NCBI GenBank assembly: GCA_016215325.1
Contig: JACRJV010000017.1
Location: 1-54,428 of the forward strand
DNA from: Candidatus Uhrbacteria bacterium
Lineage (GTDB): Bacteria > Patescibacteriota > Patescibacteriia > JACRJV01
Reading direction: 5' to 3'
Length of the DNA stretch: 54,428 bases
Shown: in pieces, positions 1-54,428 of the stretch
Numbering within the stretch: the stretch's first letter is position 1
Layout of the letters: each line of letters begins with the position of its first letter
The notes under the pieces: model-generated
Database searches by the model: none
What the model saw: the letters and a program-made list of their open reading frames with translations, nothing else
What the model was told of the DNA's origin: nothing
Program-made: the position numbers and the translations under genes

Positions 1-27
1 GGAGCAAAAATACTACCACAACACCCC

Positions 28-963
28 GTGATCTTCGTTCCCGGCATCAAAGGATCGGTGCTGGAACGCAATGGCAACACAGTCTGGCTCACGGTTAGTG
101 AGTTGTTGGGCGCGGGGGAGCCACTCACCTGGTCGCCCGATGATGGAGTCACCACTTTACGAGCATTTGATCGGCTCACCATCATCCCATGGCTGGCAGA
201 ATATCGACCGTATTATCAAATCATCGCTCAGCTTGCTTGTACAAAAGATGGGTATGTGTTCCCATACGATTGGCGAGCGCCTCCAGCGCGAAACGCCGAA
301 CAATTCCTTGGACTCGTGAACGCCGTTATTCAAGAAACCGGACAGCGCCCCTCCGTAGTGGCGCACAGCATGGGCGGATTGATTGCGCATACGGTGGTCA
401 AAGAGCATCCGGAAAAATTTAATCGCGTGGTCTATGTTACGGTCCCGTTCGATCCCGGCATCGGATACCTCGATGATCTCACGAATGGCTCGCTGACGGG
501 GGTAAACGCAACGCTATTATCCTCTGATACGTTGTTTACGCACCCGGCCAGTTTCTTATTGTTACCGCATAACGGAACGCATCGCTACCGTGGGAACGAC
601 TTGATGGATGCGGCCGTTTGGAAAAAATTTCGATTGAGCGCGTTTTCGCGTGCGTCCGTGGATGAGCCAGCGTTCCAGAAACTTCTTGATGATACCGTTG
701 CGTATCATCAACGGCTTGATCGACCGACAGAAATCGCCTTGCCAACGCTGCTGGTAGTAGGGACTGGGCACGCAACGGTTTTTGAAATCAACCAGCAAGG
801 AAACCGAGTCATGAAAGACGGGGATGGACGCGTTTGCCGGCAGTGTAGCGCACCCCAGGATCATTTTTTGGCTCTGGAAAAACAATCCACAACACTTCAC
901 CATGGTCAGCAATTGAATGACCCCAAACTTGTGTCGGATATCATGCATTTCTTAACAAAATAG
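28..963 (+). CDS. LCAT-like / alpha-beta hydrolase lipase family protein (may extend upstream of window)
   Basis: ORF 311 aa; VVAHSMGGLIAH nucleophile elbow and MIFVPGIKGSVL N-terminus; GTG start close to the window edge so the 5' end is uncertain. Confidence 0.7.
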   Translation: MIFVPGIKGSVLERNGNTVWLTVSELLGAGEPLTWSPDDGVTTLRAFDRLTIIPWLAEYRPYYQIIAQLACTKDGYVFPYDWRAPPARNAEQFLGLVNAVIQETGQRPSVVAHSMGGLIAHTVVKEHPEKFNRVVYVTVPFDPGIGYLDDLTNGSLTGVNATLLSSDTLFTHPASFLLLPHNGTHRYRGNDLMDAAVWKKFRLSAFSRASVDEPAFQKLLDDTVAYHQRLDRPTEIALPTLLVVGTGHATVFEINQQGNRVMKDGDGRVCRQCSAPQDHFLALEKQSTTLHHGQQLNDPKLVSDIMHFLTK

Positions 964-970
964 GCGAAGG

Positions 971-999
971 TTGCCCTAAATCGGTATTTGTGGTATACT
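971..999 (+). promoter_or_regulatory. sigma70-type promoter for the DUF378-like gene
   Basis: TTGCCC - 17 bp - TATACT upstream of the ORF at 1036. Confidence 0.6.
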
Positions 1000-1035
1000 A
1001 TATAAAGTATTTACCATTTACTCATCTTCACTCGT

Positions 1036-1278
1036 ATGATGAATCATAAGTGCACACCGGCATCGGTAGCCTGGGTACTCCTGATTGTCGGAGGACTCAA
1101 CTGGGGCTTGGTTGGCCTTGGAGGATTCTTTGGTGACAACTGGAATGTTGTTAATCTCCTGTTGGGTAGTTGGCCCAAAGTCGAGTGGATCGTCTATGTG
1201 CTCGTTGGCGTATCTGCCGTTGCGAGCATGATGGGATGCCGATGTAAGACCTGCATGGCAGAAAAGTCTGCGGCATAG
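1036..1278 (+). CDS. DUF378-like small membrane protein
   Basis: 80 aa, 2 TM, LLIVGGLNWGLVGLGGFF motif typical of DUF378; C-terminal CRCKTC. Confidence 0.75.
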   Translation: MMNHKCTPASVAWVLLIVGGLNWGLVGLGGFFGDNWNVVNLLLGSWPKVEWIVYVLVGVSAVASMMGCRCKTCMAEKSAA

Positions 1279-1293
1279 TAGCAATGACGGAAT

Positions 1294-1333
1294 AACACCC
1301 TGGCAGCGGGTGATTTCCGCTCCAGGGTGTTTT
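1294..1333 (+). terminator. Intrinsic terminator-like hairpin
   Basis: AACACCCTGG...CCAGGGTGTTTT with inner AGCGG/CCGCT pairing. Confidence 0.7.
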
Positions 1334-1338
1334 GAATT

Positions 1339-3111
1339 ATGCGCGTGACCACGTGGACAATTTTTCGCGAATACCTTCGATCATTGAAGCGCTATCGGGC
1401 GTTGGTCACCTTCATTGTTGTGATGGTGGCCATCGCTTCGATGATTGAGGTCGCAGTCCCGCTCTTTTATAAGCGGTTTTTTGACGTGCTCTCGGGCCCG
1501 GCAGCTTCCTACACCGTCCTTCGGAACACGATCGTGACGATTGCCATCTTGAACGGTTGTATTTGGCTTTTGTACCGTTTGGCAGCGGCAGGAGAAATTT
1601 ACCTCATGGGCAACATGAATGTCGACCTCATCCAACGGGGGTATGATTATCTGCAATTCCATTCATTCCGGTTTTTCTCCAACAGTTTTGTGGGGTCGTT
1701 GGTGAAGAAAGTCACACGCTTCAATCGCTCCTTTGAAACCATCGAAGATAAGATTCTTTGGAACCTGTACCCGCTGGCGCTGCGCATCATCGCCGTGGTG
1801 GCGGTGCTCTTTACGGTCCATCGGACCATCGCGATCATTCTCTTGATGTGGACGCTGCTTTTTTTGTTCTTTAATTACTGGTTTGCCGTATGGAAGTTGC
1901 CATACGATGAGCGCCGTGCTGCCAAAGATAGCGAAATTACGGGCGTGCTGGCCGATGCCATCACCAATCATAGCAACATTCATTTGTTCTCAGGGTTCCG
2001 ATTTGAGCTTGCCCGGCTCCAGAATGTGGCCAATCAATGGCGCAAGCTACGGGTTTTTACATGGTCGCTCGAGCAGGTTATGGAGTCTGCCCAGTTTGCC
2101 CTGGCCATCTTGGTAGAATTTGGTCTCATGGCATTAGCATTGCGGTATTGGCGCGATGGCTTGCTGGGCGTGGGCACCTTTGTGTTGCTGCAGACATATT
2201 TCATCCAACTGTTTATTCGCCTTTGGGATTTTGGTCGCAATGTGCGCAACATCTACGAAGCTCTCGCTGATGCACGAGAAATGGTCGAAGTCCTCTATAC
2301 ACCGCACGAGATTACTAATGCGCCGGCCGCCAAGATGCTGCGAGTAGAGTCTGGCCACATTGAACTCAAGAAGGTCACGTTCAGTTACCATCAAACGCGC
2401 ACGATCATCCATGGGATCGACCTTGCGATTGCCGGTGGCCAAAAAGTCGCGCTTATTGGTCCGTCGGGGTCTGGCAAATCGACCATCGTTAAGCTGCTCT
2501 TCCGGCTCTACGAAATCGACAGCGGGAAGTTGTTGATTGACGAGCAGAACATTCAAAAAGTCACCCAAGAGAGCTTGCATTCAGCGCTGAGTTTGGTCCC
2601 GCAAGACCCGATCCTTTTCCATCGGACGCTGATGGAAAACATCCGTTACGGCCGGCGCGATGCCACGGATGCTGAGGTGATCCGCGCGGCGACCCTTGCG
2701 CATTGCCATGAATTCATTAACGATTTCCCGAACGGTTACGAAACCTTTGTGGGCGAGCGCGGGGTGAAACTTTCCGGAGGGGAGCGACAGCGTGTCGCCA
2801 TTGCTCGCGCGATTTTACGCGATGCGCCGATCCTGGTGTTGGACGAGGCAACTTCGAGCCTGGATTCGCACTCCGAAGCGCTTATTCAAGATGCGCTCAA
2901 AAATTTGATGCACGGCAAAACCACGATTGTCATTGCCCACCGGTTATCGACGATCCAGCAGATGGATCGGATCGTGGTACTGGATCATGGACGCATTGTG
3001 GAGCAGGGGAGCCACGCGAGTTTGCTTAAGACAAAGGGCAGCATGTATCAAAAGCTCTGGAAGATTCAAGCCGGAGGATTTTTGGTTGACGAAGAGGAAG
3101 AACAGGAGTAG
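1339..3111 (+). CDS. ABC transporter, fused permease/ATP-binding protein
   Basis: 590 aa; N-terminal TM region, Walker A GPSGSGKST, signature LSGGERQRVAIARA, Walker B ILVLDEATSSLD. Confidence 0.93.
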   Translation: MRVTTWTIFREYLRSLKRYRALVTFIVVMVAIASMIEVAVPLFYKRFFDVLSGPAASYTVLRNTIVTIAILNGCIWLLYRLAAAGEIYLMGNMNVDLIQRGYDYLQFHSFRFFSNSFVGSLVKKVTRFNRSFETIEDKILWNLYPLALRIIAVVAVLFTVHRTIAIILLMWTLLFLFFNYWFAVWKLPYDERRAAKDSEITGVLADAITNHSNIHLFSGFRFELARLQNVANQWRKLRVFTWSLEQVMESAQFALAILVEFGLMALALRYWRDGLLGVGTFVLLQTYFIQLFIRLWDFGRNVRNIYEALADAREMVEVLYTPHEITNAPAAKMLRVESGHIELKKVTFSYHQTRTIIHGIDLAIAGGQKVALIGPSGSGKSTIVKLLFRLYEIDSGKLLIDEQNIQKVTQESLHSALSLVPQDPILFHRTLMENIRYGRRDATDAEVIRAATLAHCHEFINDFPNGYETFVGERGVKLSGGERQRVAIARAILRDAPILVLDEATSSLDSHSEALIQDALKNLMHGKTTIVIAHRLSTIQQMDRIVVLDHGRIVEQGSHASLLKTKGSMYQKLWKIQAGGFLVDEEEEQE

Positions 3112-3262
3112 AACGGAGAGGAGGATTCACTTTTTTGGCTGCGGAACTCACGTCCCGATAGGGATCGGGAACGCCCCAACATGCATCATCGACATTCAAC
3201 CGCAGCATGTCGGGGCTCGCTCAAACAGTCCTCGCTCAAAAAAGTGAATACTCCTCTCCGTT
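3112..3262. repeat. ~151-bp structured inverted element, copy 1
   Basis: Outer arms AACGGAGAGGAGGATTCACTTTTTTG / CAAAAAAGTGAATACTCCTCTCCGTT (25 of 26 paired); inner stem CCCCAACATGC/GCATGTCGGGG; shares core motifs with 31704-31852. Confidence 0.85.
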
Positions 3263-3280
3263 CATTTGTTGGGAGTTGAT

Positions 3281-3898
3281 ATGGAGGATTGGAAGGCGCA
3301 GTATCGCAATTTCGCGCTGCAGGAAAAATTACTTCGGCAGCTTTTTGTTGACCGTTTTCCCGGCGATGAGTCCCGCCTTGTGGCTGCCCTGGAACTGGCA
3401 AAGAAAGCCCACAAGGGGCAAAAGCGCGATGAGGGGGACCCATATGTGATCCATCCGATTCGAGCGGCCCGGTATTTGGCCGAACACCTAAAGGAGCGCG
3501 ATCATGAAGTTATTATGGCCATGATCTTACATGATGTGGTGGAAGATACCACCGTCACGCTTGAGCAGATTCGCCAGCGGTTTGGTGATCGCGTTGCCCA
3601 ACTTGTTGATTCGGTCACCCGGCCACGCGCCAACGATGAGACAGAAGAAGAAAAGTTGACCAGCAAACCTCGGAACTATCAAAAGGTGCTTTCATCCGGC
3701 AACGAGACAATTCGAATCAAGGCTGCCGATATTTTGGATAACATGCGTTCCTGGGAAAATACCAAAGAGCAAACGCGCAAGAGTCCAAAAATATCGCGGT
3801 GGCTTGATGAGGCGCACCGGTATTATTTTGAAATCGGCTGCCGCGCCGGCGGGACAGTAGAGCAAGAGATGCGCCAGATTGCCGCGATGTTCAATTAA
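3281..3898 (+). CDS. HD-domain (RelA/SpoT hydrolase-like) protein
   Basis: AHKGQKRDEGDPYVIHPIRAA and ILHDVVEDT motifs; ATG at 3281 within the ORF starting 3266. Confidence 0.85.
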   Translation: MEDWKAQYRNFALQEKLLRQLFVDRFPGDESRLVAALELAKKAHKGQKRDEGDPYVIHPIRAARYLAEHLKERDHEVIMAMILHDVVEDTTVTLEQIRQRFGDRVAQLVDSVTRPRANDETEEEKLTSKPRNYQKVLSSGNETIRIKAADILDNMRSWENTKEQTRKSPKISRWLDEAHRYYFEIGCRAGGTVEQEMRQIAAMFN

Positions 3899-3899
3899 T

Positions 3900-3942
3900 A
3901 TTCTTTACCTCCTTATCTCTTCATCTCTTTATCTCCTTGGTT
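3900..3942. repeat. ATCTCTTCATCTCTTTATCTCC word repeat overlapping the rlmN 3' end
   Basis: Tandem-like pyrimidine words; related stretches at 8203, 11873, 14489, 25153 and 32987. Confidence 0.6.
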
Positions 3943-5037
3943 TGTCACGAGCTGTCCGCAAGCTGCTGCAATATCGTCTCCCATTGTTTTGCGGATCGTG
4001 GCGATTATGTGCTTCGCATGGAGAGCGGCTACAAAGCGTTCGGCGGCGCTTTGCGTAGAGCGGTTGAATTGCGCGCCCGTCGTATTGTAAGGGATGAGAT
4101 TCACTTTTACTTGCCCAATCCCGTTGACAAATTTTGCGAGCTTGTTCGCATGCTTTTCGTCATCATTGACGCCCGAAAGAAGAACATATTCAAATGTGAG
4201 ATGATGTCGGCGATTGTCGAATTTTTTTAAATAGCGCCGACTCCAATCAGAAAGTTTGACAAGAAAATCGTCGTATGAGGTAGGAACGATCGCCTTGCGG
4301 GTTGTGGCATCCGCGCTATGCAGACTCACCGCCAGGCGGACATGGGGCCATTGGCGGTCTTCTAAAAGCCGGTCTAATTGGGGGAGAAGCCCAACAGTTG
4401 AAACGGTGATATGCGTTGGGCCGATGTCGGTAAACTCAAGGATCGTGCGGACTGCCTCTTTGACGGAATCGTAATTGGCAAGCGGTTCGCCCATGCCCAT
4501 GAATACGATATTGCTGATTCTCTTGCGTCCCGTTGGAAGACCCTGGGGGCTGCCATCTTCGTTCTCGTCATCCACTTCCATTGTCTCATGTGAAGCCCAT
4601 TCAAAGGAGTGCTGTTGGAGATAGATATTCCAAAATCGATATTGGTCGACGATTTCATCGCAGGTAAGATTGCGGATAAATCCCATGGTGCCAGTTGCGC
4701 AAAATGCGCAGCGCATCGCGCACCCCACTTGGCTGGACACACAAATGGTCCACTGGCCGCGGCGGTTTTGCATGAGCACTGATTCGATTAATTTTTTGTC
4801 TGACAATTCTAGAATCGCTTTTACCGTGTCACCGTGAGCGCTTTTGAGTACGGTATGGGCAGCGACGCTCATCCAGGGTAGGTTCTGCTCCAGTTTCGCC
4901 CGCGATGCCGATGGCAGGGTACTCACAGCAATCCAACCACCTAATCGATGATCGAATACGGCCTTCTGGATTTGATCCCAACGGAATGAGGGTTCGTTGG
5001 GGAACAGCGCTTGGTACTGTTGTCGTCGGGTTTGCAT
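3913..5037 (-). CDS. rlmN: 23S rRNA (adenine2503-C2)-methyltransferase RlmN
   Basis: 374 aa; radical SAM CAFCATGTMGFIRNL, FMGMGEPLANYD. Confidence 0.95.
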   Translation of the reverse strand: MQTRRQQYQALFPNEPSFRWDQIQKAVFDHRLGGWIAVSTLPSASRAKLEQNLPWMSVAAHTVLKSAHGDTVKAILELSDKKLIESVLMQNRRGQWTICVSSQVGCAMRCAFCATGTMGFIRNLTCDEIVDQYRFWNIYLQQHSFEWASHETMEVDDENEDGSPQGLPTGRKRISNIVFMGMGEPLANYDSVKEAVRTILEFTDIGPTHITVSTVGLLPQLDRLLEDRQWPHVRLAVSLHSADATTRKAIVPTSYDDFLVKLSDWSRRYLKKFDNRRHHLTFEYVLLSGVNDDEKHANKLAKFVNGIGQVKVNLIPYNTTGAQFNRSTQSAAERFVAALHAKHIIATIRKTMGDDIAAACGQLVTNQGDKEMKR

Positions 5038-5132
5038 AGATCATCAGATTTTAACATCCGCTGATTGGATAGTCAAAGCCCGTTGTTCGTCTGTGCAAGA
5101 TTTGATACAGTACAGTCACTGTGTACAACGAT

Positions 5133-5167
5133 CTCCTCACCCTAACCCTCTCCCCATGGGAGAGGGG
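5133..5167. repeat. CTCACCCTAACCCTCTCCC palindromic repeat
   Basis: CCCTCTCCCCATGGGAGAGGG palindrome; related unit at 47634-47705. Confidence 0.75.
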
Positions 5168-5182
5168 ACACTCATATAGTCT

Positions 5183-6514
5183 ATGCATTCTCACAAAGCC
5201 TGGGTCGTTACCGTAGACATGGGATATGGCCACCAACGGGCAACGTATCCCTTGCGCGACATTGCGTACAAGGATATTGTCACCGCCAATCATTATCCAG
5301 GCATGCCCAAATCGGATCGCGAGTTGTGGCAAAAGAGCCAATATTGGTACGAAGCAGTTTCTCGTTTTAAGCAGGTTCCGATGTTGGGAGAGCGCGTCTT
5401 TAGCTTGTATGATCATCTCCAAGAGATTGAGAATTTTTACCCAAAACGTGACCTTTCCGCTCCGACATTATTACTCAAAGAAACCGATCGGATCATTCGA
5501 AGGGGGTGGGGCAAGCACTTGATTCATCAGCTGAACAAAAGAAATCTCCCCCTTGTGACATCTTTTTTTACCACCGCCCACATGGCGGATATCCACGGAT
5601 ATAAAGGACCGATTTATTGTATCATCACGGACGCGGACATGAGCCGGAGTTGGGTTGCCGTTAAGCCCAAAGAGAGTCGTATCCAGTATTTTGCACCGAC
5701 CTATCGCGTGGTTGACCGACTCAAGCTCTATGGCGTTGCCGAAGAGCGGATCGTGCTCACCGGATTCCCTTTGCCCAAGGAGAACAGCGGAGGCGCGCAT
5801 GAGCTCCAATTAATCAAACGGGATTTACTCGATCGTCTGCCCAACCTGGATACGCGACGGCGGTACGTCGAACAATATCATCGGACGCTCAAAGAGCAAC
5901 TGGGGGCCCACCCCAAAAAGAAATCACCGCATCCGCTCACTGTGGCGTTCGCCATTGGGGGGGCTGGCGCGCAAAAAGAAATTGCGTGGACGATCATGCA
6001 AAGCCTACGCCAAGCGATTATTGATCATCGATTACGTCTTGTCGTCGTGGCCGGCGTACGGAAAGAATTGAAGGATGAATATGATCAGAATGTCCGCGAT
6101 TTAGGACTCACGAGTCTCGATGGAATATGGGTTCAGGTTCTGTATACGAAAGATAAGTTTTCGTATTTTGAAAAATTCAACAGGTTACTGCGCACGACAG
6201 ACGTATTATGGACAAAACCCAGTGAGCTCTGCTTCTATACGGCGATGGGTTTACCGATTATTATGGCGCCAGCGGTGGGCAGCCAAGAGAAGTTTAACAA
6301 GCTTTGGATGAAGAGTTTGGCGGCTGGCATTGCCCAGCAAGATCCGCACTACGCCAATGAATGGCTGTTTGATTGGCTGGAAAGCGGCTGGCTGGCCGAG
6401 GCGGCAGTGCAGGGGTTCCTCGAAGCCCCAAAGTACGGTACCTTTAACATAGAGCGTATTATTCGTGAGCACCCTGAACAGATAAAAGCAGTTCGGACGG
6501 TGCTCCAATATTAA
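5183..6514 (+). CDS. MGDG synthase / GT28-like glycosyltransferase family protein
   Basis: 443 aa; VVTVDMGYGHQRA N-terminus, two-domain layout with AFAIGGAGAQKE. Confidence 0.55.
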   Translation: MHSHKAWVVTVDMGYGHQRATYPLRDIAYKDIVTANHYPGMPKSDRELWQKSQYWYEAVSRFKQVPMLGERVFSLYDHLQEIENFYPKRDLSAPTLLLKETDRIIRRGWGKHLIHQLNKRNLPLVTSFFTTAHMADIHGYKGPIYCIITDADMSRSWVAVKPKESRIQYFAPTYRVVDRLKLYGVAEERIVLTGFPLPKENSGGAHELQLIKRDLLDRLPNLDTRRRYVEQYHRTLKEQLGAHPKKKSPHPLTVAFAIGGAGAQKEIAWTIMQSLRQAIIDHRLRLVVVAGVRKELKDEYDQNVRDLGLTSLDGIWVQVLYTKDKFSYFEKFNRLLRTTDVLWTKPSELCFYTAMGLPIIMAPAVGSQEKFNKLWMKSLAAGIAQQDPHYANEWLFDWLESGWLAEAAVQGFLEAPKYGTFNIERIIREHPEQIKAVRTVLQY

Positions 6515-6521
6515 TTTTTTT

Positions 6522-7424
6522 ATGTCCAACAGCGAACTCATGGCGTATATCGCTAAACAGAAGAGCGCAGGGGTAGCGCCAGAGGAGATTGTGAAGAATT
6601 TAAAGAGTGTTGGTTGGAGTGACCAGGATATCAATGAGGCAATGGGTGGCGGTGTTGAGCAAGCAGAACCCGCCGGGACCAAGCCGAATATGGCGCTAAA
6701 AGGCGTATTCGATCTGCTCAAAGAAACGTGGGGGCAATTTATGATGCAATGGAAAACATTACTCGGCATCTCGCTTTTCCCTACAGTGGTGGGAATTGTT
6801 CTGGGCATCCCGTTATTTGCCATCGAATTTATTTCGGGGTTTTCTGAATCCCCCGATAGTGGAATGCAGACGATAAGCGGATTTATTGAGCTGGCTATCC
6901 GACTGATCGTTGCCGGTATTGGAATCTGGGCTCAAATCGCTCTTATTATGGCGAGTGTAAACCCCGCCATGGGAGCGCGTCAGGCGTTGAAACAATCATA
7001 CCGTTTATTGCCCGCCTATGCCTGGATTGCTCTACTCGTTTCCCTCGGCTCAATAGCGGGGACCTTATTGTTTATCATCCCGGGTGTTATCGTTTCGGTG
7101 TGGTGGATGTTTTCGCATTATGTCCTGGTGGGCGAACACCTACGCGGCACCAAAGCGCTGGGTCGTAGCCGTGCGTATGTCCGGGGGCGATGGTGGAAGG
7201 TTGTCGGCCGAATGATTGGATTTGGTGTACTAATGGTCGCACCAATCCTGCTGGTCATCGCGTTCGGTGGGTGGTTGTACTTCAGTGGGATAACCGGAGT
7301 TCCCATTGTTGTTAGTATCATTGTCGGTGTTGTATTGTTGATGGCCTATTCAGTTTTTGCCGGTCCATTTGGGATCCTTTACGTTTCTGCATTATATCGA
7401 TCTCTAAAACAACAGATAGTATAA
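6522..7424 (+). CDS. Multi-pass membrane protein with N-terminal UBA-like helical segment
   Basis: 300 aa; [41 protein letters not shown] followed by several TM helices. Confidence 0.6.
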
Positions 7425-7429
7425 CCATA

Positions 7430-8767
7430 TTGCGTATGAACCATTTGATCAAGGAGCTCCGTGCCCGTGAAATTCTCGATTCGCGCGGGAATCCGACGGT
7501 TGAGGTTGATTGCGTTTTGGATGATGGATCGGTCGGACGTGCATCCGTACCATCGGGGGCATCAACAGGCAAACATGAAGTAGTGGAGTTGCGTGATAAC
7601 AATCCAAAGCGATATGGAGGGAAGGGCGTGCAAACCGCTGTCCGCAATGTGACGGCATTGGCGCGGCTACTGCGGGGCGTCGATGCCTTTGATCAGGATG
7701 CCGTGGATGAGGCAATGATTGCAGGTGATGGAACAGAAAACAAATCGAGGCTAGGAGCGAATGCCATCCTGGGAGTTTCGATGGCAGTACTCAAAGCCCA
7801 TGCTGCGAGCGTGAAGTTGCCATTGTATCGACTGATCGCGCAACTGTATCGACCGCGTCAAACACATTGGACTATGCCGGTGCCCATGATGAATATCATC
7901 AATGGTGGTGCACATGCGGATTTTGGCGCAGACTTCCAGGAATTCATGATTTTGCCCGTAGGCGCCAAGACAATGGCCGATGCCGTCCGTATGGGGGCAG
8001 AGGTATTCCATACTCTCAAGGGGGTGCTCAAAAAGAAGGGGTTAAACACAGGAGTGGGGGATGAGGGAGGGTTTGCGCCCACGGTCCACCGCAACAGCGA
8101 TGCTCCAACGATGATAATGAAAGCAATCACATTGGCGGGATACAAACCTGGAAAGGATATTGCCTTGGGTTTGGACGCGGCAGCGAGTGAATTCTTTGTG
8201 ACAGGAGATAAAGAGATAAAGACACGAAGAGATAAAGAAGGCGGATATTATGATTTGAAGCGGGATGACAAGAAGATGAATTCGTTACAACTGATCAAGT
8301 ATTATCAAAATTGGGTAAAGAAATTCCCGTTTGTCACTATTGAAGATCCGTTGAGCGAGGATGATTGGCAACATTGGCCGGAGTTTACTAATACGCTTGG
8401 TAAGCAAGTGCAGGTGGTCGGTGATGACATTTTTGTCACCAATACCAGGCTGCTTGAACGGGGGATTGCTGCCGGGGCGGCGAATGCCATCCTTATCAAA
8501 GTAAACCAAATCGGGACGATCACCGAAACGGTTCGAGCCGTTGACATGGCTGCACGGGCGGGCTGGCACGCGATTGTTTCTCATCGATCGGGCGAAACCG
8601 AAGATACCACTATCGCAGATCTTGTCGTAGGGTTGGGTACAGGCCAAATTAAAACAGGATCGCTCTCGCGTACCGAACGCACGGCAAAATATAATCAACT
8701 CATGCGGATTGAAGAAGATCTGGGGAAGAAAGCTTATTATCCAGGCAGAGAAGCGCTCCGATATTAA
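7430..8767 (+). CDS. eno: Enolase
   Basis: [42 protein letters not shown] probably at 7436. Confidence 0.97.
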
Positions 8768-8850
8768 ATTTTCAATACCCAATTCCTAATGAAATGTACA
8801 ATGTTGAACGTCAAAAATCGTATTGAAAATTTGTAATTAGAAATTTTCGT
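8766..8850. repeat. Inverted word-repeat spacer
   Basis: Perfect 13-bp arms AAATTTTCAATAC (8766-8778) / GTATTGAAAATTT (8820-8832) plus AATTCCTAAT/ATTAGAAATT words. Confidence 0.75.
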
Positions 8851-8853
8851 GGT

Positions 8854-9744
8854 ATGTGGTTGCCCATCGTCGTTGTCGCACATCTGCTGAACGCCAGCGT
8901 TTTTATTGTCGACAAAGTGATGCTCGGGAAGACCATCAAAAACCCGACAGTGTACGCCGTTATTATTGGGCTCTTGAGCGCCGTGGTCATGTTGTTGCTG
9001 CCGCTGGCTCCCTCGATCCCATCGCCGATGCTTTTATTGGAAGATATTGCTTCGGGCGCTGCACTTATTTTGGCCTTGATTACTTTTTTCGGAGCGCTCA
9101 AGCGCCTAGAGGCCAGTCGTTTGATCCCATTTGTGGGGGCCATGATCCCGCTGACCACATTTATTGCTTCGTTCCACGTTCTTGGGGAGAGGCTCTCCCT
9201 GCAGGAGGGGATCGCATTTATTTTGCTCGTCGGTGGCGGTGTCTTCATTACGCTTGATCCTCAACATCCGAACACCAAGAATACATTGAAAGGATGGATA
9301 CTTGCGGTGGCATCGGTGATTTTTTTCACCGCTTCGTTTGTGAGCATGAAGCACTTGTTTAACAATCAGGCGTTTTGGAGCGCATTCATCTGGAGCCGGT
9401 TGGGATCATTTCTTGTTGCCGTTATACTGTTGGGCAGTGGTGTGTTGCGGCGAGAGATTGTCGCGACCATCCACCGACTCCCATTCAAACAGGCGGCAGC
9501 TTTTTTAGGCAATCAGGCGCTCGGGGCCGCTGCCTTTATTCTTTTGAATATTGCGATTAAGCTTGCGCCATCGGTGACCATTGTTAATGCTCTCCAATCT
9601 GTTCAGTATGTGTTTGTATTGCTTTTTGCAATTATTGCATCCCTGAAGAGGCCGACATTGCTCAAAGAACGCATTACGCCCTTGATCATTACCGAAAAAG
9701 TCTTAGCGATCATCTTGATTGCCGAGGGGCTCTACCTGTTATAG
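8854..9744 (+). CDS. EamA/DMT-family transporter
   Basis: 296 aa, ~10 TM, two EamA-like halves. Confidence 0.75.
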   Translation: MWLPIVVVAHLLNASVFIVDKVMLGKTIKNPTVYAVIIGLLSAVVMLLLPLAPSIPSPMLLLEDIASGAALILALITFFGALKRLEASRLIPFVGAMIPLTTFIASFHVLGERLSLQEGIAFILLVGGGVFITLDPQHPNTKNTLKGWILAVASVIFFTASFVSMKHLFNNQAFWSAFIWSRLGSFLVAVILLGSGVLRREIVATIHRLPFKQAAAFLGNQALGAAAFILLNIAIKLAPSVTIVNALQSVQYVFVLLFAIIASLKRPTLLKERITPLIITEKVLAIILIAEGLYLL

Positions 9745-9780
9745 TCATTGTCATCGTTAATTTCGTGGCCCCATCATTGT

Positions 9781-10776
9781 ATGAGACGTTTCTTAAAACC
9801 CCGATGGCTGCTGATCGAGTGGATAGTGATATTGACGTTGTTGATCGTTGGATTCCACGTTGTGCCAGGGCCCGTTGCTCAGCCGCCCGTTATGAGTTGG
9901 GGGGTGACATTCAACAAGGGTCTTGCAACGTATTTAGGGATGAATTGGAAGACAGCGTATAGCTCGATGCTCGATGACCTCGGTGTCCGATGGCTGCGAC
10001 TAGAAACGCCCTGGAGCGATATCGAACCAACCCCTGGAGCGTTCAACATCGATGATGTCCGATGGCAACTTGACCAAGCGGGGCGGCGTGGGGCTAAAGT
10101 GTTATTGTCCGTGGGGCGAAAACTTCCTCGATGGCCAGAGTGTTATATTCCCGATTGGGCAGCGGGATTACCCGCTCAAGCACAAGAGGTGCAAACGCTC
10201 GCAATGGTTCGCAACGTTGTGGACGCCCTAAAAGACCATCCTGCCATTTGGGCATGGCAGGTTGAGAACGAGCCGCTCTTCCCATTTGGGGAGTGTCCTC
10301 GCCCCAGCGAAACGCTCTATCGGCAAGAAGTTGAGCTCGTTCGAACTCTGGATACGCGGCCGATTGTGGGGACGGATAGCGGCGAGCTTTCCACATGGTG
10401 GCGCATGTCGTCAATCGTCGACATTCTCGGCGTCAGTATCTATCGCAAGGTGTATCACCCCATCTTGGGGTATAGTCGCTATCCTATCGTCCCCGCCGCG
10501 TATGCACGCAAGGCCGCCATTGTTGATTCGCGAGTCGGTCGTATTATCTCAACGGAATTACAGATGGAGCCCTGGGTTCCAGCCGGGTTCTTAAATACGC
10601 CGATTGAGAATCAGACTCCCATATTTACGACGCAAGATTTTACAAATAATATCGAATATGCAAAGAAGACCGGATTTGATACAGTGTACTTATGGGGAGT
10701 TGAATGGTGGGCCTGGATGAAAGAGAACAATCATCCCGAATACTGGGAGGCAGCGAAAGGACTCTTTAAGCCCTAA
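9781..10776 (+). CDS. Membrane-anchored glycoside hydrolase-like TIM-barrel protein (cellulase/GH5-like superfamily)
   Basis: N-terminal TM; LGVRWLRLETPWSDIEPTPGAFNIDDV, WAWQVENEPLF, TELQMEPW. Confidence 0.65.
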   Translation: MRRFLKPRWLLIEWIVILTLLIVGFHVVPGPVAQPPVMSWGVTFNKGLATYLGMNWKTAYSSMLDDLGVRWLRLETPWSDIEPTPGAFNIDDVRWQLDQAGRRGAKVLLSVGRKLPRWPECYIPDWAAGLPAQAQEVQTLAMVRNVVDALKDHPAIWAWQVENEPLFPFGECPRPSETLYRQEVELVRTLDTRPIVGTDSGELSTWWRMSSIVDILGVSIYRKVYHPILGYSRYPIVPAAYARKAAIVDSRVGRIISTELQMEPWVPAGFLNTPIENQTPIFTTQDFTNNIEYAKKTGFDTVYLWGVEWWAWMKENNHPEYWEAAKGLFKP

Positions 10777-10873
10777 ATTTCTAATGTCTAATTTCTAATT
10801 CCTAATAAACTGTTCAATGCCTCAATATCCAATTTCGTTCATTGGAAATTAGGAATTGGGAATTAGATATTCG
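10773..10873. repeat. AATTTCTAATTCCTAAT inverted word-repeat spacer
   Basis: Left CTAATTTCTAATTCCTAAT, right ATTAGGAATTGGGAATTAG. Confidence 0.75.
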
Positions 10874-10879
10874 TATGAT

Positions 10880-11341
10880 ATGCCTGACATCATCGAAATA
10901 CTGACTCGATTGCTGGCGGCAGCAATTTTTGGCGGAGTGTTAGGGTTGGAACGCGAGTATTACGGAAAGTCTGCTGGGGTACGGACCTACGCGTTAGTTG
11001 GGATCGGATCAGCCCTCTTTACACTCTTGAGCCAGTTTGGATTTTCTGGCAGTGGCAGTGACCCAACTCGGATTGCTTCACAAATCGTGGTGGGTATCGG
11101 ATTTTTGGGGGCCGGGCTCATTATCCACCGCGACGTGGCGCATGTAGAAGGATTAACAACGGCCGCTGGCCTCTGGGTTGTGGCATCGATTGGTATGGCA
11201 TTTGGAGTGGGGTGGTATGCCGTTGGAATTCTTGCAGCATGCATTACGTTGATTGTCCTCAATGTCTTTGGACGGGTGCGGTACCGAATGGAGCATCATG
11301 AAGTAGCGAGCAAATCCAGTAAATCTAGTAAATCCAACTAG
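10880..11341 (+). CDS. MgtC/SapB family protein
   Basis: GGVLGLEREYYGKSAGVRTYALVGIGSALFTLLS, GAGLI, EGLTTAAGLWV. Confidence 0.9.
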   Translation: MPDIIEILTRLLAAAIFGGVLGLEREYYGKSAGVRTYALVGIGSALFTLLSQFGFSGSGSDPTRIASQIVVGIGFLGAGLIIHRDVAHVEGLTTAAGLWVVASIGMAFGVGWYAVGILAACITLIVLNVFGRVRYRMEHHEVASKSSKSSKSN

Positions 11342-11404
11342 CCAGCTTTTGACGCAGTGTGCCGTACTGGTTTTACTGGCCAGCCGGATTTACTGGCTAG
11401 ATTT
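11305..11404. repeat. AAATCCAGTAAATCTAG / CCGGATTTACTGG repeat pair
   Basis: Encodes the SKSSKSSKSN tail of the MgtC protein and forms the spacer before mutY; related copies at 23205 and 37090. Confidence 0.75.
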
Positions 11405-11416
11405 CACTGTCGGTCT

Positions 11417-12304
11417 ATGAATCCTCAAAGGATCCTTGAATTCCGGCGCAAAGTACTCACGTGGTATCGCACACACAAAGCCGATCTCCCTTGGCGGCAT
11501 ACTCGCGATCCATACAACATCCTCGTGAGCGAAGTTATGCTCCAGCAAACACAAGTTGATCGTGTCCGGCAAAAATGGCCGGAATTTTTGCGTCAATTTC
11601 CAACTCTCCAATCTCTCTCTGTATCCCCAGTCTCGTCGGTCATCCTTGCTTGGAGTGGGATGGGGTATAATCGTCGGGCGTTGTATTTGCAGAAAACCGC
11701 GCAAGCAGTGGTAGGGCGTTTCGGTGGGGAGTTCCCGCAAACACTGGGACAACTGCAAACATTGCCCGGGATTGGTGAGTACACCGCACGCGCCTTGCTC
11801 GTCTTTGCATTTGGGCGAGCCTACATCGCGCCGGATGTGAATGTGTTGAGGATCCTCGGGCGATCGTTTGGCAAGGAAGTAAAGATACGAAGAGATGAGG
11901 ATATGACGCGGCATCTGATTGCGATCGGGGACAACATTGTCACGCCAAAGAATGCCTATGATCTGAACCAGGCGCTCATGGACATGGGCCGTACGGCGTG
12001 CCGAGCGAAACATTCTCAATCCTTGTCTTGCCCGCTTCATGATCATCCGTCATTGAGGGACGAGTTCGTCCCTCAGAGACGAACACAGGGCGAGCCGATG
12101 TTTGCGGGTGTCCCGCGGCGGATTTGGAGAGGGCGAATTATTGAATTAGTACGAACGCAAAAGAAGGCGACATCGGAGCAGATCATTTATCAGTTAGGCA
12201 TTCAAGTTGATGACGACGCTCGAGAATGGCTTCACAACGTATTCAAACAATTGGGTCAGGACGGATTAATCCGCTTCGCAAGCGGAATGGTAACCCTTCC
12301 TTGA
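11417..12304 (+). CDS. mutY: A/G-specific adenine glycosylase (MutY-like) with degenerate Fe-S loop
   Basis: LPWRHTRDPYNILVSEVMLQQTQVDRV, LPGIGEYTARALLVFAFG, ALMDMGRTAC. Confidence 0.9.
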   Translation: MNPQRILEFRRKVLTWYRTHKADLPWRHTRDPYNILVSEVMLQQTQVDRVRQKWPEFLRQFPTLQSLSVSPVSSVILAWSGMGYNRRALYLQKTAQAVVGRFGGEFPQTLGQLQTLPGIGEYTARALLVFAFGRAYIAPDVNVLRILGRSFGKEVKIRRDEDMTRHLIAIGDNIVTPKNAYDLNQALMDMGRTACRAKHSQSLSCPLHDHPSLRDEFVPQRRTQGEPMFAGVPRRIWRGRIIELVRTQKKATSEQIIYQLGIQVDDDAREWLHNVFKQLGQDGLIRFASGMVTLP

Positions 12305-12305
12305 C

Positions 12306-12406
12306 CCCGTTAGAGTCTGGTCAACCAAATGATTTCCCCAAGATGACCGTTGTTCTAAAAAAAATCGAAGTTGTTAAAGACCCCCCTTGTCCAGACGCTA
12401 ACGGAG
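12306..12406. repeat. Imperfect inverted repeat upstream of sod
   Basis: CCGTTAGAGTCTGGTCAA (12307-12324) versus TTGTCCAGACGCTAACGG (12387-12404). Confidence 0.6.
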
Positions 12407-12477
12407 TTGACCCATCTGATCGTTGGGTATACCTTATACCATATACTCTATCACCTTATACTTTATCTCTTACGTCT

Positions 12478-13083
12478 ATGCCCTACGAGGCAAAACCGCT
12501 CCCGTTTAAAAAATCGTTAAAGGGAATTTCCGACAAAACGATGCAGATCCACCACGACAAGCTCTATCAGGGGTATGTCGCAAAGATGAACGAGGTCGGG
12601 AATCAGCTTTCGCAATTTTCTCACGGGCAAAAGGATCTTTCTGGTGCCAACCCGACCTATAGCGAGCTGCGTGCCTATAAAGACGCAGAAACCTTTGCAA
12701 CGAATGGAGTGTACCTGCATGAATATTATTTTAACGTCCTGGGCGGGGAGGGGCAGCCGGGCGGAGCGCTTATTGATGGATTGAAAGAACAGTACGGGAG
12801 TCTTGATAATTTCGTAAATTATTTTAAGGCCTGCGGTATGGCGGCACGGGGATGGACGGTACTGTGTTGGGATTCTCATGTTGGAGGGTTGCGGGTGTAT
12901 ACAGCGGATTCTCACAACCAAGGGGGGATTTGGGGCTGCATTCCGATCATTGTTCTGGATGTTTACGAGCACGCGTATTTTATTGATTATGGTTCTGATC
13001 GCAAGACATACATCGAAGATTACATGGCCAACTTGAACTGGGATGCGGCCAATGCGGTGTATGAGAGAGCGAAAAAGTTCTAG
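12478..13083 (+). CDS. Fe/Mn superoxide dismutase
   Basis: MPYEAKPLPF...MQIHHDKLYQGYV; LYLHEYYFNVLGG-type, DVYEHAYFIDYG. Confidence 0.93.
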   Translation: MPYEAKPLPFKKSLKGISDKTMQIHHDKLYQGYVAKMNEVGNQLSQFSHGQKDLSGANPTYSELRAYKDAETFATNGVYLHEYYFNVLGGEGQPGGALIDGLKEQYGSLDNFVNYFKACGMAARGWTVLCWDSHVGGLRVYTADSHNQGGIWGCIPIIVLDVYEHAYFIDYGSDRKTYIEDYMANLNWDAANAVYERAKKF

Positions 13084-13108
13084 GTGCTAGGTTGTAGACA
13101 CCATAAAA

Positions 13109-13134
13109 GGCCGACGGCAATCGTCGGCTTTTTT
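13109..13134 (+). terminator. Intrinsic terminator
   Basis: GCCGACGgcaatCGTCGGCTTTTTT. Confidence 0.8.
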
Positions 13135-13196
13135 CATATCCTTATATCATCGCATCTTCATGTCCAGTTGACTCAGCCGCCCCTTAGCGATACGCT

Positions 13197-13789
13197 TTGA
13201 ATGCTATGATGCGTCGTCTCCTTCGATTGCAACTTGTCGTGACGTTGGCTTTGGGCGCCATTGTGTTGATGGTTTGGTTTTCTGGAAAATTGTTATTACT
13301 CGGGCGCCCCCCGACACAGCCATTGCGTACCGTTAACAGTACAACTTCTATGAATATTAGCAGCCCTGCGTTCGAACATAATACGCCGATACCCTCAAAA
13401 TATACATGCGATGGTGAAAAGACGAGTCCGCCGCTGCTGATAACGAATATCCCACCTGGGGCAAAAAGTTTGGCGTTGATCGTGGATGACCCCGATGCGC
13501 CGATGGGTACATGGGTCCATTGGATACTGTGGAATATCGATCCAAAGACAACCATGATTGAAGCGGGGAGTGTGCCGCAGGGGGCGACCCAAGGCCGGAC
13601 CAGTTCCAACACAAATAAGTATGCCCCCCTTGCCCGCCCAGCGGCACGCATCGGTATTTCTTTAAGCTTTATGCCTTGGACGCGATACTGAATGTGCTGC
13701 CAAACGCCGATACGGGTGCCTTAGAACAAGCCATGCAAGGCCATGTTCTGGCGTCGGCAGAACTCATGGGGACGTATCAGCGGCAATAG
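13197..13789 (+). pseudogene. YbhB/YbcL (PEBP, Raf-kinase-inhibitor-like) protein, frameshifted
   Basis: Frame 1 gives ...SSPAFEHNTPIPSKYTCDGEKTSPPL...WVHWILWNID... to 13691; the next frame after the C-run near 13625-13630 gives PCPPSGTHRYFFKLYALDAILN...AMQGHVLASAELMGTYQRQ to 13789. Confidence 0.85.
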
Positions 13790-13883
13790 ACAAACTTACA
13801 AACTTGAGAATGTGAGAATGTTGTGGTGATATGCCAAAACAAGAATTCCTGCCGGTGCCGGTTGATGCTCATGCAGCGCTACT

Positions 13884-14483
13884 ATGATTCACCTTTATAC
13901 TGGCAATGGAAAAGGGAAGACAACGGCAGCGCTGGGGTTGGCAATGCGAGCAATCGGAGATGGCAAAAAAGTGTTCATGATCCAGTTTATCAAAGGCCCC
14001 TGGCCTTCTGGCGAAGACAAAAGCCATAAGGTGTTTGGTGAGCGCTTTGTATTGGTAAAGGGCGGCAAAGGGTTTGTGGGGATTTTGAACGATACGCTGC
14101 CGCGCAGTGAGCATGAGCAGGCGGCACGCAAAACGCTCGAGCGAGCGGAGATAGAGATAGAGACCGGGGAGTGGGATATCGTGATTCTCGATGAAGTCAA
14201 TGTTGCGTGCGATTTGAATTTAATAGCTTCACAGGATGTGATTGATGTGGTGGGGCGGTTTTCGCAACGTCATCCTGAGTCCGCCAAGGCGGGGGAAGGA
14301 TCTCGTCGAGATTCTTCGGCCGGGCCTCAGAATGACGGAAAACAGAAACCAGAACTCATCATTTTGACCGGTCGCAATGCGCCCAAAGAATTTTACGAAA
14401 TTGCCGACCTTGTTACCGAGATGCAAGAGGTGAAGCATTACTATAACGAGGGGCAAATAGCCAAACGCGGCGTGGAATTTTGA
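13884..14483 (+). CDS. cobO: Cob(I)yrinic acid a,c-diamide adenosyltransferase (CobO/BtuR-like) with in-frame palindromic repeat
   Basis: IHLYTGNGKGKTTAALGLAMRA, VILDEVNVACDL, LTGRNAPKEFYEIADLVTEM. Confidence 0.9.
   Translation: MIHLYTGNGKGKTTAALGLAMRAIGDGKKVFMIQFIKGPWPSGEDKSHKVFGERFVLVKGGKGFVGILNDTLPRSEHEQAARKTLERAEIEIETGEWDIVILDEVNVACDLNLIASQDVIDVVGRFSQRHPESAKAGEGSRRDSSAGPQNDGKQKPELIILTGRNAPKEFYEIADLVTEMQEVKHYYNEGQIAKRGVEF
14269..14336. repeat. 68-bp GTCATCCTGAG...CTCAGAATGAC palindromic repeat inside cobO
   Basis: Outer arms GTCATCCTGAG/CTCAGAATGAC, inner CCGCCaaGGCGG and ATCTCGtCGAGAT. Confidence 0.85.
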
Positions 14484-14544
14484 TCCAAACGATTCTTCAT
14501 CTCTTTATATCTTCATCTCCTAATTTCTGGTCTTGAAATGGAGA

Positions 14545-14587
14545 GGAGCCGACAGCGTGCGCGATGAGGCGCGACGCTATCGGCTCC
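14545..14587 (-). terminator. Strong hairpin downstream of the small basic-protein gene
   Basis: GGAGCCGACAGCGTGCGCG / CGCGACGCTATCGGCTCC; no convincing T-tract. Confidence 0.5.
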
Positions 14588-14606
14588 AGATTGACTTACG
14601 ACCCCT

Positions 14607-14843
14607 CTACGAGATGAGGGGGTTCTCGTAGTGGCCGTTCGCCTCTGCGATCGTCGGCATAGGCCACTTCTTGTGAGCCGTGTCGAGGCGTCCGCTGCGC
14701 CTCTTGAACTTCGGCTTGGAGTTCTTGCAACTCTTCTTTTTGTCGAGCGCCTTGAGCGCCTCGACCTTGCCAGCGTGGCTGTTACCGGTGCGGCCATCGA
14801 CCGAGAGGCCGGGGGCCTTGTTCCCCGTGCGGATCCTGGGCAT
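14607..14843 (-). CDS. Small basic hypothetical protein (78 aa)
   Basis: MPRIRTGNKAPGLSVDGRTGNSHAGKVEALKALDKKKSCKNSKPKFKRRSGR...; AGGGAGGGG Shine-Dalgarno before ATG; good promoter at 14947-14975. Confidence 0.6.
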   Translation of the reverse strand: MPRIRTGNKAPGLSVDGRTGNSHAGKVEALKALDKKKSCKNSKPKFKRRSGRLDTAHKKWPMPTIAEANGHYENPLIS

Positions 14844-14946
14844 CGCTGCCCCTCCCTTGTGTGAGTCCATTGCGCAGACTTCTGGTCGGCCACTGCGCTT
14901 GGCCAGGTACTCTTTGAAACGAAAGATTGCACGAAAAGTGCCCGTG

Positions 14947-14975
14947 ATTTTACCCCAGGCGTTCATTTCTGTCAA
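14947..14975 (-). promoter_or_regulatory. sigma70-type promoter
   Basis: Minus strand TTGACA - 17 bp - TAAAAT. Confidence 0.7.
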
Positions 14976-14976
14976 T

Positions 14977-15002
14977 ATTGTGGATAACGATTGTGGATAA
15001 CG
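14977..15002. promoter_or_regulatory. Tandem DnaA-box-like repeats
   Basis: ATTGTGGATAACG twice in tandem; each contains TGTGGATAA, the reverse complement of TTATCCACA. Confidence 0.6.
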
Positions 15003-15030
15003 AAAAACGACCCTTTTCGAGTCGTTTTAT
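15003..15030 (-). terminator. Intrinsic terminator
   Basis: Minus strand AAAACGACtcgaaaaggGTCGTTTTT. Confidence 0.7.
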
Positions 15031-15084
15031 TCTTCGAGCGAGGGCTGATTCGATCAGCTCGAGTTGTGAAGTGTGCCGTATCGT

Positions 15085-15573
15085 TTACACTGCCATCTTT
15101 TGGGGGTGATCCGGTGTATTGTGAGGAGATTGGTTTTTTGGTTTGGGCGCGAAGTCATTATCTAATGGGCTTTGGAGAGGGATTCCTGTTTTTTCGATAA
15201 ACAAAACAAAAACATTTTCAAGATCTCGTTTTTCATCCTCGGATAAATGATGCTCCGCTGCCGTTGGATTGAGTCGATTGCTCTCCCATTTGTCCATTAG
15301 GTCTTGCCATTGACTCGCATCCATGCCGGTCACTTCCTGCCCCTTGGCAAGAAATTCATCCACGCATACGGGCAGAGCCATTAATTCGCGCATGAGCATG
15401 GGTTTGTACTGATTATGTTGCCCATGGGTGGGGGAGTCTCCAACAAAAACAAGGCTTTGGATTAATTTCCTAGCTTCTTGTTCTCGAGAAGATTGTTCGA
15501 ATTGATGAGCCATAACAGTCTTTTTACATTGCGGATTGTTCAGCGTTGTTTCCGCATTTTGATCAGCGTGCAT
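15085..15573 (-). CDS. Hypothetical acidic protein
   Basis: ORF up to 162 aa filling the interval between a terminator and sufT; start uncertain (ATG at 15513 possible). Confidence 0.5.
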   Translation of the reverse strand: MHADQNAETTLNNPQCKKTVMAHQFEQSSREQEARKLIQSLVFVGDSPTHGQHNQYKPMLMRELMALPVCVDEFLAKGQEVTGMDASQWQDLMDKWESNRLNPTAAEHHLSEDEKRDLENVFVLFIEKTGIPLQSPLDNDFAPKPKNQSPHNTPDHPQKMAV

Positions 15574-15898
15574 CCGCTTCTATCGTATCTTCTTTATACA
15601 TCGGGAACACTTCGGCGCGCAAGTCTGGATCCATCATCTTGATGGAATACGGGGGGTCCCACACAATGTTGACGTTGACATTGGTGACTCCCTCGAGCCC
15701 TGCAACTTTTTGGGTAACGTCGCGCACGATCGTATCGGCCAGGGGACAGCCCGGTGAAGTAAGGGTCGCATCAACTTCCACAGCGCCTCCATCCAAAACT
15801 CGCACATCGTACACGAGCCCAAGTGAAACGATGTCGTATCCCAGTTCGGGGTCGTAGACATGTTTGAGAGCTTCGGTGATGGAATCCTTATTGAGCAT
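15563..15898 (-). CDS. MIP18/DUF59 family metal-sulfur cluster assembly factor (SufT-like)
   Basis: ALKHVYDPELGYDIVSLGLVYDV, LTSPGCPLADTI. Confidence 0.9.
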   Translation of the reverse strand: MLNKDSITEALKHVYDPELGYDIVSLGLVYDVRVLDGGAVEVDATLTSPGCPLADTIVRDVTQKVAGLEGVTNVNVNIVWDPPYSIKMMDPDLRAEVFPMYKEDTIEADAR

Positions 15899-15914
15899 AA
15901 TCAGGTTCTAGGGA

Positions 15915-16349
15915 CTAGGTTCTAGAAGTCGCCGCCGCCGTTCTATTATTTGCATCTAGAACCTGGCGACTAGAATCTGGCACCCGGTCGTTGAGTGCTT
16001 TCTTCAGTGTCATCAATCCCAGGGTTGCGCACTTCATGCGCGCAGGTCCAACGGTGATGCCGAGCATTTCAAGGATGTCTTTCTCGCTAAGATTTTTTGC
16101 TTGTGCCGCATCCATCCCTTTGATCTTGTCGGTGAGCATGGAAGTGCTGGCTTGGGAAATGGCACACCCTTGGCCCTGGAATCGAACGTCGCTGACGCGA
16201 TCATTGGTGATTATGAGGTCCATGACCACGCTATCCCCGCAACTCGTATTCACCTCTTTGGCCGATACGGTTGCGCCGTGGAGCGTTCCCGCATTATGCG
16301 GGTTCCAATAATGGTCGAGAATTTCTTGCTTGTAGAGGTCGTCGGACAT
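15915..16349 (-). CDS. sufU: SufU/IscU-like Fe-S scaffold
   Basis: YKQEILDHYWNPHNAGTL, NTSCGDSV, GQGCAISQASTSMLTDKI; C-terminal tail from repeat. Confidence 0.92.
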   Translation of the reverse strand: MSDDLYKQEILDHYWNPHNAGTLHGATVSAKEVNTSCGDSVVMDLIITNDRVSDVRFQGQGCAISQASTSMLTDKIKGMDAAQAKNLSEKDILEMLGITVGPARMKCATLGLMTLKKALNDRVPDSSRQVLDANNRTAAATSRT

Positions 16350-16355
16350 ACATCA

Positions 16356-16440
16356 GCGAGATAAGTAAATTAAGCAAGATAAGAACGATCGCGATGGCAG
16401 CTTAATTTACTTATGTTACTTGTCTTGCTTATCTTGCTCG
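16356..16440. repeat. GATAAGTAAATTAAGCAAGATAAG inverted word-repeat spacer
   Basis: Left GCGAGATAAGTAAATTAAGCAAGATAAG, right CTTAATTTACTTATGTTACTTGTCTTGCTTATCTTGCTCG. Confidence 0.75.
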
Positions 16441-16441
16441 T

Positions 16442-17704
16442 TTATCGTTGCCAAAGGTTTTTGGCTGGCACTTGTACCGTCACGGTCGGATGGAACATCT
16501 TCCACGCCGTTTGGAGCGCCTTGGCGAGTTGATCGACTTCTTTTTTGATGTTGTAACAGGCAAAGCTTGCCCGCGCTGTAGCGGGGATTCCTAATCGCGT
16601 CATCAGCGGCATGGCACAATGCGTGCCGGATCTGACGGCAACTCCCTCGCGGTCCAACAATGTGGCAATATCATGGGGGTGCACGCCATCCATGGTCATC
16701 GAAATAACGCCCAAGCGGTTGACCGCTGTGTTGGGCCCATGAATAGTGATGCCAGGGACCTGCTTGAGGGTATCCAGTGCATACTGTGTGAGTTCGCGCT
16801 CTTGCGCCTCCAATGTATCCCACCCCACGGATTGCATCCAATCCACTGCCGCTGCCCATCCAATCGCGCCCGCAATGTGCGGTGTGCCCGGCTCAAATTT
16901 CCACGGCAGATCATTCCAGGTGGCATCAAACGCTTCGACAGAACGGATCATGTCTCCGCCGAAACTCACCGGTTCCAGCAGTTCGAGAATTTCATGTTTT
17001 CCGTAGAACCCCCCCATCCCAGTCGGTCCGTACATTTTATGCGAAGATACGGCATAGAAGTCCACATCAAGACTGCGCAGATTCAAGGGCAGGTGAGCGC
17101 TGGATTGCGCGCCGTCCACCACCACGAGCGCTCCCGCTTGGTGGGCGGCTCGCACCATGGCCGCCACGGGGTTGATAGTGCCTAGCACGTTTGAGCAATG
17201 GTTGACCGCCACAATTTTTGTGTTGCCACTCAAGATCCGCTCCAGGGCATCCATATCCCACCGCCCCTCGTCGGTAATAGGCAGTATTTTGAGCACCGCC
17301 CCTGTCCGTTTCACTAACTGTTGCCAGGGGACGAGATTAGAGTGGTGCTCCATCTGGGTGGCAAGGATTTCATCATTGGGTTTGAGTCTGGGCTCCAGCA
17401 TCCGAGCGACAATATTGATCGAGTCGCTCGTGCCGCGCGTAAAAATAAATTCTTCCGGGGTTGCGCCAAAAAAACGGGCGATCCGTTCTCGACCGTCTTC
17501 GTAAGCCGTGGAAGCTTGTTCGCTCAAGGCGTGCATGCCGCGATGGACATTGGCATTGTATTGGGTATAAAAATCAGTGATCGCCTTGACAACAGATTGT
17601 GGCTTCTGTGTGGTTGCGGCGTTATCAAGGTACGCAAGGGGGTTGTTATTGATCTTACGCTTGAGTATTGGAAACTGTGATCGTATCGATGCCGCCGTGT
17701 GCAT
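16442..17704 (-). CDS. sufS: Cysteine desulfurase SufS
   Basis: PLAYLDNAATTQKPQSV, SSHKMYGPTGMGG, RSGTHCAMPLM. Confidence 0.95.
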   Translation of the reverse strand: MHTAASIRSQFPILKRKINNNPLAYLDNAATTQKPQSVVKAITDFYTQYNANVHRGMHALSEQASTAYEDGRERIARFFGATPEEFIFTRGTSDSINIVARMLEPRLKPNDEILATQMEHHSNLVPWQQLVKRTGAVLKILPITDEGRWDMDALERILSGNTKIVAVNHCSNVLGTINPVAAMVRAAHQAGALVVVDGAQSSAHLPLNLRSLDVDFYAVSSHKMYGPTGMGGFYGKHEILELLEPVSFGGDMIRSVEAFDATWNDLPWKFEPGTPHIAGAIGWAAAVDWMQSVGWDTLEAQERELTQYALDTLKQVPGITIHGPNTAVNRLGVISMTMDGVHPHDIATLLDREGVAVRSGTHCAMPLMTRLGIPATARASFACYNIKKEVDQLAKALQTAWKMFHPTVTVQVPAKNLWQR

Positions 17705-17832
17705 AGTGTTGAGGTAACATTTATTTTGATTGTAGCAATCGCGCTCTAAAACAACAACCGTCTCGACTGCTCATTTGTCGATGCCGCGTTGTGGCTGCTC
17801 CTGCTCATCCAACGAGTGATCTCCCACACATC

Positions 17833-18408
17833 TTAAGCTGCTACAAGTCGTGCAATTTCGGATTGCATTGCTGGATCGCTCACTCGATCGAGTAATTGCT
17901 GGAAAAATCCTTGAGTGAGTATCTGCGTAGCCTCCTCTACGGTGAGTCCGCGGCTTTGAAGATAAAAAAGTTGTTGTTCATCGACCCGACCAATGGCTGC
18001 GGCATGACCTGCTTTGAGCGGGTGTTCTTCGATTTCCAGGGAGGGCGTTGCGGTTGCTCGCGCTTTGTCAAATAGTAATGCTCGGTATTCCAGAAAACTC
18101 TCGGTGTTGATTGCCCCGCTTGGAATGATGACATTGCCCAGAAACGAATTGTTCGTTTGGCCTTTGAGCACCGATCGCACCCTCGCTTGGCTCTTCGATT
18201 CTTTCCCGCGATGATGAATCGTTATTGTTAAGGGTATCGCGGAGTTCCGGATTGCGGCAACCCACGTCAATATTTCAACCGAGGAATATTCTTGCAAGGT
18301 GACCGTTACTGTTGCTGGTTGTGTATAATCATCCAGGATCAACAGCAGTTGCCGTGATTGATGGGGCTCGATCGTAAGGTTGAGGTCAGAAGGATTGTGA
18401 TAAAGCAT
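17833..18408 (-). CDS. sufD: Short SufD-like protein
   Basis: 191 aa; SLEIEEHPLKAGHAAAIGRVDEQQLFYLQSRGLTVEEA; operon position after sufB. Confidence 0.85.
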   Translation of the reverse strand: MLYHNPSDLNLTIEPHQSRQLLLILDDYTQPATVTVTLQEYSSVEILTWVAAIRNSAIPLTITIHHRGKESKSQARVRSVLKGQTNNSFLGNVIIPSGAINTESFLEYRALLFDKARATATPSLEIEEHPLKAGHAAAIGRVDEQQLFYLQSRGLTVEEATQILTQGFFQQLLDRVSDPAMQSEIARLVAA

Positions 18409-18410
18409 AG

Positions 18411-19829
18411 TCAGCCCACTGCCCCCGTCATCTCCATTTGGATCAAGCGGTTGAGTTCCAGCGCATACTCCATGGGCAGTGTCCGAACAATGGGCTCGAT
18501 AAAGCCATTCACAATCAAGCTCCGACTTTTGCCCTCGTCCAGGCCCCGGCTCATCAAGTAGAATAGTTGCTGTTCATTGATTTTGCTCACGCTGGCTTCA
18601 TGCGTTGTCGTGGTGTATTCGTTGCGGATGTCCATCGTGGGGTAGGTATCGCTGCGCGAGTGCCCGTCGACCAGTAGGGCATCGCACTGCACATGGGATT
18701 TACAATGATGCGCTTGCGGATACACTTTGACGAGCCCCCGATACGATGTGCGACCCGATCCTTTACTAATGGACTTTGAAACAATGGTGGAGCTGGTGTG
18801 GGGGGCGATATGCACGGCTTTGCCGCCGGCATCTTGGTGCTGCCCGGAGCCGGCCATTGCCAGTGAGAGGATCTCGCCGCGCGCCCCGGGCTCCATCAGA
18901 TAGACGCTGGGGTATTTCATGGTGAGCTTGGAGCCGAGGTTTCCATCGATCCATTCCATGACCCCATCGCCATAGACATAGGCGCGTTTGGTGACAAGGT
19001 TGTAGACGTTTTGCGACCAATTTTGAATAGTGGTGTAGCGCACGCGCGCGCCGCGCTTGACAATAATTTCAACGACCGCGCTATGGAGAGAGTCGGTAGT
19101 GTAATTGGGCGCCGTGCATCCCTCGACGTAGTGCACGCTTGAGTCTTCATCGGCGATGATGAGTGTGCGCTCGAATTGCCCCATGTTGCGGGCATTGATG
19201 CGGAAGTAGGCTTGCAGCGGGAGCGCTACATTCACCCCCTTTGGCACATAGATAAAACTCCCCCCGCTCCACACCGCCGAGTTGAGCGCGGAGAATTTAT
19301 TATCCGCGCTCGGGATAATAGTGCCAAAATATTGCTTGAACAGTTCCGGGTGCTGTTTGAGGGCAGTATCGGTATCCAAAAAAATAACCCCTTGTTTTTG
19401 CAATTGGTCATGGAGGGAATGGTAGACGACTTCACTGTCGTATTGGCTGCCGACGCCGGCAAGGAATTTTTTTTCTGCTTCCGGAATACCCAACCGATCA
19501 AACGTGGTTTTAATGTCTTGGGGTACGTCCTCCCATCGTTTTTCGACGCGATCAGAGGGCTTAATGTAGTAATAGATTTCGTCAAAGTTGATTTGGGCAA
19601 CGTCGCCGCCCCAGGTAGGCAGGGGTTTGGACTCAAACATCTCTAACGCTTTGAGGCGGAATTCCAGCATCCAATCTGGCTCCCCTTTGATATGGGATAA
19701 TTCTTGGACAACCCGTTTGTTCAGCCCCTTCTGGGATTTGAACACCGGCCGCTCGGGCATAGCGAAGCCAACATCATTGGTATTTGCCATATCCTTCGTG
19801 TTCAATTTTTCTTGCCAGTTCTGGTCCAC
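18411..19829 (-). CDS. sufB: Fe-S cluster assembly protein SufB
   Basis: [59 protein letters not shown]; start may be the internal ATG at 19790. Confidence 0.95.
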
Positions 19830-20520
19830 CGCTTTCTACAATCTTCCCACCGACAAATACATGGACATGCGTGGGGCGAACATATTCGAGTATGCGTTGG
19901 TAGTGGGTAATGAGCAGCACCCCCGTGGCATGCTGCTGTACAACCCGGTTGATGGTTTGGGCGATACACTTGAGCGCATCAACATCTAATCCTGAATCTG
20001 TCTCGTCAAGTACCGCAAACAGAGGCGCGAGGATCCAGCACTGCAGCATTTCCATTTTCTTTTTTTCTCCGCCGGAGAACCCTTCGTTCATGGATCGCTG
20101 CAGGAACGAATGTGGGATCCCAAGATTACTGGCTACACTTTTGAGCGCTGATTGGAATTGAGCTGGGGTGAGGGGAGGAAGCGCTCGAGCAGCTGCTTGG
20201 GTATTGTAGGCAATGCGTAACAATTGCGTGGCCGCAACGCCCGGGATTTCCATTGGATATTGGTACCCGAGAAATAAACCGGAAAGTGCCCGTTTGTCGG
20301 TGGTGAGTGTTTCAATGTGTTGGTCGTTGATTTGTATGGTGCCAGAATCCAAGGAGATCGCAAGATCGCCCATGAGGGTAGCGGCGAGGGTTGATTTGCC
20401 ACTGCCGTTGGGCCCCATGATGGCATGAATTTCACCGGACTCAACGATGAGATTGACTCCATTGACAATGTGTTTCCCTAGGATGCTGGCAGTGAGATTC
20501 GTGATCTTCAATGTTGGCAT
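19774..20520 (-). CDS. sufC: Fe-S assembly ATPase SufC
   Basis: [44 protein letters not shown]. Confidence 0.96.
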
Positions 20521-20529
20521 ACTGGCGTA

Positions 20530-20575
20530 GAGGCGGATCCATGCGGATCAATACGCGGATTAACGCGGAGGAGAT
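20530..20575. repeat. GCGGATCAATACGCGGATTAACGCGGAG word repeat in the suf leader
   Basis: Repeated (A)CGCGGATNAA words. Confidence 0.55.
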
Positions 20576-20576
20576 T

Positions 20577-20605
20577 AGTGTACGCGACAACAGGAGCAGC
20601 GTCAA
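20577..20605 (-). promoter_or_regulatory. Promoter for suf operon
   Basis: Minus strand TTGACG - 17 bp - TACACT. Confidence 0.6.
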
Positions 20606-20862
20606 ACCACCGCCCCTTCTTTCTTTAGGAGTAAGCCTTTTCTTCGCGCTCCGCGATTATATCCGCCGATTTTACCATCAGAGCGAACAACGCGATGGCA
20701 GGGGATTTGAGGATTGTAGTTTTTGTTGAGAATATTGCCGACGGCCCGATAAGCGCGGGGTCGGCCGGCACGGTGTGCTACTTGTGTATAGGTGAGCGTC
20801 TTCCCCTTTGGGATATTGCGGACGACAACGAGTACCCGTTGTTGGAACGACGATGTGGCCAT
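20602..20862 (-). CDS. MGMT C-terminal-domain-only protein (Ogt/ATL-like) retaining PCHRV
   Basis: 86 aa; YTQVAHRAGRPRAYRAVGNILNKNYNPQIPCHRVVRSDGKIGGYNRG. Confidence 0.88.
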   Translation of the reverse strand: MATSSFQQRVLVVVRNIPKGKTLTYTQVAHRAGRPRAYRAVGNILNKNYNPQIPCHRVVRSDGKIGGYNRGARRKGLLLKKEGAVV

Positions 20863-20867
20863 GTTTG

Positions 20868-22289
20868 TTAGGGTTGCGTTCCCAAGCCAAAGTCCAAGTC
20901 GAGGGTGGGGGCGGTCGCTCCATTTACTCCAAAGAGCTTATCGGTTTCTGATTGCGTCCCTTGGAGATCATCCAGAATGCCATACATCTCCTCGAGCAGT
21001 TGTGAGCCTTCTTGGACCGCTTCTACCAGGCCATCACTGTCCACAGGTTTTGCCTTGGCGAGCGTTTGGATCTGCGCATGCTTCGCATTGAGTTCAACGA
21101 GTTTTTGGTCCGCTTCGGATGTGTCGACTTTCTTGCGTTTGAGTGCAGCAACGCGCGATTTTATTTGCTTGATCTCCGCTGGGGCGCGGCGCAGCCCTTG
21201 GCTTAAGTTGGAGAGGGTGTCCACCGTGCGGTGCACGTCATCCAGGTCTTCCAGTGTGCCAAAGAAATCTTCATGCAACAATGCTACTGCTTCTTCTACC
21301 TTTCCATTACTCGAAAGCTCTTGTGCCTTATTGAGCGTTGATTGCAACGCGACAACGGCATCCGACAGTTTTGTTAATTCATCCGCCATGTCAAATGCAC
21401 CGGCGCGTTTGGACTGACGCATGGCTTTGGCGAGCGTGGTCTGTTCGCGTTTGAGCGCCACCTTGGCTTGTGCAAGAATTTTTTTCCAATTACCAATTTC
21501 TTGCAGGGTTTGGAAATTTTCTTCAAATTCTTGACGTGATTCTTGGAGAGTCATGAGGGCATCTTCTGCATCTTCCATGGTCTCGGCGGATTTGACTTGC
21601 TGCATTGCTTGCTCGAATTCACTCACAAACGTCTTTGTGTCTTCGGGGACAGTAATCCCTTTCCGCTCAACAGCCGCGATCTTTGCCTTTAACATCGCCA
21701 ATGGTTTGGTGGCCTTTTGAGAAAGAGATTTTTTAATTTGCTCGAGCATTTTTTTCTCACGTTCCTTTTGTCGTTGTTCTTCCTCCTCCTGGCGCTTCTG
21801 CCACTGGCCATCATCAGGGGCGCCTTGTTGCATCATGCCTTGGAAGCCTTGGTTTTCTCTGCCCCGATCACCGGGCGCTTGACCACTGCCGATGCCCGTA
21901 TTGCTCCCGCCGTCTCCTCCCATCATCTTTTGCAATCCCTGCATCCAATTGTTGCCGGATGGATCGCCTTGGGGTCCAGTTCCTCTTGGATCTCGCATTT
22001 CAGGGAACCCTTGGCCGTTGCCTTGTCCCCCCGGTTGGCCCATCGTCGGCCCACCCATCATGCCGGGACCTGGTTGGAAGAATCCGCCGCCTTCTTGGTT
22101 TGGCCGATTGCCCGGCCCTGGACGTTCTTGCGGCGGCTGTTTGGGGTTTTGTTGATCTTGGACGACTGCGGGCGGCTGCGGTAGAGTGTTGCTTCCCACT
22201 TCGGCCGTTGTCTCGCCGAGTACATACGCAACAGTCGGGACAACGATCATTGCCCCGAGAACGCCAAGGAGCTTGCTGATCCCAAACAT
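20868..22289 (-). CDS. Secreted/membrane-anchored Gly-Pro-Gln-rich plus coiled-coil hypothetical protein
   Basis: 473 aa, N-terminal TM, low-complexity G/Q/P segment, long charged helical segment. Confidence 0.75.
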   Translation of the reverse strand: MFGISKLLGVLGAMIVVPTVAYVLGETTAEVGSNTLPQPPAVVQDQQNPKQPPQERPGPGNRPNQEGGGFFQPGPGMMGGPTMGQPGGQGNGQGFPEMRDPRGTGPQGDPSGNNWMQGLQKMMGGDGGSNTGIGSGQAPGDRGRENQGFQGMMQQGAPDDGQWQKRQEEEEQRQKEREKKMLEQIKKSLSQKATKPLAMLKAKIAAVERKGITVPEDTKTFVSEFEQAMQQVKSAETMEDAEDALMTLQESRQEFEENFQTLQEIGNWKKILAQAKVALKREQTTLAKAMRQSKRAGAFDMADELTKLSDAVVALQSTLNKAQELSSNGKVEEAVALLHEDFFGTLEDLDDVHRTVDTLSNLSQGLRRAPAEIKQIKSRVAALKRKKVDTSEADQKLVELNAKHAQIQTLAKAKPVDSDGLVEAVQEGSQLLEEMYGILDDLQGTQSETDKLFGVNGATAPTLDLDFGLGTQP

Positions 22290-22431
22290 AGATATGGATA
22301 CGATATAAGAGGTGAATAATGTATCTTCAGTATAGAGCTCTTTTACTGTGTATGCAAAGCCGTTTGAAATTTTGCAAATACTCTTGTGTTTATGCTATGG
22401 TTTCAATGAATATTCTTGAGTCAAACCCCTT

Positions 22432-23196
22432 GTGCCCAAAACGAGCGATATTATCATTAGCATGCGCGATGTCAGCATGCAGTACACCGATACCCCCGTA
22501 CTGGAACATTTATCGTTCCGCATTAACCAGGGGGAATATGTAGGTATCTTGGGGCCTAATGGGGGAGGCAAGACCACCCTGCTCAAACTGCTTGTCGGCA
22601 TGCTCCACCCACAGCAGGGGGAAGTTAAGATATTTGGTAAACCGTTCCGCGATCTTACGGCGAGTGAACGATCAACAATCGGGTTTGTGCCGCAACGGAT
22701 TTCGGAGGGGCGTATCGATTTCCCGGCAACCGTGGCGGAGGTTGTATTGAGCGGTCGGGCCCCGAGCCTCGGATGGACTCGTCGATACCGCCACGACGAT
22801 TTGGCCGCGGCACATTCGGCGATGGAGCAAGCCGGGATTGAACAGTTGCACGATCGTCTTTTGGGCACCCTTTCCGGTGGTCAGCTCCAACGCGTGATGA
22901 TTGCTCGGGCAATGGTGAACAATCCAACCCTTTTACTACTTGACGAACCGACCGTGGGCGTTGATGCAGCGAGCCAAGAAGCATTCTACGGTTTTATCAA
23001 AGAACTCAACCAAGATCAGGGCATGACCATTATTTTTGTGTCCCATGACATTGATGTTGTGGCCCATGAAGCGCAGACCATTCTGTGCGTCAACCGCACA
23101 CTGATTTGCCACGGCCCGAGCCGTGAGGTATTAGCCGGGGATGTATTAGAACAAATGTATGGCAAAAAGTTGCGCAGCATTGTGCATGGGCACTAA
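22432..23196 (+). CDS. Metal (Zn/Mn) ABC transporter ATP-binding protein, ZnuC-like
   Basis: GILGPNGGGKTTLLKLLVG, LSGGQLQRVMIARAM, LLLLDEPTVGVD. Confidence 0.9.
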   Translation: MPKTSDIIISMRDVSMQYTDTPVLEHLSFRINQGEYVGILGPNGGGKTTLLKLLVGMLHPQQGEVKIFGKPFRDLTASERSTIGFVPQRISEGRIDFPATVAEVVLSGRAPSLGWTRRYRHDDLAAAHSAMEQAGIEQLHDRLLGTLSGGQLQRVMIARAMVNNPTLLLLDEPTVGVDAASQEAFYGFIKELNQDQGMTIIFVSHDIDVVAHEAQTILCVNRTLICHGPSREVLAGDVLEQMYGKKLRSIVHGH

Positions 23197-23204
23197 CTAA
23201 CGCT

Positions 23205-23240
23205 CGCCAGCCGGATTTACTGGCGTGCTGGATTTACTCC
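23205..23240. repeat. CCGGATTTACTGG / CTGGATTTACT repeat
   Basis: Same words as 11305-11404 and 37090-37157. Confidence 0.65.
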
Positions 23241-23243
23241 TGT

Positions 23244-24041
23244 ATGTTCGAGATTTTTCAGTTCGACTTTATGCAGCGGGCGTTTGGGGCAGGGATTGCC
23301 ATTGCGATCATTGCTCCGACGATCGGCATTTTTTTGGTGGTCCGCCGATTCTCATTGATTAGCGACACGTTAGCGCATGTGTCGCTCGCAGGGGTTGCGG
23401 TGGCGGCATTAACGGGGACCAACGCTATTTTGACCGCAATGATCACCACCGTGCTTGCCGCATTTGGGATCGAGCGGTTGCGCTTTAGTCGTAATATATT
23501 TGGCGAGTCGGTCCTTGCGATTTTTCTTTCGGGCAGCCTTGCCCTCTCCAGCATACTGTTTGGCCTTTCGCGGGGGAGAGCGGTGGGGCTCTCCAGCATA
23601 CTGTTTGGCAGTATCACTACCGTGAGCCCGGGGGATGTTCGTTTAATCGTGACCCTTGCCATTATTGTCACGGTTATTATTTTGGCGCTCTATCCCAAAT
23701 TATTCGCTGTTGCGTTTGACGAGGAGGTCGCGCAAGTCAATGGGCTTCCGGTCCAACTCTTGAATACCGTCATTATGATCTTGGCCGCGATGAGTGTGGC
23801 ATTGGCGATCCGCATTGTGGGAGCGCTGCTTATCGGGGCCCTTATGGTGATGCCAGTGGTGGCGGCGCTGCAATGGAAATTGAGCTTCCAAAAAAGCCTG
23901 TGGCTTGCGATTGCGTTCTCTTTGCTTGCGGTACTATCGGGGTTGTTTATTTCGTACTATTGGGATTTGGCCAGCGGGGGGACGATTGTCTTGGTGGCGT
24001 TATTGACCTTCACATTTAGTCTGGTTATGAATCGGCGATGA
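23244..24041 (+). CDS. Metal ABC transporter permease, ZnuB-like
   Basis: 265 aa; DTLAHVSLAGVA, LFGSITTVSPGDV, RIVGALLIGALMVMP. Confidence 0.9.
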   Translation: MFEIFQFDFMQRAFGAGIAIAIIAPTIGIFLVVRRFSLISDTLAHVSLAGVAVAALTGTNAILTAMITTVLAAFGIERLRFSRNIFGESVLAIFLSGSLALSSILFGLSRGRAVGLSSILFGSITTVSPGDVRLIVTLAIIVTVIILALYPKLFAVAFDEEVAQVNGLPVQLLNTVIMILAAMSVALAIRIVGALLIGALMVMPVVAALQWKLSFQKSLWLAIAFSLLAVLSGLFISYYWDLASGGTIVLVALLTFTFSLVMNRR

Positions 24042-24073
24042 TATCGGACATATTCCTCGTTTTGTGCCATAGT

Positions 24074-24100
24074 ACGACGTCCCGAACGGGTCGTCTTTTT
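24074..24100 (+). terminator. Intrinsic terminator after znuB-like gene
   Basis: ACGACgtCCCGaaCGGGTCGTCTTTTT. Confidence 0.65.
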
Positions 24101-24124
24101 CGTCTTTGTTTGAGAAAAAATCTT

Positions 24125-24751
24125 TCAGATCTTGGTTAAGTCACCGCCGAGGGCGGGGCCCCACACGCTCCGGCGGCCAGGATGACAAATTTTTTGATCT
24201 TTGCTAAGCCCATCGTAGAACTTGCTCAACAAAAACGGAGAGAGAAAGTCTTTTATCTTGAGGCGTTGTTCAATCGGCAGATTTTTAAACCCACGGATAT
24301 AGCGATGGCAATCACTAGCCCCGCAGTGGCATTCAAAAACATCCTCATCGTCCCAATCACTGGTGTAATAGTTGTATGTGATCTGTTCGCCGGGCAAAAT
24401 ATCACGCAATGCTTTGAGCGCGAGTATTTCAAAATCAACAAAGCTTGTTGGCGCGCACGAATGATTTAAGAAATTCTCTGGCAGCGTCGGGTCTGTGCTC
24501 AACTGATGCCGGTGTTCGTCCACGCGCATGCTGATGTTGGTGGGCGTGGCAACAAAATGTCGATCAAAATAAAAAATGATTTCCCCACGGACAATTGGGA
24601 CAATCGCAAAAATCCCCGGATTGGGGATGTTTTTGTCGATGATCAATTTTTCATTTCGTTGAAGGTCTTTCATGAGCGATATTTTATTTCTTGATTGGAG
24701 CATTGTCAATTGAGGATGAGAAGGGTGGAAGAAGGGCAGAAAATTTGACAA
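24125..24751 (-). CDS. SET-domain protein with post-SET-like Cys motif
   Basis: ENFLNHSCAPTSFV, ALRDILPGEQITYNYYTSDWDDEDVFECHCGASDCHRYIRGF. Confidence 0.85.
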   Translation of the reverse strand: MSNFLPFFHPSHPQLTMLQSRNKISLMKDLQRNEKLIIDKNIPNPGIFAIVPIVRGEIIFYFDRHFVATPTNISMRVDEHRHQLSTDPTLPENFLNHSCAPTSFVDFEILALKALRDILPGEQITYNYYTSDWDDEDVFECHCGASDCHRYIRGFKNLPIEQRLKIKDFLSPFLLSKFYDGLSKDQKICHPGRRSVWGPALGGDLTKI

Positions 24752-24773
24752 TTTATTAAAAAGGTGGTATAAT
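24745..24773 (+). promoter_or_regulatory. Consensus sigma70 promoter
   Basis: TTGACA - 17 bp - TATAAT, both hexamers perfect. Confidence 0.75.
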
Positions 24774-24908
24774 CATTTGTTTATTCTCTCTATAGGGGGC
24801 AGAAATCCTTTCCTTCTCCCATGGAGGGAACAAAAACGGCCGTATGGTGGTCGTGCTGTCCAGTCGAACAGCAAACTCATCCCTCGCTTTATCCTTAATC
24901 CTCAAATC

Positions 24909-25080
24909 TATGAGGATTCTGGCAGCGGTGGGGTTGGGTCTCACCATCATCGTGCTCAAATCTCTCACTCCCACCATTTGGGTTGGGTTTGAGCGGACAC
25001 TACTGCAATTCTTTGAATTGCTCCAAGTAGTGATGACGCACCTTGAAACGGTCGTGGGCCGTGGTTCGCCGGGCTTTTAG
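24909..25080 (+). CDS. Possible small membrane peptide, or part of a non-coding transcript
   Basis: MRILAAVGLGLTIIVLKSLTPTIWVGFERTLLQFFELLQVVMTHLETVVGRGSPGF downstream of the consensus promoter; no clear Shine-Dalgarno. Confidence 0.3.
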
Positions 25081-25249
25081 AGCCCTTGCGTCCCCGCCAA
25101 GATACCGGTCTGATTTGCCACAGTGCAATTCGGACCGGTTTTCGATACGCGAGAGGTGAGGATATTTAGAGATAAAGAGATGCGGAAGAGAACTTCGATA
25201 TGTTGGTGCCCGCATTGGCATGGCCCACTGACAGCATGGCCCACTGACG

Positions 25250-25278
25250 TTGACCATCCTAGAGACATCGACTATACT
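25250..25278 (+). promoter_or_regulatory. sigma70-type promoter for zinc-ribbon small protein
   Basis: TTGACC - 17 bp - TATACT. Confidence 0.7.
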
Positions 25279-25311
25279 GCCCCAACATCACGAACCGTTC
25301 ACCATCTTAAG

Positions 25312-25334
25312 TGTTTCACGGAAGGAGGTGAAAC
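25312..25334 (+). promoter_or_regulatory. Shine-Dalgarno-bearing hairpin
   Basis: GTTTCAC-GGAAGGAG-GTGAAAC immediately before ATG 25335. Confidence 0.6.
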
Positions 25335-25649
25335 ATGCGTAAGAGAAAGATGCCTCCCTTGAAGTTCGCGGAGGATTTCGCCATCCACGGCAATTGCAAC
25401 CGGTGCGATTCGTCGTTTGATGAGCGCCATCGCGGCAACCTCATCAAGGGGGTTGCCTTCTGCCCCAACTGTGTCACTTGGGCTATGACGCGGCCCAAGG
25501 ACGTCGACCAGCGACAGTTGCTGGAAGACCTGCTGCCGGGTGGCGCGGGCGATCGCCGCAGACGGGTGATCAGGCCCCACCCGCACCGTCGCAAGACGGA
25601 CGACGCGAGTGGGTACGACCCCGTACACCACGACGGCCCCGGGCACTGA
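25335..25649 (+). CDS. Small zinc-ribbon-like protein with basic C-terminus
   Basis: 104 aa; CNRC...CPNC pair; GGAGGTG Shine-Dalgarno; ATG MRKRKMPPLKFAEDFAIHG. Confidence 0.7.
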   Translation: MRKRKMPPLKFAEDFAIHGNCNRCDSSFDERHRGNLIKGVAFCPNCVTWAMTRPKDVDQRQLLEDLLPGGAGDRRRRVIRPHPHRRKTDDASGYDPVHHDGPGH

Positions 25650-25658
25650 CCCGGCATC

Positions 25659-25704
25659 GCGAGGGCGCGCAGCTACACACGCTCGCGCCCTCGCCCCTAT
25701 TTTC
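25659..25704 (+). terminator. Intrinsic terminator
   Basis: Perfect 11-bp stem GCGAGGGCGCG/CGCGCCCTCGC followed by CCCTATTTT. Confidence 0.75.
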
Positions 25705-25854
25705 TCTGGCATCCACACGCATCCACGGGCTTTGATCTTGCGGTTACATTCTGCTATCCTACAGGGGATCCTATGGGGATAGATTTCACTACTATTGTTT
25801 GGGATTTTGATAGATAAAGGCACCATTGCCGATGCGCGCATGGTGTTATTTTTT

Positions 25855-27663
25855 ATGACCGAACGACCATCGTTTGCACAAATGCCGCAGGGAGACGGAA
25901 CAGGCCAGGAACATGAGCAGCGCCCCTCTACACAAGCACTCTTAGATGCGTTGAGCCAGTCACCGCATCTTCGAGGCGTTGTTGAGCTTATTCGTGGGTA
26001 TCAGGCGTTCAACTCCGAGAAGAGACGCCGGTTGCTCGATCATAAGGCCCGCGAGATGATCAATAGCCCGATGAAGATCACTCAAGCGATAGATACAATG
26101 GGCATTCTTGGGGATGCCGGTGATACACTCGGCGCGAAAAACATGATCGTGGATTTTGTGCACGCCCTTGAACGGGCTGTAAAAGACATGCAACCATTCC
26201 CGCCCGATCCCGGAGTGCTTGAACAATGGCTCGTGTTGTTTAGCGATCAGTCTAACTATAATGTGATCGGGAGGGTGTTACTGCGGAAGATGATCCAACG
26301 ATGTGGGGATCCTAAATCAACGATTAACTTTCTTTATGAACTCGCCCTGGCGGGGTTTACGAGTAGTGACGCGATCGTTTTTCGTGAGATTAACAACATC
26401 CTCTCGTACCAATCTACGCTATTAACCTCGGACGATCCTCAAGCACGGTACGCGCTCGAGGCAATCTTCCATCGCGATGAGCAGTGCGTTCGCAAAACTC
26501 GCGAGCTATTGTTGGCGCAAGGCGTATTCATGAACAACCAGCAGCAAGCGTTTTATCGAGCCGTCGATGCAGTCGTTGGGGAGCAGCCGATGTATCGTAA
26601 AGCCCTCCAGACAGCCTTTGAGTCCGATGAAGAAGGTGTCAAAGCATTGTTGCAAACGCCGTCCGATATCTTTGAGATGCTCGATGGACGGAAACCTATT
26701 GATCTCAAACTTATCAAGACTTATCCGTGGAGTTTACTCTTTGAGAAGCCGGGGCCCCTTAAACTCTGGTGCGATGAAGTGTTGGCGATGCGCGAAAATG
26801 AACGCACTGGCGGGAAGAAGGTAGCCATTCATTTACCCACAGGGCATTTTGTTGATGAGCCAAAACGGGAATTCATCCAGAAGGCGTTGGAGACAGATCC
26901 GTCGGCCAACCAGCAACCGCTTGAATCCGGGATGTATTGGAATACGCTTTCGTACCTTTCGCCGGAATCTCTCTTTGTTGAACAGCGGCGACGGGAGCTG
27001 CGGTTACGCAACGATACGCTCATAGAACAGCTCCGGAACGATCCTACCTGTTTGTTGAATCCTGATGGAGACAGAGTGGAATTCAGTGATTCACTGCTTA
27101 CGGAACTCGGATATAAGGAAGTGTTGTTCGCTATTGGTGAAGAAAACCCTCAGGATACGGTTGTGACGTTGACCGCCGGCAACTACCAGTATCGCGTGCT
27201 GTTGGATGCTCGTTTTGCATTGCGCGAAGTGAAGACACGCAAGAGTATCGTGTTGCCGTCGCGCGGGGTCTTTATCGAAAACGTCTTGTTAGAACACTTG
27301 CATGCCATTATGTGTTCGGGCAAACGGAAAGAAAAAGAACATACGCGAAACGGGGGAGAGGGCGGTGGAGGTGAGCAGCGCCGGAGCCGTCGGGCGCATC
27401 GGAGACTCCTGCCGTTGGGTGACAACCCGACGCCGCAACAGATCGTGTTTGCCCTGCAGTGCGGTCGAGACGTTGTTCGGTGGAATCGTGAGCGCGAAGA
27501 GGAGGCAAAAAAGTCAGCCTCTGCGCGCGGCGAACAATTCGAACCCGGAAAATTTAGGAAGTATACCTTTGTGTCCGGCTACAAATCCAAGACTCCGGGG
27601 CCGCCGGTGGTCAGTGATGCCCCGCAGGCCGCGGTGGAGTTGCATAAGATTCTAGGCGTGTAG
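25855..27663 (+). CDS. Large hypothetical protein, mainly helical
   Basis: About 602 aa from ATG 25855; no family recognised. Confidence 0.7.
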   Translation: MTERPSFAQMPQGDGTGQEHEQRPSTQALLDALSQSPHLRGVVELIRGYQAFNSEKRRRLLDHKAREMINSPMKITQAIDTMGILGDAGDTLGAKNMIVDFVHALERAVKDMQPFPPDPGVLEQWLVLFSDQSNYNVIGRVLLRKMIQRCGDPKSTINFLYELALAGFTSSDAIVFREINNILSYQSTLLTSDDPQARYALEAIFHRDEQCVRKTRELLLAQGVFMNNQQQAFYRAVDAVVGEQPMYRKALQTAFESDEEGVKALLQTPSDIFEMLDGRKPIDLKLIKTYPWSLLFEKPGPLKLWCDEVLAMRENERTGGKKVAIHLPTGHFVDEPKREFIQKALETDPSANQQPLESGMYWNTLSYLSPESLFVEQRRRELRLRNDTLIEQLRNDPTCLLNPDGDRVEFSDSLLTELGYKEVLFAIGEENPQDTVVTLTAGNYQYRVLLDARFALREVKTRKSIVLPSRGVFIENVLLEHLHAIMCSGKRKEKEHTRNGGEGGGGEQRRSRRAHRRLLPLGDNPTPQQIVFALQCGRDVVRWNREREEEAKKSASARGEQFEPGKFRKYTFVSGYKSKTPGPPVVSDAPQAAVELHKILGV

Positions 27664-27666
27664 GGT

Positions 27667-28650
27667 ATGTCTCAACCTTGGAATCTCAAGCAACAGTTTT
27701 TGGGGAGTGTCAAACAGCACGGCGGGTGGTACAATTGCCACGCGCATTTTGACAAGGCATTTTATATTTCAAAGCCAGAGCTGGACAAGAGCATGCTCGA
27801 CATGGAGGTCAAGTGGAACATGTCTGACGCCAAAAAACGTTCGATGACACAAAAAAAGATCGAGGACAACATCCGTACCGCATTGGACATCATGGTGGCA
27901 CAGGGTGTTGCGGGCACGGTGAGCTTCGTGGATGCGTACGAGGCGGTCGGGCATAAAGCGATTGATGCAGCCAACATCGTAAAAAAGGAATACGCAAAAA
28001 AAATTAAATTTGTCACCATGACACAACCGCTCGGCGGGCTTGTGGATCCGGCCGCGGTAAAACTCTTTGAGGAAATCACGGCCAAGGCCGATGTGATTGG
28101 CGGGCTGCCTTCGAAGGATCGCAAAGAAAAAGGCGGCGTTCAAAAGCATTATGATGTGTTATTCTCGATTGCGAAAAATCAGAACAAGCCGCTGCACATC
28201 CACATTGATCAAGAAAATAACCCCCATGAACGCGATACCGAGGAGTTGATCCGGCAAGTTGAGAAACACAAATACCAAGGGCGCGTCGCAGCAATCCATG
28301 CTATTTCGGTTTCAGCGCAGCCCAAGGCCTACCGCCAGAAAATTTACAAAAAATTAGCGGCCAACGGGATCGCAGTGGTGGTGTGCCCATCGGCCGCATT
28401 GGGCATGCGGCAGTTGGATGCGTACAAGGCACCGGTCCACAATTCCATCGCCAATGTGCCAGAGATGTTAGAAGCGGGCGTGCTCGTCGGACTGGGGGTT
28501 GATAATGTGTACGATTTCTATCAGCCGTTTGTTGACGGCGATATGTGGGTGGAGGTCAGGATGCTCCAAGAAGCCTGCCGGTTTTATGACTTTGACGCGG
28601 TGTTGAAGATTGCCACGGACAATGGGAAGAAGATTTTGGAGATGAAGTAG
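27667..28650 (+). CDS. Amidohydrolase-superfamily protein (cytosine-deaminase-like)
   Basis: YNCHAHFDKAFY, HIHIDQENNPHERDTEEL, VAAIHAIS, GLGVDNVYDFYQPF. Confidence 0.8.
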   Translation: MSQPWNLKQQFLGSVKQHGGWYNCHAHFDKAFYISKPELDKSMLDMEVKWNMSDAKKRSMTQKKIEDNIRTALDIMVAQGVAGTVSFVDAYEAVGHKAIDAANIVKKEYAKKIKFVTMTQPLGGLVDPAAVKLFEEITAKADVIGGLPSKDRKEKGGVQKHYDVLFSIAKNQNKPLHIHIDQENNPHERDTEELIRQVEKHKYQGRVAAIHAISVSAQPKAYRQKIYKKLAANGIAVVVCPSAALGMRQLDAYKAPVHNSIANVPEMLEAGVLVGLGVDNVYDFYQPFVDGDMWVEVRMLQEACRFYDFDAVLKIATDNGKKILEMK

Positions 28651-28653
28651 AGT

Positions 28654-29589
28654 ATGCGAAAATTCGAGCGGGGGATGTTGATGTTAGTTGGGGGCCAAGT
28701 GATTTGGGGAATTGCGCCAGCCTTGATTGGCGGGTTTTTGGGCGGTGTGCCCGCATCGTTGGTGTTGACGATTCGACACTTTATCGGAGGAATTCTTTTT
28801 GTAGGGATCCTCTTGGCATCAGGGCGCGTTTTGGGCACTACTCGCATCCAACGTACAATTGTTTTCCAATTGCTGTTCTGGTCCGTTCTCACCTCTGGAC
28901 TCGCGGAGATCCTATGGATTAGAGCCATTCAGGATGCGGGAGTTATAATTGCGACATTGTTGGTTCGACTAGAAATCCCCTTTGCGGTAGTATTTGCCGC
29001 GTGGTATCTGCGAGAACAGATAACTTTGCCGATCGCCCTTGCCGCTGTATTGAGCATGAGTGGTGTTGTGCTGTTGACCATCAGTCGGCCGGACGATGCA
29101 AGCCATCCATACCTATTTCGCGGGGCGTTGGAAGGATTCGCGGGAGCACTGCTGTGGACTTGGGCTGGAGTATATGCCAAAAAAATGCTGACAGATGGCA
29201 GTTCTCCGGTGTTATTATCGGCGCTGCGAACATGGATCGGTGGCTTATTTAATGCCATTGTTGTTTTGTTGACAATCAGCGCGATCCCCCAGGCCGTGAT
29301 GGCGCTCTCCCGCAACCAATGGCTTGTCATCCTCTACCTTGCGGTGTTTTCCTCTGTTATTGGAATGCTGTTTTACTATCGAGGAATGGAGTATACTTCT
29401 GCTAGCGTTGCTGGGGTACTCTTGGGTGTTTCGTTGCTGATTGCCACCCTTGGGGGGCTCGTTATTGGGGAACGGTTACTGCCGCTGCAATGGCTGGGTG
29501 CCGCGATGATCCTCACAGCGATAGTGCTCACGAGTAATGTCCATGGATCGTTGAAACGATTATTAAAATTAACTCAGGTTACTTCTTAA
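28654..29589 (+). CDS. EamA/DMT-family transporter
   Basis: 311 aa, ~10 TM; EILWIRAIQDAGVIIATLLVRLEIPF...FAAWYLREQ. Confidence 0.85.
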   Translation: MRKFERGMLMLVGGQVIWGIAPALIGGFLGGVPASLVLTIRHFIGGILFVGILLASGRVLGTTRIQRTIVFQLLFWSVLTSGLAEILWIRAIQDAGVIIATLLVRLEIPFAVVFAAWYLREQITLPIALAAVLSMSGVVLLTISRPDDASHPYLFRGALEGFAGALLWTWAGVYAKKMLTDGSSPVLLSALRTWIGGLFNAIVVLLTISAIPQAVMALSRNQWLVILYLAVFSSVIGMLFYYRGMEYTSASVAGVLLGVSLLIATLGGLVIGERLLPLQWLGAAMILTAIVLTSNVHGSLKRLLKLTQVTS

Positions 29590-29614
29590 TTTACTTAATT
29601 TACTTTTTACCAGT

Positions 29615-30316
29615 ATGTCTAATAAAATGATTCTGGTGGTCGTCGGAGTGATCATCGTGTTGGTGTTGGTCGCCGTCGTGCTGATGCGGCCCAATGCCAC
29701 AGCAACCACGGGGCAGCAATCGCAAAACGAGGTTGCCCTAGAGCAGACAACACAGGCAACGCCGGAAGCTCAGAGCGCGAGTGAGCCCGCGGCATCCCAA
29801 CCCGCTACCACTACTGCCACTAACCGTAAGAACGATATGCACCGCATTACTCTCGAGACCTCTAAAGGCACGATTCAATTCGAAACCTACGATGCCGATG
29901 CCCCCAAAGCCAGCGATAATTTTGTGACCCTTGCCCAAAAAGGATTTTATAACAACCTCATCTTCCACCGCGTGATCAAAGGTTTCATGATCCAAGGTGG
30001 CGACCCCAGCGGCAACGGCACGGGGGGGCCAGGGTACCAGTTTGAGGATGAGCTCAACCCCGCCACGGAGTCCTATAAGAACGGCTACAAAAAAGGGATT
30101 GTGGCTATGGCTAACGCTGGACCCAATACCAACGGCAGCCAATTTTTTATCATGCTTGAGGATTACCCGCTGCCGAATAACTACACGATCTTTGGCCATG
30201 TGGTGAAGGGGCAAGAAGTGGTCGATGCCATTGGGTTGGTGAAGACCGATGCGGGAGATAAGCCGGTGGAAGCGGTTGTGATCAAGAAAGCAACCGTTGA
30301 AACTCTCACAAAATAA
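29615..30316 (+). CDS. Membrane-anchored cyclophilin-type peptidyl-prolyl isomerase
   Basis: FHRVIKGFMIQGGDPSGNGTGGPGYQFEDE, MANAGPNTNGSQFFI. Confidence 0.94.
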   Translation: MSNKMILVVVGVIIVLVLVAVVLMRPNATATTGQQSQNEVALEQTTQATPEAQSASEPAASQPATTTATNRKNDMHRITLETSKGTIQFETYDADAPKASDNFVTLAQKGFYNNLIFHRVIKGFMIQGGDPSGNGTGGPGYQFEDELNPATESYKNGYKKGIVAMANAGPNTNGSQFFIMLEDYPLPNNYTIFGHVVKGQEVVDAIGLVKTDAGDKPVEAVVIKKATVETLTK

Positions 30317-30405
30317 TTTTCAATTCTTAATTTTCAATTTTCATTCATTTTTCAATGATTTATTGAGTATTCATTGTAAATTTTAACTTGAAAATTGGAA
30401 ATTCG
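30317..30405. repeat. TTTTCAATTCTTAATTTTCAA inverted word-repeat spacer
   Basis: Left TTTTCAATTTTCA..., right ACTTGAAAATTGGAAATT. Confidence 0.7.
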
Positions 30406-30409
30406 TCTT

Positions 30410-31696
30410 GTGCCCAAACTCTGGCAATCGACCTCGACGCCATTGCACCCCCTTGTGGAGAAGTACACCGTTGGCAATGATTATATCCTGGACATGCGAC
30501 TGCTGCCGTTTGACATCGAAGCGAGCAAAGCCCATGCGCAGGCGCTGCTTAAGGCCCATATTATCACCGCCCAAGAATTGACAAAACTCAATACGGGACT
30601 TGACGAAATTTTCGCATTGCACGCCAAAGGAGAATTTGTGATCCAACAGTCGGATGAGGATTGCCACACCGCGATTGAAAATTACCTGACTAAGAAACTT
30701 GGTGATTTAGGGAAAAAAATCCACACGGGCCGCAGCCGCAACGATCAGGTGTTGGTGGCCACACGCCTCTATACGCGCAAGAAGCTCAAGCAAATTAGCG
30801 TCGAGCTCGTCAAACTCCAGCGGGTGTTTTTGGCTATGGCAAAACAATACGAGTTTTTACCGTTGCCGGGCTACACGCATACGCGCCGGGCGATGCCCTC
30901 CAGCATTGGGCATTGGGCTGCTTCGTATCTGGAGGAACTCATTAACCACCACATGCTGTTGGAGACTGCGTATAAGCTCAACGATCAAAATCCCCTGGGA
31001 GCTGCGGCAGGATTCGGTGTGAACCTCCCATTGGATCGCGAGCTCACAACCCGGTTGCTTAAATTCAAGCGGGTCCAAATAAATTCACTGTACTGCGTGA
31101 ATACTCGCGGAACCACCGAAAGCTATATTCTATCCGTATGCACTCAGATGGTGATGACGCTCTGCCGGTTGGCCACCGAGATGATTTGGTTTACCACCCC
31201 GGAGTTTAATTTTTTCGACCTGCCGTACGAGTTTACGACCGGCTCCTCGGTCATGCCGCAAAAACGCAACCCCGATGTGTTTGAAATTGTCCGCTCTAAC
31301 GCGAGCATCATCATTGGCCTGCAAACGCAGGTGAAAGATATTTCAAAAAATCTTATTTCCGGTTACAACCGCGATACGCAACTTACCAAAGAACCCCTGA
31401 TCAAAGGGCTGGGTATTACGCGCCGGAGTCTTGAGGTGGTGAGTTTAGTGATGGGCAAGATGAAACCCAAAAAAGAAGTGCTTATGCATTCGCTCTCGCC
31501 AGAATTCTTTGCCGTGCATGAAGCGAATCGGTTGGTCAAGAAAGGGATGCCCTTCCGCGATGCGTATCGGCATGTTAAAGAACATTTGGACGAGATCAAG
31601 GTACCGGATCCGGTCAAGGCGATTAAGGAAATAACTTCGCTCGGAGGACCTGGGAATTTGCAGCTCAAGAGGTACAAGATTAGCAGACCCCTCTAA
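30410..31696 (+). CDS. argH: Argininosuccinate lyase
   Basis: GRSRNDQVLVATRLY, YTHTRRAMPSSIGHW, TGSSVMPQKRNPDVFE; GTG start. Confidence 0.95.
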   Translation: MPKLWQSTSTPLHPLVEKYTVGNDYILDMRLLPFDIEASKAHAQALLKAHIITAQELTKLNTGLDEIFALHAKGEFVIQQSDEDCHTAIENYLTKKLGDLGKKIHTGRSRNDQVLVATRLYTRKKLKQISVELVKLQRVFLAMAKQYEFLPLPGYTHTRRAMPSSIGHWAASYLEELINHHMLLETAYKLNDQNPLGAAAGFGVNLPLDRELTTRLLKFKRVQINSLYCVNTRGTTESYILSVCTQMVMTLCRLATEMIWFTTPEFNFFDLPYEFTTGSSVMPQKRNPDVFEIVRSNASIIIGLQTQVKDISKNLISGYNRDTQLTKEPLIKGLGITRRSLEVVSLVMGKMKPKKEVLMHSLSPEFFAVHEANRLVKKGMPFRDAYRHVKEHLDEIKVPDPVKAIKEITSLGGPGNLQLKRYKISRPL

Positions 31697-31703
31697 AATG
31701 GTG

Positions 31704-31852
31704 CACGCCGCCAGATGTTCACCGGTTCCTGGCTGCGGAACTCGCCTGCATCGGGCACCATCCCGACCAGTACCAGCCACAATCGTCCGAAGCTGGTCGG
31801 GATTGGCTCACACAGTCCTCGCTGGCGGAACCCGTGAATATCTGGCGCCGTG
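31704..31852. repeat. ~149-bp structured inverted element, copy 2
   Basis: Outer arms CACGCCGCCAGATGTTCACCGGTTCC / GGAACCCGTGAATATCTGGCGCCGTG; inner ATCCCGACCAG/CTGGTCGGGAT; core motifs shared with 3112-3262. Confidence 0.85.
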
Positions 31853-31860
31853 GCCTTATA

Positions 31861-31893
31861 AAAACATCTCCGATAAAATCGGAGATGTTTTTA
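31861..31893. terminator. Bidirectional-looking intrinsic terminator
   Basis: AAAACATCTCCGATaaaATCGGAGATGTTTTTAT. Confidence 0.85.
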
Positions 31894-31910
31894 TAGAATA
31901 TTTCTACTCT

Positions 31911-32297
31911 CTAATACATCACCATCGTGCCGCCGCCGCTCAAAAAGATCGCAAGGTTGGCGGCTAACAGCACCATATCGAATTCCCATCCGGTTTTGTC
32001 CATTGCGGTGAACGGCATATGCCACTTCATGGTTTTGTGATACCACGCTGCCACCATGACAATGGCTAACAAGAGCGCCGCGAGCTGGGTGTACACGCCG
32101 AGGATGAGCGCAAGGCCGGAAACAAATTCCACTACCCCGAGCGCTTTGATGGCATTGGCTGACCACCCCATGCTGCTGGCCATCGCTTTTGCATTGTTAA
32201 TTTTAGGCCAACCATGTATTACGAACACAACGCCGACCGCGAGCCGCAGGAGAAAGAGGCCCCAGTCGGCATACAGGAGAGATGAGAAGAGAGGCAT
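31911..32297 (-). CDS. DoxX family membrane protein
   Basis: LLRLAVGVVFVIHGWPKI, GVVEFVSGLALILGVYTQLAALLLA; ATG at 32297 after the repeat. Confidence 0.88.
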   Translation of the reverse strand: MPLFSSLLYADWGLFLLRLAVGVVFVIHGWPKINNAKAMASSMGWSANAIKALGVVEFVSGLALILGVYTQLAALLLAIVMVAAWYHKTMKWHMPFTAMDKTGWEFDMVLLAANLAIFLSGGGTMVMY

Positions 32298-32307
32298 ACC
32301 TCTTATT

Positions 32308-32377
32308 GTCATCCTCGGGCTTGACCCGAGGATCCACGGATGGATGACCATGGATCCCCGATTAGGTCGGGGATGAC
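32308..32377. repeat. Paired palindromic repeat GTCATCCTCGGGCTTGACCCGAGGATCCA / TGGATCCCCGATTAGGTCGGGGATGAC
   Basis: Two imperfect hairpins, together forming an inverted pair. Confidence 0.8.
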
Positions 32378-32405
32378 GGAATAGTATAGTAATGAGGAAT
32401 ATTCA

Positions 32406-32981
32406 CTAGCGAGGAGACCGTTTCCCCAACTCGACCATTAACGAATGGACGAGTTGCTCTGGGTTGCTATTAAAGACGACGACAGAGGACGTCTCCTTAC
32501 GGATCCGTTGAAATAGCCCCGGCAATTCATCCGCAATGCCGCCGGTTTCGGTGAGTACCCCCACCACCTTGCCCATATCAACCAGATTGGTGAATTCGTT
32601 GAGTGTGCCCCACCGGCCGGCAACAATGATACCCGCATCACAGTGTGCGGTGGAAATCACATTGCGATATTTGCGACAGACTTGGTCGTTGTGCGCAAAC
32701 GGGAAGTTAGGCGGCACATAGACCATGTTTTTATAAATCGTAATGTCGTCATGCGGCACCCATTGCCGTTGGTCGTGTTCGTTTTGTTTGGGCGAAAACC
32801 CCCAGACTTCGACCCCTTGCTGCGCCGCTTCGTAAGCGATGGCGTACGGCAAACCGGAGCAGGATCCGGTGATGAGGATTGCCTGTGTGGGGACTAACGC
32901 CGTAGCGAGCCGTTTTGCGCGATCAACAACTTCGTCGGACTCAACGACGGCGGATCCAAAGATGCCGATTTTGTAGGGCAT
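32406..32981 (-). CDS. SLOG/LOG-superfamily Rossmann protein
   Basis: MPYKIGIFGSAVVESDE, ILITGSCSGLPYAIAYEAAQQGVEVWGFSP, GIIVAGRWGTLNEF. Confidence 0.75.
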   Translation of the reverse strand: MPYKIGIFGSAVVESDEVVDRAKRLATALVPTQAILITGSCSGLPYAIAYEAAQQGVEVWGFSPKQNEHDQRQWVPHDDITIYKNMVYVPPNFPFAHNDQVCRKYRNVISTAHCDAGIIVAGRWGTLNEFTNLVDMGKVVGVLTETGGIADELPGLFQRIRKETSSVVVFNSNPEQLVHSLMVELGKRSPR

Positions 32982-33333
32982 ACACGAGATTGGGATATGA
33001 GGATACTCCAGATATGAAGATATAGGGAACTCCCCCGTATTGGTAGTATAGCGCTCCCACCGTGTTCTTTGCAAAAAATGTACTCAGTTTGTATTGCTCC
33101 ACCTTCCGTAATGGAATTCTGGAAAGTCCAAGGGCGGTGTGGTACTATTGGTTTACATTTATGATCCACTATAGACCGCTTGCAAAATAACTTTCCCGTC
33201 AAAATATGCTTTTTTGGCAAAAACCAATTAAAAATTTTTCCGCTTAGCTAGGGCTAAACATCAAAATTTTTCCTTTAGTTTTTCTCAAAAAAATCATTAT
33301 TTTGTCCAGAAAATTTATTTTGCAAGAGGTCTT

Positions 33334-34668
33334 ATGTTTGTGAAACAGGAACGAATGAGCAAAAAGAATGTAGTCAACATCCTCGATCGTCGCCCGGAAG
33401 GCGAGGAAGGGGACTTGTACCCATTGGTTAAGATGGCCATGAAAAAACAGGCGATGATTAAAAAAATCGCAGCCGTCCATCCGACACCATTTTATTTGTT
33501 TGATAGAGAGCTCCTTGCTCAACAAATTCAAGAATTTACGCAGAGTTTTTCGTCAGAAATTCCAGGAATAAAGTTTTTCTACGCCGTCAAAACCAACGAC
33601 CACCCATTCGTATTAAAGTCGATGGTGGCTAAAGGATTAGGCTTAGATGTTTCCAGCGCCCGCGAACTCCAACTCGGTGTGAGAGCAGGTGCGCAGGAGA
33701 TGTTGTTTAGTGGTCCTGGGAAAACCGGACAAGAACTCAATGTTTTTTTGAGGCACCAAAAGAGCACCACGCTTATCATTGATAGCGCGGATGAACTTGA
33801 CCGGATTGGCCGGATCACGAAAGGCGCACGTCCGCCGCTGGGTGTCGGTGTACGATTTTTTTCAAGCCATCATGGTTCCTGGTCCAAATTTGGAATACCG
33901 CTCACCGATCTTGGGACGTTTTGGCGTCGCCTACAGCAGTATCCCACACTTCGTTTAGCGGGGCTCCATTTCCACTGCAGTTTGAATCGCACGCCGGATC
34001 GACATGTGGCCATTATTAAAGAGTTAGGTTCATACCTCAAAGGGCATGCTTCGATTGCAATGCGAAAGGACATTCGATTTATTGATTTTGGCGGTGGGTT
34101 TTACCCTGATCGCGTAGAGGGATTTTATCCGTGGGCTGAGCGATATCCTTGGATGTTTTCCGGAGGGTACCTGATGAAACGTGCTAATGAGCATTTCGAT
34201 CAACGCACTTCGTTCGCCCAACGATATTATATCACTCGAGCAGATTCGCCGGCCGTCTTTGCTCGCGCTATCGCCAGAGTTATCGATACATCTTTACGTC
34301 CTCTTGTCGATGCCCAATATTACTGTGAGCCGGGTCGGATCGTATCTCACGCAGCAATGCACATAATTTTACGCGTGGTCGATCGAAAATCCGGGATGAT
34401 CATAACGGATGGGGGGAATAACATGGTCGGCTGGGAGGCGGGTAATCAATTTTATTATCCCATTGTCAACATTACGCACCCCTCAAAAAAAGAAAAACCC
34501 ATCATTGTGTATGGGTCCCTGTGCAACCCCAAAGATCTCTGGGGATATTATGCCTATGGCGCCAAGTTTGACCAGGAAGATGTACTGGTTATCCCAATGC
34601 AAGGCGCGTATCGGTTCACCCTCGCACAAGAATTTATTCGGGCAATTCCGCCGGTGTACTCCCTTTAA
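33334..34668 (+). CDS. PLP-dependent fold-III decarboxylase (Orn/Lys/DAP decarboxylase family-like)
   Basis: TPFYLFDRELLAQQI, FFYAVKTNDHPFVLKSMVAKGLGLDVSSARELQL, FIDFGGGFYP, CEPGR, GSLCNPKD. Confidence 0.82.
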   Translation: MFVKQERMSKKNVVNILDRRPEGEEGDLYPLVKMAMKKQAMIKKIAAVHPTPFYLFDRELLAQQIQEFTQSFSSEIPGIKFFYAVKTNDHPFVLKSMVAKGLGLDVSSARELQLGVRAGAQEMLFSGPGKTGQELNVFLRHQKSTTLIIDSADELDRIGRITKGARPPLGVGVRFFSSHHGSWSKFGIPLTDLGTFWRRLQQYPTLRLAGLHFHCSLNRTPDRHVAIIKELGSYLKGHASIAMRKDIRFIDFGGGFYPDRVEGFYPWAERYPWMFSGGYLMKRANEHFDQRTSFAQRYYITRADSPAVFARAIARVIDTSLRPLVDAQYYCEPGRIVSHAAMHIILRVVDRKSGMIITDGGNNMVGWEAGNQFYYPIVNITHPSKKEKPIIVYGSLCNPKDLWGYYAYGAKFDQEDVLVIPMQGAYRFTLAQEFIRAIPPVYSL

Positions 34669-35987
34669 AGAAGAGCCCGGCCTTTGGTTATCTTCACCAG
34701 GACGCGCGATTGAACGTCGTCATTGAGGAGATGCTCGGCATTATCCTGTGCCGATTGTTGGTCACGGAAGAGGAGTCCCGCATTAAATTGATAGGTGGTT
34801 CCGCTGCGCGTCAATGATTGCATGTGGAGGATCTGTTCTGAAGATTTTTCTTTTGCGTGGATCAATACGTGGTCGATAAAATTGCGACGGGTGCCCGTGA
34901 ACGTCCCCTTGAAACCGGCTAACGGTGTTTGGACCGTGCCATTATACGCCTCCATGAGATACGCGGTGATTGCGGTCATTCGGAAGTTCGGGTCGATGCA
35001 GTACCATCGGCCATCCGGTCGTACCAGAATATCGACACCACCGACACCATACCATCCGCGTTTGCGAACATCCGGGAGAATTGTTGTGAGGAAAACTTGA
35101 GTCACTTCTTTGAGCGTCTCGGAGTAATCGTCGGGGTAGATGACGCCCCCGAGAAACTCACCTTGCTCACTGACGATCTGTTGGTTCCAACCGATGATCT
35201 CAATTGGCTTGGTATGATCATGAGGGATGGCGAATTGCAATCCGTAGTTAAATTGGGCACCAATGAATTCTTCTACGAAGATATCGCCGAGTGAATCTTT
35301 AAATTCTTCAGCTGCCTCTTTCAGTTGCTCGCGGTTAAAGCAGATGCGCACCCCGTCGCCGGCACTGGATGATGAAATCTTAATGACGCATGGCCATTGG
35401 TTAATTTGATCAGTATGTGCGAAGAATTCCGCCCCATTGGAATACGCGCGCGGGCGTTTTGGGAGGTGTTCTTCGGGGATATATTCTGGCATGTTTTTTT
35501 TATCATTGAGCCATGCCGTGATCCAAGGGTCAATTAAATAGAGGTGCCGAAGCGAAGCGTCGAGATACGGCTGGGCCATAACGAGCGTGCCCGGTGTTAC
35601 GCGGGTCCACAGCTCTTGTTTAATTCGGACGTTCCGTTCATGGCAGTTGAGAGTGGAGTTGATGTCCGGTGGAAAGGTATTGACTCGATTGCTCGGCGCG
35701 AGTTCAAGGCCACAATGGTTTTGGAGAAGATCCCGAATATCAGGGTCCCCGGACGCAGAAAATGTGAGAACGGAAACATGATCGCCTGCGCAGGTGACCG
35801 GCCTTGCAGCGACTAATTCTTCGATCCAAGAAGGGACCCTGTTGAGAAAATTTGAGTCCTCTCCGCACGGGAACCCATAGAAGTAGGTTGTTCCTGCTGG
35901 GAAATAGTCAGAGAGGGAAATAATCTTTCGATTCGGGAATGCGAAATCCAGCATCGTTAAAGTTGAGGGGGTATGTCTCATGGACAT
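34665..35987 (-). CDS. ATP-grasp domain protein (carboxylate-amine/thiol ligase-like)
   Basis: WPCVIKISSSSAGDGVRICF, IFVEEFIGAQFNYGLQF, GGVDILVRPDGRWYCIDPNFRMT. Confidence 0.75.
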   Translation of the reverse strand: MSMRHTPSTLTMLDFAFPNRKIISLSDYFPAGTTYFYGFPCGEDSNFLNRVPSWIEELVAARPVTCAGDHVSVLTFSASGDPDIRDLLQNHCGLELAPSNRVNTFPPDINSTLNCHERNVRIKQELWTRVTPGTLVMAQPYLDASLRHLYLIDPWITAWLNDKKNMPEYIPEEHLPKRPRAYSNGAEFFAHTDQINQWPCVIKISSSSAGDGVRICFNREQLKEAAEEFKDSLGDIFVEEFIGAQFNYGLQFAIPHDHTKPIEIIGWNQQIVSEQGEFLGGVIYPDDYSETLKEVTQVFLTTILPDVRKRGWYGVGGVDILVRPDGRWYCIDPNFRMTAITAYLMEAYNGTVQTPLAGFKGTFTGTRRNFIDHVLIHAKEKSSEQILHMQSLTRSGTTYQFNAGLLFRDQQSAQDNAEHLLNDDVQSRVLVKITKGRALL

Positions 35988-36109
35988 AGTGGATGTTTAA
36001 AGCATCGCAGCCACAACTCCGTTTTAAAATACTGTGTAGATAGTAGCGAAAGCCGACAAGGGCGTGATTTCTTCATTTCGGGCTGCTGACTCTTGATGTC
36101 TGCATTCTT

Positions 36110-36180
36110 TCGGGATGCCGGGAATCGAACCCGGTCTCCACGCACCCGAAGCGTGTGTACTACCGGTATACTACATCCCG
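36110..36180 (-). tRNA. tRNA-Pro (anticodon CGG)
   Basis: Minus strand CGGGATG TA GTATACCGGTAGTAC A CACGC TTCGGGT GCGTG GAGA CCGGGTTCGATTCCCGG CATCCCG A; complete cloverleaf. Confidence 0.93.
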
Positions 36181-36212
36181 AAAGAATGCGGACATGGCAT
36201 CATTGTAGAATT

Positions 36213-36306
36213 TCCGCCAAAGGCGGATCAGCCTCTGGCTGAGAACCCAGCCTTCACGCACCCGAGGCGTGTGTACTACCGATACCTGCCTACCGGCAGG
36301 CAGGTA
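36213..36306 (-). pseudogene. Partial tRNA-Pro remnant invaded by short palindromes
   Basis: GTATCGGTAGTACACACGCCTCGGGTGCGTGAAGGCTGGGTTCTCAGCC on the minus strand, flanked by TCCGCCaaaGGCGGA, TCAGCCtctGGCTGA and TACCTGCCtaccggcagGCAGGTA. Confidence 0.75.
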
Positions 36307-36410
36307 CGACAGCCCGCTTATTTTGATTGCATTAGTATACTGCACTTTTGGCACCCCGGCAATGGCGGATTTGCTGATTCCAGGAAGAATGCCCTATAAT
36401 CAGGGAAATT

Positions 36411-37091
36411 ATGCCTCATCTCTATTTTGTTGCAACACCGATTGGTCACTTGGGGGATATTACGATACGGGCGCTGGAAACGCTTCGCTGCGTTGACGTT
36501 ATCGTCTGCGAAGATACGCGCGTGACGCGCAAGTTGCTTGAGCACTTCCAGATCAGCAAACCTCTTTTGAGCGTCCGACAGCGGGGGAGTGTTCGGGATA
36601 TTGAACGCGTTTTAGAGAGTCTTCGCAAGGGGTTGTCGGCCGCTTATGTCACTGATGCGGGTACGCCGGGACTTAGCGACCCGGGTGGGGAATTGATTGA
36701 GCGGGTGCTTGCGGGGCTGCCCGAAACCAAGATTGTACCAATCCCTGGGCCGAATGCCGCTGCTGCGCTTGGCAGCGTTGCAGGGATCCCCTTGGATCGC
36801 TATACTGTAATGGGATTCCCTCCGCATAAGAAAGGGCGCCAGGCCTATTTTAAGACGATCATCGAATCGCCATTGCCGATCTTTTTTTATGAGTCGGTCC
36901 ATCGGATCCGGCGGACGTTGCGGGAGGTAGCGGACTGCCTTCCCGAAGCCCAAGATCGCTATTGCGTTATCGGCCGCGAGCTTACAAAAATGTACGAAGA
37001 AATTTTGCGCGGGAGTTTGCGGGAGTTTGTGAATCGGCCGATCACTGAAAAAGGAGAGTTTGTGGTGCTTGTGAGCCGGTGGAAGTTATAG
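36411..37091 (+). CDS. rsmI: 16S rRNA (cytidine1402-2'-O)-methyltransferase
   Basis: LYFVATPIGHLGDITIRALETL, VCEDTRVTRKLL, VTDAGTPGLSDPG, PIPGPNAAAAL. Confidence 0.95.
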   Translation: MPHLYFVATPIGHLGDITIRALETLRCVDVIVCEDTRVTRKLLEHFQISKPLLSVRQRGSVRDIERVLESLRKGLSAAYVTDAGTPGLSDPGGELIERVLAGLPETKIVPIPGPNAAAALGSVAGIPLDRYTVMGFPPHKKGRQAYFKTIIESPLPIFFYESVHRIRRTLREVADCLPEAQDRYCVIGRELTKMYEEILRGSLREFVNRPITEKGEFVVLVSRWKL

Positions 37092-37157
37092 TAAATCCAG
37101 CAAGGCCAGTGAATCCAGCTGGCCAGAGTTGATAGGCCGGATTTACTGGATTTACTC
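37090..37157. repeat. AGTAAATCCAG / CTGGATTTACT inverted word-repeat spacer
   Basis: Left AGTAAATCCAGcaaggCCAGTGAATCCAG, right CCGGATTTACTGGATTTACT. Confidence 0.8.
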
Positions 37158-37159
37158 AT

Positions 37160-38752
37160 ATGAAAAAGAAGTTCTACATTACAACACCCATTTACTACAT
37201 CAACGCTAAACCGCATATTGGCAGTGCCTACCCTACAGTGGTTGCGGATGTGCTGGCACGCTACCATCGCCTGCTCGGGGACGATGTTGTTTTTTTAACC
37301 GGTACAGATGAGAATAGCCAAAAAAATGTCCAGGCATCGATTACCGCAGGGGAGCATGATGTCAACGTGTATCTCGATCGCATGAGCGCGGCGTGGCAAA
37401 TGACCTGGGACACATTAGGGATTAGTAATGACGACTTCATCCGCACGACCGAACCCCGCCACCACCAATCCGTGGTGAAATTTTTTCATGCCGTCCAAAA
37501 GAGCGGTGACATCTATCAAGGAGAATACGAAGGGTTCTATTGCATCGGCTGCGAAGCATTCATTACGGAGAAAGAGCTCGTGGCCGGGAATTGCCCGGAT
37601 CATCAGAAGCCACCCGTGGAGCTTAAGGAAAAAAATTATTTTTTCCGGGCGAGCCGCTACAGAGATCAACTCATTGACCATATCACCGCACACCCAGAAT
37701 TTATCGAGCCCACCGGCCGGCGCAATGAGGTGCTCTCCTATATAAAAACAGCGTTCGGGGACGTGAGTATCTCCCGCGGGTGGAAAACAGATGAAAATGT
37801 TGCCGGGGTGACCGTAGGAATTCCGGTGCCCGGGGATAGCGCGCAGGCGTTGTATGTGTGGTTTGATGCCCTCATTAATTATCTTACGGGCGTAGGATAC
37901 GGCAAAGCCACCCAAAAGTTCGCCCAGTACTGGCCCGCTGATGTCCACATCGTCGGAAAGGAAATTATTAAATTCCATTGTGCGCTCTGGCCCGCCATGC
38001 TGCTGTCTGCTGGGTTGCCACTCCCCAAAAAGGTATTCGCGCACGGGTGGCTCACCGTGGATGGGCAGAAGATGAGCAAAACGCTCGGCAATGTGGTTGA
38101 CCCATTAGAAATTGTCGGCTGGCTGGGCGTTGATCCGCTGCGCTACTTCTTGCTGCGTGAATTTTCGTGGGGCAATGACGGCGATTTTTCCCATACGCGG
38201 CTGAAAGAACGATACCAAGCGGATCTTGCCAACGGTCTTGGTAATGTGAGCCGCCGGATCCTCACGCTCGGCGAGAAGATGCTCGCCCACAATAAATTGA
38301 TCAGTGCTGATCACGGACATTTTAGTTGCAAATTACCATCCGATCATTCCCTTTGCCACCAGTTCAATGATATCACGCAGGACGCCTGGCTACAGTATCA
38401 CGATGCGTTCCAGCGATACCAGCCGGATCAGGCAACACAGGTGGTGTGGTCGTACATCCAGCGGTTGGACGAGCATCTCGAACGCATTAAACCATGGGAG
38501 CTGAAGCAAGAGCACACTCCCGAACAATGGAGTAAAGCGTTGTACCCATTTTTAGAAGGACTCCGACACCTCTCCTGGATGTTGCGACCGATATTGCCGA
38601 TGACCAGTGAGCGCTTGTTGCGATCGCTTGGCGTGTGGATGAAGGAAAGCAAACTTACTTTTGAAAAAGCACAAATTTGGGGAACGCTTTCCACCAAGGG
38701 TATGGATATCGATCGCGGAAAAGTATTGTTTGCACGACTCGAAACGAAATAG
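37160..38752 (+). CDS. metG: Methionyl-tRNA synthetase
   Basis: YITTPIYYINAKPHIGSAY, FLTGTDENSQKN, QKMSKTLGNVVDP. Confidence 0.97.
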   Translation: MKKKFYITTPIYYINAKPHIGSAYPTVVADVLARYHRLLGDDVVFLTGTDENSQKNVQASITAGEHDVNVYLDRMSAAWQMTWDTLGISNDDFIRTTEPRHHQSVVKFFHAVQKSGDIYQGEYEGFYCIGCEAFITEKELVAGNCPDHQKPPVELKEKNYFFRASRYRDQLIDHITAHPEFIEPTGRRNEVLSYIKTAFGDVSISRGWKTDENVAGVTVGIPVPGDSAQALYVWFDALINYLTGVGYGKATQKFAQYWPADVHIVGKEIIKFHCALWPAMLLSAGLPLPKKVFAHGWLTVDGQKMSKTLGNVVDPLEIVGWLGVDPLRYFLLREFSWGNDGDFSHTRLKERYQADLANGLGNVSRRILTLGEKMLAHNKLISADHGHFSCKLPSDHSLCHQFNDITQDAWLQYHDAFQRYQPDQATQVVWSYIQRLDEHLERIKPWELKQEHTPEQWSKALYPFLEGLRHLSWMLRPILPMTSERLLRSLGVWMKESKLTFEKAQIWGTLSTKGMDIDRGKVLFARLETK

Positions 38753-38872
38753 AAACTGGTTATAGGAAAATGGAGGTTGGTAATGGAAGTTGGAAATCGG
38801 AAGATAGATTCTGATTTCCGCTTTCTATTTTCCATTACGATTTTCCGATTTCTATAAACCAATTTCAAAACT
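38753..38872. repeat. Inverted word-repeat spacer (GGAAAATGG... / ...CCATTACGATTTTCC)
   Basis: Left GAAACTGGTTATAGGAAAATGG, right CTATTTTCCATTACGATTTTCCGATTTCTATAAACCAATTTC. Confidence 0.7.
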
Positions 38873-39499
38873 ATGACTCTGCTCGACGTCATTTTGATCG
38901 TCATCATGCTGTTATTCGTCGCCGCCGGGTTCCGTTCCGGCGCGATTCATTCTGTTGCAACAGTGATTGGATTTGCCGTTGGTATTTGGGTGGCCAACCA
39001 TTATTATGGTGTTGTGGCAGAGCGTTTTGCGCCCATGATTGGCGGGCAATTGTTGTTGGCAAAACTTATCGCCTACCCGGTAATTGTCGTGGTGGTCTCA
39101 AAAGCGGTGGGGATTACCGCATGGCTTGTTGGCAAGATCCTTGGGCTTATTCCATTGTTTGGGACATTTAACATGGTGATTGGCGCATTTATCGGCGCGT
39201 TTGAATCATGGCTTGTGCTTGGATTAGTCCTTACACTTTTTATCCGTTATCCATCAATTACGGTTGTCGATAAAGAGATCGCCCGTTCCTCCGTGGCTCA
39301 AAACATCATCAATTCCTACGGCCGGATGCTCCAATACCTGCCAAAGGAATTCCAGTCACTGGATGCCTTGGATATTGCATCGTGGAAGAAGGTTCAGGCT
39401 GCAGCGGGTGACCGATGGAAAGAATTCCAGAATGCAAAGGGTGCGGAGGGGTTCCAGAAGATCCAGGAGCTCAGGCATATGCTGCCTGAGCAGTACTAA
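38873..39499 (+). CDS. CvpA family membrane protein
   Basis: LLDVILIVIMLLFVAAGFRSGAIHSVATVIGFAVGIWVANHYY. Confidence 0.85.
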   Translation: MTLLDVILIVIMLLFVAAGFRSGAIHSVATVIGFAVGIWVANHYYGVVAERFAPMIGGQLLLAKLIAYPVIVVVVSKAVGITAWLVGKILGLIPLFGTFNMVIGAFIGAFESWLVLGLVLTLFIRYPSITVVDKEIARSSVAQNIINSYGRMLQYLPKEFQSLDALDIASWKKVQAAAGDRWKEFQNAKGAEGFQKIQELRHMLPEQY

Positions 39500-39588
39500 T
39501 TGATTCGAATACTATTCGAATAAATCCGAACACAATCGAGCTTTGAATTCGGTTCGATTCGGGCAAGATTCGGATAAATTTGTACTTT
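39500..39588. repeat. ATTCGAATA / TTCGATTCGG inverted word-repeat spacer
   Basis: GATTCGAATACTATTCGAATAAATCCGAA ... GAATTCGGTTCGATTCGGGCAAGATTCGGATAAA. Confidence 0.65.
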
Positions 39589-39589
39589 T

Positions 39590-40489
39590 GTGTATTACGA
39601 TACTCACGCTCACCTAAATTTTAACGCATTCGCGAGTGACGCGGATGCTGTTGTGGCACGGGCATCAGAGGCCGGCGTTCGAATGAACGTGGTCGGTAGT
39701 CAGATCGACACAAGTCGAAGGGCGGTGGAGGTTGCGGCCAAACACCCGGAGATGATGCGCGCAGTTGTGGGATTGCACCCGATTCATCTGATCCAAACGC
39801 ACGTGGATGAGGAAGAAGATTCAGTCAACACTCGGGCGGAAATATTTGATTCGGCAGCGTACCGGTCACTGTTACGGTCATCATCATTGGTGACGGGTGT
39901 CGGGGAGTGCGGACTGGATTATTTTCGATTACCCGATTCAGCAGTTGACGGGACCGGGACCATGCTTGATCGCCAACAGATTCGGCAACTTCAACGCACT
40001 GTATTTGCCCAGCATGTAGAACTTGCAATAGAAGAGAAGAAAACACTGATGATCCATACAAGACAAGGGGAAAGGGCGAGGGACTCAATAACGGGGGATG
40101 GTCCTAATGCTTATGATGATGTATATACAATCTTAAAAAATTTCCAATTTCCAATTTCCAATTTCCAATTAAGGATTATCATGCATTGTTTCTCCGGTAC
40201 TTTGGAGCATGCCAAAGCGTTTTTAGATCTGGGCGCGACCATTTCGTTTTCAGGTATTGTGACGTTTAAGAACGCCAAAGAACTGCACGAGGTGGTCCGG
40301 CAGACTCCGTTGGAGCGGATTTGCATTGAAACCGATAGCCCGTACTTGGCGCCAGAACCGCATCGCGGCAGCCGCAATGAGCCCGCGTATGTAGTGGAGG
40401 TGGCTAAAGCCATAGCGGCACTCAAGAATATCCCATTAGAACAGGTGGCCGAGCAGACGACCAAGAATGCGCTGGAATTGTTTCAATAA
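39590..40489 (+). CDS. TatD family hydrolase with in-frame repeat
   Basis: YYDTHAHLNFNAF, GVGECGLDYFR, MHCFSGTLEHAKAFLDLGATISFSGIVTFKN, ICIETDSPYLAPEPHRGSRNEPAYV. Confidence 0.94.
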   Translation: MYYDTHAHLNFNAFASDADAVVARASEAGVRMNVVGSQIDTSRRAVEVAAKHPEMMRAVVGLHPIHLIQTHVDEEEDSVNTRAEIFDSAAYRSLLRSSSLVTGVGECGLDYFRLPDSAVDGTGTMLDRQQIRQLQRTVFAQHVELAIEEKKTLMIHTRQGERARDSITGDGPNAYDDVYTILKNFQFPISNFQLRIIMHCFSGTLEHAKAFLDLGATISFSGIVTFKNAKELHEVVRQTPLERICIETDSPYLAPEPHRGSRNEPAYVVEVAKAIAALKNIPLEQVAEQTTKNALELFQ

Positions 40490-40519
40490 TAACATCGTTA
40501 TTCCCCTCACCCCCTTTTT

Positions 40520-40548
40520 TTGACAGTTGTCAATCGTGTTGATACAGT
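40520..40548 (+). promoter_or_regulatory. sigma70-type promoter
   Basis: TTGACA - 17 bp - TACAGT; TTGACAgTTGTCAA palindrome over the -35. Confidence 0.55.
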
Positions 40549-40586
40549 ATTTATTGAGAGAAGAAGTTACCATTTTTATAGATCGT

Positions 40587-41285
40587 ATGAGCAAAGAATT
40601 CTTATCTGTTGTGCCAGATCCCGAGCCTTCTGTTGTTGAGGAGGATCCGACAGTGGCCGAACCTTCCAGCGTCAGTAGTGAACGAGTTGAGAGTCAACGC
40701 GAAGCAGCCGAGATGGCAGTGATGGCGAACGCTGATATGAATTTTGCCTTGGGATTTGAGAGAATAGGGGACAAAGTAAGAGCGGAAGAATCAAGGAGAA
40801 AGGCAGAATTTGCCATGAAAAGCATCGAGCGTGAGATTAAGGAAGACGGGCAAATATTTCAAAAAGTCTCCGAGGTGATCGCGGAGATGTTGAGAGATGT
40901 TGATCAGGTATTCCCTGGAGATTCAAAGGGAATAGCGCTGTCTGAATTATTGAGAATAGGTTTACGGGGGAGAATATCTGGAGAAGGGAGAGACGGTTCT
41001 AAGATTATCAGTCTTGATATGACACCCAGAGCACAGCGAAGATGGGATCGGTTCAAGGAATTCCTAGGATTGCGCAGGATCGAGCCGTCGGGCTCAAAAG
41101 ATACGGGGTGGTTCTCGACGCAACAATATTGGTTGCCACAATATGCGACCAGTATCAATAACCTCGTAATACGGGTTATGCCGGTTGATATGAAGGATTC
41201 GAAAGGCAGTATTCTGGGATTAGAGGCCGTTACGATCAATGATAACACTTGGCGCGAGATCAATCATCCGAGGGTGGACGATTAG
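40587..41285 (+). CDS. Hypothetical protein
   Basis: MSKEFLSVVPDPEPSVVEEDPTV..., ORF 252 aa (start at 40587 preferred). Confidence 0.55.
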   Translation: MSKEFLSVVPDPEPSVVEEDPTVAEPSSVSSERVESQREAAEMAVMANADMNFALGFERIGDKVRAEESRRKAEFAMKSIEREIKEDGQIFQKVSEVIAEMLRDVDQVFPGDSKGIALSELLRIGLRGRISGEGRDGSKIISLDMTPRAQRRWDRFKEFLGLRRIEPSGSKDTGWFSTQQYWLPQYATSINNLVIRVMPVDMKDSKGSILGLEAVTINDNTWREINHPRVDD

Positions 41286-41394
41286 GCATATTGAATAACT
41301 GGTTTTAATTCATCCCCCATCTCAATTACGAGATGGGGTATTTTTTATCCCCGTGCTTGATCGTCAAGGGGTGAGCCGGTACAATGAGAAGACT

Positions 41395-44300
41395 ATGTCT
41401 CTCTTCTCGTCACTCAACGCTGAACAAAAGACTGCCGTCACATACGGGAAAGGCCCTCTTATGATTGTTGCTGGGGCTGGAACCGGTAAAACCACGGTCA
41501 TTACCCAGCGAATTGTTTGGCTCATGGACCCCGCCGTTGGCGGGGCAAGCTCACCCAAGGCGTTCGGTCGCGCCTTGAAGCCGGAGGAAATATTGGCATT
41601 GACCTTTACGGACAAAGCAGCAGCCGAAATGGAAGATCGCGTCGGGGCGGCGCTCCCTATTGGTTATCGCGATTTGTGGATCAGCACCTTTCATGCCCTT
41701 TGTGAACGGTTATTGCGGACGCATGCTTTAGATATTGGGCTTAATGATAATTTTCGCGTCCTTACCCCCACCGCGGTGTGGGCGCTGCTTAAGAAGCACG
41801 AAGCACGATTTGATCTCGATTACTATCGCCCCAAAGGCAACCCGACAAAATATTATCACGCTCTTATCCGCCACTTTTCTCGCGCCAAAGACGAGGCGGT
41901 CGGGGTCGAAGAATACCTCCGGTTTGTCGAAGGGAAGCACTTGGACCGTGCTGCAGCTCTCGGGGTCCCATTGGTTGGAATCGGCGGGGAAGAACTCGAT
42001 CAGAAACGCTTACATGAAATTGCCGGTGCGTATGCCACGTATGAGCAAATACTTCGGGATGAGAATACCCTGGATTTTGGCGACTTGCTCGTTTGGACCG
42101 TGAAACTCCTCCAAGAGCGTCCCAATATCCTGGAGCAGTACCGGAAACAGTTCCAATGCATTGTGGTGGATGAATTCCAAGATACCAATTGGGTGCAGTA
42201 CGAATTGGTTAAGCTCCTCGCGTCACCCGCAAACAACCTTACGGTCGTGGCGGATGATGATCAGGCGATTTACCGTTGGCGGGGCGCATCATTTAGCAAT
42301 GTTATTCAATTTAAGAAGGATTTTCCGAGCGCCTGCGAGGTTGCGTTGGTACAGAACTACCGGAGCGCACAACCCATCCTTGATCTTGCCTATCAATTTA
42401 TCCAAAAAAATAATCCCAATCGTTTGGAGGCGCGCAGTGGGATTTCGAAACATCTCCAAAGCGCTGTACCGCTTTCGGGTGCGATTGAACACCGTCCGGC
42501 AGCGACGGTGCATGAAGAAGCCCGGATGGTGGTGAAGACCATCCTTGAGCAGATGCAAGAGAGCGCTTTGAGTGGCCATCCCCTGCAGTGGAACGATGTC
42601 GCAGTGCTTGTGCGATCCAATGCCGATGCGGACCCGTTTGTGCGAGCATTTGCAGCGTCCGGTATCCCATACGATGTCGCGAGTTCGCGGGGGTTGTACC
42701 TCACGCCGATTGTGTTAGATACCCTGGCATACCTTAATTTGTTGGATAACTATCACGAATCCGCAAGTGTCTATCGAGTGTTAAAAATGAGTGTGTTTGC
42801 AGTAGCCGATGAAACGATCCACACGCTCTTACGAGAAGCGCGCAAAAAAAATCATTCGTTGTTTGAAATTCTCCGTCGTTGTGGTACGGTGGGCATCCCG
42901 ACTGCCGAACAAGAAAAGATCGCCAAGCTATTGGCAATGATCGAAACACACACTGCGCTTTCCAAGGGGTTTGGCCCTGCGAAAGTTGTGGTTGCGTTTT
43001 TTAAAGATAGCGGGCTCGTTGCCCGGTGGCGTGCCGAGGGAGCAACTCCATATGACCTCCAGGAGCTTTCTTATGCAGAACAATTTTATCGTATTGTTGA
43101 ACAATATGAGCGGGAGCAGCAGATTCCAACGATTACGGGGATCGCTGAATTGGTGAGGTTAAGTTTGGAAGCAGGGGATGAGGGGGCGCTCAAGCGCGAC
43201 GATGCAGGACCCGAGGCGGTACAGGTATTGACCATGCATGCGGCAAAGGGGCTGGAGTTCCGCGTGGTGTGTATCGTGAGTATGGTGGATCGCCGCTTCC
43301 CCACCCAATATCGCCCTGAACCATTGGAGCTGCCGATGGAGCTCATGAAAGAGATATTGCCGGAAGGGGACTGGCACTTACAAGAGGAGCGCCGGCTGAT
43401 GTACGTTGCGATTACTCGTGCCAAAGAGAAACTGTACTTTACCAGCGCCCAAGATTATGGTGGGGTTCGCAAGAAGAAACCATCGCTTTTTTTGTACGAA
43501 CTCGGACTCATTCAAAAAGAGAAGTCAGAAGTCAGAAGTCAGAAGTCAGAACAATCGACATTCACGACAGATGCAACATTACCAATTCCTAATATCCGAT
43601 ATCCAATATCCAATCTCCCGTCTTACTTTAGTTTCACCCAACTCAAAGCATTCGAGAGCTGTCCGCTCCAATATAAGTTTGCCCACATCCTCAAGATTCC
43701 GATCGAAGGTCGGTTTACGTTTAGTTTTGGTAAATCGATGCATAAAACGCTCGAAGTCTTCTTCCAGCGAATGATCCGCGGTGCTCAACAAGGACAGCTT
43801 TTTGCGCTGCAAGAAAGCGCCGCAGCCGCTGCCCCCGTCATGGAAGAATTGCTCCAACTCTATGAACAATCCTGGCTCAACGAGTGGTACGAGAGCGCTG
43901 TGCACGAACGAAAATATTATCAGGAAGGGAAGAAGATCCTCAAAGAATTCTATCAACTCCATCAAGGGCATTGGCCATCGCCTCGATACCTCGAAAAACC
44001 CTTTACGATTAAATTTGGAGAGTTTGAGCTGCGCGGCGTTATTGATCGCGTGGATACCCTCGCGGACGGAGCAAATCCAGAGGTTGAAATTATCGATTAT
44101 AAAACCGGGCGCGTGCCCGAGGGCAAGACGCTCCCGTTTGAAAAGAAACAGCAGCTGCTTATCTATCAATTGGCGGTTTTACGACTTACGGATGAGCAGC
44201 CGAAGTTGTTGAGTTATTACTATTTAGAACAGAACAAAAAAATGTCATTTTTGGGAACGCCCGAAGAGTTGGAGAAGGTTGAGCAGTTCGTTGTAGAGAC

Positions 44301-44400
44301 GATCGAAAACATCCGCACGAGTGATTTCCATCCAACGCCCGATCCCATAGTGTGTGGATTTTGCGATTTTAGGACGATTTGCGAGTTCCGGAAGATCTGA
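41395..44400 (+). CDS. UvrD/PcrA-type ATP-dependent helicase with C-terminal PD-(D/E)XK nuclease-like domain
   Basis: LNAEQKTAVTYGKGPLMIVAGAGTGKTT, LALTFTDKAAAEM, VVADDDQAIYRWRGA, TMHAAKGLEF, YVAITRAKEKL; C-terminal ELRGVIDRVD...IDYKTG, C-x2-C-type cluster. Confidence 0.94.
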   Translation: MSLFSSLNAEQKTAVTYGKGPLMIVAGAGTGKTTVITQRIVWLMDPAVGGASSPKAFGRALKPEEILALTFTDKAAAEMEDRVGAALPIGYRDLWISTFHALCERLLRTHALDIGLNDNFRVLTPTAVWALLKKHEARFDLDYYRPKGNPTKYYHALIRHFSRAKDEAVGVEEYLRFVEGKHLDRAAALGVPLVGIGGEELDQKRLHEIAGAYATYEQILRDENTLDFGDLLVWTVKLLQERPNILEQYRKQFQCIVVDEFQDTNWVQYELVKLLASPANNLTVVADDDQAIYRWRGASFSNVIQFKKDFPSACEVALVQNYRSAQPILDLAYQFIQKNNPNRLEARSGISKHLQSAVPLSGAIEHRPAATVHEEARMVVKTILEQMQESALSGHPLQWNDVAVLVRSNADADPFVRAFAASGIPYDVASSRGLYLTPIVLDTLAYLNLLDNYHESASVYRVLKMSVFAVADETIHTLLREARKKNHSLFEILRRCGTVGIPTAEQEKIAKLLAMIETHTALSKGFGPAKVVVAFFKDSGLVARWRAEGATPYDLQELSYAEQFYRIVEQYEREQQIPTITGIAELVRLSLEAGDEGALKRDDAGPEAVQVLTMHAAKGLEFRVVCIVSMVDRRFPTQYRPEPLELPMELMKEILPEGDWHLQEERRLMYVAITRAKEKLYFTSAQDYGGVRKKKPSLFLYELGLIQKEKSEVRSQKSEQSTFTTDATLPIPNIRYPISNLPSYFSFTQLKAFESCPLQYKFAHILKIPIEGRFTFSFGKSMHKTLEVFFQRMIRGAQQGQLFALQESAAAAAPVMEELLQLYEQSWLNEWYESAVHERKYYQEGKKILKEFYQLHQGHWPSPRYLEKPFTIKFGEFELRGVIDRVDTLADGANPEVEIIDYKTGRVPEGKTLPFEKKQQLLIYQLAVLRLTDEQPKLLSYYYLEQNKKMSFLGTPEELEKVEQFVVETIENIRTSDFHPTPDPIVCGFCDFRTICEFRKI

Positions 44401-44401
44401 T

Positions 44402-44959
44402 ATGTTTTTACTCATCGACAACCACGATTCATTCACATACAACGTCTATCAGCAGATGGCACGGCTCGGTGCGGATGTTGATATTAAGACCCCGGAAGAA
44501 ACCACTATCGCCGCCGCAGGAAGCTATGACGCCATTGTCATTTCTCCCGGGCCACAAGCCCCAGAACAAGCTCCCGTTGTTTGCGAGATCATCAGGAAAT
44601 ATTATCGAATCAAACCCATGTTGGGGATTTGTTTGGGGCACCAGTGTATCGCGAGCATATTCGGGTCGCGCACTGTCCGTGCGTCTTCTGCCATCCATGG
44701 GAAGACAAGCGCCGTTGTCCATAATGGTGAGGGGATTTTTCAAGATGTCGAGAGTCCTTTAATAGCGGCGCGATATCATTCGTTGGTGATCGAGAAGCTG
44801 CCCGATGGATTCGAAAAAAGCGCTTGGACTCAAGACGGTGTTATTATGGGTATCCGACATCAGCAGTACCCCCTCTTTGGCATCCAGTTTCATCCCGAAT
44901 CGTTTTTGACCGTTGGAGGTGACCGGATACTCTCCAATTTTATTCATGAACATTATTGA
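44402..44959 (+). CDS. pabA: Aminodeoxychorismate/anthranilate synthase glutamine amidotransferase subunit
   Basis: LLIDNHDSFTYNVYQ, ISPGPQAPEQA, MLGICLGHQCI, GIQFHPES. Confidence 0.92.
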   Translation: MFLLIDNHDSFTYNVYQQMARLGADVDIKTPEETTIAAAGSYDAIVISPGPQAPEQAPVVCEIIRKYYRIKPMLGICLGHQCIASIFGSRTVRASSAIHGKTSAVVHNGEGIFQDVESPLIAARYHSLVIEKLPDGFEKSAWTQDGVIMGIRHQQYPLFGIQFHPESFLTVGGDRILSNFIHEHY

Positions 44960-46151
44960 ACTTATTATTGAAGACTTTGACCCGGTAGAATTTTACTTAG
45001 GACTTCATCGTGAACAGTCAGTGAGCTTCCTCCACACCGGGTTAATGACAGACCGTGATCACTGGTCCGTCCTCGCATGGGCGCCCCAACGAACGATTGT
45101 CCGTTGGGAGGATTTGCCACGCGACTGTTCGCGACATCCTTGCAAGTTGCCATTTTGCGGTGGAGTGATTGGGGTGCTCCCCTATGATAGTGGTGGGGGA
45201 TTACTGCCGCCGGTCATCGCTTACGAGTACGATCAATTCCTTTGTTACGATCTGAAGACGGGGAAGGTGTATACCAGCGCTCCAGAATTTGTCATGGAGA
45301 TGTGGCAGCGGCCAAAACTTCGTCATTCTGAACAGACGAGTATACGCCTCCAGCCATTGTGGACACATCTGGATTATGCCAAGAGATTTAATCGCATTAA
45401 GGAATTTATTTTGGATGGGGATATCTATCAAGTGAATTTGAGCTATCCCTGGACAGCGCGCTTTACGAGTGATGCACGCGGGTTGTTTGCGCGATTGTGT
45501 AAACAACATCCCTCATCGATGAGCGCATATATTCAAGGAGATGATTTTGAGCTGGTGAGTTGCTCCCCGGAGCGATTCCTTGCTCTTGATGGCAATGTAG
45601 TCCAAACCATGCCTATTAAAGGCACGCGGCCCAGGGGGGCGACTCCGGTAGAAGACCAACGGATGCATGACGAGTTGCTTTCGAGCGCCAAGGAAACAGC
45701 AGAACTTGCGATGATTACTGATTTGTTGCGCAATGATATAGGACAGGTATGCCAGATCGGTTCCGTGGAAGTGAAACAATTTAAAGCGATCCAACAGTGG
45801 CCAACGGTCTGGCACACCCATTCGCTCATTGAAGGGGTGCTTGCCGATCGCTATCACGCAATAGATTTGTTGCGTGCGTGTTTCCCGGGGGGTTCAGTGA
45901 CGGGTTGCCCAAAACGCCGGGCTATGGAGATTATTCAGGAAGTGGAGCAATCCCCTCGCGGGCTGTATACGGGAAGTGTTATCAATTTGAGCCAGTGTGG
46001 AAAAATGGACAGTAACATTGTCATCCGGTCGCTTGTTGCCAGCAAAAACGCCCTGACGTTGAACGTCGGGGGGGGGATTGTCGTGGACTCGGATTGTAAC
46101 GCTGAATACCAAGAGACGCTTGATAAGGCCAAGGCCTTTCTGTCGTTATGA
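44946..46151 (+). CDS. pabB: Aminodeoxychorismate synthase component I / anthranilate synthase I-like
   Basis: DIYQVNLSYPWTARF, SCSPERFLALDGNVVQTMPIKGTRPRG, GGSVTGCPKRRAMEII. Confidence 0.92.
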   Translation: MNIIELIIEDFDPVEFYLGLHREQSVSFLHTGLMTDRDHWSVLAWAPQRTIVRWEDLPRDCSRHPCKLPFCGGVIGVLPYDSGGGLLPPVIAYEYDQFLCYDLKTGKVYTSAPEFVMEMWQRPKLRHSEQTSIRLQPLWTHLDYAKRFNRIKEFILDGDIYQVNLSYPWTARFTSDARGLFARLCKQHPSSMSAYIQGDDFELVSCSPERFLALDGNVVQTMPIKGTRPRGATPVEDQRMHDELLSSAKETAELAMITDLLRNDIGQVCQIGSVEVKQFKAIQQWPTVWHTHSLIEGVLADRYHAIDLLRACFPGGSVTGCPKRRAMEIIQEVEQSPRGLYTGSVINLSQCGKMDSNIVIRSLVASKNALTLNVGGGIVVDSDCNAEYQETLDKAKAFLSL

Positions 46152-46840
46152 GTAAAGGGGTGTTTGAGACCATGCGGACGTATGGAGGAAATGTGTACAT
46201 GCTCGATGCGCATCTTCAGCGCTTGGAGCGTTCAGCGATTCTTATCGGGATGAAATTGCCGGAGAGCATGACGACAATGAGACAGCGCGTCGTTGAGGGT
46301 GTGCGATCCCGTCATGGAGATTATTCACTAAAAATTCGAGTCATTGCGACAGCCGAGAATGTCGCGGTTGAAATAACTTTATTGGAGATTACTCCAAATA
46401 TTAGCCAGGGGGTGTCCGCCACGTTTGTGAATCTCGAGCGCGAGCCCCCCCAAGAAGCCAAGCAATGGCCCTACACGCAATGCCAGCAGGCGCATCAGCG
46501 GGCTGTGGACCGGGGTTTTTTTGATGCATTACTTGTTGATCGTTCTGGGATCGTTCGCGAAGGCGCGTATTCTAATATTTTTTGGGTGAACCATGGTAGA
46601 ATATATACGACCGGGGAACATATCCTTCAAGGGATAACCCGGCAAGTCGTTTGTGAGCAGGTTCCCGTGGTATTGGGGCAGATCACTGCCAAGAAACTCC
46701 TGCAGTGCGACGAAGTGTTTATCACCAAGACAACCACCGGCGTAACTGGCCTTGTTGCGATTGACGGGAAAACAATTGGTAAGGGCAAGGTTGGTCCTGT
46801 GACGGCGAAATTGATGGAGTATCTCCACGCTCTCGAGTAG
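46148..46840 (+). CDS. pabC: Aminodeoxychorismate lyase-like (fold-IV PLP aminotransferase family)
   Basis: GVFETMRTYGGNVYMLDAHLQRLERSA, REGAYSNIFWVNHGRIYT, DEVFITKTTTGVTGLVAIDG; overlaps pabB stop. Confidence 0.88.
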   Translation: MSKGVFETMRTYGGNVYMLDAHLQRLERSAILIGMKLPESMTTMRQRVVEGVRSRHGDYSLKIRVIATAENVAVEITLLEITPNISQGVSATFVNLEREPPQEAKQWPYTQCQQAHQRAVDRGFFDALLVDRSGIVREGAYSNIFWVNHGRIYTTGEHILQGITRQVVCEQVPVVLGQITAKKLLQCDEVFITKTTTGVTGLVAIDGKTIGKGKVGPVTAKLMEYLHALE

Positions 46841-46855
46841 AGTCTTACCGTCATT

Positions 46856-46937
46856 GTCATTCTGACCCCGCTTTGGCGGGGGGAGAATCTTAACAAGAGC
46901 GGTTGCGACGAGCTCCTTCGTTCGGGCTCAGGATGGC
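46856..46937. repeat. GTCATTCTGA...CTCAGGATGGC palindromic repeat
   Basis: Same family as the cobO insert; inner CCCCGCtttGGCGGGG. Confidence 0.75.
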
Positions 46938-46945
46938 GGAACTAT

Positions 46946-47248
46946 ATGCAGCAACTCAAAGACATCCTTAAGCGGCATATGCCCAAGACGAGCATTGGCC
47001 GCCAGTTAGAAGCCAATCAAGTGCTCCATGCGGCAGAGCAGGTGATTGGATCGTGGTTTAACAACCGCGGGATGCCAGCGCAGGTGAGGGGGGAATATTT
47101 TAAACAAGGAGCGGTGTTCGTAAGCATCGGGCCTGCGCCCGCTGTGGATGAAATCAGATTGCATCAGAAGGAATTCCTTGCCAAAATGAATGAGCAACTT
47201 GGCCGCCCTGTTGTGAAACGGATTCAGGCGCTTGGCCGCGCATCGTGA
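46946..47248 (+). CDS. DUF721/DciA-like small protein
   Basis: 100 aa; AEQVIGSWFNNRGMPAQVRGEYFKQGAVFVSIGPAPAVDEIRLHQKEFLAKMNEQL. Confidence 0.55.
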   Translation: MQQLKDILKRHMPKTSIGRQLEANQVLHAAEQVIGSWFNNRGMPAQVRGEYFKQGAVFVSIGPAPAVDEIRLHQKEFLAKMNEQLGRPVVKRIQALGRAS

Positions 47249-47256
47249 TTGGCTCT

Positions 47257-47646
47257 ATGACATTGACGCGCTACACCCTCATGCTGTTGGTTGCCACGCT
47301 GATTGCATGGTCCGGTTTTGCGGTTGTGATTACACAGATTAACCCCCAGACAACGGGGTATGATGGGTTTCTGTTGTTTTATATCAGCCTCTTCTTTTGC
47401 TTACTCGCGAGTTTTTCACTTATCGGATTGCTGATCCGTCTTAAAACCCAAAAGCAGCATCTTCCGTATTACGTCGTGTTACTATCATTCCGCCAAGCAA
47501 TTTTTTTCTCGCTGCTGGTGATTGGCGCGCTGCTGTTGCAAAGCCAGAAGGCCTTGTATTGGTGGAATATGGTTCTGTTGGTCATTGGCCTCACGGCAGT
47601 GGAGTTCTTTGCTTTGCGGCGTGTGCGAAGAACCCCCTCACCCTAA
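47257..47646 (+). CDS. Small multi-pass membrane protein
   Basis: About 129 aa, four hydrophobic segments; C-terminus RRTPSP read from the adjoining repeat. Confidence 0.65.
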   Translation: MTLTRYTLMLLVATLIAWSGFAVVITQINPQTTGYDGFLLFYISLFFCLLASFSLIGLLIRLKTQKQHLPYYVVLLSFRQAIFFSLLVIGALLLQSQKALYWWNMVLLVIGLTAVEFFALRRVRRTPSP

Positions 47647-47705
47647 CCCTCTTTCACCGTCGCCAGCGGGACTCCGCACGCTGCGGTAGAGCGCTGGAGA
47701 GGGAA
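47634..47705. repeat. CCCCTCACCCTAACCCTCTTTC...GGAGAGGG repeat
   Basis: Shares CTCACCCTAACCCTCT with 5133-5167; CCAGCG/CGCTGG and CCCTCT/AGAGGG arms. Confidence 0.75.
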
Positions 47706-47788
47706 CAGTATGGAAATGTATAACGCCAGCGTGCCTCAGTGAAGAAGCCGCCGGCGTTTTGGAATCTTGACCCTGGCCGCGTTTGCCG

Positions 47789-48229
47789 TCAGGGCTCGTC
47801 TTGGAGCAAACTGAAGGTGGCCATGATGGCCCCCAAGAATACGGCAAGGCCGCAAAGGGCGGTGACAATCACACCCTCGACGATGGCATTGCCGGTGGCA
47901 TTGGCTACGCGTCTAAGCGGGGCGCGCGCAATGAGCACTTGGACTACGATCAGCCCAAGGGTGCTGGCGCCAGCCACCACGCCCAGGATACTCACGAAAT
48001 GTGCGCGGAGCCACTCGCGCAAGGCCACCCATAGAGCCAGAGCCAACGTCATCGAAAGCAGCCCATTGATGTGGGCGGCAGCGAATTGCTGGCCGAACGT
48101 TTGGGTCTGGAGATGAGCAATGACTGGCGCAGCGAGCGTGCGCCATTCTTCCTCTCCGAGTTTGTAGAGCGCCCAGGCGCCCAGTGCAAACAATGCCGCG
48201 GACCCCACGAGTATGACGAAATGATTCAT
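47789..48229 (-). CDS. Hypothetical multi-TM membrane protein
   Basis: MNHFVILVGSAALFALGAWALYKLG...; AGGAGG Shine-Dalgarno before ATG 48229. Confidence 0.6.
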   Translation of the reverse strand: MNHFVILVGSAALFALGAWALYKLGEEEWRTLAAPVIAHLQTQTFGQQFAAAHINGLLSMTLALALWVALREWLRAHFVSILGVVAGASTLGLIVVQVLIARAPLRRVANATGNAIVEGVIVTALCGLAVFLGAIMATFSLLQDEP

Positions 48230-48242
48230 CGCTTCCTCCTGT

Positions 48243-48359
48243 TCAATCGCCTTCGCCTCCACGCCACCATTCGAGAATGATCACCACCGGAGCGCAGACG
48301 ATGATGACCAGCATGATCAGAAATCGAACCTCGGTCGAGACCCCATGATATCCGCTCAC
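48243..48359 (-). CDS. Short single-TM peptide (38 aa), absent from the supplied ORF track
   Basis: GTG start with AAAGGAGGTG Shine-Dalgarno; V/M-SGYHGVSTEVRFLIMLVIIVCAPVVIILEWWRGGEGD; promoter upstream. Confidence 0.55.
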   Translation of the reverse strand: MSGYHGVSTEVRFLIMLVIIVCAPVVIILEWWRGGEGD

Positions 48360-48401
48360 GGCTGCACCTCCTTTTTGCGATTTCCGTGTTGGATATGGTG
48401 G

Positions 48402-48429
48402 AGTATAGCGGACAAAATTCGAATGTCAA
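48402..48429 (-). promoter_or_regulatory. sigma70-type promoter for the small membrane-protein pair
   Basis: Minus strand TTGACA - 16 bp - TATACT. Confidence 0.65.
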
Positions 48430-48437
48430 CGAATAAG

Positions 48438-48463
48438 CCCGCCGACGGTTGACCGTCGGCGGG
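48438..48463. terminator. Perfect GC hairpin after the RNase J gene
   Basis: CCCGCCGACGGttgaCCGTCGGCGGG; weak T-tract. Confidence 0.55.
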
Positions 48464-48496
48464 TCTAGAACCGAGAACCTATCACCTAGCACCTCG

Positions 48497-50380
48497 TCAC
48501 ACTTTTATAATCACCGGAAGAATCATGGGTCGGCGTTGGGTCATGCTAAAGAGGAATTGCCCAATGTCGTTGCGCAATTTATTTTTAATTTCATCATCGT
48601 CCGCTGCCATCTTTGGCTCGCCGTCGCGCAAGATCCCTTTGATTTTACCGCGCATGCGCTCCACGAGTTCTTTGTGCTCCTTCATGTAAATAAATCCGCG
48701 CGAAATAATATCCGGCGATCCTATGAGCCTCCCTGTTTTGCCGTCAACGGTTGCAATGATCACTACCATGCCGTCGTCGGAGAGCATTTGGCGATCGCGG
48801 ATCACTACTTGATTGGTATCTCCGACACCAAGGCCATCCACAAAGACATATTCTGCCGGAATCCGTTCGTTGGTGACTCTGCCGAGCGCCCCCTTGAATT
48901 CAATCACTTGGCCATTGTCCGCGATGAGAATCTGTTCTTTGGGGTGGCCCATTGACTGGATGAGTTTGCCGTGCACCCGGAGGAAGGAATGATTCCCTTC
49001 GATGGGCATAAAGTATTTGGGGTTGACTAATCGGTACATGAGTTTTAAATCTTCCTGTTTGGCGTGCCCCCCGGCGTGCACGTCCATCATTTGATAATGG
49101 ATGACTTCTGCGCCTTCGCGGTAGAGCGCGTCTTTGAGCCGCTGGACGCTGCGTTCATTGCCCGGAATTACCGAGGAAGAGAACACGACCGTGTCGCCTG
49201 GCTGGATGGTAATGGTGCGGTGTTCATGGTTGACGATGCGCATGAGCACGGCTCGATCCTCGCCTTGTGCGCCAGTGCACAGCACGACAACACGATTGTC
49301 GGGATACTTGTGCATTTCCTGCACCGGGATGATTGTCGATTTATCAAATTTGAGGTATCCGAGCTCGCTCGCGATTTCGATATTGGTGCGCATGCCGTAC
49401 CCTTCGATGATCACTTTGCGGTTTAATCGTTCTGCGGCCTGGATAATTTGTTTCACACGTCCAATCATGGAAGCAAATGTTGCGATAATGAGCCGTCCGG
49501 GAGCATTAGCGATAATATCATCGAGGTTGTGTTGGATTTCTGCCTCGGAGAGCTGATGGCCCGTTTGTGTTGAATTGGTCGAGTCTTGCATGAGCAGCAG
49601 AACATTTTTGTCGTTGAGAGAAGCGATTTTGGCGATGTCGAGCTTTGTGTCGCCAGAAGGCGCGAGATCAAGTTTGAAATCTCCGGTATGCACGACAATC
49701 CCTTCGGGCGTATGGACAATTACTCCCATGGAGTCCGGAATATTGTGCGTTACGCCAAAAAATTCAACTTTAAAAATTCCTAATTGGAGCACCGTATCCG
49801 CGGCACGGATCTCTTGGAGATTCAATGGTGCAGCGCTTTTATAGTCATCCTGCCGTTTGCGGATGATCCCCAAGGTCAGCGGCGTGCCGTAGATTGTGGG
49901 ATTGCCGAGTTTGCCCATCAAGTGGGGGATGCCGCCGATATGGTCATAATGCCCGTGCGTGATGATAACGCCTCGGATATTGCGTTCTTTGCCTTTGAGA
50001 TAGGAGACATTGGGGATAATGTAGTCGATCCCGGGCATGTCTTCTTCGGGGAATTGCAGGCCAAGGTCAATAATGAGAATGTCTTGGCCATACTCAATAA
50101 GCATGCAGTTGCGGCCGACTTCTTCGAGCCCCCCCAATGCCATGATACGCAAACCGGTTGCGGCGTTTGCTGCCACCGGCGGGAGCCGCGTGGGCAGTGG
50201 TCGCAGCGGCGCGCGAGGTCGCTGGTTTCGATACGTTGTAATAAGACGGCGCAGGCCAGTCGGCCGATTGGGGGCGCGACGGTTTGTGCCGGGGCGCGTT
50301 GTACGCGTGTTTGAACGTGGCACTGCCACGTTCGGGACTGTTAATGATTGTTCCATAATGAACTCTTGAGCCGCACGCAT
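48497..50380 (-). CDS. rnj: Ribonuclease J
   Basis: ALGGLEEVGRNCMLIEYG, ITHGHYDHIGGIPHL, LMQDSTNSTQTGHQLSE, DVHAGGHAKQEDLKLM; likely start ATG 50356. Confidence 0.95.
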   Translation of the reverse strand: MRAAQEFIMEQSLTVPNVAVPRSNTRTTRPGTNRRAPNRPTGLRRLITTYRNQRPRAPLRPLPTRLPPVAANAATGLRIMALGGLEEVGRNCMLIEYGQDILIIDLGLQFPEEDMPGIDYIIPNVSYLKGKERNIRGVIITHGHYDHIGGIPHLMGKLGNPTIYGTPLTLGIIRKRQDDYKSAAPLNLQEIRAADTVLQLGIFKVEFFGVTHNIPDSMGVIVHTPEGIVVHTGDFKLDLAPSGDTKLDIAKIASLNDKNVLLLMQDSTNSTQTGHQLSEAEIQHNLDDIIANAPGRLIIATFASMIGRVKQIIQAAERLNRKVIIEGYGMRTNIEIASELGYLKFDKSTIIPVQEMHKYPDNRVVVLCTGAQGEDRAVLMRIVNHEHRTITIQPGDTVVFSSSVIPGNERSVQRLKDALYREGAEVIHYQMMDVHAGGHAKQEDLKLMYRLVNPKYFMPIEGNHSFLRVHGKLIQSMGHPKEQILIADNGQVIEFKGALGRVTNERIPAEYVFVDGLGVGDTNQVVIRDRQMLSDDGMVVIIATVDGKTGRLIGSPDIISRGFIYMKEHKELVERMRGKIKGILRDGEPKMAADDDEIKNKLRNDIGQFLFSMTQRRPMILPVIIKV

Positions 50381-50480
50381 CCTTGTGATGGCGGACGGCG
50401 AAAAAATAATTAAAAATGAGAGAGAATTGGAGCCTGAAGGTTGAAGTGCGAATACGAAATGTTTAATGTGAAGTTCTCAA

Positions 50481-50564
50481 TGCAGGTGGAGGGAGTTGAA
50501 CCCTCAATCCCTTGCGGGCACTAGCTCCTGAAGCTAGCGCGTATGCCAGTTCCGCCACACCTGC
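50481..50564 (-). tRNA. tRNA-Leu (anticodon CAG)
   Basis: Minus strand GCAGGTGTGGCGGAACTGGCATACGCGCTAGCTTCAGGAGCTAGTGCCCGCAAGGGATTGAGGGTTCAACTCCCTCCACCTGCA; long variable arm. Confidence 0.95.
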
Positions 50565-52463
50565 TCACTTAAATGCCCATTTTGTTTTTGTGTACCATTG
50601 CGTGATACTGTTCCATCGGTCAGACGGCTTTACGATCTGACGCTGCTCCATTCCGTGAATATTGGTTGGGAGAATATAAGTGTATGTTGGTCGATAGAGG
50701 AAGATCGCGGGTTTAAGTTTTATGATCGCTTGTTGGAATTGTTGGAGCAGGCCCACCCGTTTTGCGTTGTCAGATACAGTCCGTTCTTGTTCTAGCAGTT
50801 GGTCGATATTTTTATCACTGACTTGCGCGAGATTTAAACCCGGCGCGCGCACTTGGCTCGAATGCCAGAAGGGGTACGGGTCTGGATCATTGCCAAAAAT
50901 TTGTCCGTATAAGAGCGCTTGAAATTCCCTGTTCGCGAGTACTTGGTTTTGCATATCCTTAGGATCCACAGTGCGTACTGTGGCATCAACACCAATATCT
51001 CTCCACCAGGCCGCAATCTGTTCTGCTGCCGACGTAAGGTCCGGCTGGGCGGCGGTAGTGATGGCGATGGAGAGCGCCTTCCCTGCCTTAACACGATAAT
51101 TCGCTGGCCCCCTCGTTTCTGTTGCTGGAGGATTTTCAGCCGGCGTGGTACCTTTCTTCGTCTGCGCCGCTGCTTGTTTCGCAAGGCCTTCTTGGTATGT
51201 TTTGGCATCAATCAGTGTATATCCGGCTTGATCGAGGAGTTTGCCTGCGCGTTCAAGATCAAATGCAGGGGAGTCCAGTGAAGTATCATATCCCAACATT
51301 CCGGGCAAAAGGGGGCTGATCACCGGTTCTCCCTCACCTGCAAGCGCCACGTCAATAAGCATTGATCGATTGACCGCTATCCCTAATGCCTCTCGAACCC
51401 TCTCATCGCGCAATGCCGGGAGGAGTTGCTGGTTGAAGAACACATTCGTCGATTGGGGCAGGCGCAATAGGACGGATCGTAGACCTGGTCGCCGGGTTAA
51501 TCGTTCGCGGAATTGCTTTGGCAAGACCTGTAACCCTTGCACTTCGGATCGTTCGACCGCTTGGATCGCAAGTTCCGCAGAATCGTAGAAACGGACCGTG
51601 ATGCGATCGAGATAGGGTTTCTGACTATGGAAATATTGGTTGCGCTCCAGTGCATACGAATGAATCAGTCCGTTGGGATCTTTCGTGATAGTAGAAAAGC
51701 GAAACGGGCCAGACCCGATGGGTTTGATGTTGTATTCAGCGAGTCGTGCGTTCGCGGGCAACACATTTTTCCATAAATGTTCTGGGATGATACCCACGGA
51801 CAACGCTTGTATGAATGGCGTATACGGTTTCTGTAATTGTATGGTGAGCGTTGAATCGTCAAGTTGTTTAATATCTGCACCCCGAACGCTTGCTGCCAGC
51901 GGGCTTTTCCAATCCGGATTTTGAATCGCCTGCAGTGTAAAGATGACATCCGCGCTGGTGAGCGGCTGTCCGTCTTGCCAGCGCAGGTCATTCTTCAGGC
52001 GTATGGTATAGAGCGTTTGTGCCGCATCGAGATCGATCTGATCCGCCAGATCCGGGATAAATGTTACCCCGGAATCCGTTTCTTTGGGCTTGACCAAACC
52101 AGAGAATGTGAGCCGGACGAGATCACGATCGACGTCGGTGGTTGCAAAGAGGGGGTTAATAAATTGTGCGCGTCCAATGAGCGCCTCGCTATACTCGCCT
52201 CCAAATGTCGGGACGCGCACCAATGATTGTCGGAGCCCAATGCCCACCAAAAAAACGAATGAAACAGCGATGCCGATGAGACTCAACCACAATATCTTTT
52301 GCTCTGTCTTTGACAATACCGAAAAAAAGCGTCGGATAAGGACGATCGCCATTGGGCGTTGTTGTCGCCAGCGCTTCCAGACGGCACGGATGCTATGCGA
52401 TGGCTGTTGTGGGGTGGGGGTCAGAGAAAGAGGGTGGCGAAAAATTGGCCGCCACACGATCAA
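50565..52463 (-). CDS. Oligopeptide-type ABC transporter substrate-binding protein (SBP_bac_5-like), membrane anchored
   Basis: LRQSLVRVPTFGGEYSEALIGRAQFINPLFATTDVDRDLVRLTFSGLVK, DLRWQDGQPLTSADVIFTLQAIQNPDWKSP, ALGIAVNRSMLI. Confidence 0.9.
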   Translation of the reverse strand: MIVWRPIFRHPLSLTPTPQQPSHSIRAVWKRWRQQRPMAIVLIRRFFSVLSKTEQKILWLSLIGIAVSFVFLVGIGLRQSLVRVPTFGGEYSEALIGRAQFINPLFATTDVDRDLVRLTFSGLVKPKETDSGVTFIPDLADQIDLDAAQTLYTIRLKNDLRWQDGQPLTSADVIFTLQAIQNPDWKSPLAASVRGADIKQLDDSTLTIQLQKPYTPFIQALSVGIIPEHLWKNVLPANARLAEYNIKPIGSGPFRFSTITKDPNGLIHSYALERNQYFHSQKPYLDRITVRFYDSAELAIQAVERSEVQGLQVLPKQFRERLTRRPGLRSVLLRLPQSTNVFFNQQLLPALRDERVREALGIAVNRSMLIDVALAGEGEPVISPLLPGMLGYDTSLDSPAFDLERAGKLLDQAGYTLIDAKTYQEGLAKQAAAQTKKGTTPAENPPATETRGPANYRVKAGKALSIAITTAAQPDLTSAAEQIAAWWRDIGVDATVRTVDPKDMQNQVLANREFQALLYGQIFGNDPDPYPFWHSSQVRAPGLNLAQVSDKNIDQLLEQERTVSDNAKRVGLLQQFQQAIIKLKPAIFLYRPTYTYILPTNIHGMEQRQIVKPSDRWNSITQWYTKTKWAFK

Positions 52464-52523
52464 CCTTCGTGCGAACGAGAGTGCACGAATAACAATAGAA
52501 GGCGATACGTTGACGTGGAACCG

Positions 52524-52745
52524 TTAGCGCGATACGAACAACGATGCGATCGCAGCGCCAAAAAAGAGAACAGCGAAAACGATAGTCGAAATAAAGAGGA
52601 TGCGTTCTACTCCGCGTCGAGTACGAAACACGTTTCCTTCTCCACCGAACGCCCCTCCAAGCCCAGAGCCTTGTTGTTGGAGGAGAATACTGATGATCAC
52701 AAGTACCGCAGAAACGATCTGAAAGACCCCGAGCAATTTTATCAT
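52524..52745 (-). CDS. secG: Preprotein translocase subunit SecG
   Basis: VLVIISILLQQQGSGLGGAFGGEGNVFRTRRGVERIL. Confidence 0.88.
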   Translation of the reverse strand: MIKLLGVFQIVSAVLVIISILLQQQGSGLGGAFGGEGNVFRTRRGVERILFISTIVFAVLFFGAAIASLFVSR

Positions 52746-52799
52746 ATGATGAGTAAACGTCTACAATAGCAACAACTGTACCAGGCTTTCGCCCTTGTG

Positions 52800-52943
52800 T
52801 CAAGGGCTCGTTCTGATTCTTTTAGTATCTTCAGCCTGTTTTTTTATGATCCGAGCCAACGATCGCACGCGGGCACCGGTCACGACCATATTCGGGCGTT
52901 TCCGTTGCTCTCGGCGTTGCGCTTTGGTGAGGGGAGCGCGCAT
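52800..52943 (-). CDS. Small basic hypothetical protein (47 aa)
   Basis: MRAPLTKAQRREQRKRPNMVVTGARVRSLARIIKKQAEDTKRIRTSP; TATACT 10 nt upstream of ATG. Confidence 0.45.
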   Translation of the reverse strand: MRAPLTKAQRREQRKRPNMVVTGARVRSLARIIKKQAEDTKRIRTSP

Positions 52944-53006
52944 ATCTCTTGGGAGTATAGCGCATTCCCGGCCTTGGGGCGAGGCGGTGGAGGAGTGCAA
53001 GGAGAG

Positions 53007-53041
53007 TTGACAAATAGTGGATAGGGGTATATACTATCCAC
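53007..53041 (+). promoter_or_regulatory. Promoter with overlapping inverted-repeat operator for the CsoR/RcnR-type gene
   Basis: TTGACA - 17 bp - TATACT overlapped by GTGGATAG-9 nt-CTATCCAC. Confidence 0.75.
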
Positions 53042-53075
53042 AGAATGGTTCAATTATCATTGATCTCTGTATTGT

Positions 53076-53348
53076 ATGGTCAACCAGGCATTAAAAAAGC
53101 GAGCGTTGCATCGGGCAAAGATTATTCAAGGCCAACTCGAAGGGCTGGTGAAGGGGATTGATGCGCAGCAGTATTGCACGAAACTGTTGCAACTATCCCT
53201 GTCCATCCAGCGGTCGCTCAAAAGCCTTGATGCGCTCTTGCTCGAGAATCACCTGAAGACGCACGTCCGAGACCAGATGATGCGGAAAGAAAGCGCGGAC
53301 CGAGCCACCCAAGAACTGATCGATATTTACACACTATCCAATAAATAA
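53076..53348 (+). CDS. Metal-sensing CsoR/RcnR/FrmR-family repressor
   Basis: LHRAKIIQGQLEGLVKGIDAQQYCTKLLQLSLSIQRSLKSLDALLLENHLKTHV. Confidence 0.88.
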   Translation: MVNQALKKRALHRAKIIQGQLEGLVKGIDAQQYCTKLLQLSLSIQRSLKSLDALLLENHLKTHVRDQMMRKESADRATQELIDIYTLSNK

Positions 53349-53377
53349 TACAACTGAGAAAGGGGGTGAACTGCATT

Positions 53378-53659
53378 ATGGAGAAAATTCTTTCTTGTGG
53401 ATATTGGAAATGCGCGCATCGTGTGGGATTATTTTTGGCGGCGCTGTTTGTGATTTGTTTTGGCTTTCACTCGGTCTATCAGCCGGATCCGGAGTTTTTG
53501 CTGAAGATGTTCCAATCCGTGTATCTCGGTTTTACGGGCATGGATCTCACGAGCTTTCTGTTGGGTGCCATCCAGACATATATATGGGCTTACATCGGCG
53601 TGGGGATATGGTATGCCGTGGGCTGTTGTCATAATTGGGATCAATGCCAAAAGGAGTAG
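53378..53659 (+). CDS. Two-TM membrane protein with Cys/His-rich ends
   Basis: MEKILSCGYWKCAHRVGLF...GCCHNWDQCQKE; AAAGGGGGTG Shine-Dalgarno; directly after the csoR-like gene. Confidence 0.65.
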   Translation: MEKILSCGYWKCAHRVGLFLAALFVICFGFHSVYQPDPEFLLKMFQSVYLGFTGMDLTSFLLGAIQTYIWAYIGVGIWYAVGCCHNWDQCQKE

Positions 53660-53692
53660 GAGGATGCTAAATCCTCCCTTGCAACAATGGTG

Positions 53693-53730
53693 ATACTGTT
53701 ATACTATAGAGCGTAGTAGTATAACAGTAT
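53693..53730 (+). promoter_or_regulatory. BlaI-type operator palindrome
   Basis: ATACTGTTATACTA - 10 nt - TAGTATAACAGTAT (perfect 14-bp arms) upstream of the BlaI-like gene. Confidence 0.85.
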
Positions 53731-53746
53731 TCACTATTGTAAGGAT

Positions 53747-54133
53747 ATGGCGCGAAATCGTATAAACATGTTTGGGGAGTTAGAGGCGGAGATTATGGAT
53801 ATTGTCTGGGATTCGGGTACTGCGTGTGTTCGAGATGTTTTGGAGCGGCTCGCGAAAAAGCGGAAAATCGCCTATACCACCGTGATGACGGTGATGACGC
53901 GACTAGCGGATAAAAAGGTATTAACCAGAACAATGGACAAGAGCGGCGCCTTTGTATACATCCCGACCAAGGACAAAAAAACGTTCATGAAGAGTGCTTC
54001 GGAAAAGCTTATTAAAGATTTTTTAACAACCTATGGCGACGTGGCTATTGCTCAGTTTATGGATATCATGGAGAAAACAGACGCCAAGCAGTCCGAGCAA
54101 TGGAAGGAAAAATTAAAAACACTCATTGCATAA
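53747..54133 (+). CDS. BlaI/MecI/CopY-family transcriptional repressor
   Basis: MFGELEAEIMDIVWDSGTACVRDVLERLAKKRKIAYTTVMTVMTRLADKKVLTR. Confidence 0.92.
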   Translation: MARNRINMFGELEAEIMDIVWDSGTACVRDVLERLAKKRKIAYTTVMTVMTRLADKKVLTRTMDKSGAFVYIPTKDKKTFMKSASEKLIKDFLTTYGDVAIAQFMDIMEKTDAKQSEQWKEKLKTLIA

Positions 54134-54136
54134 CGT

Positions 54137-54428
54137 GTGCTTACCCCATTTGCCCGGCGAACACGCAGCGCATTTATCCAAACTCTCCTTTTGATTGGGG
54201 TAGCGAGTGGCGTTGTGGGGGTTGTTGTTCTAAAAATTTATCAGAAACTGAGTTTCACTACGCCTGGTGTCATCCATGAGCTCGATACTGCCTGTGGTTG
54301 TTTGGCAGCGGCATCGCTGGAGACCCCCCCTTCTCTTTTTCTTTTGGTCGCGTTGGGGGTGATCGGCGCAATCGCGGCATCTTTTCTCCTCTATTGCGTC
54401 TATCAATTCATCCGGTTGAGCGTTCGCA
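54137..54428 (+). CDS. Truncated membrane protein at window edge, possibly a BlaR1/M56-type partner
   Basis: Open frame from GTG 54137 to the window end: VLTPFARRTRSAFIQTLLLIGVASGVVGVVVLKIYQKL...; not in the ORF track because it has no stop. Confidence 0.5.
   Translation, partial: MLTPFARRTRSAFIQTLLLIGVASGVVGVVVLKIYQKLSFTTPGVIHELDTACGCLAAASLETPPSLFLLVALGVIGAIAASFLLYCVYQFIRLSVR

Follow-up and report, generated by a model that had tools for sequence, protein, structure and literature searches.

A dispersed palindromic element with an invariant core and copy-specific arms, oriented with replication in the Patescibacteria tested and probably acting as folded DNA

We analyzed a 54,428-nucleotide stretch of DNA from Candidatus Uhrbacteria bacterium (contig JACRJV010000017.1; hereafter the window) and found that two similar segments in it belong to a dispersed palindromic repeat. 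Repeats of this kind are known, but the anatomy and reach of this one are unusual. A core that recurs exactly in distant phyla is enclosed by arms that differ from copy to copy and remain self-complementary, the unit is gained and lost as a whole, and in the Patescibacteria tested it keeps a single orientation relative to replication. The evidence points to an element that acts as DNA, folded on the minus strand. The best reading, to which we give about an even chance, is a dispersed, REP-like mobile repeat that forms a single-stranded DNA (ssDNA) hairpin and is served by a predicted trans-acting enzyme.

Inspection of the window placed copy 1 at 3112-3262 and copy 2 at 31704-31852, each of which folds alone into long stems. 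The coordinates, arms, left motif, and inner stems of both copies were exactly as an earlier note on this DNA had described them. The parts of the two copies are as follows.

3112-3137, plus strand: outer stem left arm of copy 1, AACGGAGAGGAGGATTCACTTTTTTG; copy-specific, pairs with 3237-3262 with one mismatch
3138-3149, plus strand: left half of the invariant core of copy 1, GCTGCGGAACTC; helix 2 of the model, 100% paired
3151-3152, plus strand: two-base covarying helix of copy 1, CG with CG at 3218-3219; helix 3 of the model
3154-3169, plus strand: small inner hairpin of copy 1, CCCGAT/ATCGGG, from the alignment and helix model
3174-3215, plus strand: main inner hairpin of copy 1, CCCCAACATGC/GCATGTCGGGG, from folding, alignment, and the helix model
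3219-3236, plus strand: right half of the invariant core of copy 1, GCTCAAACAGTCCTCGCT, from motif search and alignment
3237-3262, plus strand: outer stem right arm of copy 1, CAAAAAAGTGAATACTCCTCTCCGTT, from pairing with the left arm
31704-31729, plus strand: outer stem left arm of copy 2, CACGCCGCCAGATGTTCACCGGTTCC; starts 7 nt past the stop codon of the ORF at 30395-31696
31732-31743, plus strand: left core of copy 2, GCTGCGGAACTC, from motif search
31760-31803, plus strand: main inner hairpin of copy 2, ATCCCGACCAG/CTGGTCGGGAT, from folding
31806-31823, plus strand: right core of copy 2, GCTCACACAGTCCTCGCT, from motif search
31827-31852, plus strand: outer stem right arm of copy 2, GGAACCCGTGAATATCTGGCGCCGTG, from pairing with the left arm

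The left arm of copy 1 adjoins the stop codon of an upstream ABC transporter ORF (1339-3111), and the main inner hairpin of this copy, with a loop of about 20 nt, is a long form of the terminal hairpin of the family. The left motif TGGCTGCGGAACTC occurs without mismatch at 3136 and 31730. With three mismatches allowed, this short motif by itself gave five sites against 4.8 expected, which is not significant, whereas the exact copies are significant. The right motif gave two matches within three mismatches, compared with 0.08 expected in shuffles; the consensus proposed earlier for it (GCTCRCWCAG...) is present, except that copy 1 reads GCTCAAACAGTCCTCGCT, one mismatch off. Just past copy 2, at 31860-31896, lies a perfect A/T-flanked hairpin, AAAAACATCTCCGAT...ATCGGAGATGTTTTT, by appearance an ordinary intrinsic terminator. 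Positions 32306-32380 are taken up by a different palindromic repeat, TGTCATCCTCGGGCTTGACCCGAGGATCC...GGATCCCCGATTAGGTCGGGGATGAC, which is unrelated to the first and has another copy in the same genome (locus L127, near minus-strand offset 2581).

Searching the window's own genome with the left motif revealed further copies carrying the same right motif, and a covariance model search identified 14 strong copies there and more in other genomes; the description of a two-copy element thus holds for the window only. We analyzed the helices in an alignment of 10 copies from this genome, using shuffled and slid alignments as controls. The alignment contains five helices: the outer stem, a core helix, the two-base helix, a small hairpin, and the main hairpin. 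Of the cells, 87% were paired, compared with 67% in shuffled and 36-44% in slid controls, and two-sided changes were seen in 62 cells versus 20, values that none of 500 shuffles reached; 21 pairs showed two-sided change. The two-base helix reads CC/GG or GC/GC in other copies and is 100% paired, both of its pairs having changed on both sides. The earlier proposal of conserved strands between covarying helices, with pairing that is selected or actively maintained, is supported by this strong covariation.

The outer stem, about 18-30 bp long, differs in sequence at almost every copy and is self-complementary throughout. Read on the minus strand, the invariant core is GCG[A]GGACTGTYTGAG...GAGTTCCGC and forms a helix that contains a single bulged A, a single G.T pair, and an internal loop that is asymmetric; about 23 of its bases are fixed. 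A K-turn reading of this internal loop was dropped by hand, as the loop has five bases rather than three. The terminal part is variable, with two hairpins in the window's genome and often a single hairpin with a C(GNA)G cap elsewhere, and it is shorter in many matches of the covariance model within the class. At the stem ends, a flank table showed a weak GG/C before the element and TT after it, followed by A-rich sequence. At two loci (L111 and L285, in genomes G140 and G309), a variant core, CTGCGGGGCTCGTC...TATCTCGAACA..TCCTCG, is arranged in tandem with copies that are either degenerate or standard, possibly as a subfamily or a decay product.

To describe the distribution of the family, we combined the covariance model with scans for the exact core. 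The model matched 27 of the 288 genomes of the class, several of them with 7-11 copies. In species genomes, an exact scan with the pattern GCGGAACTCN{6,36}TCARACAGTCCTCG located the core GCGGAACTC...TCARACAGTCCTCG in at least 120 stretches of DNA spread over about ten phyla; chance alone should produce well under one match, as roughly estimated from uniform composition. Among the matches listed were Beta- and Gammaproteobacteria, Nitrospirota, Coriobacteriia, Lachnospiraceae, Bacteroidales, Myxococcota, Spirochaetes, Chloroflexi, Gastranaerophilales, and Patescibacteria, and the cultured carriers among them included Dechloromonas hankyongensis and Niveibacterium sp. 24ML. A count of the core in 21 carrier genomes gave 292 copies (1-62 per genome), compared with none for a reversed control pattern. 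The short-form exact core was present in 8 of 384 Patescibacteria sampled. Two viral contigs matched the core; searches of E. coli and of phage collections returned no match, and plasmids gave weak partial matches only. Along one contig (G284:C2, 188-383 kb), seven copies lie on the same strand, six of them roughly 33-44 kb apart by position and one an extra close copy.

In Proteobacteria, the element often occurs as inverted pairs about 200-300 bp apart. In Betaproteobacteria (L152, L159, L215, L218, and similar loci), such pairs sit within larger palindromes, bounded at L152 by AAGAAGGCGACC/GGTCGCCTT. No transposase was recognized among the ORFs between the inverted pairs at L169, L174, and L179. 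ORFs spanning these three regions read like KKVTKEKATPV and look spurious.

Some copies lie inside genes. In lepA of genome G019, one copy is in open frame and corresponds to about 60 extra residues at a loop relative to 24 homologues in related genomes. Two other reading frames are likewise kept open across a copy, a MurC-MurB fusion frame of the window's genome and a C39-like peptidase frame, both genes being named by inspection of their translations. These cases agree with the mention, in the earlier note, of similar translated fragments among protein predictions.

Rfam searches with the window element, the class loci, and the broad loci gave nothing at the gathering score, and searches at weak E-values produced chance-level matches, consistent with the earlier statement that no described class was recognized. 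That note had named a restriction to two copies, a lack of covariation, or an Rfam match as evidence against its candidate; we found instead many copies, strong covariation, and no such match. A literature search by core sequence on both strands, with subscription journals and most repeat catalogues outside its scope, returned unrelated primers and chance matches only, and a search for Patescibacteria repeats gave nothing relevant. One literature match, to a Histophilus sRNA, was rejected because it is a sigma-54-like site. It is possible that the family appears under another name in earlier literature.

The strand that folds can be read from the mismatches in the outer stem. On the plus strand of the 64 class copies, these were A.C in 48 cases and G.T in 16, which on the minus strand become 48 G.T and 16 A.C; an independent broad set gave 50 A.C and 22 G.T on the plus strand. 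The core pairs fully on the minus strand (GCG[A]GGACT with AGTTCCGC, the left core of copy 1 as read on that strand, including the bulged A and a G.T pair); at the position of this last pair, the plus strand shows an A.C mismatch. Folding of the whole element likewise favored the minus strand, in 127 of the 136 broad copies under RNA parameters and in 118 of the 136 under DNA parameters. Terminal loops in the broad set read C(TTC)G, C(TGC)G, or C(TAC)G on the plus strand, equivalent to C(GNA)G on the minus strand, with a ratio of 59:0, and GNRA and UNCG tetraloops were nearly absent. Loops of the C(GNA)G or d(GCGAAGC) type form extraordinarily stable DNA mini-hairpins, and structured RNAs usually prefer tetraloops. 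The triloops therefore favor DNA, without proving it, and together with the replication orientation and the gain and loss of whole units they favor folded DNA over RNA.

Orientation relative to replication was determined by GC skew in the 20-kb surroundings of each copy in five patescibacterial genomes of the class, with |skew|>0.02 taken as usable. The plus strand of the element was the G-rich strand at all 44 usable pattern matches, with none opposite; removal of a false match in a coding gene (L117, at 10633) left 43 of 43. Two further copies in G309 both followed the skew, and a sixth genome (G074), which has almost no skew, stood outside the orientation count. Flanking genes were arranged as (+,+) in 25, (+,-) in 7, (-,-) in 6, and (-,+) in 4 of 42 intergenic contexts, and all eight copies with an antisense upstream gene and scorable skew followed the skew. 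In the Patescibacteria tested, orientation thus tracks the direction of replication and not that of genes. In other phyla, represented by short contigs, the counts were 17 versus 8, so that the rule is not strict there. At least three pairs of copies in G140 and G179 were inherited by descent, which reduces the number of independent orientation events.

Orthologous sites within one genus showed that the element comes and goes as a unit. The mraZ-side copy of G140 is missing in G309 and G179, and its rnhB-side copy is missing in G309, G179, and G310. Beside dnaK, both G140 and G309 carry a copy, whereas G310 has only a gap of about 12 bp that contains no hairpin. At each of the three loci the arms are gone together with the core, and no target-site duplication was seen at the few empty orthologous sites compared. 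The dnaK-side site of G179 (L275, G179:C3, about 3500-3700) contains a different, REP-like double palindrome of the form GTAG...CTAC, indicating that different palindromes have occupied one intergenic spot. Species with about 70-75% DNA identity have some copies in common at orthologous sites, and such persistence suggests a function.

The arms change while their pairing is kept. Between copies common to species they have diverged, by about half of the bases as judged by eye in one G140-G179 pair, and remain paired. In seven related copies of G190, a genome with subfamilies that have common arms, 95% of cells were paired and 10 of 21 pairs showed two-sided change. For the arms of 11 copies in the window's genome, nothing else in that genome matched, apart from four exceptions: a 17-nt match in a partial copy on contig C23, a 21-nt match at 90%, and two 14-nt matches at chance level. 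The idea that the arms are captured genomic or target DNA was rejected, as the genome contains no other occurrence of them beyond the partial copy and such short weak matches, and they are missing from empty sites. Template switching between arms during replication is reported to create and maintain complementary stems (PMC8794818), and in E. coli it has a strand bias (PMC6357072). Of the possible accounts of arm upkeep, this one is the most economical, with or without selection.

If the element is a REP-like mobile repeat, an ssDNA recombinase or an enzyme of the HUH type, acting in trans, would recognize the invariant core and move the unit via folded ssDNA produced at replication forks, and strand-dependent insertion or survival may then fix its orientation. 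The arm sequence itself would not be read; compensatory change would keep the arms complementary, perhaps assisted by replication template switching between them. Several observations count against mobility of this sort. The arms are mostly unrelated among copies of one genome, which is odd for a simple copy-paste element unless the copies are old or the arms are rebuilt. No transposase or recombinase linked to the element was found in the carriers examined: Y1_Tnp is absent in G140, G284, G028, G288, G292, and G293, several of which are copy-rich, and elsewhere it was never adjoined or flanked by the element, and the integron integrase (TIGR02249) was over the cut-off in only 1 of 20 carriers. 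The folded minus strand is not the lagging-strand template, so that a plain IS200/IS605 insertion model predicts the opposite orientation. The persistence of some copies at orthologous sites, the looser orientation and frequent inverted pairs outside Patescibacteria, and the failure to see a target-site duplication at the few empty sites weigh on the same side. In addition, the preference of RNA parameters for the minus strand counts against a DNA reading. We propose, tentatively, a more specific claim: that the family is an undescribed class of ssDNA mobile or replication-coupled elements spanning phyla, with an invariant core, arms rewritten yet kept complementary by template switching at forks, a single replication orientation in Patescibacteria, and a putative enzyme that serves it.

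The earlier note had favored a structured RNA, which would be a regulatory, processed, or ribozyme-like molecule from the minus strand with active internal loops and variable stems as a scaffold. Covarying helices around invariant loops, the 127:9 preference for the minus strand with RNA parameters, and the preference for G.U-type mismatches on that strand are what such an RNA would show. However, orientation follows replication rather than neighboring genes, in 32 of the 42 intergenic contexts the upstream gene lies antisense to the minus strand, the loops are predominantly C(GNA)G triloops with hardly any GNRA or UNCG tetraloops, Rfam has no match, and a ribozyme or riboswitch would not usually have stems that reach about 30 bp; with whole units also gained and lost, we now consider RNA unlikely. 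A DNA site maintained by the host for fork function, segregation, or repair, held by selection and not spread by transposition, would account for the 43 of 43 orientation count, for orthologous copies kept in G140 and G179 and in G140 and G309, and for core conservation across phyla. Its probability is equally low, given a very patchy distribution even by the short-form exact core and the class model, orthologous sites that gain or lose the element, copy numbers from 1 to 62, the lack of a match in E. coli, and the looser orientation in other phyla.

Insertion of the core into the center of pre-existing palindromes, with the arms being target DNA, has a precedent in REP dimers, some of which are reported to insert into palindrome centers (PMC3733652), and it would explain why the core is constant and the arms vary by locus. 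Yet the empty sites hold no palindrome (the gap near dnaK in G310; mraZ and rnhB sites without arms in G309 and G179), and related G190 copies have common arms, leaving this explanation very improbable. We give even less weight to intrinsic terminators or mRNA-stabilizing hairpins at gene ends, an option that the earlier note had raised as a structured terminator. Many copies do have a stop codon no more than about 10 nt upstream of their start, but the stem has no U-tract on its 3' side (the flanks read only TT and then A-rich), ten copies lack a co-directional gene on their upstream side, a separate terminator of ordinary type comes after copy 2, and an invariant core would not be expected.

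A fixed core that is exact in distant phyla, within surroundings that vary and yet stay paired, would imply an unrecognized DNA-recognition system common to unrelated bacteria. In the Patescibacteria tested, the strictness of the replication orientation offers a handle on how the element moves or survives, and its arms are a natural record of how inverted-repeat complementarity is kept up, a point not yet settled for hairpin evolution. Spurious protein fragments in annotations may also have their origin in this family, as may insertions that keep the frame in lepA and other conserved genes.

Among known systems, the palindromes of REP/RAYT and IS200 type (GTAG- and CGTC-tagged; PMC3733652) are likewise short, dispersed, intergenic, and multi-copy (14 copies in the window's genome and 1-62 elsewhere for the present element), with an ssDNA hairpin as the likely active form, and the inverted pairs of Proteobacteria resemble them as well. 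In contrast to their terminal GTAG/CGTC tag, the stem-end flanks of our element have no conserved tetranucleotide; its stem is much longer and copy-specific outside the invariant core; and it has no adjoining RAYT and is not confined to RAYT-bearing genomes. Since it fails two defining REP features, we do not file it as a REP, and the TnpA-REP style option of the earlier note is not supported, there being neither tag nor adjoining Y1 transposase. MITEs have terminal inverted repeats common to their copies and a target-site duplication; the arms here are inverted repeats that are unrelated between most copies, and no target-site duplication was seen at the few empty sites. Self-cleaving ribozymes and other Rfam RNAs, including twister-like layouts, have similar conserved internal loops between variable helices, but the element has DNA-type triloops, replication orientation, a much longer outer stem, and no Rfam match. 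Integron attC sites, another option raised earlier, are also bottom-strand folded DNA with an extrahelical base, an unpaired spacer, and a variable terminal structure. However, the R-box (RYYYAAC/GTTRRRY) was not seen on inspection of the stem ends or core, the integrase was not over the cut-off in 19 of 20 genomes, and conservation is internal and the variable stem external, opposite to the layout of attC. The palindromic elements of Rickettsia are similar in length, at about 100-150 bp, and can likewise sit in frame in coding genes; the likeness is one of behavior only, as the present element is trans-phylum, surrounds an invariant core with copy-specific arms, and is oriented with replication.

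Follow-up and report, generated by a model that had tools for sequence, protein, structure and literature searches.

Palindromic selfish DNA that is read in frame within genes has been discussed mainly as an oddity of Rickettsia and Wolbachia. The CGTC-tagged REPs described by Di Nocera, De Gregorio and Rocco 2013 (PMC3733652) consist of an unpaired CGTC or TGTC tag, a stem of 8-9 bp that starts with AT, a loop of 4-5 nt and a short unpaired tail, which is mostly CCA. They form head-to-head dimers that are often heterodimers, no transposase is associated with them, and their intragenic copies encode 20-30 residues (PMC3733652). These REPs were listed in five phyla, among which no Patescibacteria-type group appears, and their superfamily includes RPE-4 and RPE-6 of Rickettsia conorii (PMC3733652). 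Furthermore, RPE-4, RPE-6 and RPE-7 were reported to have common ATGAC ends and to be located in frame in genes which include those of PheT, an O-antigen ligase and UvrC (PMC3767692, on Rickettsia japonica). No paper on repetitive extragenic palindromes in Patescibacteria emerged from one search of the openly licensed literature, and an exact 16-mer of the element described below was absent from the literature searched; earlier reports elsewhere are possible.

The window, which is the whole stretch of 54,428 nucleotides analysed here from a Candidatus Uhrbacteria bacterium, contains an ORF at 13884-14483 (+ strand) encoding 199 amino acids. This is a gene for a cobO/btuR-type ATP:corrinoid adenosyltransferase (CobA/CobO/BtuR, PF02572, E = 8e-52), where PF02572 is matched in two stretches and the TIGR00708 and PRK05986 matches are split by an insert. 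The earlier note had reported a 68-bp palindromic repeat in frame in this gene, and the repeat was found to occupy exactly 14269-14336, where it is translated as RHPESAKAGEGSRRDSSAGPQNDG. With one tag base on each side the repeat becomes a 70-nt head-to-head dimer of a CGTC-tagged palindromic element (14268-14337), delimited by cmsearch with the covariance model R1 and by its inverted arms. The dimer is palindromic at two levels, as the outer arms (14268-14282 and 14323-14337) are inverted and the inner arms are too. The left monomer (14268-14304, + strand, R1 E = 1.3e-5) is of the C-type (ATCCT/AGGAT) and its DNA fold holds the small palindrome CCGCCAAGGCGG in the loop. The right monomer (14308-14337, - strand, R1 E = 6.8e-8) is of the T-type (ATTCT/AGAAT) with an unpaired CGTC, a stem and a CTC tail, and folds as DNA into ....(((((..(((...)))..)))))....

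Together with two further bases the dimer encodes a 24-residue insert. In CobO homologues of the same class and of many phyla the flanks to either side can be aligned and the segment is absent; removal of the 24 codons leaves a loop of ordinary length, and none of the other CobO homologues compared has an insert at this site. These distant homologues suggest that an insertion event took place in cobO. Comparison with repeat-less orthologues, from which the earlier note expected the exact insertion and any target duplication, did delimit the 24 extra codons. The AlphaFold model of CobO has a mean pLDDT of 87, with about 55 in the insert and 97 in the flanking strand, and Foldseek matched it to Salmonella CobA 1g64 (TM 0.86 by target) and to 4hut. 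Since the model matches the 1g64 fold with high pLDDT outside the insert, the protein seems to tolerate the insert as a loop. In the predicted structure it is a low-confidence loop at the surface of a confident BtuR/CobA fold, and both the homologue alignment and the model place it at the boundary between a helix and a strand, as had been read from the sequence beforehand. The P-loop and C-terminal motifs are intact and the ORF is open throughout, which argues against a dead gene. A misassembly could be suspected because the assembly consists of 27 contigs and repeats can collapse; however, the cobO copy occurs only once as a sequence, and three further genes of this genome as well as several other assemblies contain equivalent in-frame copies, so that an artefact of either kind is extremely improbable.

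The element was also observed in CobO of a second genome (G017), where it occupies a different loop. In addition, short repeats of other kinds, for example a palindrome translated as PSPGLRPPSPLGRGEGEG, lie in frame in another loop of other CobO genes of the same class (L051 of G028, L052 of G048, L053 and L062). Judged from these sequences, CobO looks unusually tolerant of inserts.

The monomer consensus was derived from an alignment of 18 arms, all from this genome. A monomer is about 29 nt long (28-30) and is made up of an unpaired YGTC tag, ATYCT, GA, two to three inner pairs, a small loop, GA, AGRAT and CTC. In 153 arms the Y of the tag was T in 67% and C in 25%, while GTC was conserved in 97-100%, and the tag is unpaired in the folds. 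The stem opens with complementary A and T, where columns 5-6 pair with 33-34 in nearly all rows, and it comprises five Watson-Crick pairs, a GA/GA step and two to three further pairs. It thus spans about nine positions with an interruption; the loop varies in length and the tail has three nucleotides, CTC. The Y/R position of the stem covaries in the seed set. Among 96 distinct monomers of other genomes of the phylum, which were collected independently by a pattern with both covarying positions left free, 48 were C-G, 45 were T-A and 3 were mismatched (93/96 paired), and the first inner pair was likewise kept in 93 of the 96. Several monomers enclose small CCCGCC..GGCGGG-type palindromes in their loops (14280-14293 and 46867-46880 of the window; C18:28535 and C24:37239 elsewhere in this genome), which makes a repeat within a repeat; such palindromes occur 21 times in the genome, and the control gave 6.

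By description, this element matches the CGTC-REP superfamily, including RPE-4 and RPE-6, in its main features. It shares with these REPs the unpaired CGTC/TGTC tag, the stem starting with AT, the predominance of head-to-head dimers, many of them heterodimers, the lack of a linked transposase gene and the presence of copies within genes that encode 20-30 residues. It differs in that its stem is ATYCT/AGRAT with a GA/GA step, in contrast to their uninterrupted 8-9 bp, in that its short unpaired tail of 3 nt is CTC and not CCA, and in its Patescibacteria-type host. Like RPE-4, RPE-6 and RPE-7, the element has an ATGAC end, is found in frame in many unrelated genes (PMC3767692; PMC3733652), at a solvent-exposed site (here according to the predicted CobO model only), and strikes some of the same gene families (PheT, O-antigen ligase). 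The Rickettsia elements differ in stem sequence and lineage; they reside in Rickettsiaceae, where their sites are common to orthologues. The parallel with in-frame Rickettsia elements drawn in the earlier note is therefore sound, as RPE-4/6/7 are also in frame in genes, and so is its separation of the lineages, the closest CobO matches coming from Ca. Ryanbacteria (52%) and Ca. Harrisonbacteria (47%). These matches, together with the genome size and completeness given below, suggest a Paceibacteria-like host within Patescibacteria. Its assignment to a different sequence family holds poorly, since the main features are those of a superfamily that includes RPE-4/6 (PMC3733652) and the ATGAC end is a motif common to RPE-4/6/7 (PMC3767692). 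The GTAG REPs with RAYT/TnpA-REP are likewise short palindromes in dimers, and no target duplication was seen here; the differences are the tag, which is YGTC in this element, and the Y1 genes examined here, which are not flanked by it.

The host genome (1.14 Mb, estimated completeness 93%) contains 24 occurrences of GTCATYCTGA against one for the reversed-pattern control, in agreement with the family proposed earlier. The covariance model detected 12 dimers in it, all head to head, and one of them is the second copy that had been noticed at 46856-46937 in the window. This copy is an intergenic dimer at 46855-46938 (R1 E = 3.9e-5 and 1.4e-6) between the ORFs at 46148-46840 and 46946-47248; it stops a few bases 5' of the ATG of the latter and may overlap its ribosome-binding region. 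A match to GTCATTCTGA at 45322 in a PabB-like ORF was rejected as a copy: it has no partner arm and was missed by R1, and we therefore took it as chance. A known Rfam RNA was also rejected, as the window yields only tRNAs. The dimer unit, the same-frame copies in three more genes of this genome and the copies in relatives had escaped the earlier note. In relatives, whose genomes are mostly draft assemblies, the element was present in 23 of the 57 same-class genomes sampled and in 60 of 287 sampled from the phylum (reversed control, 0), and close pairs were 65 head to head against 4 others (2 tail to tail and 2 tandem). Among 22 genomes searched, exact monomer matches were found only in a Harrisonbacteria genome and, outside Patescibacteria, in a Latescibacterota MAG (G355, the genome of L081), which has four exact monomers. 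The consensus dimer had no match in plasmid or phage collections, and spread by either route was rejected on this ground.

Host genes of intragenic dimers were identified through Pfam, NCBIfam and PDB homology. Four of the 12 dimers of this genome are intragenic and lie in CobO, PheT (PDB homologue E = 2e-57), Dus (E = 4e-46) and a GT4 glycosyltransferase (E = 5e-21), with lengths of 70, 58, 58 and 58 nt respectively, all 1 mod 3. The genome-wide count of frames suggested in the earlier note gave a single frame for all four, [RC]H[PS]x...Q[ND]D (RHPE...QND). Eight further dimers with this frame and a 1-mod-3 length were observed in Patescibacteria-type genomes, in GT4, ComF, RadA and PrmC of G016, in GT4 of G018, in CobO of G017, and in LepA and DHFR of Ca. 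Harrisonbacteria CG10_big_fil_rev_8_21_14_0_10_49_15, the genome of L062. The two exceptions, in a methyltransferase (G035) and in PriA (G007), are 2 mod 3 and are translated VIL...QND. A length of 1 mod 3 was found in 12 of 14 genic dimers against 22 of 66 that were not assigned to genes, some of which may lie in unrecognised genes (Fisher p = 0.0006, in tests designed once the first four cases were known). Leaving out three genic cases that were found by another route gives 9 of 11 (p = 0.005).

The hydrophobic VIL...LRMT frame is unused in all 12 genic 1-mod-3 dimers and in both exceptions. In the non-genic 1-mod-3 dimers this frame is open in 29 of 44 strand readings versus 20 of 44 for the polar frame. 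In five dimers checked, the used frame had a GRAVY of -1.5 to -2.2 and the unused one of -0.07 to +1.1. The hydrophobic frame was seen once in an identified gene, where a single arm in L211 (G028), a membrane protein of the O-antigen ligase family, is translated as RSLAVLGMT; membrane proteins perhaps tolerate this frame. Three GT4 glycosyltransferases (C22:135194 of this genome, L192 of G016 and L201 of G018) carry the element in the linker before the C-terminal domain.

Such recurrent placement, seen in the GT4 enzymes and in CobO of two genomes, together with the constant reading frame could point to adoption of the insert, whose polar loop would be kept for a new property, such as binding or stability, that the host protein gains from it. 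However, the proteins concerned are unrelated (CobO, PheT, Dus, RadA, LepA and DHFR), the peptide varies in length and internal sequence, the loop has low confidence in the AlphaFold model and the two CobO inserts lie in different loops, and we regard adoption as improbable. A role of the repeat as an mRNA hairpin in cobO, through pausing, stability or translation attenuation and with an incidental fit to the frame, was also considered. Of 200 shuffles, 197 fold less well than the repeat strand, both as RNA (-31.4 kcal/mol, z -2.6) and as DNA, and transcription is common for extragenic REPs (PMC3733652). The strong bias in frame and length would be unexpected from an RNA role, though, and the position deep within the ORF and the unrelated host genes also make it highly improbable. 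The frame and length bias is better accounted for by a dispersed, non-autonomous palindromic mobile element that is kept in genes as a hydrophilic surface loop, which we consider very probable.

Mobility is suggested by the copy number, the dispersal and the presence of the element across the class and the phylum. No target-site duplication of 2-9 bp was detected with four boundary choices in 77 dimers. Without such a duplication, a frame-preserving insertion needs two bases beyond a dimer of 1 mod 3. A weak preference for T (46%) was observed directly outside the tag, which is consistent with an element that is one base longer at each end. A Y1/RAYT transposase was rejected as a linked mobiliser: R1 gave no significant match around 25 Y1-containing loci, and the Y1 genes examined are not flanked by the element. 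The only Y1 transposase gene detected in this genome (L092, C22:107824-108168) has inverted repeats of its own, AAATGGGGTCAGCCACC and GGTGACTGACCCTATTTT, which are unrelated to the element, and in G013, which has 19 monomers, no Y1 gene was detected.

We propose that cobO received a non-autonomous CGTC-REP-type element, a head-to-head dimer of 28-30-nt stem-loops, with no detectable duplication of the target and probably through an enzyme acting in trans on single-stranded hairpins. The element would be open in two useful frames and genic insertions would survive when their length preserves the frame, nearly always with the dimer in the RHPE...QND frame, which would supply a polar peptide as a disordered surface loop. 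CobO is most likely still functional and the insert peptide most likely has no function.

A CGTC-REP-like element is thus present in a Patescibacteria-type genome, where genes have repeatedly retained it in a single polar frame. This explains the recurrent odd peptides RHPERSEGS...QND in proteins predicted from such genomes; left unrecognised, these peptides mislead annotation and the placement of domain boundaries. A further and tentative reading, which we find unlikely at present, is that the family is tuned for genic life, with one frame always giving a polar, disordered peptide, and that in-frame insertion is a regular loop-adding route across Patescibacteria. If this were true, selfish DNA would regularly add loops to essential proteins (RadA, PheT, LepA and DHFR) and this would not be a peculiarity of Rickettsia. 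The phenomenon of in-frame palindromic elements is extended here to a new branch, the small-genome Patescibacteria, with a measurable rule of frame and length that makes testable both the survival of selfish repeats in gene-dense genomes and the addition of segments to proteins.
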